The translations under genes were made by a program, and so were the position numbers. DNA of 64,000 bases from Vandammella animalimorsus (GTDB lineage Bacteria > Pseudomonadota > Gammaproteobacteria > Burkholderiales > Burkholderiaceae_C), in NCBI RefSeq assembly GCF_002285285.1, contig NZ_NSJF01000004.1, positions 186,001 to 250,000 of the forward strand, in the 5' to 3' direction. Under the pieces are notes generated by a model. The model had not been told where the DNA came from. It worked only from the letters and a program-made list of their open reading frames with translations, and did no database searches. This document shows positions 1-64,000 of the stretch, piece after piece (within the stretch, counting starts at the first letter, position 1; each line of letters begins with the position of its first letter).

Positions 1-555
1 CAGCAGGTAGTGGCGCGGCATCAGATGGCCGGAGGTGGAGCTTTGCGAGCCAAAGGCCAGCGTGCGGCCCTTGAGATCGGCCAGCGACTCGATGCCGCTG
101 CCCGCGCGCGTGATGAACACCGAGCGGAACTGCGCGTCCTCCTGGCGCTGCACCAGCGGCACGGCCTTGCCCTGCGAGCGCTGCTGCGCTTGCACGAAGG
201 TAAAGCCGCCAAACCAGGCCAGATCCACCTTGCGATTGGCCAGGGTCTCCACGGCGGCGGCGTAATCGGTCACCGGCGTCCACTGCACCGCCATGCCCAG
301 CTCCTGCTGCAGGTATTGGCCCAGGGGCTCGAACTTGCGCGCCAGCTCGGTGGGCGACTCGTCGGGAATGGCCGTCACGCGCAACACCTGCTGCGCATGT
401 GCGCCCACTGCCGCCAAGCCCAGCACGGCCGCCAGGCCCAGGCCACGCACCCAGCCACCCAGCGCACGACTGGCGCGACGCGCCAGGCCGGCACGGGTTG
501 CGGAAAAGTGAAAAACAGACCCAGACGCAGCTGGGTTTGGCGCTTGCTCAGCCAT
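1..555 (-). CDS. ABC transporter periplasmic substrate-binding protein, PhnD/selenate-type (3' part outside window)
   Basis: Only the N-terminal 185 codons are present; the gene runs off the left edge. The translation starts with a basic stretch and a hydrophobic segment ending in AVGAHAQQ, a good Sec signal peptide of about 50 residues. The mature start reads VLRVTAIPDESPTEL, followed by DLAWFGGFTFVQA and GSQSSTSGHLMPR. These are hallmarks of the phosphate/phosphite/phosphonate binding-protein family. The spacing and wording resemble the branch labelled putative selenate ABC transporter substrate-binding protein, although the true ligand cannot be read from this fragment. It should act in the periplasm and deliver an oxyanion to an inner-membrane permease encoded to the left. 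The start is the ATG ahead of AEQAPNP; the gene is divergent from the exporter gene to its right. Confidence 0.8.
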   Translation of the reverse strand, partial: MAEQAPNPAASGSVFHFSATRAGLARRASRALGGWVRGLGLAAVLGLAAVGAHAQQVLRVTAIPDESPTELARKFEPLGQYLQQELGMAVQWTPVTDYAAAVETLANRKVDLAWFGGFTFVQAQQRSQGKAVPLVQRQEDAQFRSVFITRAGSGIESLADLKGRTLAFGSQSSTSGHLMPRHYLL

Positions 556-624
556 CTGCACACCCCTTCAAAAATGGCAAGACAAGGCCGACACGAAACC
601 ACGCGGCGATTCGTGCAGCCCCTC

Positions 625-656
625 CGAAAGGGCGCGATTGTAGCTGCGCCCTTTCG
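625..656. promoter_or_regulatory. Perfect 11-bp inverted repeat overlapping a TACAAT -10-like box
   Basis: CGAAAGGGCGC at 625-635 is the exact reverse complement of GCGCCCTTTCG at 646-656, with a 10-nt spacer. The spacer contains ATTGTA (637-642), which on the minus strand is TACAAT, a plausible -10 hexamer for the substrate-binding protein gene that starts at 555. No convincing -35 is visible. The symmetry around a -10 suggests an operator or a stable hairpin at the transcript start; this is inference. Confidence 0.35.
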
Positions 657-784
657 GCGCTTTGGCGCCTTCCACAGGGGCTGTGGCTGTGCGCTGGCCT
701 GCGGGTTTTCGGCATTGGCAGCGCAGCACAGACGGCGGCATGGTGGCAGCCTTGCCGTATGAAACCCACAGAGAAATCCTGCCC

Positions 785-1687
785 ATGCCCTACTACCTTT
801 TGCTGTCACTGGCCGCCGTGTTCTGGGGCGGCAACTACGTCGTGGGCCGGGTGCTGGTGGCGGGCATCGACCCCATGCTGCTCTCGGCCCTGCGCTGGGC
901 TGGCACGGCGCTGCTGCTCAGCCTGGTGTTCGGGCGGCGCGTGCTGGCCGAGTGGCCGCGCAGCGCCAGCGATTGGGGGCGTCTGGCCTTTCTGGCGGCG
1001 CTGGGGCAGATCGCCTTTCCGGTCACGCTGTACCTGGCCTTGCAGACTGTGACCTCCGTGCGCAGCGCCATCTACATGGCCGCCTCGCCCTGCATCGTGA
1101 TGCTGCTGGGCCGGCTGTTCTTCGGCGATGCGTTGCGCCCGCGCGCGCTGCTGGGCATTGCCGTGAGCACGCTGGGCGTGCTGCTGATTCTCTCCAAAGG
1201 CCATCTGCCCAGCCTGCTGGCGCAAGGGGCGCTGGCGCGCGGCGACCTGTGGGCCATGGCGGCGGTGCTGAGCTGGGCGGTGTACTGCACCTTTTTGCGC
1301 ATCCGGCCCAAGGCGCTGTCCAGCGAGAGCTTCGTCACCCTCTCATCCTGGCTGGGGGCGCTGGCGCTGCTGCCCGCCGCCTGGCCGGCGCTGCTGGCGG
1401 CCTGGCAGCCCGGCGGCGGCTGGCCCTGGGGCGCGGCGCAGGCGCTGGGCCTGGCCTATCTGGTGATCTTCCCCTCCTGGCTGGCCTATGTGTTCTGGAG
1501 CCGGGGCGTGGCCGCCGTGGGCGCAGCGCGCGCCGACGTGTTCACGCACCTCATCCCCCTGAGCGGCGGGCTGATGGGCATCGCCCTCCTGAACGAGCCC
1601 TTCATGCACTACCACCTGGCCGCCGCACTGTGCATTCTGGCCGGGCTCGCACTGTGCCAATGGGACAAGGCAAGGCACACGCCTTGA
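785..1687 (+). CDS. EamA/DMT-family exporter
   Basis: The 300-residue product is almost entirely hydrophobic and shows the two internally related halves of about five membrane segments each that define the EamA (drug/metabolite transporter) family. The first helix contains the typical FWGGNYVVGR and the first half has PMLLSALRW; the second half carries SWAVYCTFLRIRP and YLVIFPSWLAYVFW. Such proteins export amino acids, nucleosides or other metabolites across the inner membrane; the substrate is not predictable. The start is the ATG of PYYLLLSLAAVFWGG; an upstream in-frame extension to 662 reads as non-family sequence and is left out. It is divergent from the gene at 1-555 and convergent with lon. 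Confidence 0.85.
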   Translation: MPYYLLLSLAAVFWGGNYVVGRVLVAGIDPMLLSALRWAGTALLLSLVFGRRVLAEWPRSASDWGRLAFLAALGQIAFPVTLYLALQTVTSVRSAIYMAASPCIVMLLGRLFFGDALRPRALLGIAVSTLGVLLILSKGHLPSLLAQGALARGDLWAMAAVLSWAVYCTFLRIRPKALSSESFVTLSSWLGALALLPAAWPALLAAWQPGGGWPWGAAQALGLAYLVIFPSWLAYVFWSRGVAAVGAARADVFTHLIPLSGGLMGIALLNEPFMHYHLAAALCILAGLALCQWDKARHTP

Positions 1688-1790
1688 AAGCCAGCCAGGC
1701 AGCCATCGCAGCGATGGCCCGCCGGACAGAGCCCCCCCCTTCTGCCTGTGCCGGCGCTGGGCCTGCGCACCGACCCAAAACACCCAAAGC

Positions 1791-1821
1791 AAAAGGCCCG
1801 CAGGGCTTGCCATGCGGGCCT
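1791..1821 (-). terminator. Rho-independent terminator of lon
   Basis: AGGCCCGCA (1794-1802) pairs with TGCGGGCCT (1813-1821) around a 10-nt loop. On the minus strand the hairpin is followed by TTTTGCTTT. It lies 23 bp beyond the lon stop codon and also in the convergent gap with the EamA gene. Confidence 0.8.
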
Positions 1822-1844
1822 GTGCAAGCAACCAGAATCGACAC

Positions 1845-4313
1845 TCAGTGCGAGACGATGTCGATCATCCCGCCGCCGGCCGCGCCCTGCTCGGCCGCCG
1901 CGCTGGCCGTGGCTGGCAATGCGGCGGCGGCGGCCACCTCGTCCTCGGACAGCGGCGTGGGCTGGCGCACCAGGGCGTGCTGCAACACCTGATCGAACCA
2001 CTTGACCGGGATGATCTCCAGGCCGTTCTTCACGTTCTCGGGGATTTCCTGCAAATCCTTGACGTTCTCCTCGGGGATCAGCACCGTCTTGATGCCGCCG
2101 CGCAGCGCAGCCAGCAGCTTTTCCTTCAAGCCGCCGATGATGGTGACCTCGCCGCGCAGCGTGATCTCACCGGTCATGGCCACGTCGGCGCGCACCGGGA
2201 TGCCCGTCAGCGCCGAGACGAAGGCCGTGGCCATGGCCGCGCCAGCGCTGGGGCCATCCTTGGGCGTGGCGCCATCGGGCACGTGGATGTGGATGTCCTT
2301 TTTCTCGAACACCTGCGGCGCAATGCCCAGCTGCAGCGCGCGGCTGCGCACCACGGTGCGCGCGGCCTCGACCGATTCCTTCATCACGTCGCCCAGTGAA
2401 CCGGTGCGCGTGACGTTGCCCTTGCCGGGCATGGTCTGGGCCTCGATGGTCAGCAAGTCGCCGCCGACTTCGGTCCAGGCCAGACCGACGACCTGGCCGA
2501 TCTGGTCGTCCTTCTCGGCGCGGCCGTAGGTGAACTTGCGCACGCCCAGGAACTCGGCCAGGTTCTGTGCCGTGACCTGCACGGGCGCTTGCATCTGCTT
2601 GAGCTGGATGCCTTTGACGGCCTTGCGGCAAATGCGCGAGATTTCGCGTTCGAGCGAACGCACGCCGGCCTCGCGCGTGTAGTAGCGCACGATGTCGCGG
2701 ATGGCGGCTTCGCTCACCTCCAGCTCGCCGGGCTGGATGCCGTTGTTCTTGACCTGCTTGGGCAGCAGGTAGCGCTGGGCGATGTGGAATTTCTCGTCCT
2801 CGGTGTAGCCCGAGAGGCGGATGACTTCCATGCGGTCGAGCAGCGCCGGCGGGATGTTCATGCTGTTGGAGGTGGCCACGAACATCACGTCCGAGAGGTC
2901 GAAATCGACCTCGGCGTAGTGGTCGGAGAAGCTGTTGTTCTGCTCCGGATCGAGCACTTCCAGCAGCGCGCTGGAGGGATCGCCGCGGAAGTCGGCGCCG
3001 AGCTTGTCGATCTCGTCGAGCAAAAACAGCGGGTTGCGCGTGCCGACCTTGCTGAGGTTTTGCAGGATCTTGCCGGGCATGGCGCCGATGTAGGTGCGGC
3101 GGTGGCCGCGGATTTCGGCCTCGTCGCGCATGCCGCCCAGGGCCATGCGCACGTACTTGCGGCCCGTGGCCTTGGCGATGGACTGGCCCAGCGAGGTTTT
3201 GCCCACGCCGGGCGGGCCCACCAGGCAGAGAATGGGCGACTTGACCTTGTCCACGCGCTGCTGCACGGCCAGGTGCTCCAGGATGCGCTCCTTGACCTTC
3301 TCCAGGCCGTAGTGGTCCTCGTTGAGGATCTTCTCGGCCAGCTGCAGGTTTTTCTTGATCTTGGTCTTCTTGGACCAGGGCAGGCCAGCGAGCACGTCCA
3401 GGTAATTGCGCACCACCGAGGCCTCGGCCGACATGGGCGACATGAGCTTGAGCTTTTTCAGCTCGGCCTCGGCCTTCTTGCGCGCCTCGGCGCTCATCTT
3501 GGCGCTGTCGAGTTTCTTCTCCAGCTCCTCGATGTCGGCTCCGTCCTCGCCCTCGCCCAGCTCCTTCTGGATGGCCTTGACCTGCTCGTTGAGGTAGAAG
3601 TCGCGCTGGTTCTTCTCCATCTGGCGCTTGACGCGGCTGCGGATGCGCTTGTCGATCTGCAGGATGTCCACTTCGGCATTGAGCTGCTGCAGCAGCGCCT
3701 CCAGGCGCTGGCCCACGTCCAGGGTTTCGAGCAGGGCCTGCTTGGCTTCGAGCTTGGCCGGCAGGTGCGCCATGATGGTGTCGGCCAGGCGGCTGGCGTC
3801 GTCGATTCCGGCGATGGAGGCGGCAATGTCCTGCGGGATTTTCTTGTTGAGCTTGGCGTACTGCTCGAACTGCTGCATCACGGCGCGGCGCAGGGCTTCG
3901 AGCTCCTGCTGCGGCGCCTGGGGCGCATCGGCGCGCAGCACGCTGGCCTGGGCCTGGAAGTGCGATTCGAGCTCGGTCACGTCGTGCAGGCGCACGCGCT
4001 CCTGCCCCTCGACCAGCACCTTCACGGTGCCATCGGGCAGCTTGAGCATTTGCACGATGCCCGCAGTGCAGCCAATCTCGAACAGGTCTTCGGCCTTGGG
4101 CTCATCCAGCGAGGCCGATTTCTGCGACACCAGCACGATGCGCCGCTGCTGGCCCATGGCCAGCTCCAGCGCCTTGATGCTCTTGGCCCGGCCAACGAAC
4201 AGCGGCACCACCATGCCGGGGAACACGACCACATCCCGCAGCGGCAGCAGCGGCAGGGTGTCTTCACCAGGGGTCTGGTCGTCAACGGACAGGGGATTGG
4301 TTTGGTCGGTCAT
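1845..4313 (-). CDS. lon: ATP-dependent Lon protease
   Basis: The 822-residue protein has the full LonA layout: an N-terminal substrate-binding LON domain (about 20-215), a coiled-coil-rich linker, an AAA+ ATPase with Walker A GPPGVGKTS (Lys372) and LLDEIDKLG as Walker B, and a C-terminal serine protease domain. The catalytic Ser is in DGPSAGAA (Ser689) and the partner Lys is in GGLKEKLLAA (730-732). It is a homohexameric cytoplasmic protease that degrades misfolded proteins and short-lived regulators. Length and motifs are complete, with no sign of damage. AGGA lies a few bases before the ATG. An upstream sigma32-like promoter agrees with lon being a heat-shock gene. Confidence 0.97.
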   Translation of the reverse strand: MTDQTNPLSVDDQTPGEDTLPLLPLRDVVVFPGMVVPLFVGRAKSIKALELAMGQQRRIVLVSQKSASLDEPKAEDLFEIGCTAGIVQMLKLPDGTVKVLVEGQERVRLHDVTELESHFQAQASVLRADAPQAPQQELEALRRAVMQQFEQYAKLNKKIPQDIAASIAGIDDASRLADTIMAHLPAKLEAKQALLETLDVGQRLEALLQQLNAEVDILQIDKRIRSRVKRQMEKNQRDFYLNEQVKAIQKELGEGEDGADIEELEKKLDSAKMSAEARKKAEAELKKLKLMSPMSAEASVVRNYLDVLAGLPWSKKTKIKKNLQLAEKILNEDHYGLEKVKERILEHLAVQQRVDKVKSPILCLVGPPGVGKTSLGQSIAKATGRKYVRMALGGMRDEAEIRGHRRTYIGAMPGKILQNLSKVGTRNPLFLLDEIDKLGADFRGDPSSALLEVLDPEQNNSFSDHYAEVDFDLSDVMFVATSNSMNIPPALLDRMEVIRLSGYTEDEKFHIAQRYLLPKQVKNNGIQPGELEVSEAAIRDIVRYYTREAGVRSLEREISRICRKAVKGIQLKQMQAPVQVTAQNLAEFLGVRKFTYGRAEKDDQIGQVVGLAWTEVGGDLLTIEAQTMPGKGNVTRTGSLGDVMKESVEAARTVVRSRALQLGIAPQVFEKKDIHIHVPDGATPKDGPSAGAAMATAFVSALTGIPVRADVAMTGEITLRGEVTIIGGLKEKLLAALRGGIKTVLIPEENVKDLQEIPENVKNGLEIIPVKWFDQVLQHALVRQPTPLSEDEVAAAAALPATASAAAEQGAAGGGMIDIVSH

Positions 4314-4326
4314 GGCATTCCTTCAC

Positions 4327-4379
4327 GCAGCCCAAAGGGCAAGTGGGCTGCACATAAGGGCATTGTGGCCTGTTTCAAG
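4327..4379 (-). promoter_or_regulatory. Sigma32-like (heat-shock) promoter of lon with adjacent inverted repeat
   Basis: On the minus strand CTTGAAA (4373-4379) is followed after 13 bp by CCTTATGT (4352-4359). This fits the heat-shock sigma factor pattern CTTGAAA, 13-17 bp, CCCCATNT with two mismatches in the -10. Transcription would start near 4345, about 30 bp before the lon ATG. GCAGCCCA (4327-4334) and TGGGCTGC (4344-4351) form a perfect 8-bp inverted repeat at the predicted start, possibly a 5' hairpin or a binding site. Confidence 0.6.
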
Positions 4380-4406
4380 CGCTTTGCGGCGGCTGGCCCG
4401 GTCGGT

Positions 4407-5258
4407 TCAGCCTGGGGTCTGCGCGGCCTCGCAGCGCACCTGCAGCAGCTCGCGCTGCGCCAGGCTGGCGCAGCCAAAGCGCATGGCGCTCAGGCAGCCG
4501 CCCCAGACGCAGCCGGTATCCAGCGCCAGCACCTTGTCGCGGTCCTGCAGGCCCAGCGTGGACCAGTGGCCAAAGGCGATCATGGTATCGGCGCTGGCGC
4601 GCCAGGGCACGTCGAACCAGGGCACGCAGTCCTCGGGCGCGTGGGCGGCGCTTTCGCTGCTGCTGAAGTCCATGCGCCCCTCGCGCAGCGTGCAAAAGCG
4701 CAACCGCGTCAGCGCATTGACGATGGCGCGCAGCCGGTCGGCGCCTTGCAGGGCATCGTCCCACACATCGGGGGTGTTGCCATACATGCTGTGCATGAAG
4801 TCGATGCAGCGGGGCTCGTCGCGCAGCACGGCCTCGACCTCGGCGGCCAGCGCCAGCGCCTGCCGGGCCGTCCACTGCGGCAGCACGCCGGCGTGCACCA
4901 GCAGCAACGGCTCGTCCAGGCTGTCCACCCAGCGCGCCAGCGGCTGGTGGCGCAGCCAGTGCAGCATGGCCTGGGCATCGGGGGCCTTGAGCACCTGGCC
5001 CAGGGTGTCGCGCTTGTTTTTCTTGCGCGCCTTGTAGTGCCGCGCCAGCAGGTGCAGGTCGTGGTTGCCGAGGATGGCCGAGATGGCCCCATCGGCGGCC
5101 ATGCAGCGGCGCAGCACGGCGGCCGATTCGGGGCCACGGTTGACCAGATCGCCCAGCAGATAGGCATGGTCGCGGCTGGGGGAAAAGCCGGCCTGATCCA
5201 GCAGCCGCTGCAGGGCGCTGTCGCAGCCCTGGATGTCACCGATGCAATAAATCGCCAT
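4407..5258 (-). CDS. apaH: Bis(5'-nucleosyl)-tetraphosphatase, symmetrical
   Basis: This 283-residue enzyme hydrolyses diadenosine tetraphosphate to two ADP in the cytoplasm. The metallophosphatase signature is complete: GDIQG (7-11), GDLVNRGPES (36-45) and GNHD (64-67), then LVHAGVLPQW and a C-terminal FGHWSTLGL with ALDTGCVWGG. These match ApaH in order and spacing, and the length is usual. It starts at the ATG of AIYCIGDIQG. In many proteobacteria apaH sits elsewhere (next to ksgA/pdxA); here it stands alone, upstream of lon on the same strand with a 93-bp gap that carries the lon promoter, so it is probably a separate transcription unit. Confidence 0.95.
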   Translation of the reverse strand: MAIYCIGDIQGCDSALQRLLDQAGFSPSRDHAYLLGDLVNRGPESAAVLRRCMAADGAISAILGNHDLHLLARHYKARKKNKRDTLGQVLKAPDAQAMLHWLRHQPLARWVDSLDEPLLLVHAGVLPQWTARQALALAAEVEAVLRDEPRCIDFMHSMYGNTPDVWDDALQGADRLRAIVNALTRLRFCTLREGRMDFSSSESAAHAPEDCVPWFDVPWRASADTMIAFGHWSTLGLQDRDKVLALDTGCVWGGCLSAMRFGCASLAQRELLQVRCEAAQTPG

Positions 5259-5292
5259 GGGCTCGTGTCCTTATTGATTGGGCAGATCAGGC

Positions 5293-5463
5293 CCTCAGAA
5301 CCTGTTCAAAGTCTCAGTGCGAGTGGGCAAGAAGCGGTTTGGGATGGGCTGCAAGGCGCAAAACGCAGCCATAGCTGGGGCTATGGCGAGGCTTTGCAAC
5401 GCGGCAGACCGCCCAAATCCGCTTGATTGCACACCGCGCAGAGATTTTGAACAGGTTCTCAGG
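5293..5463. repeat. Dispersed repeat, full copy A (171 bp, inverted ends)
   Basis: The left end (5293-5315) and the right end (5441-5463) are inverted repeats of each other over 23 bp with two mismatches; the shared core is AGAACCTGTTCAAA. Inside lie a GCGAGTGGGCAAGAAGCG block, a GGCTGCAAGGCGCAAAAC block and a small palindrome CCATAG-6-CTATGG. The element fills most of the apaH-glnS gap. The TGA stop of glnS (5459-5461) lies inside the right end. A second full copy lies at 43482-43655. No ORF or transposase is inside, so it looks like a non-autonomous MITE-like or REP-like element. Confidence 0.8.
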
Positions 5464-7339
5464 CCTTCCAGCCGTCCTTGAGGCCGCAGGCGCGGTTGAG
5501 CACCAGCACGGGCGCATCGGCCGGGCTGTGGCGATCGCGCACGAAGTAGCCCAGGCGCTCGAACTGCCAGGGCCGGGGCTCGGCGCCTTCGGCCTGCAGG
5601 GCCTGGCGCAACCCGGCTTCCACGTAGCCGTGGGCCACGTGCAGGCTGTGCGGGTTGAGCTCCTCGGCCAGCTCGGCCTGGCCGGGGTGCTCGGCCTGGA
5701 ACAGGCGCTCGTACAGGCGGAACTCGGCCGCTGCGCCGTCGTGCGCACCCACCCAGCCGATCACGCCCTTGACCTTGACGCTGTCCGCGCCGGGCGTGCC
5801 GCTCTTGGTGTCGGGGATGACTTCGGCCAGCACTTTGGTGACGCGGCCATTGGCGTCTTGCTCAAAGCCGGTGCATTGCACGACGTAGCCGTATTTGAGG
5901 CGCACTTTGTTGCCTTCCTTGGGCTGGCCGTCGCCGCCGGTGTGCGGCGGGTACAGGCGGCGAAAGCCTTTGCTGGGCACGGCCATGAAGTCTTCGCGCT
6001 CGATCCAGCTCTCGCGCCCGAGGGTGAACTGGCGCTGGCCAGCGGCCTCGTCGTGCGGGTTCAGCGGGGCCTGGCAAGGCTCCAGGTGGCCCGCGCCAAA
6101 GAGGGCGTCCCAGTTGGTGAGTTCGAGCTTGAGCGGATCGAGCACGGCCAGGGCGCGCGGGGCGATGGGGTCGAGCACATCGCGCAGCGCGCCTTCCAGC
6201 GCGGAGTAGTCGATCCAGCCGCCGGCCTTGGAGATGCCCGAGCGCTCGCAAAAGAGCTTGAGCGCCTCGGGCGTGTAGCCGCGCCGGCGCAGCCCGGCCA
6301 GGGTGGGCATGCGCGGGTCGTCCCAGCCGTCCACGTGGCCTTCTTCCACCAACTGGCGCAGGCGGCGCTTGCTGGTGATGACGTGGGTGAGGTTCAGGCG
6401 CGCAAATTCGTACTGGCGCGGCGGGGGACTTTGCAGCAGGCCGCCTTCACAGAGGCGCTCAAGCAGCCAGTCGTAGAACGGGCGCTGGTCTTCAAACTCC
6501 AGCGTGCAAAAGCTGTGGGTGATTTGCTCCAGCGCGTCCTCGATGGGGTGGGCAAAGGTGTACATGGGGTAAATGCACCATTTGTCGCCCGTGTTGTGGT
6601 GGGTGGCGCGGCGGATGCGGTAGATGGCCGGGTCGCGCATGTTGATGTTGGGGCTGGCCATGTCGATCTTGGCGCGCAGCACCATGCTGCCATCGGGGTG
6701 CTGGCCATTGCGCATCTCGCGAAAGCGCGCCAGGTTCTCGGCCGGGCTGCGGTCGCGCCAGGGGCTGTTGACGCCAGGCGTGCCAAAGTCGCCGCGGTTG
6801 GCGCGCATTTGCTCGGGCGTTTGCTCGTCCACGTAGGCGTGCCCGGCTTCGATCAGGTACTCGGCGGCACGGTACATGAAGTCGAAATAATCGCTGGCGT
6901 AATACACATGCGGCTGCACCACGCCGGGCTGGCCGGGCACGTCGGCATAGCCGGTGTCGTAGCCCAGCCACTGCACCAGCTCGCGGATGGAATCGACGTA
7001 TTCCTGCTCTTCCTTCTCGGGGTTGGTGTCGTCAAAGCGCAGGTGGCAAGCGCCGCCGTAGGCCTGTGCCAGCGAGAAGTTCAGCCAGATGCTTTTGGCA
7101 TGGCCCAGGTGCAAATAGCCGTTGGGCTCGGGCGGAAAGCGCATGCGCACCGGCGCTGGATCGGCCATGCCTGCCGCATGGTGCGCGCCATCGCCCGGGC
7201 TGCCGCCCCAGCGGCGCTGGGCGTAGGTGCCTTGCGCCAGATCGTGCTCAATGGCCTGGCGCAGAAAGTTGCTGGGTTTGGCCTCTGCGCCCTCGTTCTG
7301 CACGGGCGCAGCGCTTTCAGGGGTAGTGGATGTGTTCAT
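5459..7339 (-). CDS. glnS: Glutaminyl-tRNA synthetase
   Basis: The 626-residue product charges tRNA-Gln with glutamine. The class I signatures are present: the HIGH-type PEPNGYLHLGHA (about 70-81) and the KMSKS-type VITSKRRL (about 320-327), plus RFDDTNPEKEEQEYVDSI typical of GlnRS. The C-terminal anticodon-binding beta-barrels follow. The start is the ATG of NTSTTPESAAPV; the longer reading upstream is low-complexity. A short Gly/His/Ala stretch (GGSPGDGAHHAAGM, about 45-58) precedes the catalytic core and looks like a lineage-specific insertion. The stop codon is embedded in the inverted end of a dispersed repeat. A TACAAT box lies on the minus strand at 7348-7353, only about 10 bp upstream of the ATG. 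Confidence 0.96.
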   Translation of the reverse strand: MNTSTTPESAAPVQNEGAEAKPSNFLRQAIEHDLAQGTYAQRRWGGSPGDGAHHAAGMADPAPVRMRFPPEPNGYLHLGHAKSIWLNFSLAQAYGGACHLRFDDTNPEKEEQEYVDSIRELVQWLGYDTGYADVPGQPGVVQPHVYYASDYFDFMYRAAEYLIEAGHAYVDEQTPEQMRANRGDFGTPGVNSPWRDRSPAENLARFREMRNGQHPDGSMVLRAKIDMASPNINMRDPAIYRIRRATHHNTGDKWCIYPMYTFAHPIEDALEQITHSFCTLEFEDQRPFYDWLLERLCEGGLLQSPPPRQYEFARLNLTHVITSKRRLRQLVEEGHVDGWDDPRMPTLAGLRRRGYTPEALKLFCERSGISKAGGWIDYSALEGALRDVLDPIAPRALAVLDPLKLELTNWDALFGAGHLEPCQAPLNPHDEAAGQRQFTLGRESWIEREDFMAVPSKGFRRLYPPHTGGDGQPKEGNKVRLKYGYVVQCTGFEQDANGRVTKVLAEVIPDTKSGTPGADSVKVKGVIGWVGAHDGAAAEFRLYERLFQAEHPGQAELAEELNPHSLHVAHGYVEAGLRQALQAEGAEPRPWQFERLGYFVRDRHSPADAPVLVLNRACGLKDGWKA

Positions 7340-7450
7340 AGGCGCCGATTGTAGGGACGGCGCCCGCGTTGCCGCGCCTGGCGAGGGAGCGAAATTTCGC
7401 CCAGGCACCAGGCCGTGGCGCTGCTCGCCGCCAGGCGCCATGCCGGCTTT

Positions 7451-7687
7451 TCATGGCCCGCTGCCGGTCGTCCAGGCCACCAGCTTCACCACCAGCGGGC
7501 GCACCGCCAGCAGGCTGATGAAGGCAATCGGCCAGGTGATGAGGTAGGAGCGGCCCAGGCGCGCCAGATAGGCCGCATCCACGCCGGTGTTGAGCGCCAC
7601 CAGCACGCCGCTGACGATCAGCACCATGATGGCCGAGGCGTAGAAGGAAAAGGCAATGCCTGCGTAATTCTTCGGCAACTTCTTCAT
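7451..7687 (-). CDS. DUF2798-type small inner-membrane protein
   Basis: A 78-residue protein with two predicted membrane helices (about 12-34 and 47-66). It reads KLPKNYAGIAFSFYASAIMVLIVSG, then LITWPIAFISLLAVRPLVVKL. The pattern, with a short loop of charged and polar residues between the helices, matches DUF2798 proteins. Their function is not known. The ATG overlaps the stop codon of the upstream gene by ATGA, so the two are translationally coupled. Confidence 0.75.
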   Translation of the reverse strand: MKKLPKNYAGIAFSFYASAIMVLIVSGVLVALNTGVDAAYLARLGRSYLITWPIAFISLLAVRPLVVKLVAWTTGSGP

Positions 7688-8337
7688 GGCTGCCCCCGCT
7701 GCGACAGCCAATCGTCATGCAGCCATTTTTCCGTTTGTCGCTTGCCGGGGAAATTCAGCCACACGATGTCGCGCTCGAACACAATGGGCCGGCCCTGCGC
7801 ACCGACGATGACCCAGAACCAGCGCCCATCGCTGCGGTTGCGCATCTTCACCTTCATGCCGCGCAGCTTGTGCGGCTGGCCGCCCTTGAGCACGGTTTCA
7901 TCGTGCGGCCTGATCCAGTGCAGCTCGCGCTTGCCCAGTAAATCAGGGGCATGGGCCTGCAAAAAAGCCTCGGCCACCGCCTGGGCCTGAGCCCTGCCGG
8001 GCAATGGGGCATCGGCGTCTGGCAGGCGCATGTCGGCAAAGCCTTGCAGATGGCCCTTGGGCGACCACAGCAGGCTGACATGCTCGCCGCCCAGTGCAAG
8101 GGACGGCTGTGCCTGCCAGCGAATCAGCTCGGCGCTTTCACCATCGACCGACACGCAGCGCCGCAGCACTTCGTGATGGCCCTCAGGCACAAAGGACGCC
8201 ACAAATCCTTGCATGGCCGGTGTGTAGGCATCGGGCACGGCATGCAGGCCGCAAGCCACGGGGCTTGCGGGCGCATCTGCCGCCACTTGGCAGGCCAGGC
8301 ACAGGCCCGCCGCCCAACAAAACCAAGGTTTTTTCAT
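7684..8337 (-). CDS. Secreted protein of unknown function
   Basis: 217 residues with a clear signal peptide (MKKPWFCWAAGLCLACQVAADA, cleavage near residue 21). The mature part has two Cys residues early (VACGL and LRRCVS), a central stretch rich in Leu/Ala and a conserved-looking C-terminal half with RNRSDGRWFWVIVGAQGRPIVFERDIVWLNFPGKRQTEKWLHDDWL. I do not recognise the family. It forms a two-gene operon with the DUF2798 membrane gene by a 4-bp overlap and is divergent from a LysR regulator, which could control it. Confidence 0.7.
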   Translation of the reverse strand: MKKPWFCWAAGLCLACQVAADAPASPVACGLHAVPDAYTPAMQGFVASFVPEGHHEVLRRCVSVDGESAELIRWQAQPSLALGGEHVSLLWSPKGHLQGFADMRLPDADAPLPGRAQAQAVAEAFLQAHAPDLLGKRELHWIRPHDETVLKGGQPHKLRGMKVKMRNRSDGRWFWVIVGAQGRPIVFERDIVWLNFPGKRQTEKWLHDDWLSQRGQP

Positions 8338-8445
8338 CGTTCAGCCTCCGCAGTCATGAAACACGCAGGGCAGTGTGCAGTGATCGTTTTTCAAATAAAA
8401 CAAGTTAAATTGGCAATCGTTGATGATTTTTTCGCAGTGAACCAC

Positions 8446-9330
8446 ATGCCCGCCGATTTGCCCACCACTGGGCTGGACTGGAACGATGTCCGGCATTTCG
8501 TCACCCTGGTGGAGCAGGAAACCCTCACGGCCGCCGCAGAGGCCTTGGATGTGCAGCACAGCACGGTGTCGCGCCGGGTGGCGCAGCTGGAGGCCTGCCT
8601 GGGCCTGCGCTTGTTCGACCGCATCGGCAAGCGCTATTGGCTCACCGAAGAAGGCCAGCGCCTGTACGCCCATGCGCGGGAGCTGGCCAAGGACATGCGG
8701 GCCTTGCAGCGCCTGGCGCATGGGCAGCGGCAAGCCATCACCAAAGTGACCGTGACGGCGCCGCCGGTGGTGCTGCGCTGGCTGCTGCTGCCAAGGCTGG
8801 CGCGCTTTTACGCCACGCAGCCAGGCATTGCCCTGCAGCTGCAAAGCAGCGCCGAGCTGCACGATCTGCACCAGCGCCAGGCCGATATCGCGCTGCGCCT
8901 GCAACGCCCCGAAGCCCCTGACCTGGTGGTGCGCCGCCTGCGTCAGTTGCATTTCGGCTTTTATGCCAGCGCCGCCTATCTGCACCGCACGGCGCGAGGC
9001 GATTGGCGCTTTCTCACGCTCTCCACCCACAACCGCCTGAGCCGTTGGGCGCAGGACACCATCGGCAACGGCCAGGTGCTGCTGGCCTGCAATGATTTCG
9101 AACTGATTGGGCAAGGCATTGCCGCCGGTCTGGGCGTTGGCCTGCTGCCCGTGGACAGCGTGGCCGAAGATCGGGATCTGACCGCCGTCGCCCTGCATGC
9201 CGCGCAGCCGGAAAGGTATGAACAAGCCCTGTACCTCGTCATGCATGAGGATGTGCGCCGCTCGCCCAAGGTGCGCGCCGTGGCGGATTTTCTGGTGCAG
9301 GCGCTCTCCAGCAGCAATCTTGAGGGGTAA
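8446..9330 (+). CDS. LysR-family transcriptional regulator
   Basis: 294 residues. The N-terminal winged helix-turn-helix is clear ([39 protein letters not shown], about residues 10-48), followed by [19 protein letters not shown]. The C-terminal part is a LysR substrate-binding domain ending in [12 protein letters not shown]. The start chosen is the ATG of [12 protein letters not shown]; an upstream reading continues to 7951 only because the frame is open. It is divergent from the secreted protein/DUF2798 pair, with about 108 bp between the start codons; by family custom it may regulate them. The effector is unknown. Confidence 0.88.
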
Positions 9331-9472
9331 GCCATGGATGCACAGGCCATGGCGCCAGCGGCGGCGGCTTGGTGGACTCTGGCTCGCCACTCGGGCCAGC
9401 CGGGCAGCGCTTCTGCCAGATAATGGCCACTTTGCCAGATCAATGGCGGTTTTTCTTGATGAGGTAAGCCCT

Positions 9473-10720
9473 GTGCCCGTGAATTTGAATGTCCCCCAGG
9501 CCGATGATCTGCTGGCCATTGCCGGCGTGCGCATTGCCGTGACCGAGGCTGGCATCCGCAAGGCGCAGCGCAAGGATTTGACGGCCTTTGTGCTGCACGA
9601 GGCCAGCAGCGTGGCCGGCGTGTTCACGCAGAACCGCTACTGCGCCGCGCCGGTGCAGGTCTGCCAGCAGCACCTGGCGGCGGGCCAGCCGATTCGCGCC
9701 TTCATCATCAACACCGGCAATGCCAACGCCGGCACGGGCGCGCCCGGCCTCGCAGCGGCGCAGGCCACGGCGGCGGCGGCGGCGCAATTGCTGGGCGTCG
9801 CGCCCGAGCAGGTGCTGCCGTTTTCCACCGGCGTCATCATGGAGCCGCTGCCGCTGCCGCGCATTGAGGCCGCGCTGCCAGCGCTGCTGGAAAAAACCCG
9901 CCAGCCCGAGGCTGCCAGCCCCGCGGCCTGGCTGGAGGCGGCGCAAGGCATCATGACCACCGACACCGTGCCCAAGGCCGCCAGCGCCAAGGCCGTGGTG
10001 GGTGGCAAGACCATCCACGTCACCGGCATCAGCAAGGGCGCGGGCATGATCCGCCCGAACATGGCCACCATGCTGGGCTTCATCGCCACCGATGCCGCCA
10101 TCGCCCCGGCGCTGCTGCAGCCGCTGGCGCGGCAGCTGGCCGACGAGTCATTCAACCGCATCACCGTCGATGGCGACACCTCCACCAACGACAGCATGAT
10201 GCTGGTGGCCACGCACCAGGCGGACAACACGCCGGTGCAGACGCTGGACGACGCCGACGGCCAGGCCCTGTATGCAGCGCTGCGCAGCGTAGCCCAGCAG
10301 CTGGCGCAAGCCATCGTGCGCGATGGCGAGGGCGCCACCAAGTTCATCACCGTGCGCGTGAGCGGCGGCAAGACCCGCGCCGAGTGCGCACAGGTGGCCT
10401 ATGCCATTGCCCATTCGCCCCTGGTGAAGACGGCCTTCTTCGCCAGCGACCCGAACCTGGGTCGCATCCTGGCGGCAGTGGGCTACGCCGGCATTGCCGA
10501 CCTGGATCAAAACCGCATCGCCATGCACCTGGGCGATGTGCACGTGGTGCAGGACGGCGGGCGCCGCGCCGAATACCGCGAGGAAGATGGCCAGCGCGTC
10601 ATGCAGCAAAGCGACATCACCGTGCACGTGGATCTGGGCCGCGGCCAGGCCGAAGACACGGTCTGGACCTGCGACTTCAGTCACGACTACGTCAGCATCA
10701 ACGCCGACTACCGCTCATGA
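9473..10720 (+). CDS. argJ: Bifunctional glutamate N-acetyltransferase / amino-acid acetyltransferase
   Basis: 415 residues. ArgJ moves the acetyl group from N-acetylornithine to glutamate (arginine biosynthesis, cyclic route) and can also use acetyl-CoA. The precursor cleaves itself before a conserved Thr, here Thr199 in NMATMLGFI. Other family motifs are TNTGNANA-like [43 protein letters not shown] and [18 protein letters not shown]. The start is a GTG (VPVNLNVP), preceded by GAGGTAAG at suitable spacing; an in-frame ATG 30 bp upstream has no visible ribosome site. The stop overlaps the next ATG by 4 bp, making an operon with the ATPase and Nudix genes, a conserved neighbourhood in betaproteobacteria. 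Confidence 0.95.
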
Positions 10721-11715
10721 ACGAACAATTCCTGCACGTGCTGCAAAAGGCCGAGCGCTTGCTCGACCGGCTCGACGCCATCCTGCCCCGCCCGCTGCAA
10801 GCGCCCGAGGATTGGGGCAGCGCCCTGGCCTGGCGCTACCGCCGTCAGGCCAGCGGCGGCGGCGTGCTCGAGGCCGTGCAGCACCTGGCGCTGATGCGCT
10901 TTGACGATCTGTTGGAAGTGGGCGATCAGAAAGAGCGCCTGCTGGCCAACACGCGCCAGTTCATGGCCGGCCAGCCGGCCAACAATGTCTTGCTCACCGG
11001 CGCGCGCGGCACCGGCAAATCCTCGCTGGTGCGCGCCTGCCTGGCGCAATTTGCCCAGCAGGGGCTGCGCCTGGTCGAGGTGGACAAAAGCGATCTGGTC
11101 GATCTGCCCGACATCGTGGCCATCCTGGCTGCAGCGCCCTGGCGCTTCATCGTCTATTGCGACGACCTGAGCTTCGACGAAGGCGAGCGCGGCTACAAGG
11201 AGCTCAAGTCCATCCTGGACGGCTCCATCGCCGCAGCCACGCCCAATGTGCTGGTCTACGCCACCAGCAACCGCCGACACCTGCTGCCCGAAACCATGGC
11301 CGACAACCTGCGCGGCCAACGCAGCGAGGACGGCGAAATCCACCCCGGCGAGGCCGTGGAGGAAAAAATATCCCTCTCCGAGCGCTTTGGCCTGTGGCTG
11401 AGCTTCTACCCCTTCAGCCAGGACGAATACCTGGCCATTGCCGAGCTGTGGCTGCGCCAACTGGGTTGCCCGGCCAAACAATTGCCCCAGGCGCGCCAGC
11501 AGGCCCTGGTCTGGGCGCTGGAGCGCGGCTCGCGCAGCGGCCGCGTGGCCTGGCAATTCGCCCGCGACTACGTTGGCCGCCACGGCCTGGCCAAGCCCAA
11601 GCGCAAAGCCGCCCCCAAAAGCCAGAGCGCCAAAGTCGGGCGCAGCGCCTCGAACACCCAGAGCGCGCCAAGCGCCAAGCCGGCCCGGCGCGCCAGCAGC
11701 CAAAAGCCACGCTGA
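10717..11715 (+). CDS. DUF815-family AAA-type ATPase
   Basis: 332 residues. A P-loop lies at GARGTGKSS (about 95-103), and a Walker B-like [14 protein letters not shown] at about 147-160 is followed by [13 protein letters not shown], a sensor-type segment. These fit the DUF815 ATP-binding family, whose members are cytoplasmic and of unknown role. The last 45 or so residues are Lys/Ser/Ala-rich ([15 protein letters not shown] and so on), basic and probably disordered; they may bind nucleic acid. The ATG overlaps the argJ stop (ATGA), and the stop overlaps the next gene (TGATG). Its repeated pairing with argJ and a mutT-like gene is a synteny feature and does not show an arginine role. Confidence 0.85.
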
Positions 11716-12164
11716 TGCACGACAACCGCCCAACACACAACCCTGCGCCTGCGCCCCAACCTGCCGCCCGCGTCGAAGTGGCCGTCGGCATCCTGCTGCA
11801 AGGCCAGGGCGCCAACCAACGCTTTTTGCTCGGCACCCGCCCGGCCGGCAAGCCCTATGCCGGATATTGGGAATTCCCTGGCGGAAAAATCGAACCTGGC
11901 GAAAGCGTCGAACAGGCATTGCGGCGCGAATTCGAGGAAGAGCTGGGCATCCACATCGGCCCAGTGCAAATCTGGCGCACCACGGAGCACGACTACGAAC
12001 ACGCGCAGGTGCGCCTGCACTGGTGCAAAGTGCGCCAATGGCGCGGCCAATTCCAGATGCGCGAAGGCCAGCAAATTGCCTGGCAATCGCTGCCGCCCAG
12101 CGTTGCGCCCATCCTGCCCGGCGCCTATCCGGTGCTCGATGCGCTGGCGCAAGAAACCAGCTGA
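11715..12164 (+). CDS. Nudix hydrolase, MutT-like (8-oxo-dGTP diphosphatase type)
   Basis: 149 residues. The Nudix box is perfect: GKIEPGE then SVEQALRREFEEELGI (residues 57-79), matching GX5EX7REUXEEXGU. The preceding PAGKPYAGYWEFPGG and the following HARVRLHWCKV-type strands are those of the MutT subfamily that removes oxidised dGTP from the nucleotide pool. The length agrees with MutT (about 130 residues) plus a short proline-rich N-terminus. The start ATG overlaps the stop of the ATPase gene by one base, so the three genes from argJ onward form one transcription unit. Confidence 0.88.
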   Translation: MHDNRPTHNPAPAPQPAARVEVAVGILLQGQGANQRFLLGTRPAGKPYAGYWEFPGGKIEPGESVEQALRREFEEELGIHIGPVQIWRTTEHDYEHAQVRLHWCKVRQWRGQFQMREGQQIAWQSLPPSVAPILPGAYPVLDALAQETS

Positions 12165-12197
12165 ACACCTGCAACGCCGCCACGCACCCGCAAAGCC

Positions 12198-12758
12198 ATG
12201 GCCCGCATGCCCACCCAAAACCCTCCACCTGAGCTCGGCAGGCCGCCGCGCAGCGCCCCGGCGCGGCTACGGCCCTGGATGATCTGGCTGGCGTGGATGC
12301 TCGTCATCGGCGCCATGTACCTGCTGATGGACAGGCTGCTGGCGCCAGCCCCGTCCGTCCAGATCACAAGCGCCGATGGCGGCGCTGCCCTGCAGCTGCC
12401 CCGGCACCGCGATGGCCACTTCTACATACAAGGCTCCATCAACGGCGCGCCAGTCCAATTCATGGTCGACACCGGCGCCAGCCTGGTCTCAGTCAGCGAC
12501 GCGCTGGCCGAAGCCGCCCAACTGCACGGCGGGCGCCAGACCACCTTCAGCACCGCCAACGGCACCCGGCAAGGGCGCGTGGTGCGCGCCGCCAGCCTGC
12601 GCCTGGGCCACTTCACGCTGGAAAACGTCGAAATCGGCACCGGCCTGAACATGGGCCGGGGCGAGGCGGCCCTGCTCGGCCAGAACGCGCTGCGGCATTT
12701 CCACGTCACCATGGAGGGCAGCACCATGGTGCTGCGCCCGCGCCAGCCGGCGCCGTAG
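12198..12758 (+). CDS. Membrane-anchored retropepsin-like aspartic protease (clan AA)
   Basis: 186 residues. A Pro-rich cytoplasmic N-terminus is followed by one membrane helix (about 27-44, WMIWLAWMLVIGAMYLLM) and a periplasmic domain with the retropepsin signature FMVDTGASLV (catalytic Asp91). GRGEAALLGQNALRHFHV is the second family landmark. This agrees with the TIGR02281-type bacterial single-domain aspartic proteases, which would work as dimers. Substrates are unknown. It follows the argJ operon by 33 bp on the same strand and may be co-transcribed. Confidence 0.85.
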   Translation: MARMPTQNPPPELGRPPRSAPARLRPWMIWLAWMLVIGAMYLLMDRLLAPAPSVQITSADGGAALQLPRHRDGHFYIQGSINGAPVQFMVDTGASLVSVSDALAEAAQLHGGRQTTFSTANGTRQGRVVRAASLRLGHFTLENVEIGTGLNMGRGEAALLGQNALRHFHVTMEGSTMVLRPRQPAP

Positions 12759-12912
12759 CAGCAGGCTTGCGTTGCAGTTTGCGCCCAGCAGGCTGGTATG
12801 TCACGCCGCTGGCGGCACCAGCAAAATCCGCTCTACCGCGCTGCGCCGCTCGGCCCGCACGCTTTCCGGAAGATTTGCGCCCACATTCGACTCGGCCAGG
12901 ATATAGCTGTAG

Positions 12913-13392
12913 GAAGCTGCCCTGCTGGGCCTGGCCGCCTGGCAAATCCAGCGCGTGGGCCTGCAAGACGTGATGCACCAAAGCGCGGGCAGCCTGGCCC
13001 TGGGCCAGCAACGCATTGTGGAAATCGCCCGCGCCCTGTGCACCGACCCCATGCTGTTGCTGCTGGACGAGCCTGCCGCCGGCCTGCGCCTGCAAGAAAA
13101 GCAAGCCCTGGCGCGGCTGCTGACGCAGTTGCGCAGCGAAGGCATGGCCGTGCTCATCGTCGAGCACGACATGGACTTCATCATGGGCCTGATGGACCGC
13201 ATCGTCGTCATGGAATTCGGCAGCCGCATCGCCCAAGGCAAGCCCGAGGAGATCCGCAACGACCCCGCCGTGCTGCGCGCCTACCTCGGCGGCGTGGAGA
13301 TCGACGGGGAAACCGCCCCGGAAAGCCCCCAAGCCGACGCAGCAGCCACCGCCACCCCAACCGCCAGCCGCCCAGAAGGAGCCAGCGCATGA
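12913..13392 (+). pseudogene. livG: Remnant of livG (branched-chain amino-acid ABC transporter ATPase), N-terminus lost
   Basis: Reading in frame from 12913 (a stop, TAG, lies just before at 12910) gives the C-terminal half of a LivG-type ATPase. The signature region is [16 protein letters not shown], Walker B is [12 protein letters not shown], the switch region is [20 protein letters not shown], and the end is LRAYLGG plus a Pro/Ala-rich tail. The Walker A loop and everything before it are absent, so the protein cannot bind ATP normally. An internal GTG at 12955 could start a 145-residue product, but it would not be a working ATPase. The tail overlaps the livF start (ATGA), as in intact liv operons. 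livH, livM and a binding protein gene are not in the window. Confidence 0.85.
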
Positions 13393-14207
13393 GCCACGCC
13401 CACCAAGCCCCCACACCCGCCGCGCCAGCCGTATCCGCCGCGCCGTTGCTGGCCGTGGAGAACCTGCACGTGCGCTACGGCAAAAGCGCCGCCTTGTTGG
13501 GCGCCCAGCTGCAACTGGGCCAGGGCGAGCTGGTGTGTGTCATCGGCCCCAACGGCGCGGGCAAATCCTCGCTGCTCAACGCCCTCATGGGCTGCCTGCC
13601 CGCCAACGGCAACGCCAGCGGCACGGTGCGCATTGCCGGGCAGGATGTCTCGGCCCTGCCGCTGGAGCAGCGCGTCAAACGCGGCCTGGCGCTGGTGCCC
13701 GAGACGCGCGAGCTGTTTGCCAGCATGAGCGTGGAGGACAACCTCATCCTCGGCAGCTACCTGCTGCGCCACCAGGGCGCGGCCCAGCGCCAAGCCCTGC
13801 TGCAAGAGATCTTTGCCCTGTTCCCGCGCCTGAAAGAGCGGCGCAAGCAGCCTGCGGGCACCATGTCCGGCGGCGAGCGGCAAATGCTCGTCATCGGCCG
13901 CGCGCTCATGAGCCGCCCGCGCGCGCTCATGCTCGACGAGCCATCGCTGGGCCTGGCGCCCAAAATCATGAACGAAGTCTTTGCCATCATCGAAGACCTG
14001 CGCGCCCAGGGCCTGGGCATCTTGCTGGTGGAACAAAACTCCCGCGCCGCCCTGCGCGCCGCCCGCTACGCCTACGTGCTGGAGCTGGGCGCCATCACCC
14101 TGCACGGCCCGGCGCAGGAAGTGGCCAACCACCCGCAAGTCATCGAAGCCTATCTGGGCAAAAAGCAAGTCTCGGCCGCCAGCATCGGCCAGCCTGCCGC
14201 TCTTTGA
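13389..14207 (+). CDS. livF: Branched-chain amino-acid ABC transporter ATP-binding protein LivF
   Basis: 272 residues with all ABC ATPase motifs: Walker [10 protein letters not shown] (53-61), signature MSGGERQML, Walker [14 protein letters not shown] and the LivF-type switch [12 protein letters not shown]. LivF pairs with LivG to energise the LivHM permease for leucine, isoleucine, valine or related compounds. Here LivG is truncated and the permease genes are missing, so LivF is either an orphan on its way to loss or works with permeases encoded elsewhere. It starts at the ATG overlapping the livG stop. No clear terminator follows before the convergent LysR gene. Confidence 0.88.
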
Positions 14208-14288
14208 ATAGCGAGCGTGTGGGCCCGCCAAGCATGGCAAGCCACAACCGATCAGGACAAGAGCTACGCCCCAAAGAGCGCCCTTTGA

Positions 14289-15236
14289 CTACAGCTCGTA
14301 ATCGCTCTCGCGCCCACTCATGGCCAGCTGGACCTGCTCACGACTCAAGCGTGGGCTGATGAGCTCGGCAAAGCGATAAACGAATTGGCGCAAGTATGCC
14401 CCCTTTTTGAATGCCACCCGCGCCATGTTCATGCCAAGCAAATCCCCCATCGGCCGGGCTTGCAGGTGTCCCAGCAACTCACCCTGTACGGCCATTTCTG
14501 CCACGATGCCCACGCCCAAACCCAGGCTAACATAGGTGCGAATCACATCCGAATCAATGGCCTCTAACACAATGTTGGGCTTGAGATTGCGGCGCGCAAA
14601 TGCGCGGTCAATGCGACCACGACCGGTAAATGATGGGTGATAGGTAATCAATGGTTCACTGGCAATATCTTCCAGCGTGATGCGCGGCTTATGCGCCAAC
14701 GGGTGCTGGGGCGGAAAAATCAGCACATGCTGCCACTCATAACAGGGCATAGTGACCAAATCTTCATAATCGGCCAGCGATTCGGTTGCCATGCCGATGT
14801 CCACCGCTTCATTCAAGATCAGGCTGGCCACTTCGTGCGGCGTAGCCTGGTGCAGACTGATGTTGACTTTGGGAAATTGCGCACGGAAGCGCGCCACTGG
14901 CTCAGGCAAAACGTAGCGCGCCTGCGTATGGGTGGTGGCAATGCGCAGCGTGCCCGAGTCTTGCGTGCTGAAATCCTTACCGATACGTTTGAGATTGCCC
15001 ACCTCACGCAAAATGATCTCGATGCTGGCAAGCACATGCCGGCCAGGCTCAGTCACACGCTTGAGTCGCTTGCCATGGCGCGCGAATATCTCAATCCCAA
15101 GTTCATCTTCCAACTCGATGATGGCCTTGGAAACACCGGGCTGCGAAGTGTGCAAAGCCTTGGCCGCTTCAGTCAGATTCAAATTGCGCCGAACCGCTTC
15201 TTGAACAAAACGAAATTGGTGGAGATTCATACGCAA
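14289..15236 (-). CDS. CysB-like LysR-family regulator
   Basis: 315 residues. The N-terminal helix-turn-helix (LHQFRFVQEAVRRNLNLTEAAKALHTSQPGVSKAIIELE) followed by LGIEIFARHGKRLKRVTEPG is diagnostic of the CysB/Cbl group, which controls sulfate assimilation or alkanesulfonate use with acetylserine or APS as effector. The C-terminal binding domain contains TTHTQARYVLPEPV, a CysB hallmark, then HQATPHEVASLI and SLGLGVGIVAEMA. I call it CysB-like and do not separate CysB from Cbl. Either of two Met codons two residues apart could be the start. The gene is monocistronic, convergent with livF, with no sulfur gene next to it. Confidence 0.85.
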   Translation of the reverse strand: MRMNLHQFRFVQEAVRRNLNLTEAAKALHTSQPGVSKAIIELEDELGIEIFARHGKRLKRVTEPGRHVLASIEIILREVGNLKRIGKDFSTQDSGTLRIATTHTQARYVLPEPVARFRAQFPKVNISLHQATPHEVASLILNEAVDIGMATESLADYEDLVTMPCYEWQHVLIFPPQHPLAHKPRITLEDIASEPLITYHPSFTGRGRIDRAFARRNLKPNIVLEAIDSDVIRTYVSLGLGVGIVAEMAVQGELLGHLQARPMGDLLGMNMARVAFKKGAYLRQFVYRFAELISPRLSREQVQLAMSGRESDYEL

Positions 15237-15492
15237 GCCCTACACGTCGTGTGCCAAGAATGAAAGCTGTACTCAAAGCGCCCAATTCAAGCGAGGCGCA
15301 TGCGACTGATTTCAGGCTGTGCGCCGCGTGAAGACCATTTCAGGGCTTGTGACCTCAGTTTTTCAACAAAAATGGCAGACGCAGTGAACACAGACATCGG
15401 CTGCCAAGGCCGGCATGTATGACGGTCGCAATGCTTTGATTGAGAGATGCAATGGTAGTGCGTGCAAACCCTTGCCACAGACAGCGCAGGCA

Positions 15493-15518
15493 CAAAAAAG
15501 CGCGCTCGAAAGCGCGCT
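15493..15518 (-). terminator. Terminator of the candidate small RNA
   Basis: AGCGCGCT (15499-15506), loop CGAA, AGCGCGCT (15511-15518). On the minus strand the GC-rich stem is followed directly by a run of T (complement of the A run at 15494-15499). A textbook intrinsic terminator in that orientation only. Confidence 0.75.
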
Positions 15519-15770
15519 CAACGGAAAAGAAAAGGCTGCGAGGCTACCCAGGGTGAAGATAGAGAGTGAGGGAGGAGAAGCACCAAGGGAGTCGTCAGCC
15601 AGGCGTTGCCTGGAAGCCTCGCAGCCAAAAACAATCATCGAAAGCCTGCCGCTTTCCATCGACTCCGTACAGAACTTAAAGTTCCGCTACCGATGAGGGC
15701 AGAGCAGACAAGCCTTGTCGATTCGTATCGAAGCGCCTTCTTAGCTAAGGGAACACACTTCAAACCCGTT
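15493..15770 (-). ncRNA. Candidate structured small RNA with its own promoter and terminator
   Basis: In an 800-bp gap with no credible protein gene, the minus strand has a promoter (TTGACA, 17 bp, AAGAAT), about 270 nt of structured sequence and a terminator. A 12-bp perfect stem joins 15534-15545 to 15615-15626 (GGCTGCGAGGCT with its complement). It encloses a hairpin CCAGGC-3-GCCTGG (15599-15613) and a long pyrimidine-rich single-stranded loop (15555-15585) containing CTCCTCCC, complementary to a Shine-Dalgarno core. Further upstream GAACTT/AAGTTC and CATCG/CGATG pairs form another hairpin. It matches neither 6S, tmRNA, RNase P nor SRP RNA. Family and function are unknown. Confidence 0.5.
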
Positions 15771-15776
15771 CGAGTG

Positions 15777-15805
15777 ATTCTTGCAGAACAACAACAAATT
15801 GTCAA
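15777..15805 (-). promoter_or_regulatory. Sigma70-type promoter for the candidate small RNA
   Basis: The minus strand reads TTGACA (15800-15805), a 17-bp spacer, then AAGAAT (15777-15782). The -35 is a consensus match and the -10 has four of six bases. Transcription would start near 15770. Confidence 0.55.
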
Positions 15806-16051
15806 CTGTTCAACAAAATCCTTTTTTTGTATGAGGATAAATGCATCGTGTTGAACATTCCGCCATTGCTTTTGCTGCGCCTGAACGCTGGCCGGGCCGG
15901 CAGGGGCCGCTGCTTGGTTCATGCCGCCGCCAACCGATGTGCAATGCGGCTTTTGTATGGGTGGGCTCTCAGCCTGGCAGCGCACGATGGCATTTGGCAC
16001 TGGCAATTTAAGGTGATGCACAGCCATTGGCTGTCGGCTAAGGCCCTTGTT

Positions 16052-16513
16052 CTAACGTGGAAGATTCTGCCCGAGCCGGCGCGTCGCGCGCCGCTGAACG
16101 GCTTGTACATAGGCTGCGGCGTCTGGAGGTAGGCGACTGACTTGGCTTTGCCACAGCATGTCCTGCAAGCAATCCATGACTTCGTGATGGGCCTCGTGCA
16201 AGGAGTCCATGCGGCTGGCCAGCAGCTCTACAGCCTGGCGAATGCCTGCGGGCTGGTCGATGCTGCATTGCTCGCTGATGGACAGGTGCATGGACAGGTG
16301 CAGAAAGGGGTTGCTGCGCCCGTCGCGGGCCACGTCGTAGCTGCGCGCGATGGCGACCTCGACATCGGCCAGGTCTGCGTGGTACTCGGGATGCTCGGCA
16401 ATCCACAGGGCAGCCAGGGTTTCGATGGCCTCCAGGGGCTCACCAGCCTGGCTTTTGGCGTACACGCCGCAGAAAAAGCGGCGCACCTGCTCCTGCGTGG
16501 GATTGAACAGCAT
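16052..16513 (-). CDS. DUF1841 family protein
   Basis: 153 residues, soluble. The reading MLFNPTQEQVRRFFCGVYAKSQAGEPL followed by IAEHPEYHADL, NPFLHLSMHLSISEQCSIDQPAGIR and HEVMDCLQDMLW is the DUF1841 pattern, a small cytoplasmic helical family widespread in beta- and gammaproteobacteria with no known role. The ATG lies 8 bp downstream of the chpA stop, so it is very likely the last gene of the chemosensory operon, although DUF1841 genes usually occur outside such operons. Confidence 0.85.
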   Translation of the reverse strand: MLFNPTQEQVRRFFCGVYAKSQAGEPLEAIETLAALWIAEHPEYHADLADVEVAIARSYDVARDGRSNPFLHLSMHLSISEQCSIDQPAGIRQAVELLASRMDSLHEAHHEVMDCLQDMLWQSQVSRLPPDAAAYVQAVQRRATRRLGQNLPR

Positions 16514-16521
16514 GGCGGTGC

Positions 16522-19500
16522 TCAGCTTTGCATTTGCATGGCATCCGCATACTGGCCCACCAGGGCGAGCAGTTCGGCATCCGAATAGGGCTTGCCCAGG
16601 TAGTGGTTGGCGCCCAATTCAATGGCATGTTCGCGGTGTTTTTGTGCCGTACGCGAAGTGATGATGATGACTGGCAGATCGGCAATGCGGGCATCGGCAC
16701 GGATGTGCTCCAGCAGCTCGAAGCCGTCCATCTGTGGCATTTCAATGTCCGACAGCACGACGATGGGCCGCTCGCCTTGCAGCATTTCCAGTGCCTGCGC
16801 ACCATTGGCGGCCAGGGCCACGCGGTAGCCTTCGCGCTTGAGCAGGCGCTGGGTGACGCGGCGCACTGTGATGGAGTCGTCCACCACCAGCACCAGCGGG
16901 GTTTGCGCCTCACCATCTTGCTCGCTGTGCAACAGGCCTGCGCCTGCCAGTTGCTGCTCGGCAGCTTGCGCATCCTCACGCTGCAGCGCTTGCGCAGCCG
17001 CGCCGTATACGCTGGCCAAGGCGATGAAGTTGTAGATCAGCAGCACGGCGCCCGAGGCCAGCACCGACATGCCCGCCAAGCCCGGCAGGGCCGAGAGCTG
17101 CGGCCCCAAGTTCTTCACCACCACTTCCTGGTTGCCCAGCACCTCGTCCACGTGCACGGCCACCACCTGCGCGGCGCTGCGCACCAGCACCACGGGGTAG
17201 ACCTTGTTGTCCAGCTCCTTGGAGCGTGGGCTGTAATGCAGCATGGCGCCAGACCAGTAGAACTGCACGCGCTTGCCATCAATCTCGATCTTGCCGCGCT
17301 GGTAGCCGCGCATCAGTTCGTCGTGGCGCACGCGCTCGATGCCATCCACCAGGTTGGCGGGCATGCCCACCGTCATCGTGCCAGCGCGTACCAGCATGAC
17401 CTGGGTAACGGCGGTCGTCAGCGGCATGATCAGGCGGAAGGTCGTGCCCTGGCCTTGCTCGGTGCTGGTTTCGATGCGCCCCCCCAGGGAGCTGACATCC
17501 ACACGCACCACGTCCATGCCGATGCCCCGGCCGGAAATGCCCGTCAGCCCTTGCGCCGTGGTCAGGCCGGGCATGAAGATCAGGCCGGCAATTTCCTTGT
17601 CCGAGATGATTTGGCCCTGGCCCAGCAGGCCGCGTTCAATGGCCTTGCGCTGAATGGCTTTCAGATCCAGACCCGCGCCATCGTCCTTGAAGGTGATCGC
17701 CACGTCGTTGCCTTCGTGGCTGACCGTCAGGGTCACTCGCCCCATGCGCGCCTTGCCGCGCTGCTCACGCTCGGCCGGCGCCTCAATGCCGTGGTCCACG
17801 CAGTTGCGCAGAATGTGCTCGAAGCTGCCCATCATGCGCTCGAGCAGCACGCGGTCCATTTCAATGGAGCCGTTTTCAATCACCAGCTCGGCCTGTTTTC
17901 CGGTATCGGCGCTGGCCTGGCGCACCACGGCGTGCAGGCGTTCGGCCACGCTGTCGAACTCCACCATGCGCGTGTGCAGCAAGTCGCGCTGCAGCTCGCG
18001 GCCCTTGCGCTCTTGCGCCACCAGGTCGTCCTCGGTGCCGACCATGGCCGCCTGCAAAGTGCGCTGCACGGTGGCCACGTCGTTGACGGTTTCAGCCATC
18101 ATGCGCGTGAGCTCCTGCACGCGGGTGAAGCGGTCAAGCTCCAGCGGGTCAAAGTTGGCGCTTTCCTTGCCCAGCGCCAGGCGCGATTGCATTTGCGACT
18201 CGGTCTGGCCCTCAAGCTCACGCAACTGCTGGCGCAGGCGATCGAGATCCACCGTCATGCCTTCCAGCGCTGCGTTGAGTTGGCGCAGGCGCGATTCGGC
18301 CCGGCTGCGCGAGATCTGGATTTCACCGGCTTGGTTGATGAGCCGGTCGATGTGCGTGCTGCGCACGCGCACCAACTGATGGCGCTTGGTGTTGGGCTGA
18401 ATGACCAGCGGCGTGGGCCCAGGCAGGCGATCACCGAAGGAGGCGCCCAGCGTCAGCGCATAGGGTGCCGCCAGGCGTTCGCTGGCAGCGGGCCGGCCCG
18501 CTGATGGCTGCCCTTGGGCCGCCGCCTTGTCCTGCGCGCTTGCGGGCAGCGCGCCATGCTCCGAGGCCTGCCAAGAGGGGATTGCCGGGCTTTGGGGATC
18601 GGCAATGCGGTGCTCTGGTCCGGTCACATCCTCGACCTTGCCCGCTGCCGGCTGCACCGGCTGGGCCACCACCGCAGCGGGCGTGCCAGTCCCATGCAAC
18701 TGGCCCATGGCCGACTGGCGCAGCACATCGAACGCGTCCTGCAATTCATCGTAGCGCGCCAGCAGCGCGACGATGGCCTCAGCGCTCTCAGCGCGGGCTT
18801 CCAGCACTTCGATTTCCGACTCGAAGCGGTGCGCCATTTCACCGATCTGGCGCGCCCCGGCCAGGCGTGAGCTGCCTTTGAGGGTGTGCAGCACGCGCAA
18901 GGCCTCACTGCGCGCCTCGAACGATTGCGGCTCGCCCGACCAACGGCGCAGTGCGCCAATCAGGCGCGGCAGCAATTCGATGGCTTCTTCCTCGAAGATC
19001 GGGAAAAGATCCGGATCCACGCGGTCAGCCATTGGCGCTGGCGTTTCGACCGGCTGAGGCGCAGGCTGCATGGCGGCAGGCTCGGAAGTCGGGGCTGCGG
19101 CCGGCGCGCTCCGCGCAGTGTCACCGCCCCACTCCAGTTCATCGAGGCGCTCAAACTCTTGCGGCGCTATCGTGCCATTGCCCACGCCTGCGGCAATTTC
19201 ATCCAGTGCAACCTGCACGGCCTGCAAGCTATTGGAAAGCACACTGCGCACCCATTCCCGGTTGGGGGCGCCATGCACACTCAACTGGGCCAGATGCGTT
19301 GCAATCTGCTGCAGCAGCTGACCGAAGCTGGCATCGGTCTTGAACAGGGAGCCCGTGGCCGCCAGGCGGTTGCCTTTGCCCACCACGCGCGGAGACAACA
19401 GGTGCCCCCCTGGATGGCTTGCCCAAGCGGCCAACTCCGCATCCAGTTCCTGGGTCAGCTGCAGGGCCTGCAGCATCCAGTGCGTGGCCTCATTCTGCTG

Positions 19501-22500
19501 GCCCAAATCGATGTATTCCTTGGCGGTACGGGCCATTTGCTGCACCGAGGCTGCAGGCGCTGCGGCGGGCAGGGCCGCCTCCTGGCTTTGCTCGGGTACG
19601 CTCGACTCGCCAGGCTGCTGCAGCATCGGCTGCACTGGCTCCAACTGCGGCAGCTCTTGCATGGAGGTAACCAGGGCATCCAGATCGCTCAGCAGTGCGG
19701 CATCGCCGCTGAAGTCAATGTGCTGCACGTGCTCATCGGCCTTTTCGTCGGCCAGGTTGCGCGCGTTCTGGGCGGGATCGACGATTTCTGTGTCCTTGAA
19801 GCCGATGCCCCAGCGCTCGGCATCCTCCTGCGAGACGGATATGCTGCTGTCGAGCTCATCGAGCAGGGTTTCCGTAGCCTGCAAGTCACCGGGCTGTTGC
19901 GTTGGCGCCTCGGTGGCTTCGATGTCCTCCTCGCCGGCGGCGCTGCTATCGGCCACGGGCTCGGCGGAGGGCTCGGCAGCAGGGGCTTGCCAATCCAGCG
20001 GCGCATCGAACACCATGCTGGCCAACGATTCGGCCTGTGCCTCATCGGGGATGTCAAGCTCTGGCGGCGCGTCTACCGCCCGCTGCGCCTCAAGCGGCGC
20101 ATCCTGCTGCACCAGGGCCGCGAGCAAGGCTTCATCGTCCTGGGCCAGCGACTCCTGCGCCACTTGCTCCGGTTGTTGCAGTGGCTGCTCGATTTTCTCT
20201 TCTTCGAGTTCTGGCAAACCTTGCCGGCATGTTTCGCTGCCGACCTGGTCTAGTGATGCCTCGTCAACATCCCACGAGAGTTCTTCCGACTGCGACGGCT
20301 CCACGCCATCCAGGGCCAGGATGGCGTTGACCAGGTGATTGTCGTCCTCGGCGCTGAAGTCCGGTGCGGCGCTGGCTTGCACAGCTTCGGCCTCAGGCTC
20401 GGCCTTGGGCTCCAGCGAAGCCCAATCCTTGTCCAGCTCCATGAAGGCCTCAGCCAAGCGGGAATCACTGATTTCCTGGGCCACAGCAGCGTCTTCACCT
20501 GCCTGAGCTTGGGGCGCCTGCGCATCGTCTGCCATCGGGCTGGCCTCGATGGGCTGCAGCTCTGATTGCAGGCCCGATGTCCAGTCGCTCTCTTCGGCAC
20601 CCACCTCTGCAAACGCTGGGGTTTTGGCATCTCCCTGGGCGCTGTCAACGGCACTAGCGGCCGCATCATCGAAAGGCTGCAGATCCAGGGCCAACGCATC
20701 CATGTCCCATTCCATGGTCTTGGCAGGCGCTTGAGCGTCCTCGGAAACAGCCTGCTGGGCTGGCTCAAGCTGCTCGGCCACAGCCTCTGGCTGGTCGGCC
20801 ATATCCAGGGCTTCGGCCAGGCCCATGTCTGGCTGCGCCTGCGGCGCTTCAGCCGTGCTCGAATCGGCAGCAGGCAGCGCTTGGGCTTGTGTGGCGCCTT
20901 CCTGCGCCAGGCCGGCCGGCTGCAATGGGACGTAAGCGCCGGTGCTGCGCATGGCCTGGGCCGATTGCTCGAACGCCGTCGAATGCCATGCCGAGGTATC
21001 GGCGCGCGCAGCAATGGCCTGCACCCACTGGGCCATGACCTCCAACGCTTCAGAACAAAGCTGGTGCAGCTCCGGATTGAAGGGCTTCTGCTCGGCCAGC
21101 CAGCCGTTCATGACCTGTTCCATGGCCCAGGCGGCTTCGCCAAATGTCTCCAGCCCGACCATGCGCGAGCTGCCCTTGAGGGTGTGGAAGGCGCGACGCA
21201 AAATGGTTTGCTGCTCCACGTCCTGCGGAGCATTGGCCAGCTGCGCCAACGATTGACGGCCGTTGTCCAGCACCTCGTGCGCTTCTTCCAGGAACACGTC
21301 CAGCAGCTCGTCGTCAATGGCGTTGTCCGGCTGTGACTGGGCCGGGGCCGCCTGGGTGGCGCCCAGCCCCTCCAGCGGGGCATCCGTCAGCGGCCCGGGC
21401 TGCTGGGGCGCGGTGGTCGCTTCTGGTGCTGCCTCGGGCATGGCCGAGGCCAGTTCAGTGGGGCTGGCAAAGGCGTCGCGCAGATCCAGCTCGGTGTCAG
21501 GGCCGGACGAGGGGCCTTGCACCTGCTCCTCCTGCGGTGCATCGCCCTCGGTGGCCACGGTGCCCGCAGCGGCGGCGGCTCGGGCCGATTCCTGCACATG
21601 CTCGAAAATGTCGCGCCCGCCGATTTCGTACACCTTGAGGCGCCCCATGAGCGGTTGTAGGCGCTGGGCCTTCTCGTCGAAGACGAACAATTCCTTGGCC
21701 AGCGTGGGCTGGTAGGCCAGCATGTCCACCTGCAGACTCAAGGCCCCCAGGTTGCTACCGATCTTTTCAAAGCGTTCATCAGATGCATTCGACGCAAGCA
21801 CACCGTCTTGCTCGGATGCCTCCATCAATTGCTGGATGTCCTTGTTGATTTGCTGGATGGCCTTGGTCGCTGGCGTCAGCCCCAGCACAGCCAGCACCCC
21901 GCGGGCGCGCGAGAGAATGCCCGGCGCATCTTTGAGCGGGGTGGTGTTGCTGGGATCACGGAAGAATTGGTCAATGTAATTTTCAGCTTCCGTCAAGTGC
22001 GCGCGCAGCTCGCCTACGACGCTACCGATGGTTTCGCCATCGCTGACGCGCGTGTACAAGTCTTCCATCCACGCCGGCAGCGGCTCACTGTGACCCTGGC
22101 TGGCCGCATTGCGCAGCCGCTGCGTCAGCTCCTGCATGCGCTCGGGCAATTGCGTGGCGCGAATGCGCACATCCTCCAGCATGGCCTGCAGGTAGAGGAT
22201 GGTGGTGGCCACCTCCATGGCCAGCTCCGGCGCCGGCTTGCGCTGCTTGGCAATCAGCGCTGCAACGATTTGCTGCAGCGTCTGCAACAGGCCCGACATC
22301 TCCGGCAAATACTCCAGCATTTGCTGACTGAAGGCCTGCAAATGGGCTGCGGTGGCCTGCAAAGGATTGTCCCCACCCTCGACCACTGCGCTCCAGTCCT
22401 CGGCCAGCGCCTTGAGTTGCTGCACCAGCTCTTTTTTCTGTTGCGGCGACAGCAGGCTGAAGACATTGTTGGCGTAATCCACATGCGCTTGCTCGGCCAG

Positions 22501-23415
22501 CCCAAAGGCCTCGCGCACGGCATACAGTACCGGAGATTTGTCTTGCTGCACGTTCTGCGCCTGGGCGCAGAAGAACAGCAGATCCTGCATCCAGCGCGCC
22601 GTGATCTGGGTATCGCTCTTGCTGGCCAGCGAGGCGTACTGCACCAGCACCCGGGTGGCTGCACGACGCACGTAGACGTCGTTGTTGATCAGGCGCTGCT
22701 CCAGCCCCTCGAAAAAGCCTGCAGCCACCTTCCAGAAGGTGCGCTCGCGAAAATCGTGATTGTTCGCCGCCAGCCCCAGGCACAGCTGCACCAGATCATG
22801 GCCGCTTTGCCGCAGGCGCTGGTTCTGCACCAGCGACAAGATGGCGCGGTCCAAGCGCTGGCGCACCTGCGCGCTGGGCTCAATTGCCTTGGCTGGCAAG
22901 GGCAGCTCTGGCTCGCGCAAGTCGCCTTCCAGATGCCACAGATCGGCCGGGCTGGCCGGCGGCGTGGCGCCGGTGAGTGCATGCACATCGCGATAGGCTG
23001 GAAACAGCAGCACAGGGGAAAGACTGGCATCGAGCAGCAGGCTTTCCAGATACTCGCCCACGGCCATGCCTGCGCGATGCAGTGCGGCCACGGCCTGCGG
23101 CGAGCACGATTCAGGGCGCTGCACCATTTTGGCCACGGCATATTCGCACTGGCGCAACACGAAGGCGGGGATAAAGGCGCCCACCATTTCCAGGGCGCCA
23201 CAGGTCTGGTGGATCAGATTCTTGGCCTGCGCCAGATCGCCCACCTGCTCGGCCAAGGCCTCGCTCTGCGCCGGGTCACCCACGCGCGTTGCAAAGCCCT
23301 GCAGGTATTCAATGGCCTGCCCATATGTTTGACGCAGCTCCGTCAGCACCCACGCCAATGGTCCCAGATCCTGCCCTTTGATGGCGGTATCGGTGTGTTG
23401 CGTTGTCGTGTTCAT
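16522..23415 (-). CDS. chpA: Hybrid chemotaxis histidine kinase of the type IV pilus system (ChpA/PilL)
   Basis: A 2297-residue CheA-like protein. The N-terminal half (1-700) is helical with degenerate phosphotransfer-like segments lacking the His. Two canonical Hpt domains follow, with His744 in AFHTLKGSSRMVGL and His1510 in LHTLKGSSRLAGA, separated by about 650 residues of acidic, Gln/Ala/Pro-rich linker. Then come the dimerisation region, a HATPase (N-box NCVDHGIEAP around 1871, G-boxes DDGAGLD and GRGIGMDVV), a CheW-like domain (about 2030-2150) and a receiver with phospho-acceptor Asp2223 (VLSDIEMPQMDG). In Pseudomonas, ChpA passes phosphate to PilG and PilH to control pilus extension, twitching and cAMP. 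It is the last chemosensory gene of the pilG-H-I-J-chpA run; pilK, chpB and chpC are absent here. Confidence 0.92.
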   Translation of the reverse strand: MNTTTQHTDTAIKGQDLGPLAWVLTELRQTYGQAIEYLQGFATRVGDPAQSEALAEQVGDLAQAKNLIHQTCGALEMVGAFIPAFVLRQCEYAVAKMVQRPESCSPQAVAALHRAGMAVGEYLESLLLDASLSPVLLFPAYRDVHALTGATPPASPADLWHLEGDLREPELPLPAKAIEPSAQVRQRLDRAILSLVQNQRLRQSGHDLVQLCLGLAANNHDFRERTFWKVAAGFFEGLEQRLINNDVYVRRAATRVLVQYASLASKSDTQITARWMQDLLFFCAQAQNVQQDKSPVLYAVREAFGLAEQAHVDYANNVFSLLSPQQKKELVQQLKALAEDWSAVVEGGDNPLQATAAHLQAFSQQMLEYLPEMSGLLQTLQQIVAALIAKQRKPAPELAMEVATTILYLQAMLEDVRIRATQLPERMQELTQRLRNAASQGHSEPLPAWMEDLYTRVSDGETIGSVVGELRAHLTEAENYIDQFFRDPSNTTPLKDAPGILSRARGVLAVLGLTPATKAIQQINKDIQQLMEASEQDGVLASNASDERFEKIGSNLGALSLQVDMLAYQPTLAKELFVFDEKAQRLQPLMGRLKVYEIGGRDIFEHVQESARAAAAAGTVATEGDAPQEEQVQGPSSGPDTELDLRDAFASPTELASAMPEAAPEATTAPQQPGPLTDAPLEGLGATQAAPAQSQPDNAIDDELLDVFLEEAHEVLDNGRQSLAQLANAPQDVEQQTILRRAFHTLKGSSRMVGLETFGEAAWAMEQVMNGWLAEQKPFNPELHQLCSEALEVMAQWVQAIAARADTSAWHSTAFEQSAQAMRSTGAYVPLQPAGLAQEGATQAQALPAADSSTAEAPQAQPDMGLAEALDMADQPEAVAEQLEPAQQAVSEDAQAPAKTMEWDMDALALDLQPFDDAAASAVDSAQGDAKTPAFAEVGAEESDWTSGLQSELQPIEASPMADDAQAPQAQAGEDAAVAQEISDSRLAEAFMELDKDWASLEPKAEPEAEAVQASAAPDFSAEDDNHLVNAILALDGVEPSQSEELSWDVDEASLDQVGSETCRQGLPELEEEKIEQPLQQPEQVAQESLAQDDEALLAALVQQDAPLEAQRAVDAPPELDIPDEAQAESLASMVFDAPLDWQAPAAEPSAEPVADSSAAGEEDIEATEAPTQQPGDLQATETLLDELDSSISVSQEDAERWGIGFKDTEIVDPAQNARNLADEKADEHVQHIDFSGDAALLSDLDALVTSMQELPQLEPVQPMLQQPGESSVPEQSQEAALPAAAPAASVQQMARTAKEYIDLGQQNEATHWMLQALQLTQELDAELAAWASHPGGHLLSPRVVGKGNRLAATGSLFKTDASFGQLLQQIATHLAQLSVHGAPNREWVRSVLSNSLQAVQVALDEIAAGVGNGTIAPQEFERLDELEWGGDTARSAPAAAPTSEPAAMQPAPQPVETPAPMADRVDPDLFPIFEEEAIELLPRLIGALRRWSGEPQSFEARSEALRVLHTLKGSSRLAGARQIGEMAHRFESEIEVLEARAESAEAIVALLARYDELQDAFDVLRQSAMGQLHGTGTPAAVVAQPVQPAAGKVEDVTGPEHRIADPQSPAIPSWQASEHGALPASAQDKAAAQGQPSAGRPAASERLAAPYALTLGASFGDRLPGPTPLVIQPNTKRHQLVRVRSTHIDRLINQAGEIQISRSRAESRLRQLNAALEGMTVDLDRLRQQLRELEGQTESQMQSRLALGKESANFDPLELDRFTRVQELTRMMAETVNDVATVQRTLQAAMVGTEDDLVAQERKGRELQRDLLHTRMVEFDSVAERLHAVVRQASADTGKQAELVIENGSIEMDRVLLERMMGSFEHILRNCVDHGIEAPAEREQRGKARMGRVTLTVSHEGNDVAITFKDDGAGLDLKAIQRKAIERGLLGQGQIISDKEIAGLIFMPGLTTAQGLTGISGRGIGMDVVRVDVSSLGGRIETSTEQGQGTTFRLIMPLTTAVTQVMLVRAGTMTVGMPANLVDGIERVRHDELMRGYQRGKIEIDGKRVQFYWSGAMLHYSPRSKELDNKVYPVVLVRSAAQVVAVHVDEVLGNQEVVVKNLGPQLSALPGLAGMSVLASGAVLLIYNFIALASVYGAAAQALQREDAQAAEQQLAGAGLLHSEQDGEAQTPLVLVVDDSITVRRVTQRLLKREGYRVALAANGAQALEMLQGERPIVVLSDIEMPQMDGFELLEHIRADARIADLPVIIITSRTAQKHREHAIELGANHYLGKPYSDAELLALVGQYADAMQMQS

Positions 23416-23575
23416 GGTCTGTCCCTAAATACTGATCTGCTATGCGGCCTGCGACGCATCAGCCCGGAGCCACTACCCTGCGGTGGTGTTCCGCCTCCCC
23501 CCAGTCCGCTGCGGCTGATACAGCGTCAACATGGATGTAGCCTGTGCACAGCATCCATGCTGATATGGCAAAGGT

Positions 23576-25789
23576 TTATTGAATTTTGAAGCGCGCAATG
23601 GACTGCAGCAGCTCCTGCGCCGTATGCGCCAATGCCCGCACCTGCTGGGCCGTGGAGCGCGTACCGTCACTGGTCTGCTCCGTCACGGCCAGAATGTGCT
23701 GGATGTTTTCAGTCACCTGGTTGGCCAGCGCCGCTTCTTGCAAGGCCGCGCTGGAGATTTCCTCCACCTTCATGGAGAGCTGGCGCGAAACCTCGTCGAT
23801 GGCCGTCAGCTGGGTGCCGGCGCGGTCGGCCAGCATGGCCCCCTCGACCACCCCTTGCGTGGAGCGTTCCATGGCCGCCACCGCATCCTGAGTATCGCTC
23901 TGGATGGCGTGCACCAGCTCGGCAATCTTGCGCGTTGCATCGGCAGAGCGCTCGGCCAGGCGCTGCACCTCCTCGGCCACGATCGAGAAGCCGCGCCCGG
24001 CCTCTCCGGCCGAGGCCGCCTGAATAGCCGCATTGAGCGCCAGCACGTTGGTCTGCTCGGTAATGTCGGAAATCAGCTCAATGATCTCGCTGATCTCTTG
24101 CGAGGACTCGCCCAGACGCTTGATGCGTTTGGAGGATTCCTGAATCTGCGCCCGGATGGCATTCATGCCAGTGATCGAATCCTGCACGGCGCGCAGGCCC
24201 GATTCGGCCGCATTGCGCGACTGCAACGCCACCTGCGCCGAGTCTTGCGCATTGCCCGAGATGGTGTTGATACGCTGGGCCATCTCCAGCACGGCGCGCC
24301 CAGTCTCGCGGATCTCGCGCAGCTGCTCGGTGGAAGCGGCCAGCAGCTCGGTCGATGTGGCATCCACCGACAGCGTCGTCTTGGTCACCTTGTCGGCCGA
24401 CTGGTGCACGTTCTGCACCAGGTGGCGCAGCTCCTCAATGGTGTAGTTCACCGAGTCGGCAATGGCCCCGGTGATATCCTCGGTCACTGTGGCTTCCTGA
24501 GTCAAGTCGCCCTCGGCCACCAACAGCAGCTCATTCATCAGGCGCAAAATCGCCGCCTGGTTGGCATCGTTCAGACGCTTGGCATCCTGCTCGCTCAACA
24601 AGGTGGCCTCGTGCACACGGGCCGCATCCAGCAAGCGCCGCCGGCCTGCGCGAATGTAGGCCAAGGCCATGGTCCAGCCGCCCAGGGCTGTCAACAGCCC
24701 CCCAAGCAGGATCAGCGCAATCTGCCACCACTGCCAGCCCACCTCAGCCGCCAGGCTGTTCTTGATGATCTCCAGCGGTTGCAACACCGCGTTGGACTGG
24801 TGATAAAGCTTGCGCAGCGAATCGCGTGCCGAGTTCACCGCCGGTAGAGCCTCCTGCAAGGACTGCAGCGCAGTCTGGCTGTCTTGCAGCTGGTAATTGA
24901 GCGTCTGCAGGATATTGCCCAGCTGCGCATTGCCTGTGACGGCGCGCAGCTGCTGTGCATAGCCCTCGGCCATCATCAGGCTATGGCTCAACAGGGCAAA
25001 ATTCCCAGCATCGAGCACATCGGTATCCTGCACGTCATGCGCCGTACCGGAAATCGCCTGCAACGCCAGCATCAGTTGCTGCGCCAATTCACGCTCGCGC
25101 AGCGGCGCTTGTCCAGATTGGGCAACGGGCAGCAGCACCCCCTGGTTGCTGGTCGATAGCTTCACCATCGAGTTGAATGCCGTATCGCGCGCGCGCAGCA
25201 CAGGCCGCCCTTCCTGCAGCAGCTCCGCCGAAGCACGAATTTGCTCACCACGCTGGGCAATGGCCGGGAAAAAAGCGTATTTGTTGGCAACCCGGCTACC
25301 GCCCATGGTGCTGATCTGGTCAGCCAGCGATTGCGCACTGCTGACTGCATCTTGCAAGGCCGATGCCTCGCCCGTCAGCGCCAGCGACGACACCATGCCC
25401 AGGCGTCTGGTCAGCTCCGTGGCGTCACTGCTGGCGCTATACAAAGAACCGGCGCGCTGCGAATGCCAGACCCCTTGCACAACGCCCAGCGTGAAGAGCA
25501 GGAGCCCAAGGCCCAGCAGCAGGCGCGAATACAGCAGATGGCGCGCAAGCTTGCCCTTGCCCAGCAAAGGCAACTCAATCGTTGGGTTGCCCAATGGGCT
25601 GGTGAATTTCTTTTTCTTGGCCTGGTCTTTGCCCTTGGCGGCACCATCGGCGCCGGCCTCGCTGCCAGGGGCCTTGGTAGCCTGCTCCTCACTGCTGGGG
25701 ACCGCTTCCATCACGGTGGAGCTCCACGCGGTTGAGGGCGCATTGGCGGTGTGCTGCTCGGCAGGCTCGCTCGTTGTTTGTTTGGTCAT
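23576..25789 (-). CDS. pilJ: Type IV pilus methyl-accepting chemoreceptor
   Basis: 737 residues. A Lys-rich cytoplasmic N-terminus of about 80 residues leads to a first membrane helix (about 88-108), a periplasmic sensor region with two helical PilJ modules (about 110-350), a second membrane helix (about 355-378), a HAMP-like segment and a long cytoplasmic coiled coil. The kinase-control hairpin tip is intact (DITEQTNVLALNAAIQAASAGEAGRGFSIVAEEVQRLAERS). PilJ senses pilus-related or surface signals and drives the ChpA kinase through PilI. A 160-bp gap separates it from chpA, longer than the other spacings in the operon, and holds an inverted repeat ATGGATG/CATCCAT. Confidence 0.93.
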   Translation of the reverse strand: MTKQTTSEPAEQHTANAPSTAWSSTVMEAVPSSEEQATKAPGSEAGADGAAKGKDQAKKKKFTSPLGNPTIELPLLGKGKLARHLLYSRLLLGLGLLLFTLGVVQGVWHSQRAGSLYSASSDATELTRRLGMVSSLALTGEASALQDAVSSAQSLADQISTMGGSRVANKYAFFPAIAQRGEQIRASAELLQEGRPVLRARDTAFNSMVKLSTSNQGVLLPVAQSGQAPLRERELAQQLMLALQAISGTAHDVQDTDVLDAGNFALLSHSLMMAEGYAQQLRAVTGNAQLGNILQTLNYQLQDSQTALQSLQEALPAVNSARDSLRKLYHQSNAVLQPLEIIKNSLAAEVGWQWWQIALILLGGLLTALGGWTMALAYIRAGRRRLLDAARVHEATLLSEQDAKRLNDANQAAILRLMNELLLVAEGDLTQEATVTEDITGAIADSVNYTIEELRHLVQNVHQSADKVTKTTLSVDATSTELLAASTEQLREIRETGRAVLEMAQRINTISGNAQDSAQVALQSRNAAESGLRAVQDSITGMNAIRAQIQESSKRIKRLGESSQEISEIIELISDITEQTNVLALNAAIQAASAGEAGRGFSIVAEEVQRLAERSADATRKIAELVHAIQSDTQDAVAAMERSTQGVVEGAMLADRAGTQLTAIDEVSRQLSMKVEEISSAALQEAALANQVTENIQHILAVTEQTSDGTRSTAQQVRALAHTAQELLQSIARFKIQ

Positions 25790-25841
25790 GGTGTCGTTGT
25801 ACTGTGCACTCGGTCAAAGGCCCTGATTCAAAGGCTCTCAT

Positions 25842-26390
25842 TCAAAGGCCAATGGCAAGAAACTGGCTGTCCTGGGCCAGGCGCTGCAGATTCAGCTCCT
25901 GCCAATGCCTGCCTTCTGCATCGGCATAAATATTGCCCAGGAATGGGGCGGCAGCGGTACTGCCCGGCGCCGGCGCATAGGCCGATGTGAAGTCCGTCAG
26001 GCTTTTCAAACCAGCCATGTGATCAATCAATAAAGCGGTGTTGACTTCCAGCACCGGGTTGAGTGTCAACAGCATGCACTCCGCCAGCGCCTGCTCGCTG
26101 CGCGGCGCCGCATTGGCGTCCAGATAAGAGGCCACATCCACCACCCCGGACAGGGAGCCGCGCCAGTTGATCACCCCGAGAAACCAGGGCTTGGTATAGG
26201 GCACTGGGGCCGGCCTTTGCCAAGGCAGAATCTCGAACGCGTGGCTGAGCGGAATCAGAAAGAAGCGCCCGCCGATCTGCACGGCCATCCAAGCCGATAC
26301 TGCGCGCTCGCCCGCATCCACCTGGCGCAAGCGCCGCGCCAAGCGAGCCTGCAAGTCATCCTGGCCGACCTGCTCTTGTGCGGCGCTCAT
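25842..26390 (-). CDS. pilI: CheW-like adaptor of the pilus chemosensory system
   Basis: 182 residues with one CheW domain (about 35-175): WMAVQIGGRFFLIPLSHAFEILPW, VPYTKPWFLGVINWRGSLSGVVDVASYL, and a C-terminal LGNIYADAEGRHWQELNLQRL. Such adaptors link the PilJ receptor tip to ChpA in the polar array. The start is the ATG of SAAQEQVGQDD; it overlaps the pilH stop by 4 bp (ATGA). An in-frame longer reading to 26519 overlaps pilH in another frame and is rejected. Confidence 0.9.
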   Translation of the reverse strand: MSAAQEQVGQDDLQARLARRLRQVDAGERAVSAWMAVQIGGRFFLIPLSHAFEILPWQRPAPVPYTKPWFLGVINWRGSLSGVVDVASYLDANAAPRSEQALAECMLLTLNPVLEVNTALLIDHMAGLKSLTDFTSAYAPAPGSTAAAPFLGNIYADAEGRHWQELNLQRLAQDSQFLAIGL

Positions 26391-26764
26391 GAAACCTCCT
26401 TGCGCAAGGCATCGATGGCCTCTTCCAGTTCCTTGGGATCGACTGGCTTGACCAGATAGGCCCGCGCACCCTGGCGCAAGCCCCAGACCTTGTCGGTGCT
26501 CTGACCCTTGCTGGTGCACAAAATGATGGGCAAGTTGGCGTAGGCTGGATCCTTGGTGATGCTGCGGGTGAGTTGAAAGCCGTTCTTGCCGGGCATGACC
26601 ACATCCATCAGGATCAGGTCGGGACGCTCCTCGGCCATTTTCTGCAATGCTTCATCGGCATTGCTGGCGGTACGCACAGCAATGCCCTGCTTTTGCAGCA
26701 GATCAGACAAATAAGCTTGCTCCGTGCGCGAGTCGTCCACCACCAGCACTTTTTGAATCAACAT
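26387..26764 (-). CDS. pilH: Response regulator PilH
   Basis: 125 residues, a stand-alone receiver domain: KVLVVDDSRTEQAYL (acidic pair), LILMDVVMPGKNGFQL (phospho-acceptor Asp), PIILCTSKGQ (Ser/Thr switch with a preceding Cys) and YLVKPVDPKEL (conserved Lys). PilH is thought to act as a phosphate sink or to promote retraction through PilT. It lies 35 bp downstream of pilG. Confidence 0.93.
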   Translation of the reverse strand: MLIQKVLVVDDSRTEQAYLSDLLQKQGIAVRTASNADEALQKMAEERPDLILMDVVMPGKNGFQLTRSITKDPAYANLPIILCTSKGQSTDKVWGLRQGARAYLVKPVDPKELEEAIDALRKEVS

Positions 26765-26799
26765 GATCGCTTCCTCTTGTTCTGTTTGTTTTGTTTTGA

Positions 26800-27186
26800 T
26801 TAATTTGCGGCGCTGAAATCTCGCACTGCCTTGAGCAACTGGTCCTTCGTGAATGGCTTGGTCAGATAGTCCTCACTGCCTACCATGCGCCCGCGCGCCT
26901 TGTCGAAAAAGCCGTCCTTGGAAGAGAGCATGATGACGGGCGTGGCCGTGAATTTGGGGTTGCGCTTGATGATGGCGCATGTTTGGTAGCCGTCGAGCTT
27001 GGGCATCATGATGTCGCAGAAAATCAGATCCGGCTCGTAATCGTTGACCTTTGCGAGCGCATCAAAGCCATCTTCGGCCAACAGCACTTCATGGCCGCCC
27101 TGCTTGAGGAAAATCTCGGCGCTGCGTCGAATCGTGTTGCTGTCATCGACCACCAGCACTTTGGTCACACTTGCTTGATCGCTCAT
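26800..27186 (-). CDS. pilG: Response regulator PilG
   Basis: 128 residues, receiver only: VLVVDDSNTIRRSAE, LIFCDIMMPKLDGYQ, VIMLSSKDGFFDKARGRMVGSEDYLTKPFTKDQLL. The FDKARGRMVGSEDY segment is characteristic of PilG. It is the first gene of the operon and in Pseudomonas promotes pilus extension through PilB/FimV. The start is the ATG of SDQASVTKVL; a longer in-frame reading upstream is not supported. A TACAAT box on the minus strand (27443-27448) is a possible -10 for the operon, leaving a leader of about 250 nt. Confidence 0.93.
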   Translation of the reverse strand: MSDQASVTKVLVVDDSNTIRRSAEIFLKQGGHEVLLAEDGFDALAKVNDYEPDLIFCDIMMPKLDGYQTCAIIKRNPKFTATPVIMLSSKDGFFDKARGRMVGSEDYLTKPFTKDQLLKAVRDFSAAN

Positions 27187-27748
27187 AGGTTCACCATTGT
27201 TTTGTCTGTTGCCTGTGGCACGTAGCACGCATACCTGCTTGATTCGCGCGGTATGTCGTCTGGCCGGCCTCAAATACATGTTCGCGGGCCTGCGTCCAAG
27301 CGCCTTCCCACATGGGGCCGCACACCCTTTTTCCGAGGCGCCCTGCGTCTTTTAGAAAAGGCCGGCACAGGCCACAACATTCCGCTGCGGCACGAGCACA
27401 GGCGCTGGCGACCCATGATGGGCCGCCTCGTCGTTGGGCCCGATTGTATTCATTTGTATCAGGGGCAACAGACGCAGAGCCCTTTTTGTTTCGTCCACAT
27501 CGCCGGGTGTGCCTTTTTTGCTGCGCCCAACACAGAGCGCGGCCTGAACCCTTAGGGCGTGTTATGCACTTCTCGCCCCCCCCCCGCGAGAGTCCCCCAC
27601 TGCAATGCACGACAGGTGTTGCCACGTGAAAATCGTGAAAAAAAACGAAAAATGGCCCCGTGCGCCCTCAATGCCAACAAGTTGTATTTCGGATTTCACG
27701 TAAATTCTGCATCGTAGCCACTTTTTCACCACTGACAGGAATTCCACC
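27187..27748. other. Intergenic region between pilG and bactofilin
   Basis: 562 bp with no credible protein gene. It must hold the divergent promoters of the pil operon (a TACAAT box at 27443-27448, minus strand) and of the bactofilin gene. It also contains a 15-bp fragment shared with the glnE 3' end (27557-27571) and a run of ten C (27576-27585). Confidence 0.6.
27555..27575. repeat. Partial copy of the dispersed repeat (end only)
   Basis: GCGTGTTATGCACTT at 27557-27571 is identical to 51333-51347 behind glnE and resembles the ends of the full copies. Only about 20 bp are recognisable. Confidence 0.4.
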
Positions 27749-28294
27749 ATGGCCCAATCGAGCTTCTTCGGCAAACGCAACAGCGACTCCAGCAAGACCG
27801 AAACCCCCGCCAGCACGCCTGCAGCGCCAGCTGCCAGCGCCCCTGCAGCAACACCGGCCGCGCGCCCGGCAGGCTTTTTCGGCAGCGCTCCTGGCGGCGC
27901 CAGCCCAGCCGTGGGGGCGCCCCCGTCCTTTGCCAGCAGCGAAAACCAGGACAGCGCAGGCGATGCCAAGGAAAGCAAGCTGACGGTGGGCCCCAACATC
28001 AAGCTCAAGGGTGTGGAAATCACCGACTGTGATGTGCTGTTCATCGACGGCGTGGTCGAAGCCACGCTGGACTCCAAGCTCATCCAGATCTCCGAGCAGG
28101 GCTCCTTCAATGGCACAGCCAACATCGACGTGGCCGAAATCCGCGGCACCTTCGACGGCGACCTGACTGTGCGCAACAAGCTCACGGTCTTCGCCACGGG
28201 CAAGGTCACCGGCAAGATCCGCTACGGCAAGCTGGTGGTCGAGGAAGGCGCCAACATCAGCGGCGAGATCCAGTCCATCGCCGCATCGTCCTGA
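27749..28294 (+). CDS. Bactofilin
   Basis: 181 residues. A disordered Ala/Pro/Ser-rich N-terminus (1-75, including two copies of a FFG motif) precedes the bactofilin domain (about 77-178), a right-handed beta-helix read as short repeating strands: VGPNIKLKGVEITDCDVLFIDGVVEATL, FNGTANIDVAEIRGTFDGDLTVRNKLTVFATGKVTGKIRYGKLVVEEGANISG. Bactofilins polymerise into cytoskeletal filaments on the inner face of the membrane and help place cell-wall or polar machinery. They are often paired with an M23 peptidase gene, which is absent here. AGGAA lies ahead of the ATG. Confidence 0.93.
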   Translation: MAQSSFFGKRNSDSSKTETPASTPAAPAASAPAATPAARPAGFFGSAPGGASPAVGAPPSFASSENQDSAGDAKESKLTVGPNIKLKGVEITDCDVLFIDGVVEATLDSKLIQISEQGSFNGTANIDVAEIRGTFDGDLTVRNKLTVFATGKVTGKIRYGKLVVEEGANISGEIQSIAASS

Positions 28295-28337
28295 AGGCCA
28301 CGCCCGGCATCCAAAGGCATCCCATAGGGCGCTGCCC

Positions 28338-28375
28338 AACGAAAAACGCTGCCATTGGGCAGCGTTTTTCGTTTT
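28338..28375. terminator. Bidirectional terminator
   Basis: A perfect 16-bp stem, AACGAAAAACGCTGCC (28338-28353) with GGCAGCGTTTTTCGTT (28358-28373), loop ATTG. A-rich and T-rich arms make it work in both directions, ending bactofilin on the plus strand and the outer-membrane protein gene on the minus strand. Confidence 0.85.
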
Positions 28376-28411
28376 CAGGCATGCGGCCATGCGCAGTGCC
28401 CGAAGTGCGCA

Positions 28412-29419
28412 TCAAAAATGCATTTCCACGCTGGCGCCAATCGCCCAGGAGCGCTCGCGCGAGTGTTTTTCCTCCTTGGGCCAGAAATGCCCCAGCGTGA
28501 CCTTGCCAAACAGCCAATCCTTGTAGATGGGCTGGCGCCATGATGTTCTGACACCATAGTTCGAGAGCTTGACCGAGCTGGTGCGCCCTTGCAGCAAAGC
28601 CTCGACACTGGCGGTGCGAATGCCGGGCAACTCCTTGATCAAGCCCACGGAGCTTTGCCACTCAAAACCATCGCTGCGGCGCGTGATCTTGCCCACATTG
28701 CCCCAGCGCAGCATCAGGCTAGGGCTCAAGGCGTGCTCATAATCGAGCACGGTGGTCGAGCCCAGGCTGTCCTCGGAAGACCAGTACAGGCTTTCGCGGA
28801 AATACACCACATCGCGCGGCGACAAGGCCCATTGCGTCTTGTAGCGCACCTGGGCATAGGGATTCAGGCCGCCACGAAAGCCAATGCGGAAGTCCACATC
28901 GTCCATGAAGCCATAGCCCAGGCCGGCGAAGAACGACTGGTCATCGCGGCGGTTTTCACGCAGCAGCAACTCCTCGCGCGTGAAGCCCGCAGGCACGTCG
29001 CTCACCACTTCATCACGGTTGTCCTGGCCGAAGAAGGCGTAGGCGCGCCGCTCCAGATTGGGCAGATCGGCGCGCAGCCGAAAACGCACATTGGCCTGCG
29101 TGCCAGCGTGTTGCTCCCACAATGTATTGATGCGCACGTAGCCCGAGACCTTGCCGCTGTTTTCAAACGGCTCGTCGCCAAACCAGCCATCGACGGTGTG
29201 CGCCAGCCAGTGCGAGGCGCGATAGGTGTAATCGCGCGCGCCATCCAACCAGGCAATGCGGCGCCCATCCTGCAAAGCAGGCGCACCCGCCGGGGCCGAT
29301 TGCTGCTGTGCATGCGCCAGACCAGCGCCCAGGCATAGGGCGCCCAGCCACACAACACGGCACGGGCGCCGAGCCGCACCCGCCTTCAAAGGGGAAGCAA
29401 ACAACATATACGCTGCCAT
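28412..29419 (-). CDS. Putative outer-membrane beta-barrel protein
   Basis: About 335 residues with a signal peptide ending in GAGLAHAQ and a C-terminal VEMHF, a final Phe typical of Bam-inserted barrel proteins. The mature part has many alternating amphipathic strands (for example VRFRLRADL, FAGLGYGFMDDVDFRIGFRGG, PYAQVRYKTQWAL, LWGKVTLGHFW-like). No named family is recognised. The first half is less barrel-like and could be a plug or periplasmic domain. Two start codons are possible (29419 or 29407); neither has a strong ribosome site. It is convergent with bactofilin across a shared terminator. Confidence 0.65.
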   Translation of the reverse strand: MAAYMLFASPLKAGAARRPCRVVWLGALCLGAGLAHAQQQSAPAGAPALQDGRRIAWLDGARDYTYRASHWLAHTVDGWFGDEPFENSGKVSGYVRINTLWEQHAGTQANVRFRLRADLPNLERRAYAFFGQDNRDEVVSDVPAGFTREELLLRENRRDDQSFFAGLGYGFMDDVDFRIGFRGGLNPYAQVRYKTQWALSPRDVVYFRESLYWSSEDSLGSTTVLDYEHALSPSLMLRWGNVGKITRRSDGFEWQSSVGLIKELPGIRTASVEALLQGRTSSVKLSNYGVRTSWRQPIYKDWLFGKVTLGHFWPKEEKHSRERSWAIGASVEMHF

Positions 29420-29536
29420 CACAAAAAGAATCTAGAGAGCCCGCAAGGATAAAGGAAGAACAGCCATCCAAGGCTTGGGCGCGCCTGCGCCCAGCATTGC
29501 GCTGCGAATGTGCGCAGCATTCCTGCCCCCAGCGCA

Positions 29537-30256
29537 TCAAGGCGATGGCGGCGCCTCCTGCCCAGGCGATGCTGGCCCGGCCAACAGCCATTGCTTTAAC
29601 AGCGCCGCCGTGGCTCCAACGCCTTGCTTTTTCAAGGCCGAAAACAGCTGCACCTGCCCGCCGCCCGCATTCAGCCGCATGATTTGCAGGGCTTTTTGCT
29701 GCTCGGCGCGGTTGAGCTTGTCGGCCTTGGTCAGCAAGATGAGAAAGTCCAGACCTTGCTCTACGCGCGGGCGCAGCATCTCCAGCAATGCCTCGTCGAG
29801 CTCCGTCAGGCCCAGGCGCGCATCGCATAACAGCACCACCGCGCGCAACGTATCGCGGCTGAGCAGGTAATTGGCCATGACGCGCTGCCAGCGCAGCTTG
29901 TCCTGCTGCGGCACAGCGGCATAGCCATAGCCGGGCAAATCGGCCAGCACCGCCTGCGGGCTTTGCTTGGGGCCCAGCACGAACAAGTTGATGTGCTGGG
30001 TACGGCCCGGCGTCTTGGAGGCAAACGCCAATTGACGCTGCTGCGTCAAGGTATTGATGCAGGTGGACTTGCCCGCATTGGAGCGCCCAACGAAGGCCAC
30101 CTCCGGCAAGCCCGTTTGCGGCAGCTGATTGAGCTGCGCGGCCGTGCTCAGAAAACGCGCCGTATGCCACCAGCGCAAAGCCTGCTGGGCAGCGGCTTCG
30201 CCCTCGCTGGAAGGCCGCGCGCTGCAATCAGAAGAATGCATGGAATCAGAAGTCAT
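29537..30256 (-). CDS. engB: Ribosome-biogenesis GTP-binding protein EngB/YsxC
   Basis: 239 residues. The GTPase motifs are in order: G1 GRSNAGKST (57-65), G2 Thr in KTPGRTQHINLF, G3 DLPGYGYA, G4 TKAD. This is the TrmE-Era-EngA-EngB family protein needed for assembly of the large ribosomal subunit. The start is the ATG of TSDSMHSSD; a longer reading to 30622 runs through the divergent resB gene. It is divergent from resB/ccsA, the usual betaproteobacterial arrangement, although a cytochrome c gene often found between them is missing. Confidence 0.94.
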   Translation of the reverse strand: MTSDSMHSSDCSARPSSEGEAAAQQALRWWHTARFLSTAAQLNQLPQTGLPEVAFVGRSNAGKSTCINTLTQQRQLAFASKTPGRTQHINLFVLGPKQSPQAVLADLPGYGYAAVPQQDKLRWQRVMANYLLSRDTLRAVVLLCDARLGLTELDEALLEMLRPRVEQGLDFLILLTKADKLNRAEQQKALQIMRLNAGGGQVQLFSALKKQGVGATAALLKQWLLAGPASPGQEAPPSP

Positions 30257-30365
30257 GGTGGCGCAGTATGCCCTGCCAGCAGCGCGCCGATACACTATTA
30301 ATTGTGTATGCAGTCTGCTCCCCGGCAAGGGCGCAGACTGCATCGCGCGCTCTGACTGGCCAGCC

Positions 30366-32600
30366 ATGCCAACGCTCCCTGCCCCCCTGCCTTCCCCGCC
30401 TCCCGCCACGCCACGTCCCAGGCTTGCGCCGCTGCTGCAAGTGCTGGCCTGGCTGCTGCTGGGCGCGGTGCTGCTGCCATTGATCGGCATCGCTGCCTTG
30501 CTGGACAGGTGGCTGCCACAGCGCCTGCGCACGCTGCGCCAACGTCTTTGGGCCGAGCTGACCTCGATGCGCTTTGCCGTTGCACTGCTGCCCTTCATCG
30601 GCCTGGCCGCACTGCTGGGCACGCTGCTGCCGCAACGCGAATCGGCAGAACACTACCTGCACAGCTGGGGCCCCTTCTGGGGGACGCTGCTGATGCGCCT
30701 GCAATTGCACGACGTGTACGGCGCCTGGTGGTTCATGGGCTTGCTGGGCCTGCTGCTGCTCAGCACCAGCGCCTGCGTGCTGCGCAATGCCCGCCCTTAC
30801 CTGGCCGCCATGGGCGACTACCGATTGCCGCTGCGTCCGCAACAACTGCGCAGCCTGCCCTGGAGCGCCCAAGCCATGTGCGCCGGCCATCCCAGCGATC
30901 TGGCACAGCACATGCGCAACAGCCTGCGCCAGCGCGGCTGGCAGGTGCAAGTGCAACAGCGCCCAGCCCAGCCACACCCACATCAGGCCGAGGCCCCGGC
31001 CGAAACCGACTACTGGCTGCTGGCAGCCAAGCAGGGCGCTGCAGGCCACCGGTTGGGTTACCTGGCCACACATTGCGCCATCGTGCTGATCTGCCTGGGC
31101 GCGCTGCAGGACAGCAGCCTGGCGCTGCGCACCCACGCCTGGCGGCAAGGCCAAAGCCCTTGGCCCGGCCCGGTAGGCCTGCAGCCCGAGCAGCTGCAGG
31201 CCATTGCCAGCCCGCACCGCCTGCCCGCCGCCAGCCATGCGTTTCGCGGCCATCTGCGCCTGGCCGAGGGCGAGCGCAGCGCGCTGGCCCTGCTCGAAAG
31301 GCAGGCCGCCGGTTATTTCGTGCAGCAACTGCCCTTTGCCATTGAGCTGGAGCATTTCGAGATCGCACGCCATGCCAACGGCCAGCCGAGCATGTTCAGC
31401 AGCCTGGTGCGCATCCACCGGCCAGGCAGCGCGGCCAGCAGCCAACATCGCATTGCCGTGAACCAGCCCTTGCGCCTGCAAGGCATCGACGTCTACCAGA
31501 CCGGCTTTGAAGAACACCGCTCCGAGCTGCGCCTGCGCCCGCTGGGCCTGCAACGGCCCGTGCCCGCCGCCCCGCTCAGCGCCCACAGCGGCGATGCCCT
31601 GGCGCTGCCAGCCTGGCCTGGGCTGGCTGGCCACCGCCTGGAGCAACTGCGGCTGCACACTGGCCTGGAGGACGAGCCGAACCAGCCCCAGACGCCGCCA
31701 CCCGGCCCGGCCATCCAATACCGCCTGCGCAATGCGGCAGGTCAGGCCATTGAAGGCCGCAACACCATGCAGGCCCTTGAGCTGGACGATGGCGTGCCGG
31801 TGTATCTGCTGGGCGTGCGCCGCGCTCCAGATCAGCCCTTTGCCTACCTGCGCCTGCCACAGGACGAGCTGGGCGGCCTGGACAGCATCCTGGGTCTGTT
31901 GCACGGCCTGCACGATCCCGAGCAGCGCCAGCGCGCCGCGCAGCGCCATGCCCAGCACCACCTGCCCCAACAGGCCAACGCCCAGACGCGCGCTGAGCTG
32001 CAGCGCTCAGCCAGTCATGTGCTGGCCTTGTTTGCCGGGCAAAGCGCTGACGGCGCGGCCAGCGTGGCCGGCCTGACCGCACTGGCCCAGCTGACGCAGC
32101 GCCAGACTGGGCCAGCGCAGCAAGAGGCTGCCAGCCAGGGCCTGCTGCAACTGCTGTCGCAACTGCTGTTGAGCATGCTGCAGCAGCAACGCCAGGCCGC
32201 AGGGCTGCCGCCCATGCCGCCTGACAGCGCCTATACCGACGCCTTTCTGCGCAGCGCCATACTGGCTTTGGACGCCGCTCAGGACTACCCCGCGCCGCTG
32301 TTTTTCATGCTGGAGGATTTCACGCCCCAATACGCCACCATCCTGCAGGTGAGCCAGGCGCCAGGCCGCGGCCTGGTCTACGCCGGCTGCCTGCTGCTGG
32401 TGCTGGGCCTGGGGCTGCTGCTGTTTGTGCACGAGCGGCGGCTGTGGGTCTGGCTGCAGGCCGCGCCTGCAGGGCGCAGCCAGGCTACTCTGGGCCTGAG
32501 CTGCCCGCGCGCCGGCCCACGCACCGGGCAGGACTTCGACCAGCTGCGCCGCCTGCTGCTGCAAGCCTCTGCCGGCCCGACCACGACCGAACCCGAATGA
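30366..32600 (+). CDS. resB: Cytochrome c biogenesis protein ResB (Ccs1)
   Basis: 744 residues. ResB/Ccs1 works with CcsA to move haem across the inner membrane and attach it to apocytochromes c (System II). Three membrane helices occur in the N-terminal third (about 18-40, 60-82, 120-145), with RFAVALLPFIGLAALLGTLLPQRESAEHYLHSWGPFW being a family landmark. A large periplasmic domain follows and a last helix lies near 665-690 (LVYAGCLLLVLGLGLLLF), ending VHERRLWVWL. The start is the ATG of PTLPAPLPS; upstream in-frame sequence to 30129 overlaps engB. It overlaps ccsA by 4 bp. Confidence 0.92.
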   Translation: MPTLPAPLPSPPPATPRPRLAPLLQVLAWLLLGAVLLPLIGIAALLDRWLPQRLRTLRQRLWAELTSMRFAVALLPFIGLAALLGTLLPQRESAEHYLHSWGPFWGTLLMRLQLHDVYGAWWFMGLLGLLLLSTSACVLRNARPYLAAMGDYRLPLRPQQLRSLPWSAQAMCAGHPSDLAQHMRNSLRQRGWQVQVQQRPAQPHPHQAEAPAETDYWLLAAKQGAAGHRLGYLATHCAIVLICLGALQDSSLALRTHAWRQGQSPWPGPVGLQPEQLQAIASPHRLPAASHAFRGHLRLAEGERSALALLERQAAGYFVQQLPFAIELEHFEIARHANGQPSMFSSLVRIHRPGSAASSQHRIAVNQPLRLQGIDVYQTGFEEHRSELRLRPLGLQRPVPAAPLSAHSGDALALPAWPGLAGHRLEQLRLHTGLEDEPNQPQTPPPGPAIQYRLRNAAGQAIEGRNTMQALELDDGVPVYLLGVRRAPDQPFAYLRLPQDELGGLDSILGLLHGLHDPEQRQRAAQRHAQHHLPQQANAQTRAELQRSASHVLALFAGQSADGAASVAGLTALAQLTQRQTGPAQQEAASQGLLQLLSQLLLSMLQQQRQAAGLPPMPPDSAYTDAFLRSAILALDAAQDYPAPLFFMLEDFTPQYATILQVSQAPGRGLVYAGCLLLVLGLGLLLFVHERRLWVWLQAAPAGRSQATLGLSCPRAGPRTGQDFDQLRRLLLQASAGPTTTEPE

Positions 32601-33913
32601 CCCCTGCCGATCCCACCCCCAATCGCCCATCCAGGCCGATGGCACAGGCCCGCTGGCGCAGCGCCCTGTTCGCGCTGTGCGTGGGCGCTGCCTGCGCGGT
32701 CATCTGGCTGCAGCACGGCCGCCAGATGGCGCTGGCCGGGCACGCCCTGCTGCTGGGACTGGCAGTGCTGGTCTTTGCCCTGGGCCAGCACTGGCGCAGC
32801 TTGCAGGCCTTGGCGCTGGCCGTGGCCGTACTGGTTCTGCCAGCCATGGCCTTGCTGGGCAGCGACGATCCGCTGCTGCACCAACTGGCGGGCAACCAGC
32901 GCTACGTGGCCGGCATGTGCCTGCTGCTGGGCCTGGCCACGCTGCTGCACTGGCTGGCCCTGTGGGCGCGGCGCGGCAACGCCGCCCTGCAGCGCTGGGG
33001 CTCGCGCCTGGCCTGGGGGGCGTGCGCCCTGGGCATGAGCGCCAGCCTGCTGCGCTGGCATGAAAGCCACGGGCTGGGCCCCGGCATGGGCCATCTGCCC
33101 ATCGCCAACCTCTATGACGTACTGCTGCTGTTTTGCTGGCTGACCACGGCGCTGTACCTCTATGGCGAAAGCCGCTATGGCAGCCTGCGCCAAATCGGGG
33201 CCCTGGCGCTGAGCCTGGTCTGCGCTGCCGCCGGCCTAATGTTGTGGCATGGAGCGACCCACCAAGGCCATGCCATCGGCCCGCTGGTGCCGGCCCTGCA
33301 AAGCCATTGGATGGCCTTGCACGTGCCCGCCAACTTCATCGGCTACGGCTGCTTCACGCTGGCCGCTGCGCTGGCTTTTGCCTGGCTGCTCAAACACCAT
33401 GCCCAGCAGCGCCCCAGCTCTGCGGCGCAAGCGTTGCTGTGGCTGCTGGGCATGGCCCTGTGCCTGGTGCCACTGCTGCTGGGCAGTATGCGCTCCATGG
33501 GCTTTGACCAGCCCCACTTCTGGCTGCTGTGCCTGGGCTTGGCCATCGTGCCGGCCAGCGCCATCATGGCCTTGCGCGGCCCCGTGGCGCAGCGCCTGCC
33601 CAGCCTGGCCTTGCTGGACACTTTGCTCTATCAAAGCATTGCCTTGGGCTTTGCTTTCTTCACGCTGGCCACTGTGCTGGGCGCGATCTGGGCCGACCAG
33701 GCCTGGGGGCGCTACTGGAGCTGGGACCCCAAGGAAACCTGGGCGCTGATTGTCTGGCTCAACTACGCCAGCTGGCTGCACAGCCGCATGCTCAAAGGCT
33801 GGCGCGGCCCCTGGCTGGCCTGGTGGGCGCTGCTGAGCCTGGCGCTGACGGGCTTTGCCTTTCTGGGCGTCAACCTGCTCATGGGCGGGCTGCACAGCTA
33901 CGGGCGGCTGTAG
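32597..33913 (+). CDS. ccsA: Cytochrome c biogenesis protein CcsA (ResC)
   Basis: 438 residues with about ten membrane helices. The haem-handling motif reads WGRYWSWDPKETWALIVWLNYASWLH (about 370-395), and conserved His-bearing loops (HVPANFIGY and HSRMLKGWRG) fit the CcsA/CcsB family. It forms the haem channel of System II with ResB. The ATG overlaps the resB stop (ATGA). The last 42 bp are duplicated at 39039-39080 as part of a direct repeat that flanks the foreign island immediately downstream. Confidence 0.93.
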   Translation: MTPADPTPNRPSRPMAQARWRSALFALCVGAACAVIWLQHGRQMALAGHALLLGLAVLVFALGQHWRSLQALALAVAVLVLPAMALLGSDDPLLHQLAGNQRYVAGMCLLLGLATLLHWLALWARRGNAALQRWGSRLAWGACALGMSASLLRWHESHGLGPGMGHLPIANLYDVLLLFCWLTTALYLYGESRYGSLRQIGALALSLVCAAAGLMLWHGATHQGHAIGPLVPALQSHWMALHVPANFIGYGCFTLAAALAFAWLLKHHAQQRPSSAAQALLWLLGMALCLVPLLLGSMRSMGFDQPHFWLLCLGLAIVPASAIMALRGPVAQRLPSLALLDTLLYQSIALGFAFFTLATVLGAIWADQAWGRYWSWDPKETWALIVWLNYASWLHSRMLKGWRGPWLAWWALLSLALTGFAFLGVNLLMGGLHSYGRL

Positions 33914-34093
33914 CGATCAGCAGGCGGCGCTACCCCGGCTGACCGCGCGCCACGAACAGCAGCGACACCCCCAGCAGCAACAGCAGTGCGCCGATCACGC
34001 CATCGACCCAGCGCTGGCGCGCCAGCAGCGCGCGGCGCATGGCTGGGGCGGAGAAAAACAGCGCCACCACGCTGAACCAGACGATGTGCGCCA
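33872..34093. repeat. Left copy of the 222-bp direct repeat flanking the island
   Basis: 33872-34093 matches 39039-39260 over 222 bp without gaps and with about nine mismatches (about 96%). Both copies contain the last 42 bp of ccsA, the short convergent gap and the 3' end of lysE. Outside the two boundaries the flanks differ fully. Confidence 0.9.
33930..34093 (-). pseudogene. 3' fragment of lysE (left repeat copy)
   Basis: The minus strand keeps the stop codon (33930-33932) and about 160 bp of the 3' end of the LysE-family gene at 39097-39747, then breaks off at 34093. Just beyond the break the minus strand reads AAGGAGCTTCCT followed by ATG, a strong ribosome site and start codon from another source, now fused to the fragment. 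Confidence 0.8.
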
Positions 34094-34640
34094 CATAGGA
34101 AGCTCCTTTCTATGATGGTACTTGTTGAGGGCCTTGAGAGACCTGCTCCGGTGAGTGCTTTCGGGGTGGACGATCAGGACGGCGGGGACAGCCGACACAA
34201 AGGGTTTTCGGCATGGAGACCACACGCGGAGCGCAGTCCGCAGGACGAGCGCCGAACAGGCGACACCCCCTTTGGGCTGACTGAAGCTGTCATACATTCC
34301 ACAAAACCCGAAAGCAACCGGGGCAGGGCTAGCCTTTATCAAGTGGCACCACAGTAAGCCATGCACTGACACCGCGGCAGCCTCAGGCCCGCCAGGGCCG
34401 CAACCAGCAACCCAAAACTCTTTCTGGGCTGGCCTCTGCCCAGGCCAGCACTAACTGAGCAAGTAATGCCGCCAGGCGCCCCCCCAAGGCGGTGGGGAAA
34501 GGGCCTGCTCTCTCCCAGGAGGTCGAGTTCGAGCCGCGTAACGGCGGACAGGGGGCGGGCACGCCCCCGCGAATAAGGCCGAGGCATAGGCCATCTGTCA
34601 CGAGAGGAAGCGACTTTGTGAATAAATCGAAGGGGATTTG
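34094..34640. other. GC-rich left flank of the island, no recognised gene
   Basis: About 550 bp. A strong AAGGAG plus ATG on the minus strand at its left edge (about 34091-34108) shows that a gene start was cut here. Short open frames exist on both strands but none has family features. Base composition is like the host or other GC-rich mobile elements and differs from the AT-rich genes to the right, so the island is a mosaic. Confidence 0.5.
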
Positions 34641-35036
34641 TCACAGTGAGACTCCTATTTGTGGATAATTGCAGCGTTGTTCGCTCAGACCTTCATTCTT
34701 CATCGAGTTCTGGGCATCTTATCCACAAGAAAGTGTCTTTGGCTTCCTGTTGACTTTGACATATGATCTTGACTCCATTGAACCATCTAGGTCATCTGCC
34801 ACATAACGAGTTGGTTTATGGGCAAGTGCTTTTGCCAGCATAATATTTGACCTATGTACTACGGTCGGGACTTTATTAAAAATAAAGAAAGCACTCGCCA
34901 CCTGTCTGGGCACGTCAACACAGAGTGATAAATTTCCTAGAAAAACTTATCTAGACATCAATTATGCGCAACAGTTTTTCTTTCTGCGATGACATGCTCA
35001 TTGCTCCATTTATTTCAACGGCGTTTATTGAGAAAA
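34641..35036. other. AT-rich leader of the island operon with two DnaA-box-like sites
   Basis: About 400 bp without a gene. TTGTGGATAA (34659-34668) and TTATCCACAA (34719-34728) are perfect inverted copies, each containing the consensus DnaA box TTATCCACA. The rest is AT-rich and should hold the promoter of the four-gene operon; TTGACT and TTGACA occur near 34750-34765, but I cannot fix a single promoter. Confidence 0.45.
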
Positions 35037-36167
35037 ATGACCAAAAAATATGACATCATCATCGTAGGGGCTGGAGCGGCTGGGTTGATGGCAGCTCTTA
35101 AATTGAGTCAACTTGGCCTTTCTGTTGTTGTGTTAGAACAAAAGTCTTTACTTGCATCAGGCCCATCCACACGAAATGAAGGATGGTTACATAGAGGCTC
35201 TTATCACGCAATATCAATTCGCGATCGGATAAATGCGTTACAGGTTGCTCAGCGCTGTATATACGGACACGAGCAATTGAGAAGGTTTGCTCCAGAGGCC
35301 ATTGAAGATGCTGATAAAAATCCTATAGCTTTACTCAGGGATGGAAATCGCTTAAATGATGTAATCAGCCGCTGGGAAGAAGCTGACGTCGCTTTCAAGC
35401 AAATATCTTCAGAAAAAGCAACACATCTTGTACCAAGCGGAGACTTTTCCAGAGCCGCTGCCTTATTCGAGGTGAAAGATGTTTCGATTAATACCAGACT
35501 TCTTTATAGAAAGCTATTCTCAATGGCTAAGGCCATAGGTTGCAAATTTCTTATAAACCATACAATAGTTCGAAGCGAGGGATTAACTCTTGACGTAGAA
35601 GACCCCTTCGGAGAACGCCTATCTTTAAGCGGTCAGCGTATCATTTATACAACAGGCGCAGGAACCAAGTCTATATATTCCAAACTTCATAATTTCGAGA
35701 TACCAATGCGTTATTGGAAAAGTCATCTAGTAGTTACTAGGCGACTTGCTCCAATGGGCATTTTTTATCTTGACCCACAAGAAGCAGCAATGATGCACCA
35801 TGGCGAATTTTCCGTCATAGGATTCAACGAGGACGCAATTCTCTGCGAAAGTCCTAGCTACGATGTTATTCTTAGTAGGGCAAAAAATTTGCGCCAAGGA
35901 ATCAGCCGCATTTTCCCAAGTTGGAACGACCCATCATCAATGGATATATCCTGCGTCAAAGTTGACCTTCTCGATCATGAAAATACCGCTCGATCTTTAA
36001 ATGTAGCGATTCAAGAGCCAATTCCAGGTCATATCATCGCATTACCCGGAAAGCTCACAGAAACACCGTATTTAACTGATGTTTTGGTTTCTATGATTCA
36101 TCATGAAATAGATGATAACCAAATATCTCCGAGGCCTTGTGATAATTACTCCCAAACCACACCCTAG
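35037..36167 (+). CDS. FAD-dependent oxidoreductase, DAO / L-2-hydroxyglutarate oxidase-like
   Basis: 376 residues. The dinucleotide-binding motif is at the N-terminus (DIIIVGAGAAGLMAALKLSQLGLSVVVLEQ, residues 6-35). It is followed by SGPSTRNEGWLHRGSYH, the position where L-2-hydroxyglutarate and glycine oxidases have the SGHNSGVIHAG-type flavin loop, and by IIYTTGAGTKSIYSKL. Such enzymes oxidise 2-hydroxy or 2-amino acids. The C-terminus (PGKLTETPYLTDVL) differs from well-known members and the substrate is unknown. The start is the ATG of TKKYDIIIVG, preceded by GAG; a longer reading from 34989 is unlikely. It heads a four-gene operon whose A/T content and codon use differ sharply from the neighbours. 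Confidence 0.82.
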   Translation: MTKKYDIIIVGAGAAGLMAALKLSQLGLSVVVLEQKSLLASGPSTRNEGWLHRGSYHAISIRDRINALQVAQRCIYGHEQLRRFAPEAIEDADKNPIALLRDGNRLNDVISRWEEADVAFKQISSEKATHLVPSGDFSRAAALFEVKDVSINTRLLYRKLFSMAKAIGCKFLINHTIVRSEGLTLDVEDPFGERLSLSGQRIIYTTGAGTKSIYSKLHNFEIPMRYWKSHLVVTRRLAPMGIFYLDPQEAAMMHHGEFSVIGFNEDAILCESPSYDVILSRAKNLRQGISRIFPSWNDPSSMDISCVKVDLLDHENTARSLNVAIQEPIPGHIIALPGKLTETPYLTDVLVSMIHHEIDDNQISPRPCDNYSQTTP

Positions 36168-36179
36168 CATAGGAGTTTC

Positions 36180-36800
36180 ATGATGGCTATTAATCTCCAT
36201 ATACTGGATAAGGCGCGGATAGCTTCTGGTTTGCTTTCATTTGATGAAATTATAGCCTTATCATCTCATAACACAATTTATGACCCATTCTCCACCCTGA
36301 TATCTAAGGGGATTTCCATAGGAAGTGGCAATGTGATCTACCCTTCTACATGCCTCTTACTCGAAGGGGATGCCGTGTTTAAAGTAGGAGAGAAAAATAT
36401 ATTCTATCCAGGCACATCAATATCTGCCACTTATGGCGACATCATCATTGGGGACGGCAATCAGTTTGGTGAAGGTGGATTTGTTGCTAAAACGAATCGA
36501 GCAAAATCGCATATCACTATTGGATGCCATGGCCGCTATCTTGGCGGTGTATCCGTCTTTGGAGAGAGTCAGCTTGGAAATGGTTCACAAATACTCGGAG
36601 CCATTACCGTCGACAACTGTTATCTTGAGGCAGGAGGATCTTTTAATGACAAAAGGCCAGATCAACGTGCTGGTGTGCTGAAAGGCCAGGGTTATGCACG
36701 CAATTTATTCGTCCCCAAGGGGCATGTAATCTTTGCCCAAGGCGATTTCGAAGCCGCCTCAATGAAATCTCAACTTTTCTACCACCCAAACACAGCATGA
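36180..36800 (+). CDS. Left-handed beta-helix (hexapeptide-repeat) protein
   Basis: 206 residues. After about 40 helical residues the chain shows hexapeptide repeats: ISIGSGNVIYPSTCLLLEGDAVFKVGEKNIFYPGTSISA, DIIIGDGNQFGEGGFVAKT, ITIGCHGRYLGGVSVFGESQLGNGSQILGAITVDNC. This predicts a trimeric beta-helix of the acyltransferase/nucleotidyltransferase C-terminal type. No catalytic His in the usual acetyltransferase loop is obvious, so it may be an acyltransferase, a carbonic-anhydrase-like enzyme or a non-catalytic assembly protein. AGGAG (36171-36175) serves either of two adjacent ATGs (36180 or 36183; the second has the better spacing). The stop overlaps the next gene by 4 bp. Confidence 0.7.
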   Translation: MMAINLHILDKARIASGLLSFDEIIALSSHNTIYDPFSTLISKGISIGSGNVIYPSTCLLLEGDAVFKVGEKNIFYPGTSISATYGDIIIGDGNQFGEGGFVAKTNRAKSHITIGCHGRYLGGVSVFGESQLGNGSQILGAITVDNCYLEAGGSFNDKRPDQRAGVLKGQGYARNLFVPKGHVIFAQGDFEAASMKSQLFYHPNTA

Positions 36801-37555
36801 GTCCGACAAGCATAGAGTTAGGGCTTGGGTTACTCTCTATAGGCCGTCATTGGGGGGTACGCAATGCACCTCCACCACCACATGAGGTAGCGCTACGGCT
36901 TCTACAGAGAGCCATAGCATCGAATATTCGCTATTTCGATACAGCTCCTGCTTATGGAGATAGTGAGAAGATTCTCGGCACATTTCTATCAGAGCTTCCC
37001 AAGAAAGAGCGTAATCAGATTATCATTTTAACCAAAGTTGGTGAACTATGGCAATCTGAAAACCGGACAACTCAGGTCTGTCACAAAGCAGATAAAATGC
37101 GCCGCAGCATCGACTTGAGTTTGGAACGACTAACGAAAATTGACGTCCTGCAAATTCACAAAACCAATCCTGAAGTTCTACGCTCAACGGATTTATTAAA
37201 ATCTATACAATATGCAAAAGACCTTGGAATTTCATCGTTTGGAGCTTCCGTTTCAGATTTGCCAACTGCAGAACTAGCCATTCAGACTGGATTATTCGAA
37301 TGGCTTCAATTTCCTTTTAACGCAAACAATATCATATTCTCAAACATCTTCCATAAACTCGCCAAGAACAATATGAAGGCATTGATAAATCGCCCGCTTG
37401 CCATGGGGCAATTAGCCGCCCCCGATCAAATTAAAAGAGCCTTCGCATTCATATTGAATTCACCCCTCCCTACAGGAAGCGTCATATTAACAGGAACAGG
37501 ATCTCCTATGCATCTACAAGAAAATATAGATGCTTTTTCTCGTTTGACATCGTGA
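36797..37555 (+). CDS. Aldo/keto reductase
   Basis: 252 residues. The catalytic tetrad of the family is complete: Asp48 and Tyr53 in RYFDTAPAYGDSE, Lys80 in ILTKVGEL and His121 in LQIHKTNPE. The (beta/alpha)8 pattern follows, with ISSFGASV and the C-terminal GSVILTGTGSPMHLQENI, where the NADPH-binding loop normally lies. It is somewhat shorter than typical members (about 280-330), mainly in the C-terminal loops. It should reduce an aldehyde or ketone, or oxidise the alcohol, with NADP(H). It overlaps the genes on both sides by 4 bp, so all three are translationally coupled. Confidence 0.85.
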   Translation: MSPTSIELGLGLLSIGRHWGVRNAPPPPHEVALRLLQRAIASNIRYFDTAPAYGDSEKILGTFLSELPKKERNQIIILTKVGELWQSENRTTQVCHKADKMRRSIDLSLERLTKIDVLQIHKTNPEVLRSTDLLKSIQYAKDLGISSFGASVSDLPTAELAIQTGLFEWLQFPFNANNIIFSNIFHKLAKNNMKALINRPLAMGQLAAPDQIKRAFAFILNSPLPTGSVILTGTGSPMHLQENIDAFSRLTS

Positions 37556-38442
37556 ATTGGATAGGTTTTGGCATTCTCGCCGGCGTGGTTCTTGGTCTGT
37601 ACGATTATTGGACAAAGAAAGCAATGACCGGAAATATGGTAATAACGATCGTTTTTTGGTCGTCACTATTCGGCGCGCTAGCTTGGCTAGTCGCATTTTT
37701 ACCAATTACTGAAGGAACAAAATTCCATATCCTATTATCTGACACCAGCATAAATGATCAAATAATAATTCTTCTAAAAGGAATCATGATGACGGGTAGT
37801 TGGCTACTCGCTTACTATTCTGTACGTGAGCTGCCAATGTCTTTTTCAGGAGCGATGCGCGCCTCAGGCCCCTTATGGACAATGATAGGTGGAGCAATCG
37901 TCTTTCAAGAATTCTTGACGATTTTTCAGCTTTCTATTATCTCAATTACTATTGCAGCCTACTTTTTTCTTTCGCAGCTTGGCCAAGCTGAGGGCATTCG
38001 AATAATGCGTTCTGGGCCTGTGTTGATGATGCTTCTGGCCACAATACTCTCTGCAATGACGACAGTATATGACAAATTTATTATCCATGAACTTGGAATA
38101 TCATCAGTAACCGTTCAAGCATGGTCTGCTATTCACCGCCTTCTTTTGTCGGGACTGCTTCTTGTATGGGCCGGCCATAATAACCCGGAAATTTATAATC
38201 CTAAATGGTCTTTTTGGATTCCACTCGTTGGCTTGTCATGGGTAGCTGCAGAGTGGATATACTTTTTAGCAATTAATGACCCAAACTCCAACGTCACCTA
38301 TTTATCAGTTTTTCGCAGAATCAGCCTAGTTATTGGATTTCTGCTTTCCGCAATTCTAATTGGAGAAAAAAATGTAAAACAAAAATTTTTCGTTGTGGGG
38401 ATTCTTTTTCTCTCCACTGTAGCCCTAGCTCTCCTGGCCTAA
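37552..38442 (+). CDS. EamA-like permease of the island operon
   Basis: 296 residues with about ten hydrophobic segments in two halves, the DMT/EamA plan: GILAGVVLGLYDYWTKKAM at the start, GAMRASGPLWTMIGGAIVFQEF in the first half and NVTYLSVFRRISLVIGFLLSAILIGEK in the second. The paired motifs S/G-A-M-R-A-S and S-V-F-R-R-I-S lie in equivalent positions, as in exporters of this class. It starts at a GTG that overlaps the aldo/keto reductase stop (GTGA). In context it probably imports or exports the substrate or product of the neighbouring oxidoreductases. No terminator is evident after it. Confidence 0.8.
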   Translation: MNWIGFGILAGVVLGLYDYWTKKAMTGNMVITIVFWSSLFGALAWLVAFLPITEGTKFHILLSDTSINDQIIILLKGIMMTGSWLLAYYSVRELPMSFSGAMRASGPLWTMIGGAIVFQEFLTIFQLSIISITIAAYFFLSQLGQAEGIRIMRSGPVLMMLLATILSAMTTVYDKFIIHELGISSVTVQAWSAIHRLLLSGLLLVWAGHNNPEIYNPKWSFWIPLVGLSWVAAEWIYFLAINDPNSNVTYLSVFRRISLVIGFLLSAILIGEKNVKQKFFVVGILFLSTVALALLA

Positions 38443-38745
38443 AATAATTATTCGCAAATTTGATTTGGTCATCTTTTGACAGAAACGCAACCTTGACAAT
38501 CTGCGCTGCTTGCACCTCAGCGCATGCTTTTTAACGGTCTGCCACCAGCTTGAAGCTCTCGCATCCGTCGATCCGCACATCTCTTTGAACTTGTCAAGCT
38601 CCAATGGGAAAGGGTTACGGTGACTCGATGTAGTCAGCCTGGCGTCGCGCCACAAGAGAAAGATTGTGGTATGCATCCCATACGTGACTGGTAAAAGTGT
38701 TGCCTGCAAACAGCACAATCAGGCTCGGGTTAACCCAAACTCGAT
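38443..38745. other. Unassigned segment right of the island operon
   Basis: About 300 bp between the permease gene and the transposase remnant. A 97-codon open frame on the minus strand (38425-38718) overlaps the end of the permease gene and shows no family features. I see no terminator or structured element. Confidence 0.4.
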
Positions 38746-39038
38746 AGTTGTCGTATCCCGGACTCTTGGATGCTCTGGGTTGCCTGTGAAACAGCTCAGG
38801 CTCTTCACTGTACCAAGCCTTTATGGCCTACATGGGTGGCTCTTGAATGCAACGCCGACGCGGCAGCTGGTGGTTGTTCGATGCACATAGCGCTCAACCG
38901 ACTGGAGCATGTCCTGTCCATCGGTGAAGCGGTGCTCCTGAATACATCCGAGATGCGTCCACCATCCCGTTGGTCTGAGGCGTTCTGGGCCTGCTCAGGC
39001 GGTACTCAATGCCCAGCTGCTTGTATTGACCCAGTGAA
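38746..39038 (-). pseudogene. IS481-family transposase remnant (C-terminal part, frameshifted)
   Basis: Pieces in shifting minus-strand frames line up with the end of an IS481-type DDE transposase: QYKQLGIEYRLSRPRTPQTNGMV (39029-38961), GRISDVF, then EHRFTDGQDMLQSVERYVH (38937-38881), NHQLPRR, and AIKAWYSEEPELFHRQP ending PGYDN near 38746. At least two frameshifts and a stop break it. The 5' end is cut at the boundary of the right direct repeat (39039). It marks past insertion-sequence activity at this edge of the island. Confidence 0.75.
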
Positions 39039-39260
39039 AACCTGCTCATGGGCGGGCTGCACAGCTACGGGCGGCTGTAGCGATCGGCTGGCTGCGCTAA
39101 CCCGGCTGGCCACGCGCCACGAACAGCAGCGAAACGCCCAGCAGCAACAGCAGCGCGCCGATCACGCCATCGACCCAGCGCTGGCGCGCCAGCAGCGCGC
39201 GGCGCATGGCTGGGGCGGAGAAAAACAGCGCCACCACGCTGAACCAGACGATGTGCGCCA
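39039..39260. repeat. Right copy of the 222-bp direct repeat flanking the island
   Basis: Same sequence as 33872-34093 with about nine differences. It opens with a 42-bp fragment of the ccsA 3' end (39039-39080, with its stop codon) that has no gene in front of it, and runs into the intact lysE gene. The original junction was therefore ccsA and lysE meeting tail to tail. Confidence 0.9.
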
Positions 39261-39747
39261 GCGACATGAACAGCCCATAGCCCAGGCTGCGCGCCAGCGG
39301 CGTATCGGCATGCACCACCTGGGTATAGACCGCCACGACGAACAGCATGGTCTTGGGGTTGAGGGCGTTGGTGAAAAAGCCCATGCGCCACGCTGCGACA
39401 GCGCTCAGCGCCTGATCGGCTGGGGCCTGGCGCTGCTCCTCGGCCGCCTGTGCTGGTGCCGCAGCGCGCCAACTGCTGCGCAGCGCCTGCAGCCCCATGA
39501 ACACCAGATAGGCCGCGCCCAGCAGCTTCAGCAATGCAAACAGCCAGGGCGAGCGCAGCACCAGCAGCGCCACGCCCAACACCGTGTAACACACGTGCAC
39601 CTGCACGCCAGCGCCAATGCCCAGCGCCCCGATCACGCCAGTGCGCGGGCCGAAGAGGTAGCTGGTGCGCGCAATCATGGCGAAGTCCGGCCCCGGGCTG
39701 ATCACCGCCAGCACCGTGATGCCAATCACGGCCAACCATTCATGCAT
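39097..39747 (-). CDS. LysE/RhtB-family amino-acid exporter
   Basis: 216 residues with about six membrane helices. The family opening is clear: EWLAVIGITVLAVISPGPDFAMIARTSYLFGPRTGVIGALGIGAGVQVHV, followed by GAAYLVFMGLQALRSSW and GFFTNALNPKTMLFVVAVYTQ. Such proteins export amino acids (Lys, Arg, Thr, homoserine, Leu). The start is the ATG of HEWLAVIG; the upstream extension to 39840 is Arg-rich and not family-like. A LysR gene is divergent, the typical LysE/LysG arrangement. Its 3' end is duplicated at 33930-34093. Confidence 0.9.
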   Translation of the reverse strand: MHEWLAVIGITVLAVISPGPDFAMIARTSYLFGPRTGVIGALGIGAGVQVHVCYTVLGVALLVLRSPWLFALLKLLGAAYLVFMGLQALRSSWRAAAPAQAAEEQRQAPADQALSAVAAWRMGFFTNALNPKTMLFVVAVYTQVVHADTPLARSLGYGLFMSLAHIVWFSVVALFFSAPAMRRALLARQRWVDGVIGALLLLLGVSLLFVARGQPG

Positions 39748-39810
39748 GGCTCGCCCCCTGCCCGCCGCAGCGCGGCGCGGCGTGCGGCGGCTGGCACAAT
39801 CGCCGCCCGG

Positions 39811-39867
39811 GCAGCGCCCCAATCCGCTCTTTTTGCCCATTGGGCCGAGACTGTGAACAGGCTCTCA
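39811..39867 (-). repeat. Half copy of the dispersed repeat between lysE and lysR
   Basis: On the minus strand GAGAGCCTGTTCACAGTCTCGG is followed by ATGGGCAAAAAGAGCGG and a TTGGGGCGCTGC block. This matches the left half of the full copies at 5293-5463 and 43482-43655. It sits in the divergent gap, just upstream of both regulatory regions. Confidence 0.6.
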
Positions 39868-39975
39868 TGCTTGCCTGCATTGCGATTCCTCCAGTGATAC
39901 GAAGGCGCGCAGTATCTGCAGCCCGAGCGCGGAGGAAAAGCGATTTTTACGCCCCTTGATCCGTGCATTTTCATC

Positions 39976-40947
39976 GTGCTTGGCCCTGCAGACTCCCCGC
40001 TCTCGCGCATCCCTCTGGCGGCGCTGCGCTATTTCGATGCTGCCGCGCAGACCGGCAGCTTTGCCCAGGCCGCCCAGCGGCTGCACGTCACCCACAGCGC
40101 CGTCAGCCGGCAGATCCGCCAGCTGGAGCAGGCCCTGGGCGTGGCACTGTTCGAGCGGCGCAACCGGGCCGTGTTTCTCACCGCCCAGGGGCGCTTGTTG
40201 CATGCCACGACCTCAGCGGCATTCGCGCAACTGGATGGCGCCTTGCAGCAGCTGCGGCAGCGCCCGGACAGCCAGCGCCTGGCGCTCTCCTGCGAGCCCA
40301 CGCTGGCCATGAACTGGCTCATCCCCAGGCTGCCCTCGTTTCAGCGCCGATACCCGCACATCTCGCTGCATTTGCTGGCCGCAGGCGGGCCCATTGACCT
40401 GCAGCGCAGCGGAGTCGATCTGGCGCTGCGTCGCAACGACTTCGCGTGGGACAGCGCCAGCGTGCATGCCAGCAAGATCTGCGATGAATGGATTGGCCCG
40501 GTCTGCCGCGGCGGCCTGGCCCAGGCGCGGCGCCTGCACACGGCCACGCGCCCCGATGCCTGGGCCGCCTGGCAGCGTCTGCACACCAGCGGCAGCCACG
40601 CGGCAAAGGCAGCACCAACAGCATCAGGGACGACACCCAGCACGCGCCGCGCGCTGCGCCAGGCCTCAAATCCAGCAGACCAAGCGGGCCAGGCGCAGCA
40701 CTATGAACACTTTTATCTGAGCATCCAGGCCGCTGCAGCAGGCCTGGGGGTGGCCATGGCCTCGGTGCTGATGGTGCACGACGCGCTGGCCAGCGGGCAA
40801 TTGCATGCACCGCAAGGGTTTGTTCGCGATGGCTCCAGCTACCACCTGCTCAGCCGCGTGCCCTGGGCAGAGGCCAGCACGGCCTGCCTGCAATTGCGGC
40901 AATGGCTGCAGTCCGAGGCAGCCGCCTGCTGCCCACAGCCCACATGA
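39976..40947 (+). CDS. LysR-family regulator (GcvA-like), partner of lysE
   Basis: 323 residues. The DNA-binding domain is clear (LAALRYFDAAAQTGSFAQAAQRLHVTHSAVSRQIRQLEQALGVALFERRNRAVFLTAQG, about 13-70), with HTHSAVSRQI typical of the GcvA subgroup. The binding domain has EPTLAMNWLIPRLPSFQRRYPHISLHLL, DLALRRNDFAW and AAAAGLGVAMASVLMVHDAL. A stretch around 205-240 (GSHAAKAAPTASGTTPSTRRALRQ) is low-complexity and looks like an insertion. It begins at a GTG (VLGPADSPLSR). It is divergent from lysE and probably controls it in response to an amino acid, by family analogy. Confidence 0.87.
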   Translation: MLGPADSPLSRIPLAALRYFDAAAQTGSFAQAAQRLHVTHSAVSRQIRQLEQALGVALFERRNRAVFLTAQGRLLHATTSAAFAQLDGALQQLRQRPDSQRLALSCEPTLAMNWLIPRLPSFQRRYPHISLHLLAAGGPIDLQRSGVDLALRRNDFAWDSASVHASKICDEWIGPVCRGGLAQARRLHTATRPDAWAAWQRLHTSGSHAAKAAPTASGTTPSTRRALRQASNPADQAGQAQHYEHFYLSIQAAAAGLGVAMASVLMVHDALASGQLHAPQGFVRDGSSYHLLSRVPWAEASTACLQLRQWLQSEAAACCPQPT

Positions 40948-41025
40948 GCGCCTGTTCACGCGCTCCGGCGCCAACCGAAAGCGCACGGCCACACGCGGAT
41001 TCTGTACAGGCGCGCGCAGCGGCCT

Positions 41026-42201
41026 TCACGGCAAAGGCACGCCCTTGGGCCACAGCGCCCACAGGTAAAGATCCTGCTTGACGCGCCCGGCCAGCTCACC
41101 GGCCTCGGGGCCCCGGCCAGCGAAATAATCGGCGCGCACCGCACCGACGATGGCGCTGCCCGTATCCTGCGCCAGCACCAGGCGCTTTTCGTTGAGCACC
41201 GGCCCGGCCGTCATCAGCCAAACCGGCGTGCCATAAGGAATGCTGCGCTTGTCCACAGCGATGGAGCGCCCCGGCGTCAACGGCACGCCCTGGGCGCCAC
41301 GCGGGCCCAGCTCCTGCGCCTCGGGCGGCAGCGGCTCTTCCTTGAAAAACACGTAGCGCGGGTTGCTCCAGAGCATCTCCTGCACCCGATGCGGGTTGGC
41401 CTGCACCCAGGCCTTGATGCCCGGCCAGCTGGCATCGCTGATCAGGCGACGCTCGAGCAGCCAGCGGCCCACGCTCTTGTACGGATGGTTGTTCGTGCCC
41501 GCATAGGCCAGCCGCACATGGCGGATGGCGCCATCGGGCTCCTGCAGGATCAAACGGCCCGAGCCCTGGATGTGCAGCACCAGCGCATCCACCGGGTCTT
41601 CCAACCAGGCGATTTCGCGACCGGCCAGGGCCGTGGCCGCGCCCGGATGGCCCGTCTCGATCTGCTGGCGACTGAACCACGGCCCTTGGTTGGCATAGCC
41701 CGAGGGCAAGGCATACAGCGGCACGCCAAAGCCACCGCCGGCCATGCGCCGCGCGCGCATCACAGGCTCGTAATAAGCCGTGAGCATGCCCCGATCGCGG
41801 CCATCGGGCGTGCGCACCAAGTAGGGCTGCAGGCTGCGCCGCATCCAGGCGCGGCGCAGCGCATCGTCGGCCGTGCGCAAGGCCTGCACCTCGCTGCAAG
41901 CCTGGCGCCAACTGGGCGCGGGCACGCTGCAGCTGTGCAGCCAAGCCGCCCAGGCCTGCTCCAGCGCATCCTGCTCAAAACCGGGCAAATCGCCCCATGG
42001 CACCGGCGTCCACAATGCGCCAGGGCGATGCACGCTGGGGCCTATGGGGTGGGGCATCAGCACTGGCAGCGCACTGGGCTGGGCCTGCGCGCCAGATTGG
42101 GCCGGCACCACCGGCGCCGGCGCCGGCTTGGGGGCGGCGCAGCCAGCCAGCCAGGCAGCCAGGCCCATTGCCAAAATGCCGGAAAAAAAACGTACGGACA
42201 T
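41026..42201 (-). CDS. mltA: Membrane-bound lytic murein transglycosylase A
   Basis: 391 residues. The N-terminal lipobox LAAWLAGC (Cys about 21) makes it a lipoprotein, probably in the outer membrane. The MltA domain contains GMLTAYYEPVMRARR, GYANQGPWFSRQQIE, EIAWLEDPVDALVLHIQGSGRL and VRLAYAGTNNHPYKSVGRWLLE. The 3D domain follows with AVDKRSIPYGTPVWL and LVLAQDTGSAIVGAVRADYFAGRG, which holds the catalytic Asp. It cleaves peptidoglycan glycan strands to anhydromuropeptides. The start is the ATG of SVRFFSGIL; a TTG nine bases upstream is also open. Confidence 0.94.
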   Translation of the reverse strand: MSVRFFSGILAMGLAAWLAGCAAPKPAPAPVVPAQSGAQAQPSALPVLMPHPIGPSVHRPGALWTPVPWGDLPGFEQDALEQAWAAWLHSCSVPAPSWRQACSEVQALRTADDALRRAWMRRSLQPYLVRTPDGRDRGMLTAYYEPVMRARRMAGGGFGVPLYALPSGYANQGPWFSRQQIETGHPGAATALAGREIAWLEDPVDALVLHIQGSGRLILQEPDGAIRHVRLAYAGTNNHPYKSVGRWLLERRLISDASWPGIKAWVQANPHRVQEMLWSNPRYVFFKEEPLPPEAQELGPRGAQGVPLTPGRSIAVDKRSIPYGTPVWLMTAGPVLNEKRLVLAQDTGSAIVGAVRADYFAGRGPEAGELAGRVKQDLYLWALWPKGVPLP

Positions 42202-42580
42202 GAACAACAACCTGGGCCATCAAGGCCCTCAAATAACGCATGAACTGTGCACCAGCAGCGCCACAGCGCAACGCGCACCAGCCCAAAGCAAGTTTTTTGC
42301 CCGCCGGGCAAAGATTTTGCACAGACTCTGACAACCGTTGACGACACTGGCGCGTTCACGGCATGCTGCGCATACCCAGCGCCCATGGCCTGGGATCGCC
42401 ACCAAATAGCAGGCGGATTATCCATAAGAGCCTGCTGGCCATTTCGGCACAAACCAAAATTTGTGCCGCGCTGGGCAACAAGGCTTTATGGGCAAAGCCC
42501 ATCCCCGGGCCGTTGCCCCTGCACCTAAGAACCTGTTCCAACCACACGCCAATCCGCATCACTTTCTCTGGAGGGAAAAC
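42202..42580. other. Intergenic region between mltA and the OmpA-family gene
   Basis: 379 bp of divergent promoter region without a credible gene. It carries a half copy of the dispersed repeat (42288-42332) and AAGAACCTGTTCC near 42525, another end-like fragment. I could not fix a promoter. Confidence 0.5.
42288..42332 (-). repeat. Half copy of the dispersed repeat upstream of mltA
   Basis: The minus strand reads GTCAGAGTCTGTGCAAAATC then CCGGCGGGCAAAAAACTTGC, which aligns with the left end and GAGTGGGCAAGAAGCG block of the full copies. The right half is missing. Confidence 0.5.
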
Positions 42581-43387
42581 ATGACCCCAACCACCACCGC
42601 ACTGCGCGCCACCCGCCCCCTGCTGGCTGCCGCCGCAGCCGCTAGCCTGCTGCTGGCTGGCTGCGCCAACATGAGCGACAACCAACGCTACACCGCCACC
42701 AGCGTCGGCATCGGCACCGCTGCGGGCGCCGTCGTCGGCGGCATTGCGGGCGATGGGCGCGGCGCAGCCATCGGCGCCACGCTGGGGGGGCTGGGCGGCT
42801 ATGTCTGGTCGCAACGCATGGAGCGCCAGCGCGCCGAAATGGATCGTGCCATGGCCGACTCTGGCGTGGTCGTCACCCAGACGCAGGACAACCGGCTCAA
42901 GCTCAACATTCCCAGCGACATCTCGTTTGACACCAATCGCGCCGAGATCAAACCGCAGTTTGCCCCGCTGCTGGACCAATTCGCCTTCAGCCTGCAGAAC
43001 AACCCGGGCACGGACATCGTCATCGTCGGCCACACCGACAGCACCGGCAACGACGCCATCAACAACCCGCTGTCGTTCAACCGCGCCGAAAGCACCCGGC
43101 AATACCTGATCGCGCGCGGCGTGGCGGCCCAGCGCATCCAGATCGATGGCCGCGGCTCGCACGAGCCAGTGGCCACCAACGCCACGGCCGAAGGCCGCTC
43201 GCGCAACCGCCGCGTGGAAATCTACGTCGGCGAGCCAGCCCAGGCCCAGCCCCAGCAGCCACAGCCGCCGCAGTACCAGCAGCCGCAATACCAGCCGCAG
43301 CCCTACCCGCAACAGCCGCAATACCAGCAGCCGCCCCAGCAGTACCCGCAGTACCAACCACAGCCGTACCCGCAGTACCGCCGCTGA
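42581..43387 (+). CDS. OmpA-family outer-membrane lipoprotein (YiaD-like)
   Basis: 268 residues. The lipobox LLLAGC places the lipidated Cys at about residue 28. A glycine-zipper segment follows (GIGTAAGAVVGGIAGDGRGAAIGATLGGLGGYVW, about 42-75), then an OmpA peptidoglycan-binding domain (about 105-215) with ISFDTNRAEIKPQF, VIVGHTDSTGNDAINNPLSFNRAESTRQYL and GRGSHEPVATNATAEGRSRNRRVEIYV. The last 45 residues are a Pro/Gln/Tyr repeat (PQYQQPQYQPQPYPQ-like), unusual for the family. GGAGGG lies 5 bp before the ATG. It anchors the outer membrane to peptidoglycan. A strong terminator follows. Confidence 0.92.
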   Translation: MTPTTTALRATRPLLAAAAAASLLLAGCANMSDNQRYTATSVGIGTAAGAVVGGIAGDGRGAAIGATLGGLGGYVWSQRMERQRAEMDRAMADSGVVVTQTQDNRLKLNIPSDISFDTNRAEIKPQFAPLLDQFAFSLQNNPGTDIVIVGHTDSTGNDAINNPLSFNRAESTRQYLIARGVAAQRIQIDGRGSHEPVATNATAEGRSRNRRVEIYVGEPAQAQPQQPQPPQYQQPQYQPQPYPQQPQYQQPPQQYPQYQPQPYPQYRR

Positions 43388-43409
43388 TCGGCCTGCAGCC
43401 ACCCCAAAG

Positions 43410-43437
43410 CCCGCCAGAGCCGTCTGGCGGGTTTTTT
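43410..43437 (+). terminator. Rho-independent terminator of the OmpA-family gene
   Basis: CCCGCCAGA (43410-43418) pairs with TCTGGCGGG (43423-43431), followed by six T (43432-43437). Confidence 0.9.
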
Positions 43438-43481
43438 CATGGTCGCGGCACGGCGCGCCAGCCGCACAACAAGCACCTGTG

Positions 43482-43655
43482 CCTCAGAGCCTGTGCACAA
43501 TCTCGGCGCGAGTGGGCAAGAAGCGCTTTGGGAGGGCTGCAAGGCGCAAAACACAGCCACAGCCCCCTGCTATGGCGAGGCTTTGCAACGCGCCGCAGAC
43601 CACCCAAATCCGCCCTCTTGACCGCCGTGTAGAGATTGTGCGCAGGCTTTCAAGG
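43482..43655. repeat. Dispersed repeat, full copy B
   Basis: Same order of blocks as 5293-5463: left end CCTCAGAGCCTGTGCACAATC, GCGAGTGGGCAAGAAGCG, GGGCTGCAAGGCGCAAAAC, CTATGGCGAGGCTTTGCAACGC, CCACCCAAATCCGC, and a right end GAGATTGTGCGCAGGCTTTC. The TGA stop of yhdP (43650-43652) lies in the right end, exactly as glnS ends in copy A. The ends have diverged together so that they can still pair (TGTGCAC/GTGCGCA), which points to selection on the paired structure. Confidence 0.8.
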
Positions 43656-46600
43656 CGCATCGCCCGACTCCGGCTGTGGTTGCGCCGCAGCAGCCGGGCG
43701 GGCCAGGCGTTGGACCTGGGGCTCGCTCCAAGTGCCGTGGATGTGAAACTGCCGCGCAGCCGATTCGGCCAGCGGCTTGCTCAGGAAGAACTGCGCCAGG
43801 AAGGTGCCTGCGCCCACGGCTGGGTTGATGGCCGTGGCCACGAGCGAGGCGGTCATGGCGTCGAGCTCGGGCACGACCACGACCTGGATGTCCTGCGTTT
43901 CGGCCACGAGGTCGGCCACGCCCTCGAGCAGCACGCCGGCATTGACGCCCTTCATCTGCAGGTTGTTGGTGCGCGCCTGGCCGCCCTCCAGCCGCACGTC
44001 GCCCTGTATGAAGTCGAAAGCGAAGCCGCTGCTGAACACGTCTCGGAAGTCCAGACTCAAGCGCCGCGGCAAGGCCTGCAGGCTGAGCACGCCCAGCAGC
44101 CGCGCCGCGCCGGCGCTGGCCTGCAGGAACTGCCCACGACGCACCTGCAGGTGCAGCGCGCCGCCCAGGCTGGGCAGATCCAGTTTCAGCGGCGAGCCGC
44201 TCCAGGAGAGCCGGCCGTCGAGCTGGCCCTGTCCGCCCTGCAGCACGCCAGGCATGCCCAGGCGCGCCAGCAGGCCGCCGGCGTCGAACATCTCCAGCGT
44301 GAAGCGCATGTCCATTTGCTTGCGGCCGCTGAGCAAGGCGCTGGGCTGGCCCTGGCGCGTTGCATCGCGCCAGCTGCCCTTGGCGGTCAGCCGCGCCTGG
44401 GGGGTGGTCATGGTCAGGTAGTTGATGCGCCATTCACTGGGCGCTCCGGCCTGTACTTGGTTGACAGCCTGCAGGGCTACGCGGCCCCAATCGCGCCGGG
44501 CAAACAACAGGCGTTCGATTTCCAAATCCACGGTCGGCAGGTGCGTCACATCGGCCCAGTTGGGCGTTGCGCCGCTGGGCTGCGTGGGCTGAGGGGCCTG
44601 CAGCGTGGCGGGCTTGCCATCGCCCTGTTGCTCGGCCAGCGTGGCGGGCAGCTCCAGATAGGCCACTTTGCCGCGCAACAGGCCGGTGCCTTCAAGGTAG
44701 TCCGGGTGGTATTCCAGCGTGCCCTGGGCCTGGCGCGCCTTGAGTCTGGCCACCCAGTGGCGGCGCTCGCCATCGCTGCGGTAGATCTGCGCCTGCACGG
44801 CGTCAAAGCCCACCGCCCCCAATTGCAGGCGTGGCAGCTTGGCATACCAAACGTCGGGCACGAATGCCTGCCAGGCTGGTGGCGTAGATGGCGTAGATGG
44901 CGTAGATGGCGTAGATGGCGTAGATGGCGCGGATGGCGCCATGGCTACGGCGTCAAGGCCAGGCGGCGGCGCATTGGCAGGCGCGGCCTGCGGCTGCGCC
45001 AGCGCATGCAGCCAGGGCAGCCAGGCCGAGGCATTCCACTGCGGCCAGGCAATGGTGGCGCGCACCCGCGGGCTGATGGGTGCGGGCGCAAAGCTGTTGG
45101 GGATGAAGGCCGCCAGACGGCGTTCATCGGCGCTGAAGGCGCCGATCAGCACCTCGCCGCCCAGCACGCGCCAGGCGCTGGCTGGGCTGGCGACCTTGGC
45201 CGCTGGGCCGCTGGCCTGCTGGGACGCGCTGCTGCCTGCTGGCGCGCTGGCGGCATTGGCTGCGCTGGCCACATGGGCTGGGGCGGCCAGGCGGTAGCGG
45301 GCGTACAGGCGCTGGCCCCATTGCAGTTGCAGGCTTTCTTCGCCCTGCGCCTGGGCCGCTGGCGCATGCCACAGGCGCAGCGGCTCGGCGCTGGCGGCGG
45401 GCTTGTCCAGCGGCGCAGGCAAATGGCTGCCCAGGCCTTGCAGATCGCTGGACAGGTCAATGTAGGCGCGCTCGCCCACGGTCTGCACCTGCAACTGGTA
45501 GCTGCTCTGGCCGTGCAGCGGCGCCAGCCAGGCCTGGGCGGCGCCCTGGCCCAGCGCCTGGGCGGCGTACTGGCGCAGGCCGTCGGCGCTGAGCTGCCCT
45601 TGCGCCTCAATGCGTGTGCGAAAGGGCTGACCGGGCTGCAGCGGCTGTGAGGCCAGCGTCAGTCGCAGCGGCCCGCCCAAGGCCTGGGCCTGCAAATCCT
45701 GTGCCGCAAAGCCCTGGTGGGAAAACTGCACGCTGCCTTGCACCTGTTGCAGCTGCGGCACCTGGGGCCACCAGCGCAGCTGGTTGCCCTGCAGGTGCAC
45801 ACGGCCTTGCACGCTGGGCTGCGCCCCGGCCCGCGTGGCCGCGGCCTCCAGCGGGATGTCCAGCTGCAGCTCCAGGCGCGCCGCGCCATCGCCTTGCAGC
45901 GTGTCCAGCACATGGCCGGTCATGCGCGCCGCCGGGGTGCTGGCCAGCACGTTGAGCTGGGCCTGCAGCGGCCCTTGGGCCCGCGCCTGCACCTGCAGAT
46001 GGGCATGCGTCAAGTCGTCGATGCGCGCCTGGCCTTCGAGCAGGCGCACCTGTGGCGCAGCCTGCAGCTGGCCTTGCCGCACCTGCAGTCGCATTTGCTG
46101 CCCTTCGAACACCAGCGTGCCGGCCAGGGCCTGCAAATCCGGCCAGGCCAGCGGCAGCGTGCCCGGCGGCAACAGCGCGTGGGGCAGGTAGCGCAGACCC
46201 ACGTCTTCCAGCTCGGCCTGGATGCGAAACAGCGCACTGTCGGCCCTGGCGGCGGTGACCGACCTTGATGCGGCAGCCGCAAAGGGGAATTCGTGCAGCG
46301 GGCCGCGCACCTCGAACTGCACCTGGCGCGATCGGCCCTGACGCACGGCCTCGCGCACGTAGTGGCGCACGGGCTGCGGGATGCTGCGCGGCAGGTAGCG
46401 CCACACGGCGGAGGCATCGGCCTGGCTGAGGCTGGCGCGCAGGTCCAGATGCCCAGGCCAGGGCCCCGGCTGGCGGCCTTTGCGCGGTTTCATCCGTGCC
46501 ACCTCCTGCGCCGTGGAGTTGCGCCAGTGCAGGTGCAGTTGGCCGCGGGCATGGGCATTGGCCAGCTGCGGCGCTTGCAGCTGCAGCTGCCACAGGCCCT

Positions 46601-48383
46601 GTGCGTCGCGCTGCCAGTGCAGCTGCGCCTGCAGTTGCTCAATGGGGATGTGGGGCGGCTCAAACAGCCTGGGCAGGCGCACAGCGCCCGAGGCCATGCT
46701 CAAGGTGGCCTGGCCTTGCCGGGCATCGGCCTGCAGCGTGCCGCTCAGGCCGGCCACTGCGGCCGGCAGGCGCTCGTCCTGCATGCCCAGCTGCAGCTGC
46801 TGCCATTGCGCGCGCAGTTGCCAGTGCCGGGGCCAGTGCTGGGGCGCATTTGCCAGCCAGGCTGGCGCTGCTGGCGGGGATAGCTGTTGGGACTGCTGTT
46901 GGGGTGTGGATTGCGCTGCGTTGCCTTGCCAGCTCAGCTCCAGCTCTTGCAGCCGGCCTGCGGGCTGCCAGCGCGCCAGCGCATGCTGCATGGCCTGCCA
47001 GCGCTGCCGCCAGGCCGGCGCGGTACGCGCAGCTGTGGGCTGCGGCGGCTGCAGCAGGGCCGCCAGCGGCGCCAGATCCACTTCAGACCATTGCAGCTGG
47101 CCCTGGGCGCTGCGCCAGTCCGACCAGTGCTGCCCGGGCGCCAGTTGCAGCGACAGCTGCATGGGGCCGCTGCGCCACTGCCAGCGGCCGCGCGCCAGTT
47201 GCATGGGCTCCAGCGTCACATGCCATTGCATGCCCGGTCCGCCTTCCTGGCGCAGCAGCGTCAAGCTGGCCTGGGCCTGCTCCCAATGCAGCCACGGCGG
47301 CGCGGCCGGCGCGTCGGCATCGCGCAACTGCCACTGGCCAAGCTGTACGCTGGCATCGGCGCGCGCCAGCTGGCCCTGGCGCAAGCGCAACTGCAGCTGT
47401 GCATCGACCTGACCGCTGGCGGCCTGCGGCTGCGCCAGGGCCGCCCAGGCCTGCGGCCATGGCCGGCCCGTTTGCTGGGCCCATTGTTCGGCCCACTGCA
47501 AGGCAGTCTGCAAGATGGGTTGCAACTGCTGCACCGGCACGGCCTGCAATTGCAGCTGCCAGCGCCCATCGGGCAGGCCGGGCTGTGCGCCGCCCCAGCT
47601 GCCACGCCACTGGCCCTCAATGCGCACGGCCGCCGCGGGCGCATCTTCGGCAGCGTCATGCTCTGCGGGCTGCGGGGCCAGCGACAGTTGCAGCTGGTGC
47701 CTGCCCAGCGCCGTGTGACGCAGCTGCCAGTCGATGTGGTGCAGCGCCCAGAGTGCCTGGGCCGGGCCAACCTGGCCTGCGGGTTGCTGCTGCCAGATCA
47801 GGCTGCCCTGCTCCACGCGCAATTCGGGCTGGCGCTGCAGCCAACGCCATACGGCCGCCCCGGCTGCTTCGGTGGTGGAGCCAGACACCGGCTGCGCCGC
47901 CGGGGCGGCGTCATCGGGGGCCAGCGCCGGGGCCGCCGCGCTGGCCGGGCTGGCGGCCGCGCTCAGGTACAGCGTCGGGCGGTGCAGCACCAGCGCCGCC
48001 ACACTCTGACGCCACAGCATCTGCCAGGACAGCTCCACCCTGGCCTGGGGCACATGCAACGCCATGCGGCCGTCGCGCGCGCGGGCCTGCACATCCCACG
48101 CCACCAGGCTGGGCAGCAGCCCGGCGGTCTGGGCCTGCAAGCGGCCCAGTTGCAGCTGCAGGCCGGTGGCCTGGCTGGCGTAGCGCTCCAGCGCCGGGCG
48201 CCATTGGTCGATGCGCGGCAGCAGCCACCAGTGCAGCAAGGCCAATGTCAACGTCAGGCTCAATAACAGCCCCAGCAAGGCCCACCGCAGCCAGCGCAAG
48301 CCCTGGCGCCAGAGCCTACGCCCGCCCCGTTGGGCCGGGCCGGGCGCGCCGGGGCTGGTCGCATCCAAGGGGGGACGATTCAT
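43650..48383 (-). CDS. yhdP: YhdP-family AsmA-like envelope protein
   Basis: 1577 residues. A short basic N-terminus and one membrane helix (about 32-55, LRWALLGLLLSLTLTLALLHWWLLP) are followed by a very long beta-rich periplasmic region and a C-terminal AsmA-like domain (about 1380-1560: DMRFTLEMFDAGGLLARLGMPGVLQGGQGQLDGRLSW, RGQFLQASAGAARLLGVLSLQALPRRLSLDFRDVFSSGFAFD). This is the YhdP/TIGR02099 family of bridge-like proteins that help move phospholipids between the two membranes. A Ser-Thr-Pro repeat is inserted at about 1150-1167. The stop codon lies in a dispersed repeat. glnE is divergent, about 100 bp from start to start. Confidence 0.9.
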   Translation of the reverse strand: MNRPPLDATSPGAPGPAQRGGRRLWRQGLRWLRWALLGLLLSLTLTLALLHWWLLPRIDQWRPALERYASQATGLQLQLGRLQAQTAGLLPSLVAWDVQARARDGRMALHVPQARVELSWQMLWRQSVAALVLHRPTLYLSAAASPASAAAPALAPDDAAPAAQPVSGSTTEAAGAAVWRWLQRQPELRVEQGSLIWQQQPAGQVGPAQALWALHHIDWQLRHTALGRHQLQLSLAPQPAEHDAAEDAPAAAVRIEGQWRGSWGGAQPGLPDGRWQLQLQAVPVQQLQPILQTALQWAEQWAQQTGRPWPQAWAALAQPQAASGQVDAQLQLRLRQGQLARADASVQLGQWQLRDADAPAAPPWLHWEQAQASLTLLRQEGGPGMQWHVTLEPMQLARGRWQWRSGPMQLSLQLAPGQHWSDWRSAQGQLQWSEVDLAPLAALLQPPQPTAARTAPAWRQRWQAMQHALARWQPAGRLQELELSWQGNAAQSTPQQQSQQLSPPAAPAWLANAPQHWPRHWQLRAQWQQLQLGMQDERLPAAVAGLSGTLQADARQGQATLSMASGAVRLPRLFEPPHIPIEQLQAQLHWQRDAQGLWQLQLQAPQLANAHARGQLHLHWRNSTAQEVARMKPRKGRQPGPWPGHLDLRASLSQADASAVWRYLPRSIPQPVRHYVREAVRQGRSRQVQFEVRGPLHEFPFAAAASRSVTAARADSALFRIQAELEDVGLRYLPHALLPPGTLPLAWPDLQALAGTLVFEGQQMRLQVRQGQLQAAPQVRLLEGQARIDDLTHAHLQVQARAQGPLQAQLNVLASTPAARMTGHVLDTLQGDGAARLELQLDIPLEAAATRAGAQPSVQGRVHLQGNQLRWWPQVPQLQQVQGSVQFSHQGFAAQDLQAQALGGPLRLTLASQPLQPGQPFRTRIEAQGQLSADGLRQYAAQALGQGAAQAWLAPLHGQSSYQLQVQTVGERAYIDLSSDLQGLGSHLPAPLDKPAASAEPLRLWHAPAAQAQGEESLQLQWGQRLYARYRLAAPAHVASAANAASAPAGSSASQQASGPAAKVASPASAWRVLGGEVLIGAFSADERRLAAFIPNSFAPAPISPRVRATIAWPQWNASAWLPWLHALAQPQAAPANAPPPGLDAVAMAPSAPSTPSTPSTPSTPSTPPAWQAFVPDVWYAKLPRLQLGAVGFDAVQAQIYRSDGERRHWVARLKARQAQGTLEYHPDYLEGTGLLRGKVAYLELPATLAEQQGDGKPATLQAPQPTQPSGATPNWADVTHLPTVDLEIERLLFARRDWGRVALQAVNQVQAGAPSEWRINYLTMTTPQARLTAKGSWRDATRQGQPSALLSGRKQMDMRFTLEMFDAGGLLARLGMPGVLQGGQGQLDGRLSWSGSPLKLDLPSLGGALHLQVRRGQFLQASAGAARLLGVLSLQALPRRLSLDFRDVFSSGFAFDFIQGDVRLEGGQARTNNLQMKGVNAGVLLEGVADLVAETQDIQVVVVPELDAMTASLVATAINPAVGAGTFLAQFFLSKPLAESAARQFHIHGTWSEPQVQRLARPAAAAQPQPESGDAP
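44881..44934. repeat. 9-bp tandem repeat inside yhdP (Ser-Thr-Pro coding)
   Basis: GGCGTAGAT occurs five times in perfect tandem (44881-44925), followed by one altered unit GGCGCGGAT (44926-44934). On the coding strand each unit adds Ser-Thr-Pro. Because the unit is a multiple of three, copy-number changes would keep the frame. Confidence 0.95.
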
Positions 48384-48487
48384 GGGGGGCGATTATCAGC
48401 CCAGGTCCTGGGCGCGCCAGTGCACCAGTGCGTCGGTGCGCTGGCCGACAATACGGGCCATCTTCCGCACCCATCTGCACGATCGCC

Positions 48488-51331
48488 ATGAATCTCTGCA
48501 CCACGCCGCCGCCCCACCCCAGCAGCCCCGCCTGGCAAGGCCTGCCCGGCGGGGCAGGCCATTCGCGCTTCGTGCAACGCATCCGGCGCCGCTACGCGCA
48601 GGAGCTGCCCTGCCTGCCGCCGGGCCAGGTCACGCGTGCGGGCATGCAGCAGGCCCTGCAGGCGCTGCTGCACACTCAGCCGCTGGGCGCGGCGCTGCGC
48701 ATCCTGCGCCAGTTGGTGCTGCTGCGGCTGGTCGAGCGCGATGTGGAGCAGGCCGCGCCGATGCAGGAGATCACCCAGGCCATGACGGAGCTGGCCGAGC
48801 TGGCGCTGGACCAAGCCTTCGGCCACGCCCAAGCGCAGCTGCAGCAGCGCCACGGCCAGCCGCTGGACGCGCAGGGCCAGGCAGTGCAGTTCTGGATCGT
48901 GGGCATGGGCAAGCTGGGCGCGCGCGAGCTCAACGTCTCCAGCGACATCGACCTGATCTACGTGTACGAGCGCGATGGCGAGACCAGCGGCGACGCAGCC
49001 GGGCGCGGCGTCATCAGCAACCACGAGTACTTCAGCCGGCTGGCGCGCCAGCTGCAAACCCTGGTGGGCGAGACCACCGAGCACGGCCTGGTTTTTCGCA
49101 TGGATCTGGCGCTGCGCCCGCACGGCAAGTCCGGCCCGCCGGTGAGCTCGCTGCCTGCGCTGCACCAGTACTTCCTGACCCACGGCCGCGAATGGGAGCG
49201 CTTTGCCTGGCTCAAAAGCCGCGTCGTCGCGCCTGCGGCGGCTGTGCGCTCGCCCAACGTGCGCAAGCTGCGCGAGGCGGTGCTGCCGTTCGTGTTCCGC
49301 CGCTACCTGGACTACCCGGTGTTCGATGCCTTGCGCGAGCTGCATTGCCAGATCCGCGAACATGCCAATGCGCGCTGCGCAGGCCGCCCCGAGCGCGCCA
49401 ATGATGTCAAGATCGCGCGCGGCGGCATCCGCGAGATCGAATTCACCGTACAGCTGCTGCAAGTGGTGCGCGGCGGCAGCTTCCCCGAGCTGCGCTGCCG
49501 CCCTACGCTGGAGGCATTGCATCGCCTCAGCCGCGCCGAGCTGATGGCGCCACAGACAGCCCAGCGGCTGCACGATGCCTACGTCTTCCTGCGCCAGAGC
49601 GAGCACCGCATCCAGTACCTGGACGATCAGCAGACCCATGTGCTGCCCACCGATGCGGTGGATCTGCAATGGATTGCCCACAGCATGGGCTTTGAGGGCA
49701 GCGACAGCTACCTGCAAGCGCTGGCCGCGCACCGCGAGTGCGTGGCGCAGGAGTTCGAGGCGCTTCTGGGCACGAACAAAAAGTCGCGCCGGCGGCTCGG
49801 CCCTGCGGGCAACGCGCAGGCCAAGCCCGCCCCCGATGCCGCCAACGACCAGCCGCCACCGCACGGCAGCCAGGCCAGCGCCGCGCCCAGCTCCTGGCCC
49901 CAGCTGCTGCGCCAGCTGCCCCCAGCCATGGCAGAGCACCTCGCATCCTGGCCAGAGCTGCCGCGCTTTGAGGCACTGCGCCATGGCTCCATGACCCGGG
50001 TGCTGGCACTGCTGCACACCACCGGCGAACAATTGGCCAGCGGCGCCATCACGCAGGATGCGGCGCTGCGCTTTTGCGACTGGATGGAGTCGCTGCTCGG
50101 GCGCGACAGCTACTTTGCGCTGCTGATGGAATGCCCCGGCATCCACAACCGCCTGCTGCAGCTGCTGGGCTCGACCAAATGGCCATTGCGCTACATGCTG
50201 CGCCACCCTGGCGTGGTCGATGAGCTGGCCAGCGGCACCATGCTCAGCGAACGCTTCGACGCAGACTACTTCGCCAAGGAGCTGCAATGGCGCCACGATG
50301 CGCTGCGCAGCACCGGCGAGGACGACGACGAGGCCCTGATGGACGTGCTGCGCCGTGGCATGCACGCCGAAACCTTCCGAACGCTGGCGCGCGACGTGGA
50401 GCAGCGCATCTCGGTCGAGGCCGTGGCCGACGATCTCAGCGCGCTGGCCGACACCATCTTGCAAGTCACCACCGACTGGTGCTGGCAGCGGCTGCGCAAA
50501 AAGCACCGCGACACGCCGCAATTTGCCATCATCGGCTACGGCAAGCTCGGCGGCAAAGAGCTGGGCTACGGCAGCGACCTGGACATCGTCTTCGTCTACG
50601 ACGACGAGCACGAGGACGCCCCGCTGGTCTACGCCAACCTGGTGCGCAAGCTCATCGCCTGGCTCAGCAGCAAGACCGCCGAAGGCGACCTCTACGCCAT
50701 CGACACCGCGCTGCGCCCCAACGGCAACTCCGGCCTGCTGGTCACCAGCTTCCAGGCCTATGCCGACTACCAGCAACAGCGCGGCAGCAACACCGCCTGG
50801 ACCTGGGAGCACCAGGCCATGACGCGCGCGCGCTTCGTGCTCGGCTCGCCCGCGCTGCGCGCGCGCTTTGACGAAGTGCGCCGCGCCGTCATCCAGGCCC
50901 CGCGCGAGCACGCCGCGCTGCGCGCGCAAATCCTGGCCATGCGCGAGAAAATGCGCCAGGCCCACCCCATCGCCAACGACTGCTTCGACCTCAAGCACAG
51001 CCCCGGCGGCATGATCGACATCGAATTCGCCACCCAGTACCTGGTGCTGGCGCATTCCGGCCAGCACCCCGAGCTGGTGCGCAATGCCGGCAACATCGCC
51101 CTGCTGCAAATTGCCCAGGAGCAAGGCCTGCTGCCCGCCCCCATGGGCCAGGCCGCAGCCGATGCCTACCGCACCATGCGGCGCAGCCAGCACATAGCCC
51201 GTCTCAACGAAGAACACGGCCACATGCCGCTGCCGCAGGCCCAGGCCATGCAGCAGGCCAGCCTGGCGCTGTGGCAGCATCTGTTCGGCGCGGACGAGCA
51301 AGCACAGGCGCAGGCCACGCGCCTGCACTAG
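48488..51331 (+). CDS. glnE: Bifunctional glutamine synthetase adenylyltransferase / adenylyl-removing enzyme
   Basis: 947 residues, the normal length. Two nucleotidyltransferase domains share the pattern G-x-GKLG-x-x-EL-x-x-x-SD-x-D: GMGKLGARELNVSSDIDLIY (about 139-158, adenylyl removal) and GYGKLGGKELGYGSDLDIVF (about 683-702, adenylylation), each with a C-terminal helical domain. It adjusts glutamine synthetase activity in response to PII and glutamine. The linker after the first half (about 430-475) carries a Pro/Ala/Gln-rich insertion. The start is the ATG of NLCTTPPPH; an open reading far upstream runs antisense through yhdP and is not used. The TAG stop abuts a dispersed repeat end. 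Confidence 0.95.
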   Translation: MNLCTTPPPHPSSPAWQGLPGGAGHSRFVQRIRRRYAQELPCLPPGQVTRAGMQQALQALLHTQPLGAALRILRQLVLLRLVERDVEQAAPMQEITQAMTELAELALDQAFGHAQAQLQQRHGQPLDAQGQAVQFWIVGMGKLGARELNVSSDIDLIYVYERDGETSGDAAGRGVISNHEYFSRLARQLQTLVGETTEHGLVFRMDLALRPHGKSGPPVSSLPALHQYFLTHGREWERFAWLKSRVVAPAAAVRSPNVRKLREAVLPFVFRRYLDYPVFDALRELHCQIREHANARCAGRPERANDVKIARGGIREIEFTVQLLQVVRGGSFPELRCRPTLEALHRLSRAELMAPQTAQRLHDAYVFLRQSEHRIQYLDDQQTHVLPTDAVDLQWIAHSMGFEGSDSYLQALAAHRECVAQEFEALLGTNKKSRRRLGPAGNAQAKPAPDAANDQPPPHGSQASAAPSSWPQLLRQLPPAMAEHLASWPELPRFEALRHGSMTRVLALLHTTGEQLASGAITQDAALRFCDWMESLLGRDSYFALLMECPGIHNRLLQLLGSTKWPLRYMLRHPGVVDELASGTMLSERFDADYFAKELQWRHDALRSTGEDDDEALMDVLRRGMHAETFRTLARDVEQRISVEAVADDLSALADTILQVTTDWCWQRLRKKHRDTPQFAIIGYGKLGGKELGYGSDLDIVFVYDDEHEDAPLVYANLVRKLIAWLSSKTAEGDLYAIDTALRPNGNSGLLVTSFQAYADYQQQRGSNTAWTWEHQAMTRARFVLGSPALRARFDEVRRAVIQAPREHAALRAQILAMREKMRQAHPIANDCFDLKHSPGGMIDIEFATQYLVLAHSGQHPELVRNAGNIALLQIAQEQGLLPAPMGQAAADAYRTMRRSQHIARLNEEHGHMPLPQAQAMQQASLALWQHLFGADEQAQAQATRLH

Positions 51332-51371
51332 AGCGTGTTATGCACTTTGCGCCCGGTGGGCAAAAAAAACG
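51330..51371 (+). repeat. Half copy of the dispersed repeat at the glnE stop codon
   Basis: The sequence begins in the glnE stop codon (TAG at 51329-51331) with AGAGCGTGTTATGCACTTTG, then CCCGGTGGGCAAAAAAAACGC, equivalent to the left end and GAGTGGGCAAGAAGCG block of the full copies. A strong hairpin terminator replaces the rest. Confidence 0.65.
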
Positions 51372-51410
51372 CGGCCATGGGTTTTGCCCATGGCCGCGTT
51401 CTTCGTTCTT
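51370..51410 (+). terminator. Rho-independent terminator of glnE
   Basis: CGCGGCCATGGG (51370-51381) pairs perfectly with CCCATGGCCGCG (51387-51398) around TTTTG, followed by TTCTTCGTTCTT. Confidence 0.85.
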
Positions 51411-51439
51411 ATTTGAGCTGGCAGCTGCCAGTCGGTGCC

Positions 51440-52378
51440 TTATTGCAGAGCCTGCAGGCCAGCGACCAGCCAGCCTGAGCCGCCGTTCTTGGGCTTGGTC
51501 ATGTTCCAGACCTCACGGAACGGATTCGGGCCTGCGGCCGCATCCTCGCGGATCATGCCGGAGAACTCGACGCTGGCCATGTAGACATCGTCCAGCTCTT
51601 CAATGCCCAGCAGCTGGGCGTCGAGGGTGATGACCTCGGTGTGGTTGGGCTTGCCACCGCTGTTGGCATCGCGCTCGGCCAGTTGCTGGCGGATCTCGGC
51701 CAGCATCTCGTCGGTCATCATGGCGCGCAGCGCCAGCAGGTCGCTGTCGTCCCAGGCCTTTTGCAGGCTGACGAAATTGCGCTTGGCCGCGCTCAGAAAG
51801 CCCTCGGTGTCAAAACCTTGCGGAATGCCCCAGGTCTGCGAGCCGGCCAGCGCCGAGCCGATCATCGAGCCGCCTTGCTCAAACGGGCGGGCCGAGGCGT
51901 CGTTGCCGACGTTGCGCGGGTTGTAAGGCTGGGCGCTGCGCTGGCTGGCATTGCCAGCCATGCCGGCAAACGGGTTGCCGCCGGCGGCCGCGCCCTGCAT
52001 GGCTGGGCGGTTGCGCGAGCGCATGATGGCGCCGATCACAGCCATGGCCAGCAGGCCCAGCAGCAGCAACATCAGCACCGTGCCGAATTCCTCACCCAGG
52101 CCCAGGGCGCTGGCCAGCCAGGCCAGACCCAGGCCAGCGGCCAGACCGCCAAGCAAGCCCATCATGGGGCTGCGCGGACGCGCCTGGGCATTGGCTGCAG
52201 CGCCACGCTGCGCCGCTGGCGGCGTGGTGGCCTGGCGCTGCGTCACATTGCTGGATTGGCGCCCGATGGAGCTGCCGCCGCCCATGCGGCGCGCTTCGGC
52301 ATCGGCATGCACCAGCATCAGCAGGGCGAGAAAAAAGGCTGCCAGCACGGAGCCGAGCTTTTTCATCGTCAAGGTCAT
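51440..52378 (-). CDS. Tim44-like domain protein
   Basis: 312 residues. A membrane-targeting helix (LGSVLAAFFLALLMLVHADA, about 6-25) is followed by a Gly/Ser/Gln-rich stretch, two more hydrophobic helices (about 72-92 and 98-115), a second low-complexity linker and a C-terminal Tim44-like domain (about 185-312: FDTEGFLSAAKRNFVSLQKAWDDSDLLALRAMMTDEMLAEIRQQL). This plan is common in betaproteobacteria; its role is not known, with protein transport or membrane quality control suggested from the mitochondrial relative. The start has AGGAGAAACA in front of the ATG. It is convergent with glnE. Confidence 0.88.
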   Translation of the reverse strand: MTLTMKKLGSVLAAFFLALLMLVHADAEARRMGGGSSIGRQSSNVTQRQATTPPAAQRGAAANAQARPRSPMMGLLGGLAAGLGLAWLASALGLGEEFGTVLMLLLLGLLAMAVIGAIMRSRNRPAMQGAAAGGNPFAGMAGNASQRSAQPYNPRNVGNDASARPFEQGGSMIGSALAGSQTWGIPQGFDTEGFLSAAKRNFVSLQKAWDDSDLLALRAMMTDEMLAEIRQQLAERDANSGGKPNHTEVITLDAQLLGIEELDDVYMASVEFSGMIREDAAAGPNPFREVWNMTKPKNGGSGWLVAGLQALQ

Positions 52379-52654
52379 TGTTTCTCCTGAATCATTGAAT
52401 GGCAGTCGCATGGCCGCCGTTGGGATTTACCTGGGCGCGATTCTTCCAAATTGCGAATACCCTTTCCGGTTTTCGGTTTCCTGCCGCAATAGGGGCGTTG
52501 TCTTCAACGAAAAGCGAACGCTTTGATGCGCGCAGCCCTTGCCAAGACCTTGCCCGCGCGCAGCGCATCGCACACGCCATGGCGATAATGCCCCGGCATC
52601 TGCGGCCTTGGGCCGCTGCCGACCTGGCTTGGGCCAGCACAAAGGAGCTTCCAC

Positions 52655-53743
52655 ATGCCGCATTCCCCTCTTCACCCAGCGCCTGGTCTGCAACACACGC
52701 TGACCAGGGCATGGCCCCAGGTATTGACCCGAGCATTGGCCACAGGGGCATTGCTGGGCGCTGCCAGCTGGGCCCTGGCCCAGAGCCCGACCAGCCCGGC
52801 CAGCCCGGAGCAGCTGTGCGACACCGTGGCCTCGCCACTGGACCCGCAGCGCCCGCCCGAGGTCAAGCCCCGGACGTTCACAGCCGGCCGGGCACTGCAG
52901 GACACGATCGCCGCCTGCCTCAAGGCCATCGAAAAGCACCCGAAGCAGGCGCGCTATGCCTACCAGCTGGGCAACGCCTACTTCCTGCAATTGCAGGAGT
53001 ACGAGCTGCAAAACCTGTTCAACCACAAAGGCCAGGGCGCATCGCGCCGTGACATGGCCAAGGCATGGCAGCTCAAGGCCCTGGCCAGCGGCGCGCGCCA
53101 GCAATACCGCCGCGCCGCCGATGCGGGCTATCTGGCCGGGCACTACGGACTGGCGCTCATGCAGCTCCACGAGCTGCAGCCAGTGCCATGGCCTGCCCTG
53201 CAGGAGCACCACCAGGCCCTGCAGGCCAAGGCCCCGGCGCTGGCCCATGTGCTGCAGGGCCGCTGGCACAGCCACCAATTCCTTGAGGTGCAGGACAAGC
53301 CGCAAGCCCAGGAGCACCTGACCCAGTCCCGCCAGCATTACCAGCAGGCCATCGACCTGGGCCTGCCCCAGGCTTTGCTGGCCCTGGCCAGCAGCTACCA
53401 GCAGCCCAACAAGGGCCAGGATGGCGAAAAATACCTGCAGACATTGGCCAAGGCCGCGCAGCTGGACATTGGCATGGCCCGCAGCCTATATGCCCGTGCG
53501 CTGTACCGGCTGGGCCGCAATGAGGAGGCCGACGCCCTGCTGGCCGAGCTGGAGCAGGCCGCAGCCACCGATGCCGATGCCCGTGTGGAAATGCACTATC
53601 TGCAGGCACAGCGCCTGATCAATGGCCACAGTGGCGTGCGCGTGAACATACCGCAGGCCATGGAGTTGCTCAAGCAGGCCGCACAAGCGGGGCATGTGCT
53701 GGCCAGGCACGAGTTGCTGGACCTGCACGGGCGCTGGCAGTGA
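52655..53743 (+). CDS. Secreted helical-repeat (Sel1/TPR-like) protein
   Basis: 362 residues. A signal peptide of about 42 residues ends in GAASWALAQ. The remainder is Ala/Leu/Gln-rich and helical, with Sel1/TPR-like pairs: YAYQLGNAYFLQLQEYEL, YRRAADAGYLAGHYGLALMQL, HYQQAIDLGLPQALLALASSYQQ, AMELLKQAAQAGHVLARHELLDL. Such repeats bind partner proteins; the partner here is unknown. AAGGAG lies just before the ATG. It is followed by an RhlE-type helicase gene in the same direction after about 195 bp. Confidence 0.75.
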   Translation: MPHSPLHPAPGLQHTLTRAWPQVLTRALATGALLGAASWALAQSPTSPASPEQLCDTVASPLDPQRPPEVKPRTFTAGRALQDTIAACLKAIEKHPKQARYAYQLGNAYFLQLQEYELQNLFNHKGQGASRRDMAKAWQLKALASGARQQYRRAADAGYLAGHYGLALMQLHELQPVPWPALQEHHQALQAKAPALAHVLQGRWHSHQFLEVQDKPQAQEHLTQSRQHYQQAIDLGLPQALLALASSYQQPNKGQDGEKYLQTLAKAAQLDIGMARSLYARALYRLGRNEEADALLAELEQAAATDADARVEMHYLQAQRLINGHSGVRVNIPQAMELLKQAAQAGHVLARHELLDLHGRWQ

Positions 53744-53937
53744 GATCCCCCTGGCTGGGGCAGGCACGCACACGCCACCAGCGCACGCTGGGCCATGGGA
53801 TAAGCCCACGGATGGATCTCTGAAAGGCTGCTGCAAAGGCCTCTGGATTCGCGCAGACCTGCCCTGGCAGGCAGTTGGCCGATAATTGGCCGTTTCGATT
53901 CCGGCGCGGCCTGCCACCGCGCTCTGACACTGCACCC

Positions 53938-55353
53938 ATGAGCAAACCTTTTTCCACCCTGATGCTGGCCGAGCCGATTCAGCGCGCCATCGCGCAAATG
54001 GGCTACCAGGACATGACGCCGATCCAGGAGCAGGCCATCCCCGTGGTGCTGGCTGGCCAGGATGTCATGGGCGCGGCGCAGACCGGCACCGGCAAAACCG
54101 CCGCCTTCTCGCTGCCGCTGCTGCAGCGCATGCTGCGGCATGAGAACAGCTCGGCCTCGCCCGCGCGCCACCCGACCCGCGCGCTGGTGCTGCTGCCCAC
54201 GCGCGAGCTGGCCGATCAGGTGGCCAGCCAGATCGCCCAGTTTGCCCAGCACACCCAGCTGCGCAGCGCCGTGGTCTTTGGCGGCATGGACATGAAGCCC
54301 CAGGTGGCCGAGCTGAAAAAAGGCGTGGAAATCCTCGTGGCCACCCCCGGGCGCTTGCTGGACCATCTGGAGGCGCGCTCGGTCTCGCTGGGCCAGGTCG
54401 AGTACGTGGTGCTCGACGAGGCCGACCGCATGCTGGACATCGGCTTTCTGCCCGATCTGCAGCGCATCCTCTCGCACCTGCCGGCCAAGCGCACCACCTT
54501 GCTCTTCTCGGCCACTTTCTCACCAGAAATCAAACGCCTGGCCGAGAGCTACCTGCACAACCCGGTGCTGATTGAGGTCGCGCGCCCCAATGCCACGGCT
54601 TCGAGCATCGAACAGCAATTCTTCCACCTGGCCGAAGCCGACAAACGCCGCGCACTGCTGCACCTGTTCCGTGAGAACGGCAAGCAGCAGGCCTTCGTGT
54701 TCGTCAACAGCCGCCTGGGCTGCGCCCGCCTGGCGCGCGCACTGGAGCGAGACGGCGTGCGCACCGCCGCCCTGCACGGCGACAAAAGCCAGGACGAGCG
54801 CCTCAAGGCGCTGGACGCCTTCAAGGCTGGCGAGGTCGATCTGCTGGTCTGCACCGACGTGGCCGCACGCGGGCTGGACATCAAGAACGTGCCGGCGGTG
54901 TTCAACTTCGACGTGCCCTTCCACGCCGAGGACTACGTGCACCGCATCGGCCGCACGGGCCGCGGCGGCGCCTCGGGCCTGGCCATGACGCTGGTCACGC
55001 CCGAGCAGGATCGCCAGCTGGCCGAGATCGGCAAGCTCATCGGCAAGAAAATCAGCGCCGAGCCGCTGCCGCTGCCGCGCGGCATGGAGCGCAGCGAACG
55101 GCGCAACCGCCGCGACGAAGCGCTGGAGCGCCGCAGCGCGCGCGAAGCCCGCGAGGATCGCCCGCCCCGCAGGCCCGCCGCGCCGCAGGATCCGCTGTTC
55201 GACACGCCCTATCTGCCGCCCGAAGGCGATGCGCGCCCAGCCTGGGAGCCCAGCGCCAAGCCCGCTGGCGGCCATCGCCGCTCAGCCAACATCAAGCCCA
55301 AGGCCAAGGTCGCCGCGCTGCTCAGAGCCAGCCCGCAAAGTTCTCGTGAATAG
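53938..55353 (+). CDS. rhlE: DEAD-box RNA helicase, RhlE type
   Basis: 471 residues with all helicase motifs: FSTLMLAEPIQRAIAQMGYQDMTPIQEQAIP (Q motif), AQTGTGKT (I), PTRELADQ (Ia), TPGRLLD (Ib), VLDEADRMLD (II), LFSATF (III), FVNSRLGC (IV), VLVCTDVAARGLD (V) and HRIGRTGRGG (VI). The C-terminal 110 residues are basic and Arg-rich (RSERRNRRDEALERRSAREAREDRPPRRP), an RNA-binding extension usual in RhlE/RhlB-like proteins. It probably works in RNA decay or ribosome assembly, often at low temperature. The start is the ATG of SKPFSTLML. Confidence 0.92.
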   Translation: MSKPFSTLMLAEPIQRAIAQMGYQDMTPIQEQAIPVVLAGQDVMGAAQTGTGKTAAFSLPLLQRMLRHENSSASPARHPTRALVLLPTRELADQVASQIAQFAQHTQLRSAVVFGGMDMKPQVAELKKGVEILVATPGRLLDHLEARSVSLGQVEYVVLDEADRMLDIGFLPDLQRILSHLPAKRTTLLFSATFSPEIKRLAESYLHNPVLIEVARPNATASSIEQQFFHLAEADKRRALLHLFRENGKQQAFVFVNSRLGCARLARALERDGVRTAALHGDKSQDERLKALDAFKAGEVDLLVCTDVAARGLDIKNVPAVFNFDVPFHAEDYVHRIGRTGRGGASGLAMTLVTPEQDRQLAEIGKLIGKKISAEPLPLPRGMERSERRNRRDEALERRSAREAREDRPPRRPAAPQDPLFDTPYLPPEGDARPAWEPSAKPAGGHRRSANIKPKAKVAALLRASPQSSRE

Positions 55354-55440
55354 CAATCGCCGCCGCCCATCCGATGCTCAGTCAGATCAGCGCGGCGCGA
55401 GGACTTCCATCAAAAGACAAACCCTCAGGGCCACGAAGCA

Positions 55441-55491
55441 CCAAGAGCCTGTGCGCGATCTCCATGAAGGCGATTGCGCACAGGCTCTTGG
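55441..55491. repeat. Miniature copy of the dispersed repeat: 16-bp perfect inverted ends
   Basis: CCAAGAGCCTGTGCGC (55441-55456) is the exact complement of GCGCACAGGCTCTTGG (55476-55491), with GATCTC next to the left arm. Only the two ends of the family remain, joined by a 19-nt loop. It lies between the convergent genes rhlE and dsbA and may serve as a two-way transcription stop. Confidence 0.7.
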
Positions 55492-55534
55492 CATTGGCGG
55501 CGGCCAGATTCGGCAGCCGCTTTTTTGTCGGGCA

Positions 55535-56203
55535 TCAGCCCATCTGCTTGCGCTCCTGCTCAACCAGATAGTCGACCACTTCCAGCGCGCGCGGCAGGCT
55601 GCTGGACATGGTGCCATCGGTGTAGTACTTGCCAGCCACGCCCAGCGAGGGCACACCTTGCACGCCAAAGTCGTTTTGCAGCTGCGTGGCGCGGCGCACG
55701 GCGCTGGCCACCGAGAAGGAGCCGTAGAGCTTCTTGAACTCCTCCAGATCGACGCCCGATTGCGCTTTGACCCATTCAAACACGGCCTCATCGGAAGTCA
55801 GGCGGCGGCGTTCGTTCTGGATGGCGCCAAACACCGCCACATGCAGCTTGTCCAGCAGCTTCATGCCCTCCAGGGCGTAGAACAGCTTTTGCTGCGGCAC
55901 GAAGTTGCCGTTTTGCTGGAAGGCAATGGGTACGCGGCGCACCAATACGTGCTCGGGCTGGGCCTTGACCCAGTTGGCGAACATGGGCTCGAAGGTGAAG
56001 CAGTGCGGGCAGGAATACCAGAAGAACTCCAGCACTTCCACCTTGCCCGGGGGGGTGTCCAGATTCACCGGCGTGCCCAGCTTCACGTAGTCCTTGCCCT
56101 CCTGGGGCGGCGTCTTGGCCTGCTGCGCCCAGGCAGGCAGGCTGCCCAGCGCGCCGGCTGTGCCCAGCAGTGCGGTGGTCAGGGAAAAATCACGGCGATT
56201 CAT
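55535..56203 (-). CDS. dsbA: Thiol:disulfide interchange protein DsbA
   Basis: 222 residues. A signal peptide ends at LPAWAQ (about 26). The thioredoxin-fold active site is FFWYSCPHCFTFEP (Cys65-Pro-His-Cys68), with the cis-Pro loop in GVQGVPSLGVAGKY. DsbA oxidises cysteines of exported proteins in the periplasm and is recharged by DsbB. The start is the ATG of NRRDFSLTT; a longer reading (MRSHKVS) is possible but lacks a ribosome site. Confidence 0.95.
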   Translation of the reverse strand: MNRRDFSLTTALLGTAGALGSLPAWAQQAKTPPQEGKDYVKLGTPVNLDTPPGKVEVLEFFWYSCPHCFTFEPMFANWVKAQPEHVLVRRVPIAFQQNGNFVPQQKLFYALEGMKLLDKLHVAVFGAIQNERRRLTSDEAVFEWVKAQSGVDLEEFKKLYGSFSVASAVRRATQLQNDFGVQGVPSLGVAGKYYTDGTMSSSLPRALEVVDYLVEQERKQMG

Positions 56204-56485
56204 GGACACCTTGTGGCTCCTCATTCAATGGACAAATCAAAACGGGGGTGGGATCGACCGCCCTTGGTAGGGCGGCATGGGGATGCATCAATCAGCGATG
56301 CCTGTGAATCAGACCGCGCAGCGAAAGTTCCCACAGGCGTCCCAAGCGGCGCGCCATTGTCCCACCAAATGCCATCATCGCCCTGGCAACGGGCGAAGGC
56401 TGATTTACCATCGCGCCCTCGCGACCCAGAGCGGCCGCACTGTCCACAAGACGACGTTCCCCCGCCAGCGCATGCCCCTACGCCC

Positions 56486-57910
56486 ATGAACAGCAACCTG
56501 ACACCCCATCACGACACCCCGGCCGCGCGCAATGCCAGCGCCGCTTTGCTCGATGCCCTGCGCCAGCGCTTTGGCGAGCAATTGAGCACGGCCAGCGCCG
56601 TGCGCGAACAGCACGGCCGTGACGAAGGCTCGATCCAGGCGCCGCCGCCCGATGCGGTGGTGTTCGCACAAAGCCGCCAGGACGTGGCCGATGCCGTGCG
56701 TCTGGCCCATGCGCACGACACGCCCGTGATCGCCTATGGCGCAGGCTCTTCGCTGGAAGGCCATTTGCTGGCCATACAAGGCGGCATCAGCATCGACGTC
56801 AGCCGCATGAACCAGATCGTCTCGATCGATGCCGAGGACCTGACCGTCACCGTGCAGCCGGGCATCACACGCAAGCAGCTCAACGAGGCCATCAAGCACA
56901 CCGGGCTGTTCTTCCCGATCGACCCAGGCGCCGATGCCAGCATCGGCGGCATGGCCGCCACGCGCGCCTCGGGCACGAATGCGGTGCGCTACGGCACGCT
57001 GCGCGAAAACGTGCTGGCGCTGGAGGTGGTGCTGGCCAACGGCGAGATCATCCGCACCGGCACGCGCGCCAAGAAGTCCAGCGCCGGATACGACCTCACG
57101 CGGCTGTTCGTCGGCAGCGAAGGCACGCTGGGCATCTTCACCGAGGTCACGCTCAAGCTCTACCCACTGCCCGAGGCGGTTTCCGCCGCCATCTGCTCCT
57201 TCCCGGGCATCGAGCAGGCCGTGCGCACCGTCATCAGCACCATCCAGCTGGGCGTGCCGATCGCGCGCGTGGAGCTGCTCGACGGCCCCACCGTGGCCCT
57301 GGTCAACCAGCACAGCAAGCTGACATTGCGCGAAGAGCCCATGCTGTTGATGGAGTTCCACGGCTCGCCCGGCAGCGTGCAGGAGCAGGCGCAGACGGTG
57401 CAGGAGATCGCTCAGGAATATGGCGGCCAGGCCTTCGAATGGGCCAACACGCCCGAAGAACGCACCCGGCTGTGGACTGCGCGGCACAACGCCTATTTCG
57501 CAGGCGTGCAGTCGCGCCCTGGCTGTCGCGTCATCACCACCGATGCCTGCGTGCCCATCAGCCGCCTGGCCGATTGCCTGCTGGCCTCCGTGCAAGAGGC
57601 CCAGGAGTCGGGCATGCGCTACTTCCTGGTCGGCCACGTGGGCGATGGCAACTTCCACTTCGGCTACCTGATCGACCCCAACGACCCCGAGGAGCGCGCC
57701 CGTGGCGAAGCCCTGAACCACAAGCTGGTGGCGCGCGCCCTGTCCATGGACGGCACCTGCACCGGCGAGCACGGCATTGGCATCCACAAGATGGACTTTC
57801 TGAGCGAGGAGACTGGCGCCGGCGCCGTGGCCGTGATGCGCAGCATCAAGCAGGCGCTGGATCCGAAGAACATCCTCAACCCCGGCAAGATCTTCCCATG
57901 GCAAGCGTGA
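56486..57910 (+). CDS. FAD-linked D-2-hydroxyacid (D-lactate/glycolate-type) dehydrogenase
   Basis: 474 residues of the GlcD/D-lactate dehydrogenase family. An N-terminal FAD-binding PCMH domain (about 60-235) shows PVIAYGAGSSLEGHLLAIQGGISIDVSRMNQI and FFPIDPGADASIGGMAATRASGTNAVRYGTLRENVLALEVVLANGE. The C-terminal FAD-oxidase domain ends with HVGDGNFHFGYLIDP, GTCTGEHGIGIHKMDFL and DPKNILNPGKIF. It oxidises D-lactate, glycolate or a related acid; the substrate cannot be set from sequence. The stop overlaps the following HAD gene by one base (TGATG), suggesting an operon. Confidence 0.88.
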   Translation: MNSNLTPHHDTPAARNASAALLDALRQRFGEQLSTASAVREQHGRDEGSIQAPPPDAVVFAQSRQDVADAVRLAHAHDTPVIAYGAGSSLEGHLLAIQGGISIDVSRMNQIVSIDAEDLTVTVQPGITRKQLNEAIKHTGLFFPIDPGADASIGGMAATRASGTNAVRYGTLRENVLALEVVLANGEIIRTGTRAKKSSAGYDLTRLFVGSEGTLGIFTEVTLKLYPLPEAVSAAICSFPGIEQAVRTVISTIQLGVPIARVELLDGPTVALVNQHSKLTLREEPMLLMEFHGSPGSVQEQAQTVQEIAQEYGGQAFEWANTPEERTRLWTARHNAYFAGVQSRPGCRVITTDACVPISRLADCLLASVQEAQESGMRYFLVGHVGDGNFHFGYLIDPNDPEERARGEALNHKLVARALSMDGTCTGEHGIGIHKMDFLSEETGAGAVAVMRSIKQALDPKNILNPGKIFPWQA

Positions 57911-58749
57911 TGCAAGGCGACCCAACAACGGCTGGCGCAGCCGCCATGCGCCCGCTGGCCGATTGGCCGCAACCGGCGCGCCACGGCATTCGCGGCGTCA
58001 TGACCGACATCGACGACACGCTCACCGCCGATGGCCACATCGTGCCCGCCGCGCTGCAGGCCCTGCATGCGCTGCACGCCCACGGCTACCGCCTCATCGC
58101 GATCACCGGCCGGCCCGCCGGCTGGTGCGAGCCTTACGCGGCGCACTGGCCAGTGGATGCCATCGTGGCCGAGAACGGCGCCATGGCCTTCGTGCGTCAG
58201 GCCGGCGATGCCCCGCCCGCGCGCCTGTACCAGCAGCCGCAGGCACAGCGCGAGGCCAACTACCAGAAGATGCAGGCCGTGGCCCAGCACATCCTGCAGC
58301 AGGTGCCGCGCGCGCGGCTGGCCAGCGACTCAGCCGGGCGCGAGTGCGACATTGCCATCGACCACAGCGAGCATCACCAGCTTGATGCGGCCGAAATCGC
58401 CCAAGTCGTGGCCTGCATGCGCCAGGCTGGCATGCAGGCCACGGTCAGCTCCATCCACATCAATGGCTGGTATGGCGAGCACAACAAGTGGCAAGGGGCC
58501 AACTGGATCGTGCACACGCTGCTGCAGCGCAGCCTGCAAGACGAACTCGATCAATGGGTCTACGTGGGCGACTCCACCAATGATGAGCGCATGTTCGAGC
58601 ACTTCAAGCACTCCGTGGGCGTGGCCAACATCGCCCGCTTTGCCCCGCTGCTCAAGCATTTGCCGCAGTACGTGGCCGAGCGCGAGCGCGGCGCCGGCTT
58701 TGCGGAAATGGCGCAGGCCCTGCTGGATGCAGCGCCGCAGCGCGTCTGA
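57910..58749 (+). CDS. HAD-superfamily (type IIB) hydrolase
   Basis: 279 residues. The HAD motifs are GVMTDIDDTLTADGHIV (nucleophile Asp, DxD), AITGRPAG (motif II Thr), a cap domain containing HINGWYGEHNKWQGA, and WVYVGDSTNDERMFEHF (motif IV). The Cof-like IIB cap fits sugar-phosphate or phosphoglycolate-type phosphatases. Several starts are possible: the ATG coupled to the preceding stop (TGATG) is chosen, with an ATG 12 bp earlier also open. Coupling to a GlcD-like dehydrogenase hints at phosphoglycolate to glycolate to glyoxylate chemistry, but this is inference. Confidence 0.82.
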   Translation: MQGDPTTAGAAAMRPLADWPQPARHGIRGVMTDIDDTLTADGHIVPAALQALHALHAHGYRLIAITGRPAGWCEPYAAHWPVDAIVAENGAMAFVRQAGDAPPARLYQQPQAQREANYQKMQAVAQHILQQVPRARLASDSAGRECDIAIDHSEHHQLDAAEIAQVVACMRQAGMQATVSSIHINGWYGEHNKWQGANWIVHTLLQRSLQDELDQWVYVGDSTNDERMFEHFKHSVGVANIARFAPLLKHLPQYVAERERGAGFAEMAQALLDAAPQRV

Positions 58750-58772
58750 TGATCTGCGCTGATCGCCTGCGC

Positions 58773-59588
58773 TCAGCGCAAGCCCAGCACGTCGAACATG
58801 TCGAACAGGCCCGTCTGTCGGGTGGCCAGGAACTCGGCCGCCCGCAGGCTACCCTGTGCATAGCCGGCGCGGCTGGTGGCGCGGTGGCTGATCTCGATGC
58901 GCTCGCCCGTGCCGGCAAACAGCACCGTGTGCTCGCCCACGATGTCGCCGCCGCGCACCGTGGCAAAGCCGATGCTGGACGGATCGCGCTCGCCGGTGTG
59001 GCCCTCGCGCGCATAGACGGCGCAATCGGCCAGCTCACGCCCCAGCGCCTGGGCCACGACCTCGCCCATCTTCAGCGCCGTGCCGCTGGGAGCATCGACC
59101 TTGTGGCGGTGGTGCGCCTCAATGATCTCGATGTCGTAGCCCGTGGCCAGCGCCCTGGCGGCCATCTCCAGCAGCTTGAAGGTCACGTTCACGCCCACGC
59201 TCATGTTGGGCGAGAACACCATCGCATGGCGGCTGGCGTACTGCGCCAGCTGGGCCTTCTGCGCCGCATCGAAGCCCGTGGTGCCGATCACCGTTTTGAC
59301 GCCACGGGCATCGCATTCGGCCAGGTGCGCCAGCGTGCCCTCTGGACGGGTGAAATCGATCAGCACATCAGCGCCCTGCAGGCCCTCGGCCACGCTGTCG
59401 GTGATGCGCACGCCGGTGGCATGGCCTGCAAACGCGCCTGCATCTTGGCCGATGCCAGCGCTGCCCGGGCGATCGAATGCGCCGCTGAGGCGGTGCCGCC
59501 CATCGCGCACGATGGCATCAATCAGCATCTGGCCCATGCGCCCACCGGCGCCGGCAACGGCAATGTGAAGAGCTTGTTCAGCAGACAT
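58773..59588 (-). CDS. dapB: 4-hydroxy-tetrahydrodipicolinate reductase
   Basis: 271 residues. The N-terminal NAD(P)-binding motif is [16 protein letters not shown] (8-23); the catalytic and substrate-binding stretch [20 protein letters not shown] lies near 158-177. DapB reduces the dipicolinate precursor in lysine and diaminopimelate synthesis, feeding peptidoglycan. Length and motifs are standard. It follows bamE on the same strand across an 86-bp gap that contains a hairpin (59622-59640). Confidence 0.96.
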
Positions 59589-59621
59589 TGAAAAGTCGGG
59601 ACAGCAAAGAGGAATGAAAGC

Positions 59622-59640
59622 GGCCTGCCAAAGGCAGGCC
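59622..59640 (-). terminator. Hairpin between bamE and dapB
   Basis: GGCCTGCC (59622-59629) pairs with GGCAGGCC (59633-59640) over a 3-nt loop. On the minus strand it is followed by GCTTTCATTCC, weakly T-rich. It could lower read-through from bamE into dapB or protect the mRNA end. Confidence 0.45.
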
Positions 59641-59674
59641 AGGGTCAGCGGCGCCTGTGGCCCCTGCTCTGTAT

Positions 59675-60283
59675 TTATTGCTCCAAGGCTGGGTAGCTGC
59701 CGCGCGGCCGGGGTTGCGGCTTCGCATCGCCAGCGCCTTGTGCTCCATCGTCGGCGCTTTGCGCCGCATCGGCCTGCCCAGCGGCTGCCGGGCGCTTGGG
59801 GGCATAGCGTTCGAGTTGCTCGGGCGTTGCCTCCAGCTTGGGCACGCGCGGCTTGCGGTTGCCCTGGGCCAGCATGGCAACAAACTCGTTCTCGCTGGGC
59901 ATCTCATCGCCCTCGACGCGCTCGAGCACAAAACCGCTGAAGAACACCGTCAGCTTTTTTTCCTCAAACGCCAGGCCACGGCGCTTGATGCTGAACACGT
60001 AATCCCAGCGGTCGGCGTGGAACACACTGGCCAGCAATGGCGAGCCCAGAATGTCGCGCACCTGCTCGCGCGACATGCCCGGGCGCAGCGCCTGCACCTG
60101 CTCGCGTGAGACGAAGTTGCCCTGAACCACCTCGATGCGGTAGGGTGTGATCGCCTCCACCATGCGGTGGCTGGTGCGGTTGATGCTGCCGCAGCCGCCC
60201 AATGCCACGGCCATCAGCACACCCAGCAGCAGGGCGCGCAGCGGCAGCGGGAGGGGGGGACTTTGGTACATTGCTCGGGTCAT
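59675..60283 (-). CDS. bamE: Outer-membrane assembly lipoprotein BamE (OmlA/SmpA)
   Basis: 202 residues. The lipobox VALGGC gives lipidated Cys at about residue 31. The BamE fold follows: [56 protein letters not shown], with QGN and RPGMS as family markers. It is part of the BAM complex that inserts beta-barrel proteins. The C-terminal 70 residues are Pro/Ala/Gln-rich, longer than in E. coli (113 residues) but common in Burkholderiales. It is divergent from fur, as in many proteobacteria. A TACAAT box lies on the minus strand at 60312-60317. Confidence 0.93.
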
Positions 60284-60601
60284 CGCCGCGATAAAAAGTT
60301 ATGATCGGCGCATTGTATAGCGGCAGTGCATGCAGCCAGATTGGGCCGCCTGGAAAGGCTCTGCACGAATCGCAGCGCCGTATGTGTCTGTGGATTCATA
60401 AAGACCTTGCCCAGGGGTTGTTGAGATTAGTGTTGCGGCGGTGTTTTCGGTCAAAACTGCAGCAACCGCTGCGTTGAAAATGCCTTGCAAGGCATACGAC
60501 CTTGCGCACATTTTCGCCTTGCATCTGCGGCTTTTGCCTCGAAAAAACCGCTTCGCAAACCCGGGCTCAACAACCGCTGCCCTCTTGAGGATGGACAAAC
60601 C
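60284..60601. other. bamE-fur divergent promoter region
   Basis: 318 bp without a gene. The bamE -10-like TACAAT (60312-60317, minus strand) lies about 30 bp before its start. I see no clear Fur box (GATAATGATAATCATTATC-like) and no confident fur promoter. Confidence 0.5.
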
Positions 60602-61027
60602 ATGACCAACAACATCGAAGAACTCAAAAGCACAGGCCTCAAGGCCACCCTGCCACGCCTGAAGATTTTGGAGATCTTTCAAAAGGCCAAAGAGCGTCAC
60701 ATGACCGCTGAGGATGTATATCGGGTCTTGCTGGACGAACGCTCGGACATTGGCCTGGCCACGGTGTACCGCGTGCTGACCCAGTTCGAGCAGGCCGGCA
60801 TTCTCGATCGCCGCAATTTCGAGAGTGGCAAGGCCGTCTATGAGCTCAATGAAGGCCAGCCGCACGACCACATGGTCTGCACCGCCACCGGCAAGGTGGA
60901 AGAGTTCTACGATGCCGAGATCGAAAAGCGTCTGAAGAAAATCGCCGCCGAACGCGGCTGGACCATCCACGACCATGCCATCACGGTCTATGGCCTCAGC
61001 CCTGCCGCTGGCCAAGGCCACAAATAA
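60602..61027 (+). CDS. fur: Ferric uptake regulator Fur, cysteine-poor variant
   Basis: 141 residues. The DNA-binding part is typical ([70 protein letters not shown]). The metal region keeps HDH (88-90) and the acidic [14 protein letters not shown]. Of the CxxC that holds structural zinc in E. coli Fur, only the first Cys remains (Cys93; the second is Thr96), and the C-terminal Cys pair is absent. Cys93 is the only cysteine in the protein. It probably still represses iron-uptake genes with Fe2+, but without the usual zinc-thiolate site. A terminator follows. Confidence 0.92.
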
Positions 61028-61090
61028 GGCCCAGCGCTCGCGGCGGCCCGTCGCCCGGCAGCGCAATCGGCCCACAATTGCCCATATGCC

Positions 61091-61127
61091 AACGGCTGGT
61101 GGATGTGACTCCACCAGCCGTTTTTTT
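61091..61127 (+). terminator. Rho-independent terminator of fur
   Basis: CGGCTGGTGGA (61093-61103) pairs with TCCACCAGCCG (61110-61120), extended by AA/TT, followed by seven T (61121-61127). Confidence 0.92.
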
Positions 61128-61163
61128 CGTCTGCGTCATCAGCTGCGGCCGCTGCGCCGGCCA

Positions 61164-61967
61164 TCAGCAGGGCTGCAGGCTGCGACCGCCCATGTGACGC
61201 CCCATGTCGCGGCGCACAACTTCGCGGATGGCGTTGTAGTCCGGGAACTCGATGGTGTAGACCGTGGCCGGCTGGCGCTCGACCAGCACCTGCGTGCCGC
61301 CGATGCCGCGCTGCTCCAGATTGCGCTTTTGCTGCTCGGCGGCGCCCTCGGTGGAAAAACGCCCCAGCGAGAAGCCAGGCCCAGCAGAGGTGCTGCGCAG
61401 TCGCTCATAAGAGACGCCCTTGTTCTGCAGCTCACTGCGGCGCGCGCTGAGCACCAGCTCATCATTGACGCCGCCCCAGAACACCATCCAGCGCCCGCTT
61501 TGCGTGCTTTGCGTCAGCCGCCAATAACTTTGCGGCCAGCGCGCCAGCACGCCGCGCACGGGTTCAAGCTGCTCACTGCTGAACGGCCCCAGCGCCATGC
61601 ATTGCTTGGGCGGCGGGGGCTCGGCTGGTTTGTCCTGAGGCCGCTCTGGTGGTTTTTCTGGCGGCTTTTCCTGGGCGGGCTCGGCGGGCGGCTCAGGGGT
61701 TTGCACAGGAGCATCTGCCTGCGCTGCAGGCTCGGCAGCGGCGGGCTGCGGCTCAGCCTGGGCCACGGTCAGGGCCGGCGCTGGTTGAGGTGCAACGGCA
61801 GGCTTCTTCGGCGGCGGCGCCTGCAGCAACGCCACCGCATCGGCCCGGACTGTGGCGGCGGGCCCGGCGACGCCATCCTCTGCCACAGGCTTGGACCGAT
61901 GGAGTTGCGCCCAGCCAAAGTAGGTCAGGTTGGCCACAAGCAAAAAAACGATCAATGCGCGCAACAT
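61164..61967 (-). CDS. SPOR-domain inner-membrane protein
   Basis: 267 residues. One membrane helix at the N-terminus (LRALIVFLLVANLTYFGWAQL, 2-22) is followed by a long Pro/Ala/Glu-rich periplasmic spacer (about 30-125, with PPEKPPERPQDKP) and a SPOR-type domain (about 127-230: MALGPFSSEQLEPVRGVLA, GFSLGRFSTEGAAEQQKRNLEQRGI). SPOR domains bind denuded glycan strands at the division septum, so it may act in cell division. It lies 4 bp downstream of birA and is the last gene of the SET-birA-SPOR operon. Confidence 0.8.
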   Translation of the reverse strand: MLRALIVFLLVANLTYFGWAQLHRSKPVAEDGVAGPAATVRADAVALLQAPPPKKPAVAPQPAPALTVAQAEPQPAAAEPAAQADAPVQTPEPPAEPAQEKPPEKPPERPQDKPAEPPPPKQCMALGPFSSEQLEPVRGVLARWPQSYWRLTQSTQSGRWMVFWGGVNDELVLSARRSELQNKGVSYERLRSTSAGPGFSLGRFSTEGAAEQQKRNLEQRGIGGTQVLVERQPATVYTIEFPDYNAIREVVRRDMGRHMGGRSLQPC

Positions 61968-61971
61968 GGTC

Positions 61972-62946
61972 TCAGCGGCCAGCACAGGGCCGGGCCGGGG
62001 TGTCAGTGGGATTGGAAACGGGGGGCACAGACAGGCCTTGAGCCTGTGCCGGCACGGGGCGCACGCTGACTTCGCCGCTGCCCACTTCGAGCACCTGGCC
62101 CTGGCAATCGAGCAGCAGTTCGCCGGTGGCGCTCACACCCAAGCAAGTGCCGCTGCGGCCATCGCTGAGCGCCACCTGCCGCCCGGCCAGCAAGTCCCAG
62201 GCGGCAAAGGCCTGCCAGAAAGCGCCAAAGCCCTGCTGGTGGAATTGCTGCACCGCCGCCAGCAGCGCCGGCAGCAGCTGGCACAGCAGCGCCGGGCCAT
62301 GCGCAATCGGGCCCAGCCCAGGCAGCCATTGCGCCACGCCCACGGGGGGCACGGCGGCCTCAGGCACAGGCGGCGCCTGCAGATTCAGGCCGATGCCGAT
62401 CACGGCGTAGCGCGCGCCAGGAACAGTCGTCGCGCCAGGCGCAGCGCCGCCAGCCTGGGCGGCGGTTTCAATCAGAATGCCTGCCATCTTGCTACCCTGG
62501 CCAGCGGCATCGAGCAGCCAGACGTCGTTGGGCCACTTCAAGCCCAGGCGCAGTTGTGGCGCTGGCAGCGCGCCGTTTTGGCGCGCCCAATCGCTCAAGG
62601 CCGAGACCACGGCAATGCCCACGGCCAGCGACAGGCCCGACCAATCGCGCGGCGCCAACGGCAGGCCCAGGCTGAAGGTCAGCGCAGCGCCGGCCTGCGC
62701 CCCATCCTGCGGGGTGTGCCAGCGCTTGCCCATGCGACCGCGCCCAGCAGTTTGCTGCCCGGCCACCAGCACGCAAGGCGTGTGTTGGCCTTGCGCAGCG
62801 CGGCGCATCAATTCGGAGTTGGTGGAATCGATGCTGGGCAACCACTGCAGCTGCAGACCCGGCCAAGCGGCCTGGGCCACGTTGCGGGCATGGGCCAAGC
62901 TGCGGGCGTCCCAGTCGCGCAATGCGGCGGTACTGCTCTGGCTCAT
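61972..62946 (-). CDS. birA: Biotin--[acetyl-CoA-carboxylase] ligase
   Basis: 324 residues. The biotin-AMP loop GRGRMGKRW and the upstream IDSTNSELMRRA, plus LKWPNDVWL and KMAGILIET, are the BirA catalytic core; a small C-terminal SH3-like domain follows (GRSGTCLGVSATGELLLDCQGQVLEVGSGEVSVRP). There is no N-terminal winged helix, so it is a ligase without repressor function. A few low-complexity insertions (QAGGAAPGATTVPG) enlarge the core. The ATG overlaps the stop of the SET gene (ATGA). An open reading further upstream belongs to another frame of that gene. Confidence 0.92.
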   Translation of the reverse strand: MSQSSTAALRDWDARSLAHARNVAQAAWPGLQLQWLPSIDSTNSELMRRAAQGQHTPCVLVAGQQTAGRGRMGKRWHTPQDGAQAGAALTFSLGLPLAPRDWSGLSLAVGIAVVSALSDWARQNGALPAPQLRLGLKWPNDVWLLDAAGQGSKMAGILIETAAQAGGAAPGATTVPGARYAVIGIGLNLQAPPVPEAAVPPVGVAQWLPGLGPIAHGPALLCQLLPALLAAVQQFHQQGFGAFWQAFAAWDLLAGRQVALSDGRSGTCLGVSATGELLLDCQGQVLEVGSGEVSVRPVPAQAQGLSVPPVSNPTDTPARPCAGR

Positions 62947-63572
62947 GCGCGCCCCTCCGTGCTGCGGCGCTGGCGCTTCGGCTGCGGTTTGGCCTTGGCG
63001 CGCGCGCGGCGCGTCTTGAGCAGCGTGCCCCGGCACTGGGCGCTGCCGCACAGGCAGGCGTAGTCTTTCTTCAGCTCGGCCGTGAGCGGCTCGTCGATCT
63101 CCAGCGCGTAGTCGTAGAACAGTTCCTGCCCGGCCTCGATGGGCACGATGGCGACGATGAACACCCGGCCCTGCTCGTCCTCCTCGGTCTCGCAGTTGGG
63201 CTCGCAGGAGTGGTTGATCCAGCGCGCCGAGTTGCCCTGCACGCCGCCGTCGATGACCGGGCCTTGCTCGGTCTGGAAGTAAAAAGTGTGGCAAGGGTCG
63301 CCATCCTTGCGCGCATGGCGGCGCTGGGCTTCGCGCCAGCTGATGCGCTCGCCTTTGTATTCAAGGATGCGCTCGCCCGGCTCCAGATCGCGCAGCGCGT
63401 ACACGCCCTTGCCATGAATGCCCGAGCGGCGCACCTGAGTTTTGCGCCCGCTGTGGCGGGGCGCGTCAGCGGCCGCCTCGGCACTGGCAGCGGCTGCGGC
63501 GCCAGCACGGGCGCGGCGCGGCGCGCGGGCCTGTGGTGCATGGGGCGCTGGGCCTGGCGCGGATTGGGCCAT
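62943..63572 (-). CDS. SET-domain protein-lysine methyltransferase-like protein
   Basis: 209 residues. A basic Ala/Arg/Pro-rich N-terminus (1-50) precedes a complete SET domain: VRRSGIHGKGVYALRDLEPGERILEYKGERIS, then ARWINHSCEPNCETEEDEQGRVFIVAIVPIEAGQELFYDYALE, where NHSCEPNC and the YDY-type Tyr form the AdoMet and lysine channel. A post-SET Cys cluster follows (YACLCGSAQCRG) and a basic tail (RRARAKAKPQPKRQRR). SET proteins are less usual in bacteria; the substrate is unknown, with histone-like or ribosomal proteins as guesses. It leads an operon with birA. A TACAAT box lies upstream at 63690-63695 (minus strand). Confidence 0.88.
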   Translation of the reverse strand: MAQSAPGPAPHAPQARAPRRARAGAAAAASAEAAADAPRHSGRKTQVRRSGIHGKGVYALRDLEPGERILEYKGERISWREAQRRHARKDGDPCHTFYFQTEQGPVIDGGVQGNSARWINHSCEPNCETEEDEQGRVFIVAIVPIEAGQELFYDYALEIDEPLTAELKKDYACLCGSAQCRGTLLKTRRARAKAKPQPKRQRRSTEGRA

Positions 63573-63840
63573 GGTGCGTAAAAACTCTGTTACCGTATAA
63601 AAAAGATCGGGCGATGCAGCAGCATTGCCGGCTTGGCTGCCCGCCATGGGCGCTGCGCCGCAGCCATTGCCCGCCGACTCCGACGCGCGATTGTAGAGGG
63701 GCTGGGCTGGTGCCAGCCAAGGCACAGGCCCTGCCCCGCCAAGCCCTAGCTCTATGCCGCCATTGGCGCCGCACCTGAGCGCCGTGTGCGCCGTCGCCCG
63801 CCAGCCCCTTGCCGCCTGCCCACCGATCACAAGAGACCAA

Positions 63841-64000
63841 ATGTCCAAATCCCTGGTCATTGCCGAGAAACCTTCCGTCGCCCAAGACATCGTGCGCGCC
63901 CTCACCCCGGTGGCGGGCGCTTTTGCCAAGCACGAGGACTATTTCGAGAACGATCGCTACATCGTCACCAGCGCCGTGGGCCATCTGGTGGAAATCCAGG
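63841..64000 (+). CDS. topB: DNA topoisomerase III (5' part only)
   Basis: The window ends after 53 codons. The opening [20 protein letters not shown], followed by [19 protein letters not shown], is the Toprim start of topoisomerase III (TopB), with the catalytic Glu in IAEKPSVA. TopB is a type IA enzyme that decatenates replication intermediates. It is divergent from the SET gene across 268 bp. Confidence 0.9.

Follow-up and report, generated by a model that had tools for sequence, protein, structure and literature searches.

A conserved four-gene redox and carrier operon on an apparently plasmid-derived island of Vandammella animalimorsus, with a distant likeness to the PA4991-PA4992 couple

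The described system closest to the locus reported here is the PA4991-PA4992 operon of Pseudomonas aeruginosa (PDB 5ez7; 4exa/4exb), where, as in our block, a FAD enzyme of the DAO/GR2 fold is encoded together with an aldo/keto reductase. Crystal structures exist for both enzymes, which are reported to be important for growth in cystic-fibrosis sputum; they have no known substrate, PA4991 being inactive on the tested amines, amino acids and glycerol-3-phosphate (PMC4741190). PA4990 is an SMR pump and not an EamA protein (PMC9779380). The FAD enzyme of the block also has its overall fold in common with L-2-hydroxyglutarate oxidase, glycerol-3-phosphate oxidase and the glycine/sarcosine oxidases, whereas identity is 12-18% in the 50 fold matches listed and the NCBIfam models shown lie far below cut-off.

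The block was found in a window of 64,000 nucleotides (the whole stretch of DNA analysed) from V. animalimorsus, and comprises four genes on the + strand: gene 1 (35037-36167, with an in-frame upstream ATG at 34989), for a FAD-dependent oxidoreductase of DAO/GR2 type; gene 2 (36180-36800), for a putative left-handed beta-helix (hexapeptide-type) protein with no Pfam family; gene 3 (36797-37555), for a short aldo/keto reductase whose nearest solved relative is PA4992; and gene 4 (37552-38442, GTG start), for an EamA/DMT-type membrane carrier. The ORF scan gave junctions of 12, -4 and -4 bp, in agreement with the tight one-strand arrangement put forward by an earlier, sequence-only reading of this DNA, and the AT-richness noted there was borne out by a G+C content of 42.5% in the block against 67.8% in the flanks, with the 1-kb profile at 41-47% across 35 to 39 kb. 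Promoter and terminator scans gave counts that differ from those of shuffled sequence by no more than about one standard deviation, and an Rfam scan of 33500-40000 gave no family at gathering score.

When the block was sought in other genomes, 11 of the 38 beta-helix genome loci had the complete set of four, with order and strand unchanged, and the distance matrices of the four proteins were found to agree (Mantel r 0.89-0.98, nine loci), both of which support the proposal that the four genes act together. The spread is sparse, with occurrences in myxobacteria and rhizobia and a three-gene form on Pantoea plasmids, where the two loci examined have no reductase; within the class, the flavoprotein was found in only 1 of 369 genomes, the window's own. 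Between Myxococcus and Corallococcus the block genes show dN of 0.12-0.21 versus dS of 0.52-0.72, and between the window and Roseinatronobacter pN of 0.17-0.27 versus pS of 0.78-0.86, a saturated comparison. Together, these data show that the four genes form a conserved operon, which is under purifying selection and whose proteins have travelled together. A Rhizobium copy carries a stop inside the FAD gene. In Pantoea, an arginase/cupin/cupin/acetyltransferase-type/MFS run comes after the block genes, and these neighbours group only with each other in a rough neighbour clustering, which, with rough gene calls that missed some true genes, returned no further gene family common to all full-block loci. 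A CofD-type partner in Rhizobium and Sinorhizobium and a radical-SAM partner at two loci (L028 and L038) were considered as clues and set aside, both lying outside the four-gene block. Among viral contigs, 53 stretches matched a pattern and none encodes the beta-helix protein.

The domain of gene 1 is DAO (PF01266, 85.8 bits against a cut-off of 27.9, residues 6-295), and its translation carries the GxGxxG FAD motif as GAGAAG. The suggestion that this enzyme is L-2-hydroxyglutarate-oxidase-like did not hold in the specific sense: NF008726 scored 25.4 bits, where its cut-off is 299, and was outscored by GlpA and others, and the 25 NCBIfam models among the matches listed were all far below their own cut-offs. 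Fold neighbours of the structure model include L-2-hydroxyglutarate dehydrogenase and glycerophosphate oxidase; because two of the residues discussed below fall in weakly modelled stretches, which include 51-60 and 306-321, no active-site geometry was taken from it. Gene 3 is an aldo/keto reductase (PF00248, 88.1 bits) with the full tetrad previously ascribed to it, Asp48, Tyr53, Lys80 and His121, which we take to be the tetrad of the family, being invariant in 12 of 12 rows. The DMT permease assignment of gene 4 was likewise upheld (PF00892 EamA, 57 bits, two stretches). The carrier also has matches in Bacteroidota at about 27%, one of which stands between truA and a DUF3256 gene and another of which carries no annotation.

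Hexapeptide acetyltransferases and gamma-carbonic anhydrases have conserved catalytic or metal-binding histidines in their coils. Gene 2 resembles hexapeptide acyltransferases, gamma-carbonic anhydrases and scaffold beta-helices (GlmU, dynactin-6, CcmN) through weak profile matches (E 9e-6 to 4e-3) but, unlike these families, is without a Pfam family, and among its histidines a single position, His202 close to the C-terminal end, is conserved across most of the aligned rows (31 of 32), a pattern that does not support its assignment to the hexapeptide acetyltransferases or gamma-carbonic anhydrases. The hexapeptide/beta-helix assignment itself draws support from profile searches, which matched dynactin-6, CA3 and GlmU chains (E 9e-6 to 7e-5), and none from the structure model (pLDDT 72), which returned no significant fold match (best Foldseek E 1.9).

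Regarding the likeness to the P. aeruginosa couple, PA4992 is the best solved match of the gene 3 profile by nine orders of magnitude (4exa, E 4e-27; next, 9e-18). Across 339 genomes of the class, 20 of the 27 reductase sites other than the window's own have, directly upstream and on the same strand, an ORF matching the window FAD profile, and 13 of these 20 reductase-adjacent FAD proteins, once aligned, match PA4991 (5ez7) at E 1.4e-146. The PA4991 family and the window FAD family, compared profile to profile, gave E 1.4e-12 (probability 97.7) over residues 4-355, near full length, with the active-site residues His53 and Lys345 of PA4991 aligned to the invariant His52 and Lys339 of the window family, and Arg316 aligned to Leu311 of the window FAD protein and not to the invariant Arg319. 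With the window FAD profile as query, the gene next to the reductase is the top-ranked match in only 9 of 18 genomes, and most of the similarity lies in the N-terminal FAD-binding part; the PA4991-family profile, run on the window's genome at E 1e-5, picks up a different protein and misses the window FAD. Judging from these alignments, the link between the window FAD and the PA4991 family is a distant one.

The surroundings of the PA4991-PA4992-type couples point to heptose and lipopolysaccharide (LPS) genes: hldE lies within 16 of the 18 fetched stretches, a waaC-like gene in 8, a waaA match in 7 and gmhA in 3, and at one locus (L097) 4-bp overlaps join the gmhA, FAD and AKR ORFs. Unlike the block, these 18 stretches have no recognised beta-helix or EamA gene, and six heptose/LPS queries, run at E 1e-5 on the window and on the 43 beta-helix loci, found no match. 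The match to a characterised operon, which the sequence-only reading had named as a possible refutation, is a loose one, as two of the four genes resemble a couple with structures but no known substrate; the other refutation it named, that the genes would not be found together elsewhere, is contradicted by the recurring block. A further relative, on plasmid pRA_T24_1 of Rhizobium anhuiense T24, is a FAD protein 30% identical over 98% to that of the window, which sits among GmhA-, HddA-, GmhB- and SetB-like genes: a sugar-efflux-type transporter lies nearby, and heptose kinase-, isomerase- and phosphatase-like genes stand in place of the reductase. The proteins of this cluster score under the curated cut-offs of heptose models, pRA_T24_1 is not among the beta-helix protein matches, and no window-type reductase was found in the plasmid collection at E 1e-22.

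The block sits in a wider island (34094-39038) flanked by two direct repeats of 222 bp, the left copy (33872-34093) being 96% identical to the right one (39039-39260) and holding the end of a cytochrome-c-assembly gene and the 3' end of a LysE-type gene. This sequence is single copy in two sister genomes (G006 and G008); the two copies differ at 9 of 222 positions, and each differs from the sisters at 8 to 11 of 222, which fits recombination between diverged copies and is also compatible with an old duplication. The left flank of the island (34094-35036) is probably plasmid-derived and carries no assigned gene, its scanned ORFs having given no Pfam family: 34215-34263 matches Collimonas pTer331 and others at 86%, 34494-34571 matches a Herbaspirillum plasmid at 77%, about 0.5 kb from its trfA, and three DnaA boxes (34617-34727) form a candidate relic of a plasmid replication origin, with 3 exact TTATNCACA sites against 0.43 expected and no others in the window. 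Origins of TrfA-type plasmids have iterons; no direct repeats were found within this flank. On the other side of the block lies a relic of the plasmid replication initiator gene trfA (38462-38746, - strand), broken by stops and a frameshift, with 49% over 96 aa in frames -2/-3 and a C-terminal piece only matching PF07042 TrfA (25.6 bits, cut-off 22), while 38497-38753 is 70.5% identical to the trfA region of Nitrosomonas eutropha p1. From the single-copy site in the sister genomes, the trfA relic and the DnaA-box cluster, a TrfA-type plasmid seems to have entered by one crossover within a sequence common to it and the chromosome, and to have decayed afterwards with its four genes kept, the island flanks being decayed and the block genes intact. 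An IS or transposon origin was rejected, as the five flank ORFs scanned have no transposase, no inverted repeats bound the island, and the 222-bp repeats are too long, transposon target duplications being expected to be shorter. Integration at a tRNA was also rejected, the 64-kb window having none.

The explanation that we favour overall, at a probability of about 0.45, is a plasmid-borne conserved operon whose redox couple and carrier would act on a hydroxylated anionic, probably sugar-phosphate-like compound. By analogy, a sugar phosphate or sugar acid is the most likely substrate class, given the likeness of the FAD-AKR core to the PA4991-PA4992 couple beside heptose genes. In a compound that bears a phosphate or carboxylate, the flavoprotein would convert a secondary hydroxyl into a ketone, and the aldo/keto reductase, with a nicotinamide cofactor, would reduce a carbonyl of that intermediate or of the following one, so that both together might invert or relocate a hydroxyl. 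The beta-helix protein, presumably not a classical acetyltransferase, may bind or scaffold the anionic substrate, and the EamA carrier would take the product across the inner membrane, more likely outward. It had been claimed that the four genes suffice to take up or export and interconvert a hydroxy/keto compound; the unit is supported, the 2-hydroxyglutarate reading is not, and the lead now comes from PA4991-PA4992 with its sugar-phosphate and LPS-heptose surroundings.

Other functions were weighed against this one. A cassette that tailors a small molecule (secondary metabolite or signal) and provides self-protection, making or neutralising a diffusible compound and pumping it outward, would accord with the sparse spread in myxobacteria, rhizobia and Pantoea plasmids and with the run that follows the Pantoea block genes; we consider it somewhat unlikely, as those neighbours group only among themselves and the rough clustering gave no biosynthetic core gene common to full-block loci. 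The same clustering, without any shared extra family, and the lack of a specific hydroxy-acid oxidase model reaching its cut-off make it unlikely that the block is catabolic, with the carrier importing a hydroxy or sugar acid, the FAD enzyme oxidising it and the reductase recycling or detoxifying an aldehyde, even if EamA proteins include importers and the fold neighbours of the FAD model include L-2-hydroxyglutarate dehydrogenase and glycerophosphate oxidase.

That the block is a direct cousin of the PA4991-PA4992 couple, modifying the cell's own LPS core, is suggested by the heptose and LPS genes of the couple loci and by the 4-bp overlaps at L097; the failure of the six queries at the beta-helix loci and in the window, together with an extra carrier that points to a soluble product, leaves this decidedly improbable. 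Much the same holds for the view that the block is cargo left over from a plasmid that decayed and is now silent in this genome: the decayed flanks and the interrupted Rhizobium FAD gene speak for it, and against it stand the four intact frames with coupled junctions and the conservative substitution pattern versus Roseinatronobacter. Within the favoured operon acting on a sugar-phosphate-like compound, a more specific and rather improbable version would make the cassette a mobile, soluble-product offshoot of the heptose-linked couple, epimerising a heptose- or sugar-phosphate intermediate in two redox steps while a new beta-helix carrier protein holds it, with the product exported as a diffusible compound.

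One of the four proteins has no Pfam family, and a search of the open-licence literature found nothing on the gene set or a heptose link, in line with the earlier statement that no described pathway with these genes is known. Since the four genes have remained linked in the window's lineage as well as in alphaproteobacteria and myxobacteria, the unit must do something specific. The window also illustrates clearly what a probable plasmid looks like once it has integrated by a single crossover, its cargo still preserved. Moreover, the tie to PA4991-PA4992 and the hldE neighbourhood turn a problem of orphan enzymes into a hypothesis on heptoses or sugar phosphates that can be tested and, if the offshoot version were true, the same chemistry would explain the orphan P. 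aeruginosa couple.

The block comprises four genes on the plus strand: an FAD oxidoreductase (35037-36167, 376 aa; Pfam DAO, 85.8 bits), a beta-helix protein without a Pfam family (36180-36800, 206 aa), an aldo/keto reductase (36797-37555, 252 aa; Pfam aldo/keto reductase, 88.1 bits) and a carrier with a GTG start (37552-38442, 296 aa; Pfam EamA, 57 bits in two stretches). In the ORF calls a 12-bp gap is followed by two 4-bp overlaps, just as the sequence-only reading had described for these same-strand ORFs, and its claim of an AT-rich block among GC-rich neighbours was borne out by G+C contents of 42.5% for the block and 67.8% for the flanks. The label of L-2-hydroxyglutarate-oxidase-like that it gave to the FAD gene did not hold, since the corresponding model, whose cut-off is 299 bits, scored 25.4; GlpA models score higher on this protein, all of these models remaining far under their own cut-offs. 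A second, milder dip in G+C occurs at 14001-16000 (59% and 53%).

The four genes are conserved as a unit. Their co-occurrence elsewhere had been set beforehand as a check, and a search with the beta-helix protein returned 38 loci in the genome collection and 7 plasmid records, five of which were examined for gene content. All four genes, in the same order and strand, are found at 11 of the 38 genome loci, which belong to Roseinatronobacter (L008), Myxococcus (L009-L011), Corallococcus (L012, L013, L015, L018), Pannonibacter (L026) and Rhizobium (L017, L031). With gene starts as assigned in this analysis, most junctions span no more than about 20 bp. Departures from this are the Myxococcus loci, with about 110 bp ahead of the carrier gene, the FAD-beta-helix junction of Pannonibacter, where the beta-helix match begins at residue 47, and L031, in which the beta-helix and reductase genes apparently overlap by 40 bp; this last locus has a broken beta-helix frame and a stop in its FAD gene. 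Across nine loci, the distances of the four proteins agree in each of the six pairings (Mantel r 0.89-0.98, p 0.001-0.002), and the substitution patterns of the block genes indicate purifying selection. In the window, L017, L026 and L031 the cassette has a G+C well under that of the surrounding DNA; no such lowering is seen in L008, the Pantoea plasmid stretch L002 or the seven myxobacterial loci.

Partial versions also occur. Two Pantoea plasmids examined carry the FAD, beta-helix and carrier genes without the reductase, and FAD and carrier matches are present on all four Pantoea records. In both plasmid stretches (L002 10133-18900, L006 6871-15639) the three genes are followed by an arginase/cupin/cupin/acetyltransferase-type/MFS run, and a recombinase-family gene lies upstream. 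Of the 27 genome loci that lack the full block, three have the beta-helix and reductase genes only (L019, L020, L040), L028 has the beta-helix gene and a reductase in pieces together with a radical-SAM gene, and L027 has FAD and beta-helix genes with a divergent reductase; at the remaining 22, FAD, reductase and carrier partners are absent from the examined stretch at E 1e-6, one of these loci (L025) having a different aldo/keto reductase upstream. The beta-helix gene adjoins a radical-SAM/SPASM gene at L028 822-2610 and L038 2219-4238, in one Bacteroidetes MAG and one Gastranaerophilales MAG. In a search for the flavoprotein at E 1e-20, the window's own genome was the only positive among 369 of its class (with five candidates scored per genome in the listed rows). 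Within the Myxococcus order, 2 of 79 genomes were positive, the centre included.

Several observations strongly suggest that the block reached the genome plasmid-borne. A 222-bp repeat is present on both sides, its left copy (33872-34093) taking in the terminal part of a cytochrome-c-assembly gene together with the 3' end of a LysE-type gene that converges on it, and its right copy (39039-39260) being 96% identical. The stretch around it is single in two sister genomes, G006 and G008. When window 32500-34093 and the sequence from 39039 onwards are aligned to the G006 stretch, the matched positions overlap at 4981-5202, and G008 behaves likewise. Because the repeated stretch occurs once in both, the insert corresponds to 34094-39038. 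Between the two copies there are 9 differences in 222 positions, approximately as many as separate them from the sister genomes (8 to 11). In the right arm of the insert lies a broken trfA (38462-38746; Pfam TrfA, 25.6 bits, cut-off 22), whose DNA is 70.5% identical to the corresponding region of Nitrosomonas eutropha plasmid p1 and which shows 49% protein identity over 96 aa, interrupted by stops and with its second piece in a different frame. The left arm gives short plasmid matches, 38 of the 39 matched records being typed conjugative and one match lying near trfA on a Herbaspirillum plasmid. Exact DnaA boxes (TTATNCACA) number 3 in the 64-kb window against 0.43 expected, a count reached by 0 shuffles, and all fall within 111 bp (34617-34727). 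The trfA piece and the DnaA-box cluster are probably the relic of an integrated plasmid. On the simplest reading, a single crossover within a stretch common to plasmid and chromosome brought in a TrfA-type plasmid, which afterwards decayed around the four intact genes. A search for beta-helix relatives in 100 genomes, own included, returned the own genome and a single 22% match (G026, E 1.2e-4); the nine genomes of the same genus gave none.

The catalytic residues of the reductase are conserved, with Asp48, Tyr53, Lys80 and His121 kept in 12/12 alignment rows. Its best solved relative in profile searches is PA4992 (4exa, E 4e-27; next 9e-18), and that of the FAD profile is PA4991 (5ez7, E 8e-8), over the N-terminal part only. 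Structure papers exist for both proteins (PMC4741190, PMC3539698); the former places them in one operon, reports PA4991 to be inactive on glycerol-3-phosphate and on 41 amines, amino acids among them, and proposes that the substrate may bear a phosphate or carboxyl group. Run at E 1e-22 against 339 genomes from the class to which the window belongs (presumably the Gammaproteobacteria as GTDB defines them), the reductase profile hit 28 places in 27 genomes, own included. An ORF matching the FAD profile lies directly upstream on the same strand at 20 of the 27 non-own places (E 8e-11 to 3e-4) and is lacking there at 7; a beta-helix or carrier gene was found at none of the 27 within the stretch examined. 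Thirteen of those 20 FAD proteins were aligned; the alignment hits PA4991 with E 1.4e-146, and its match to the window FAD family, over residues 4-355, has E 1.4e-12 and a probability of 97.7. His52 and Lys339 of the window FAD, invariant in 11/11 rows, align with His53 and Lys345 of PA4991 (the chain being numbered one higher in the structure used for this check), and PA4991 Arg316 aligns with Leu311, near the invariant Lys308 and Arg319. On the other hand, a PA4991-family profile lists another protein in the window's genome, the window FAD being absent at E 1e-5; in 18 genomes searched with the window FAD profile, the FAD next to the reductase is the top match in 9 and comes lower or is missing in the other 9, and the weak matches lean mostly on the N-terminal FAD-binding part, all of which disfavours close kinship with the PA4991 family. 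The couple resembles the block in having FAD and reductase genes side by side. Of the ORFs called in 18 couple stretches, none was recognised as an EamA- or beta-helix-type gene. SMR and EamA proteins both fall within the DMT superfamily. PMC9779380 lists PA4990 among SMR pumps.

Larger stretches were fetched for 18 of the 27 reductase places. HldE (heptose-7-phosphate kinase/adenylyltransferase) is found in 16 of the 18, one being partial at a stretch end, a count that is not a probability because some of the stretches are short contigs and the genomes are related at class level; waaA matches occur in 7, gmhA in 3 and waaC-like matches in 8 (22-26% identity in seven). Gene order and orientation differ among loci, and one of them (L097) has 4-bp overlaps between the ORFs for gmhA, the FAD protein and the reductase. 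These surroundings near hldE provide a heptose lead for the orphan PA4991-PA4992-type couple. A Rhizobium anhuiense T24 plasmid encodes an FAD protein 30% identical to that of the window within an unannotated cluster (L066 3226-9691), where its neighbours resemble gmhA, a heptose kinase (HddA), a gmhB-type phosphatase and a sugar efflux gene (SetB), all under the curated cut-offs of the heptose/efflux models. The cluster also has a glycosyltransferase-like ORF and a Nudix-like ORF, the latter named by eye. In Rhizobium and Sinorhizobium (L004, L005) the beta-helix gene occurs with YvcK-family and inositol-monophosphatase genes, other phosphatase genes being annotated beside it in L005; it directly follows a CofD-type (YvcK) gene in L004, L005 and L037, the CofD domain being demonstrated in L037. 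The neighbourhoods of the couple, the T24 FAD and the rhizobial beta-helix gene suggest sugar-phosphate chemistry. Since six heptose/LPS queries gave no match at E 1e-5 in 43 beta-helix loci or the window, the extension of this lead to the cassette is one that we infer.

The beta-helix profile gives weak but consistent matches to dynactin-6, GlmU, complex-I and other gamma-carbonic anhydrases, LpxA and CcmN. Catalytic histidines are typical of hexapeptide acetyltransferases and carbonic anhydrases. Over 32 rows, 21 residues are invariant, including Arg13, Asp35, Arg119, Gln137, Arg163, Lys168 and Gln198, and the only histidine conserved in most rows is His202 (31/32), which makes a classical histidine-dependent acetyltransferase or a three-histidine carbonic anhydrase unlikely; the conserved arginines and lysine would fit anion binding. 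In a plausible role for the unit, the FAD enzyme would oxidise a hydroxyl and the reductase would reduce a carbonyl, jointly inverting or shifting a hydroxyl on an anionic substrate that the beta-helix protein may help to bind, and the EamA protein would move the product; substrate class, cofactor use, transport direction and beta-helix role are here what we infer. The open-licence PMC literature returned no paper on the gene set or on a heptose link of the couple, which does not prove absence. Altogether, the four genes form a genuine, rare and mobile unit with a clear history, more than an ordinary island and less than a categorically new system.
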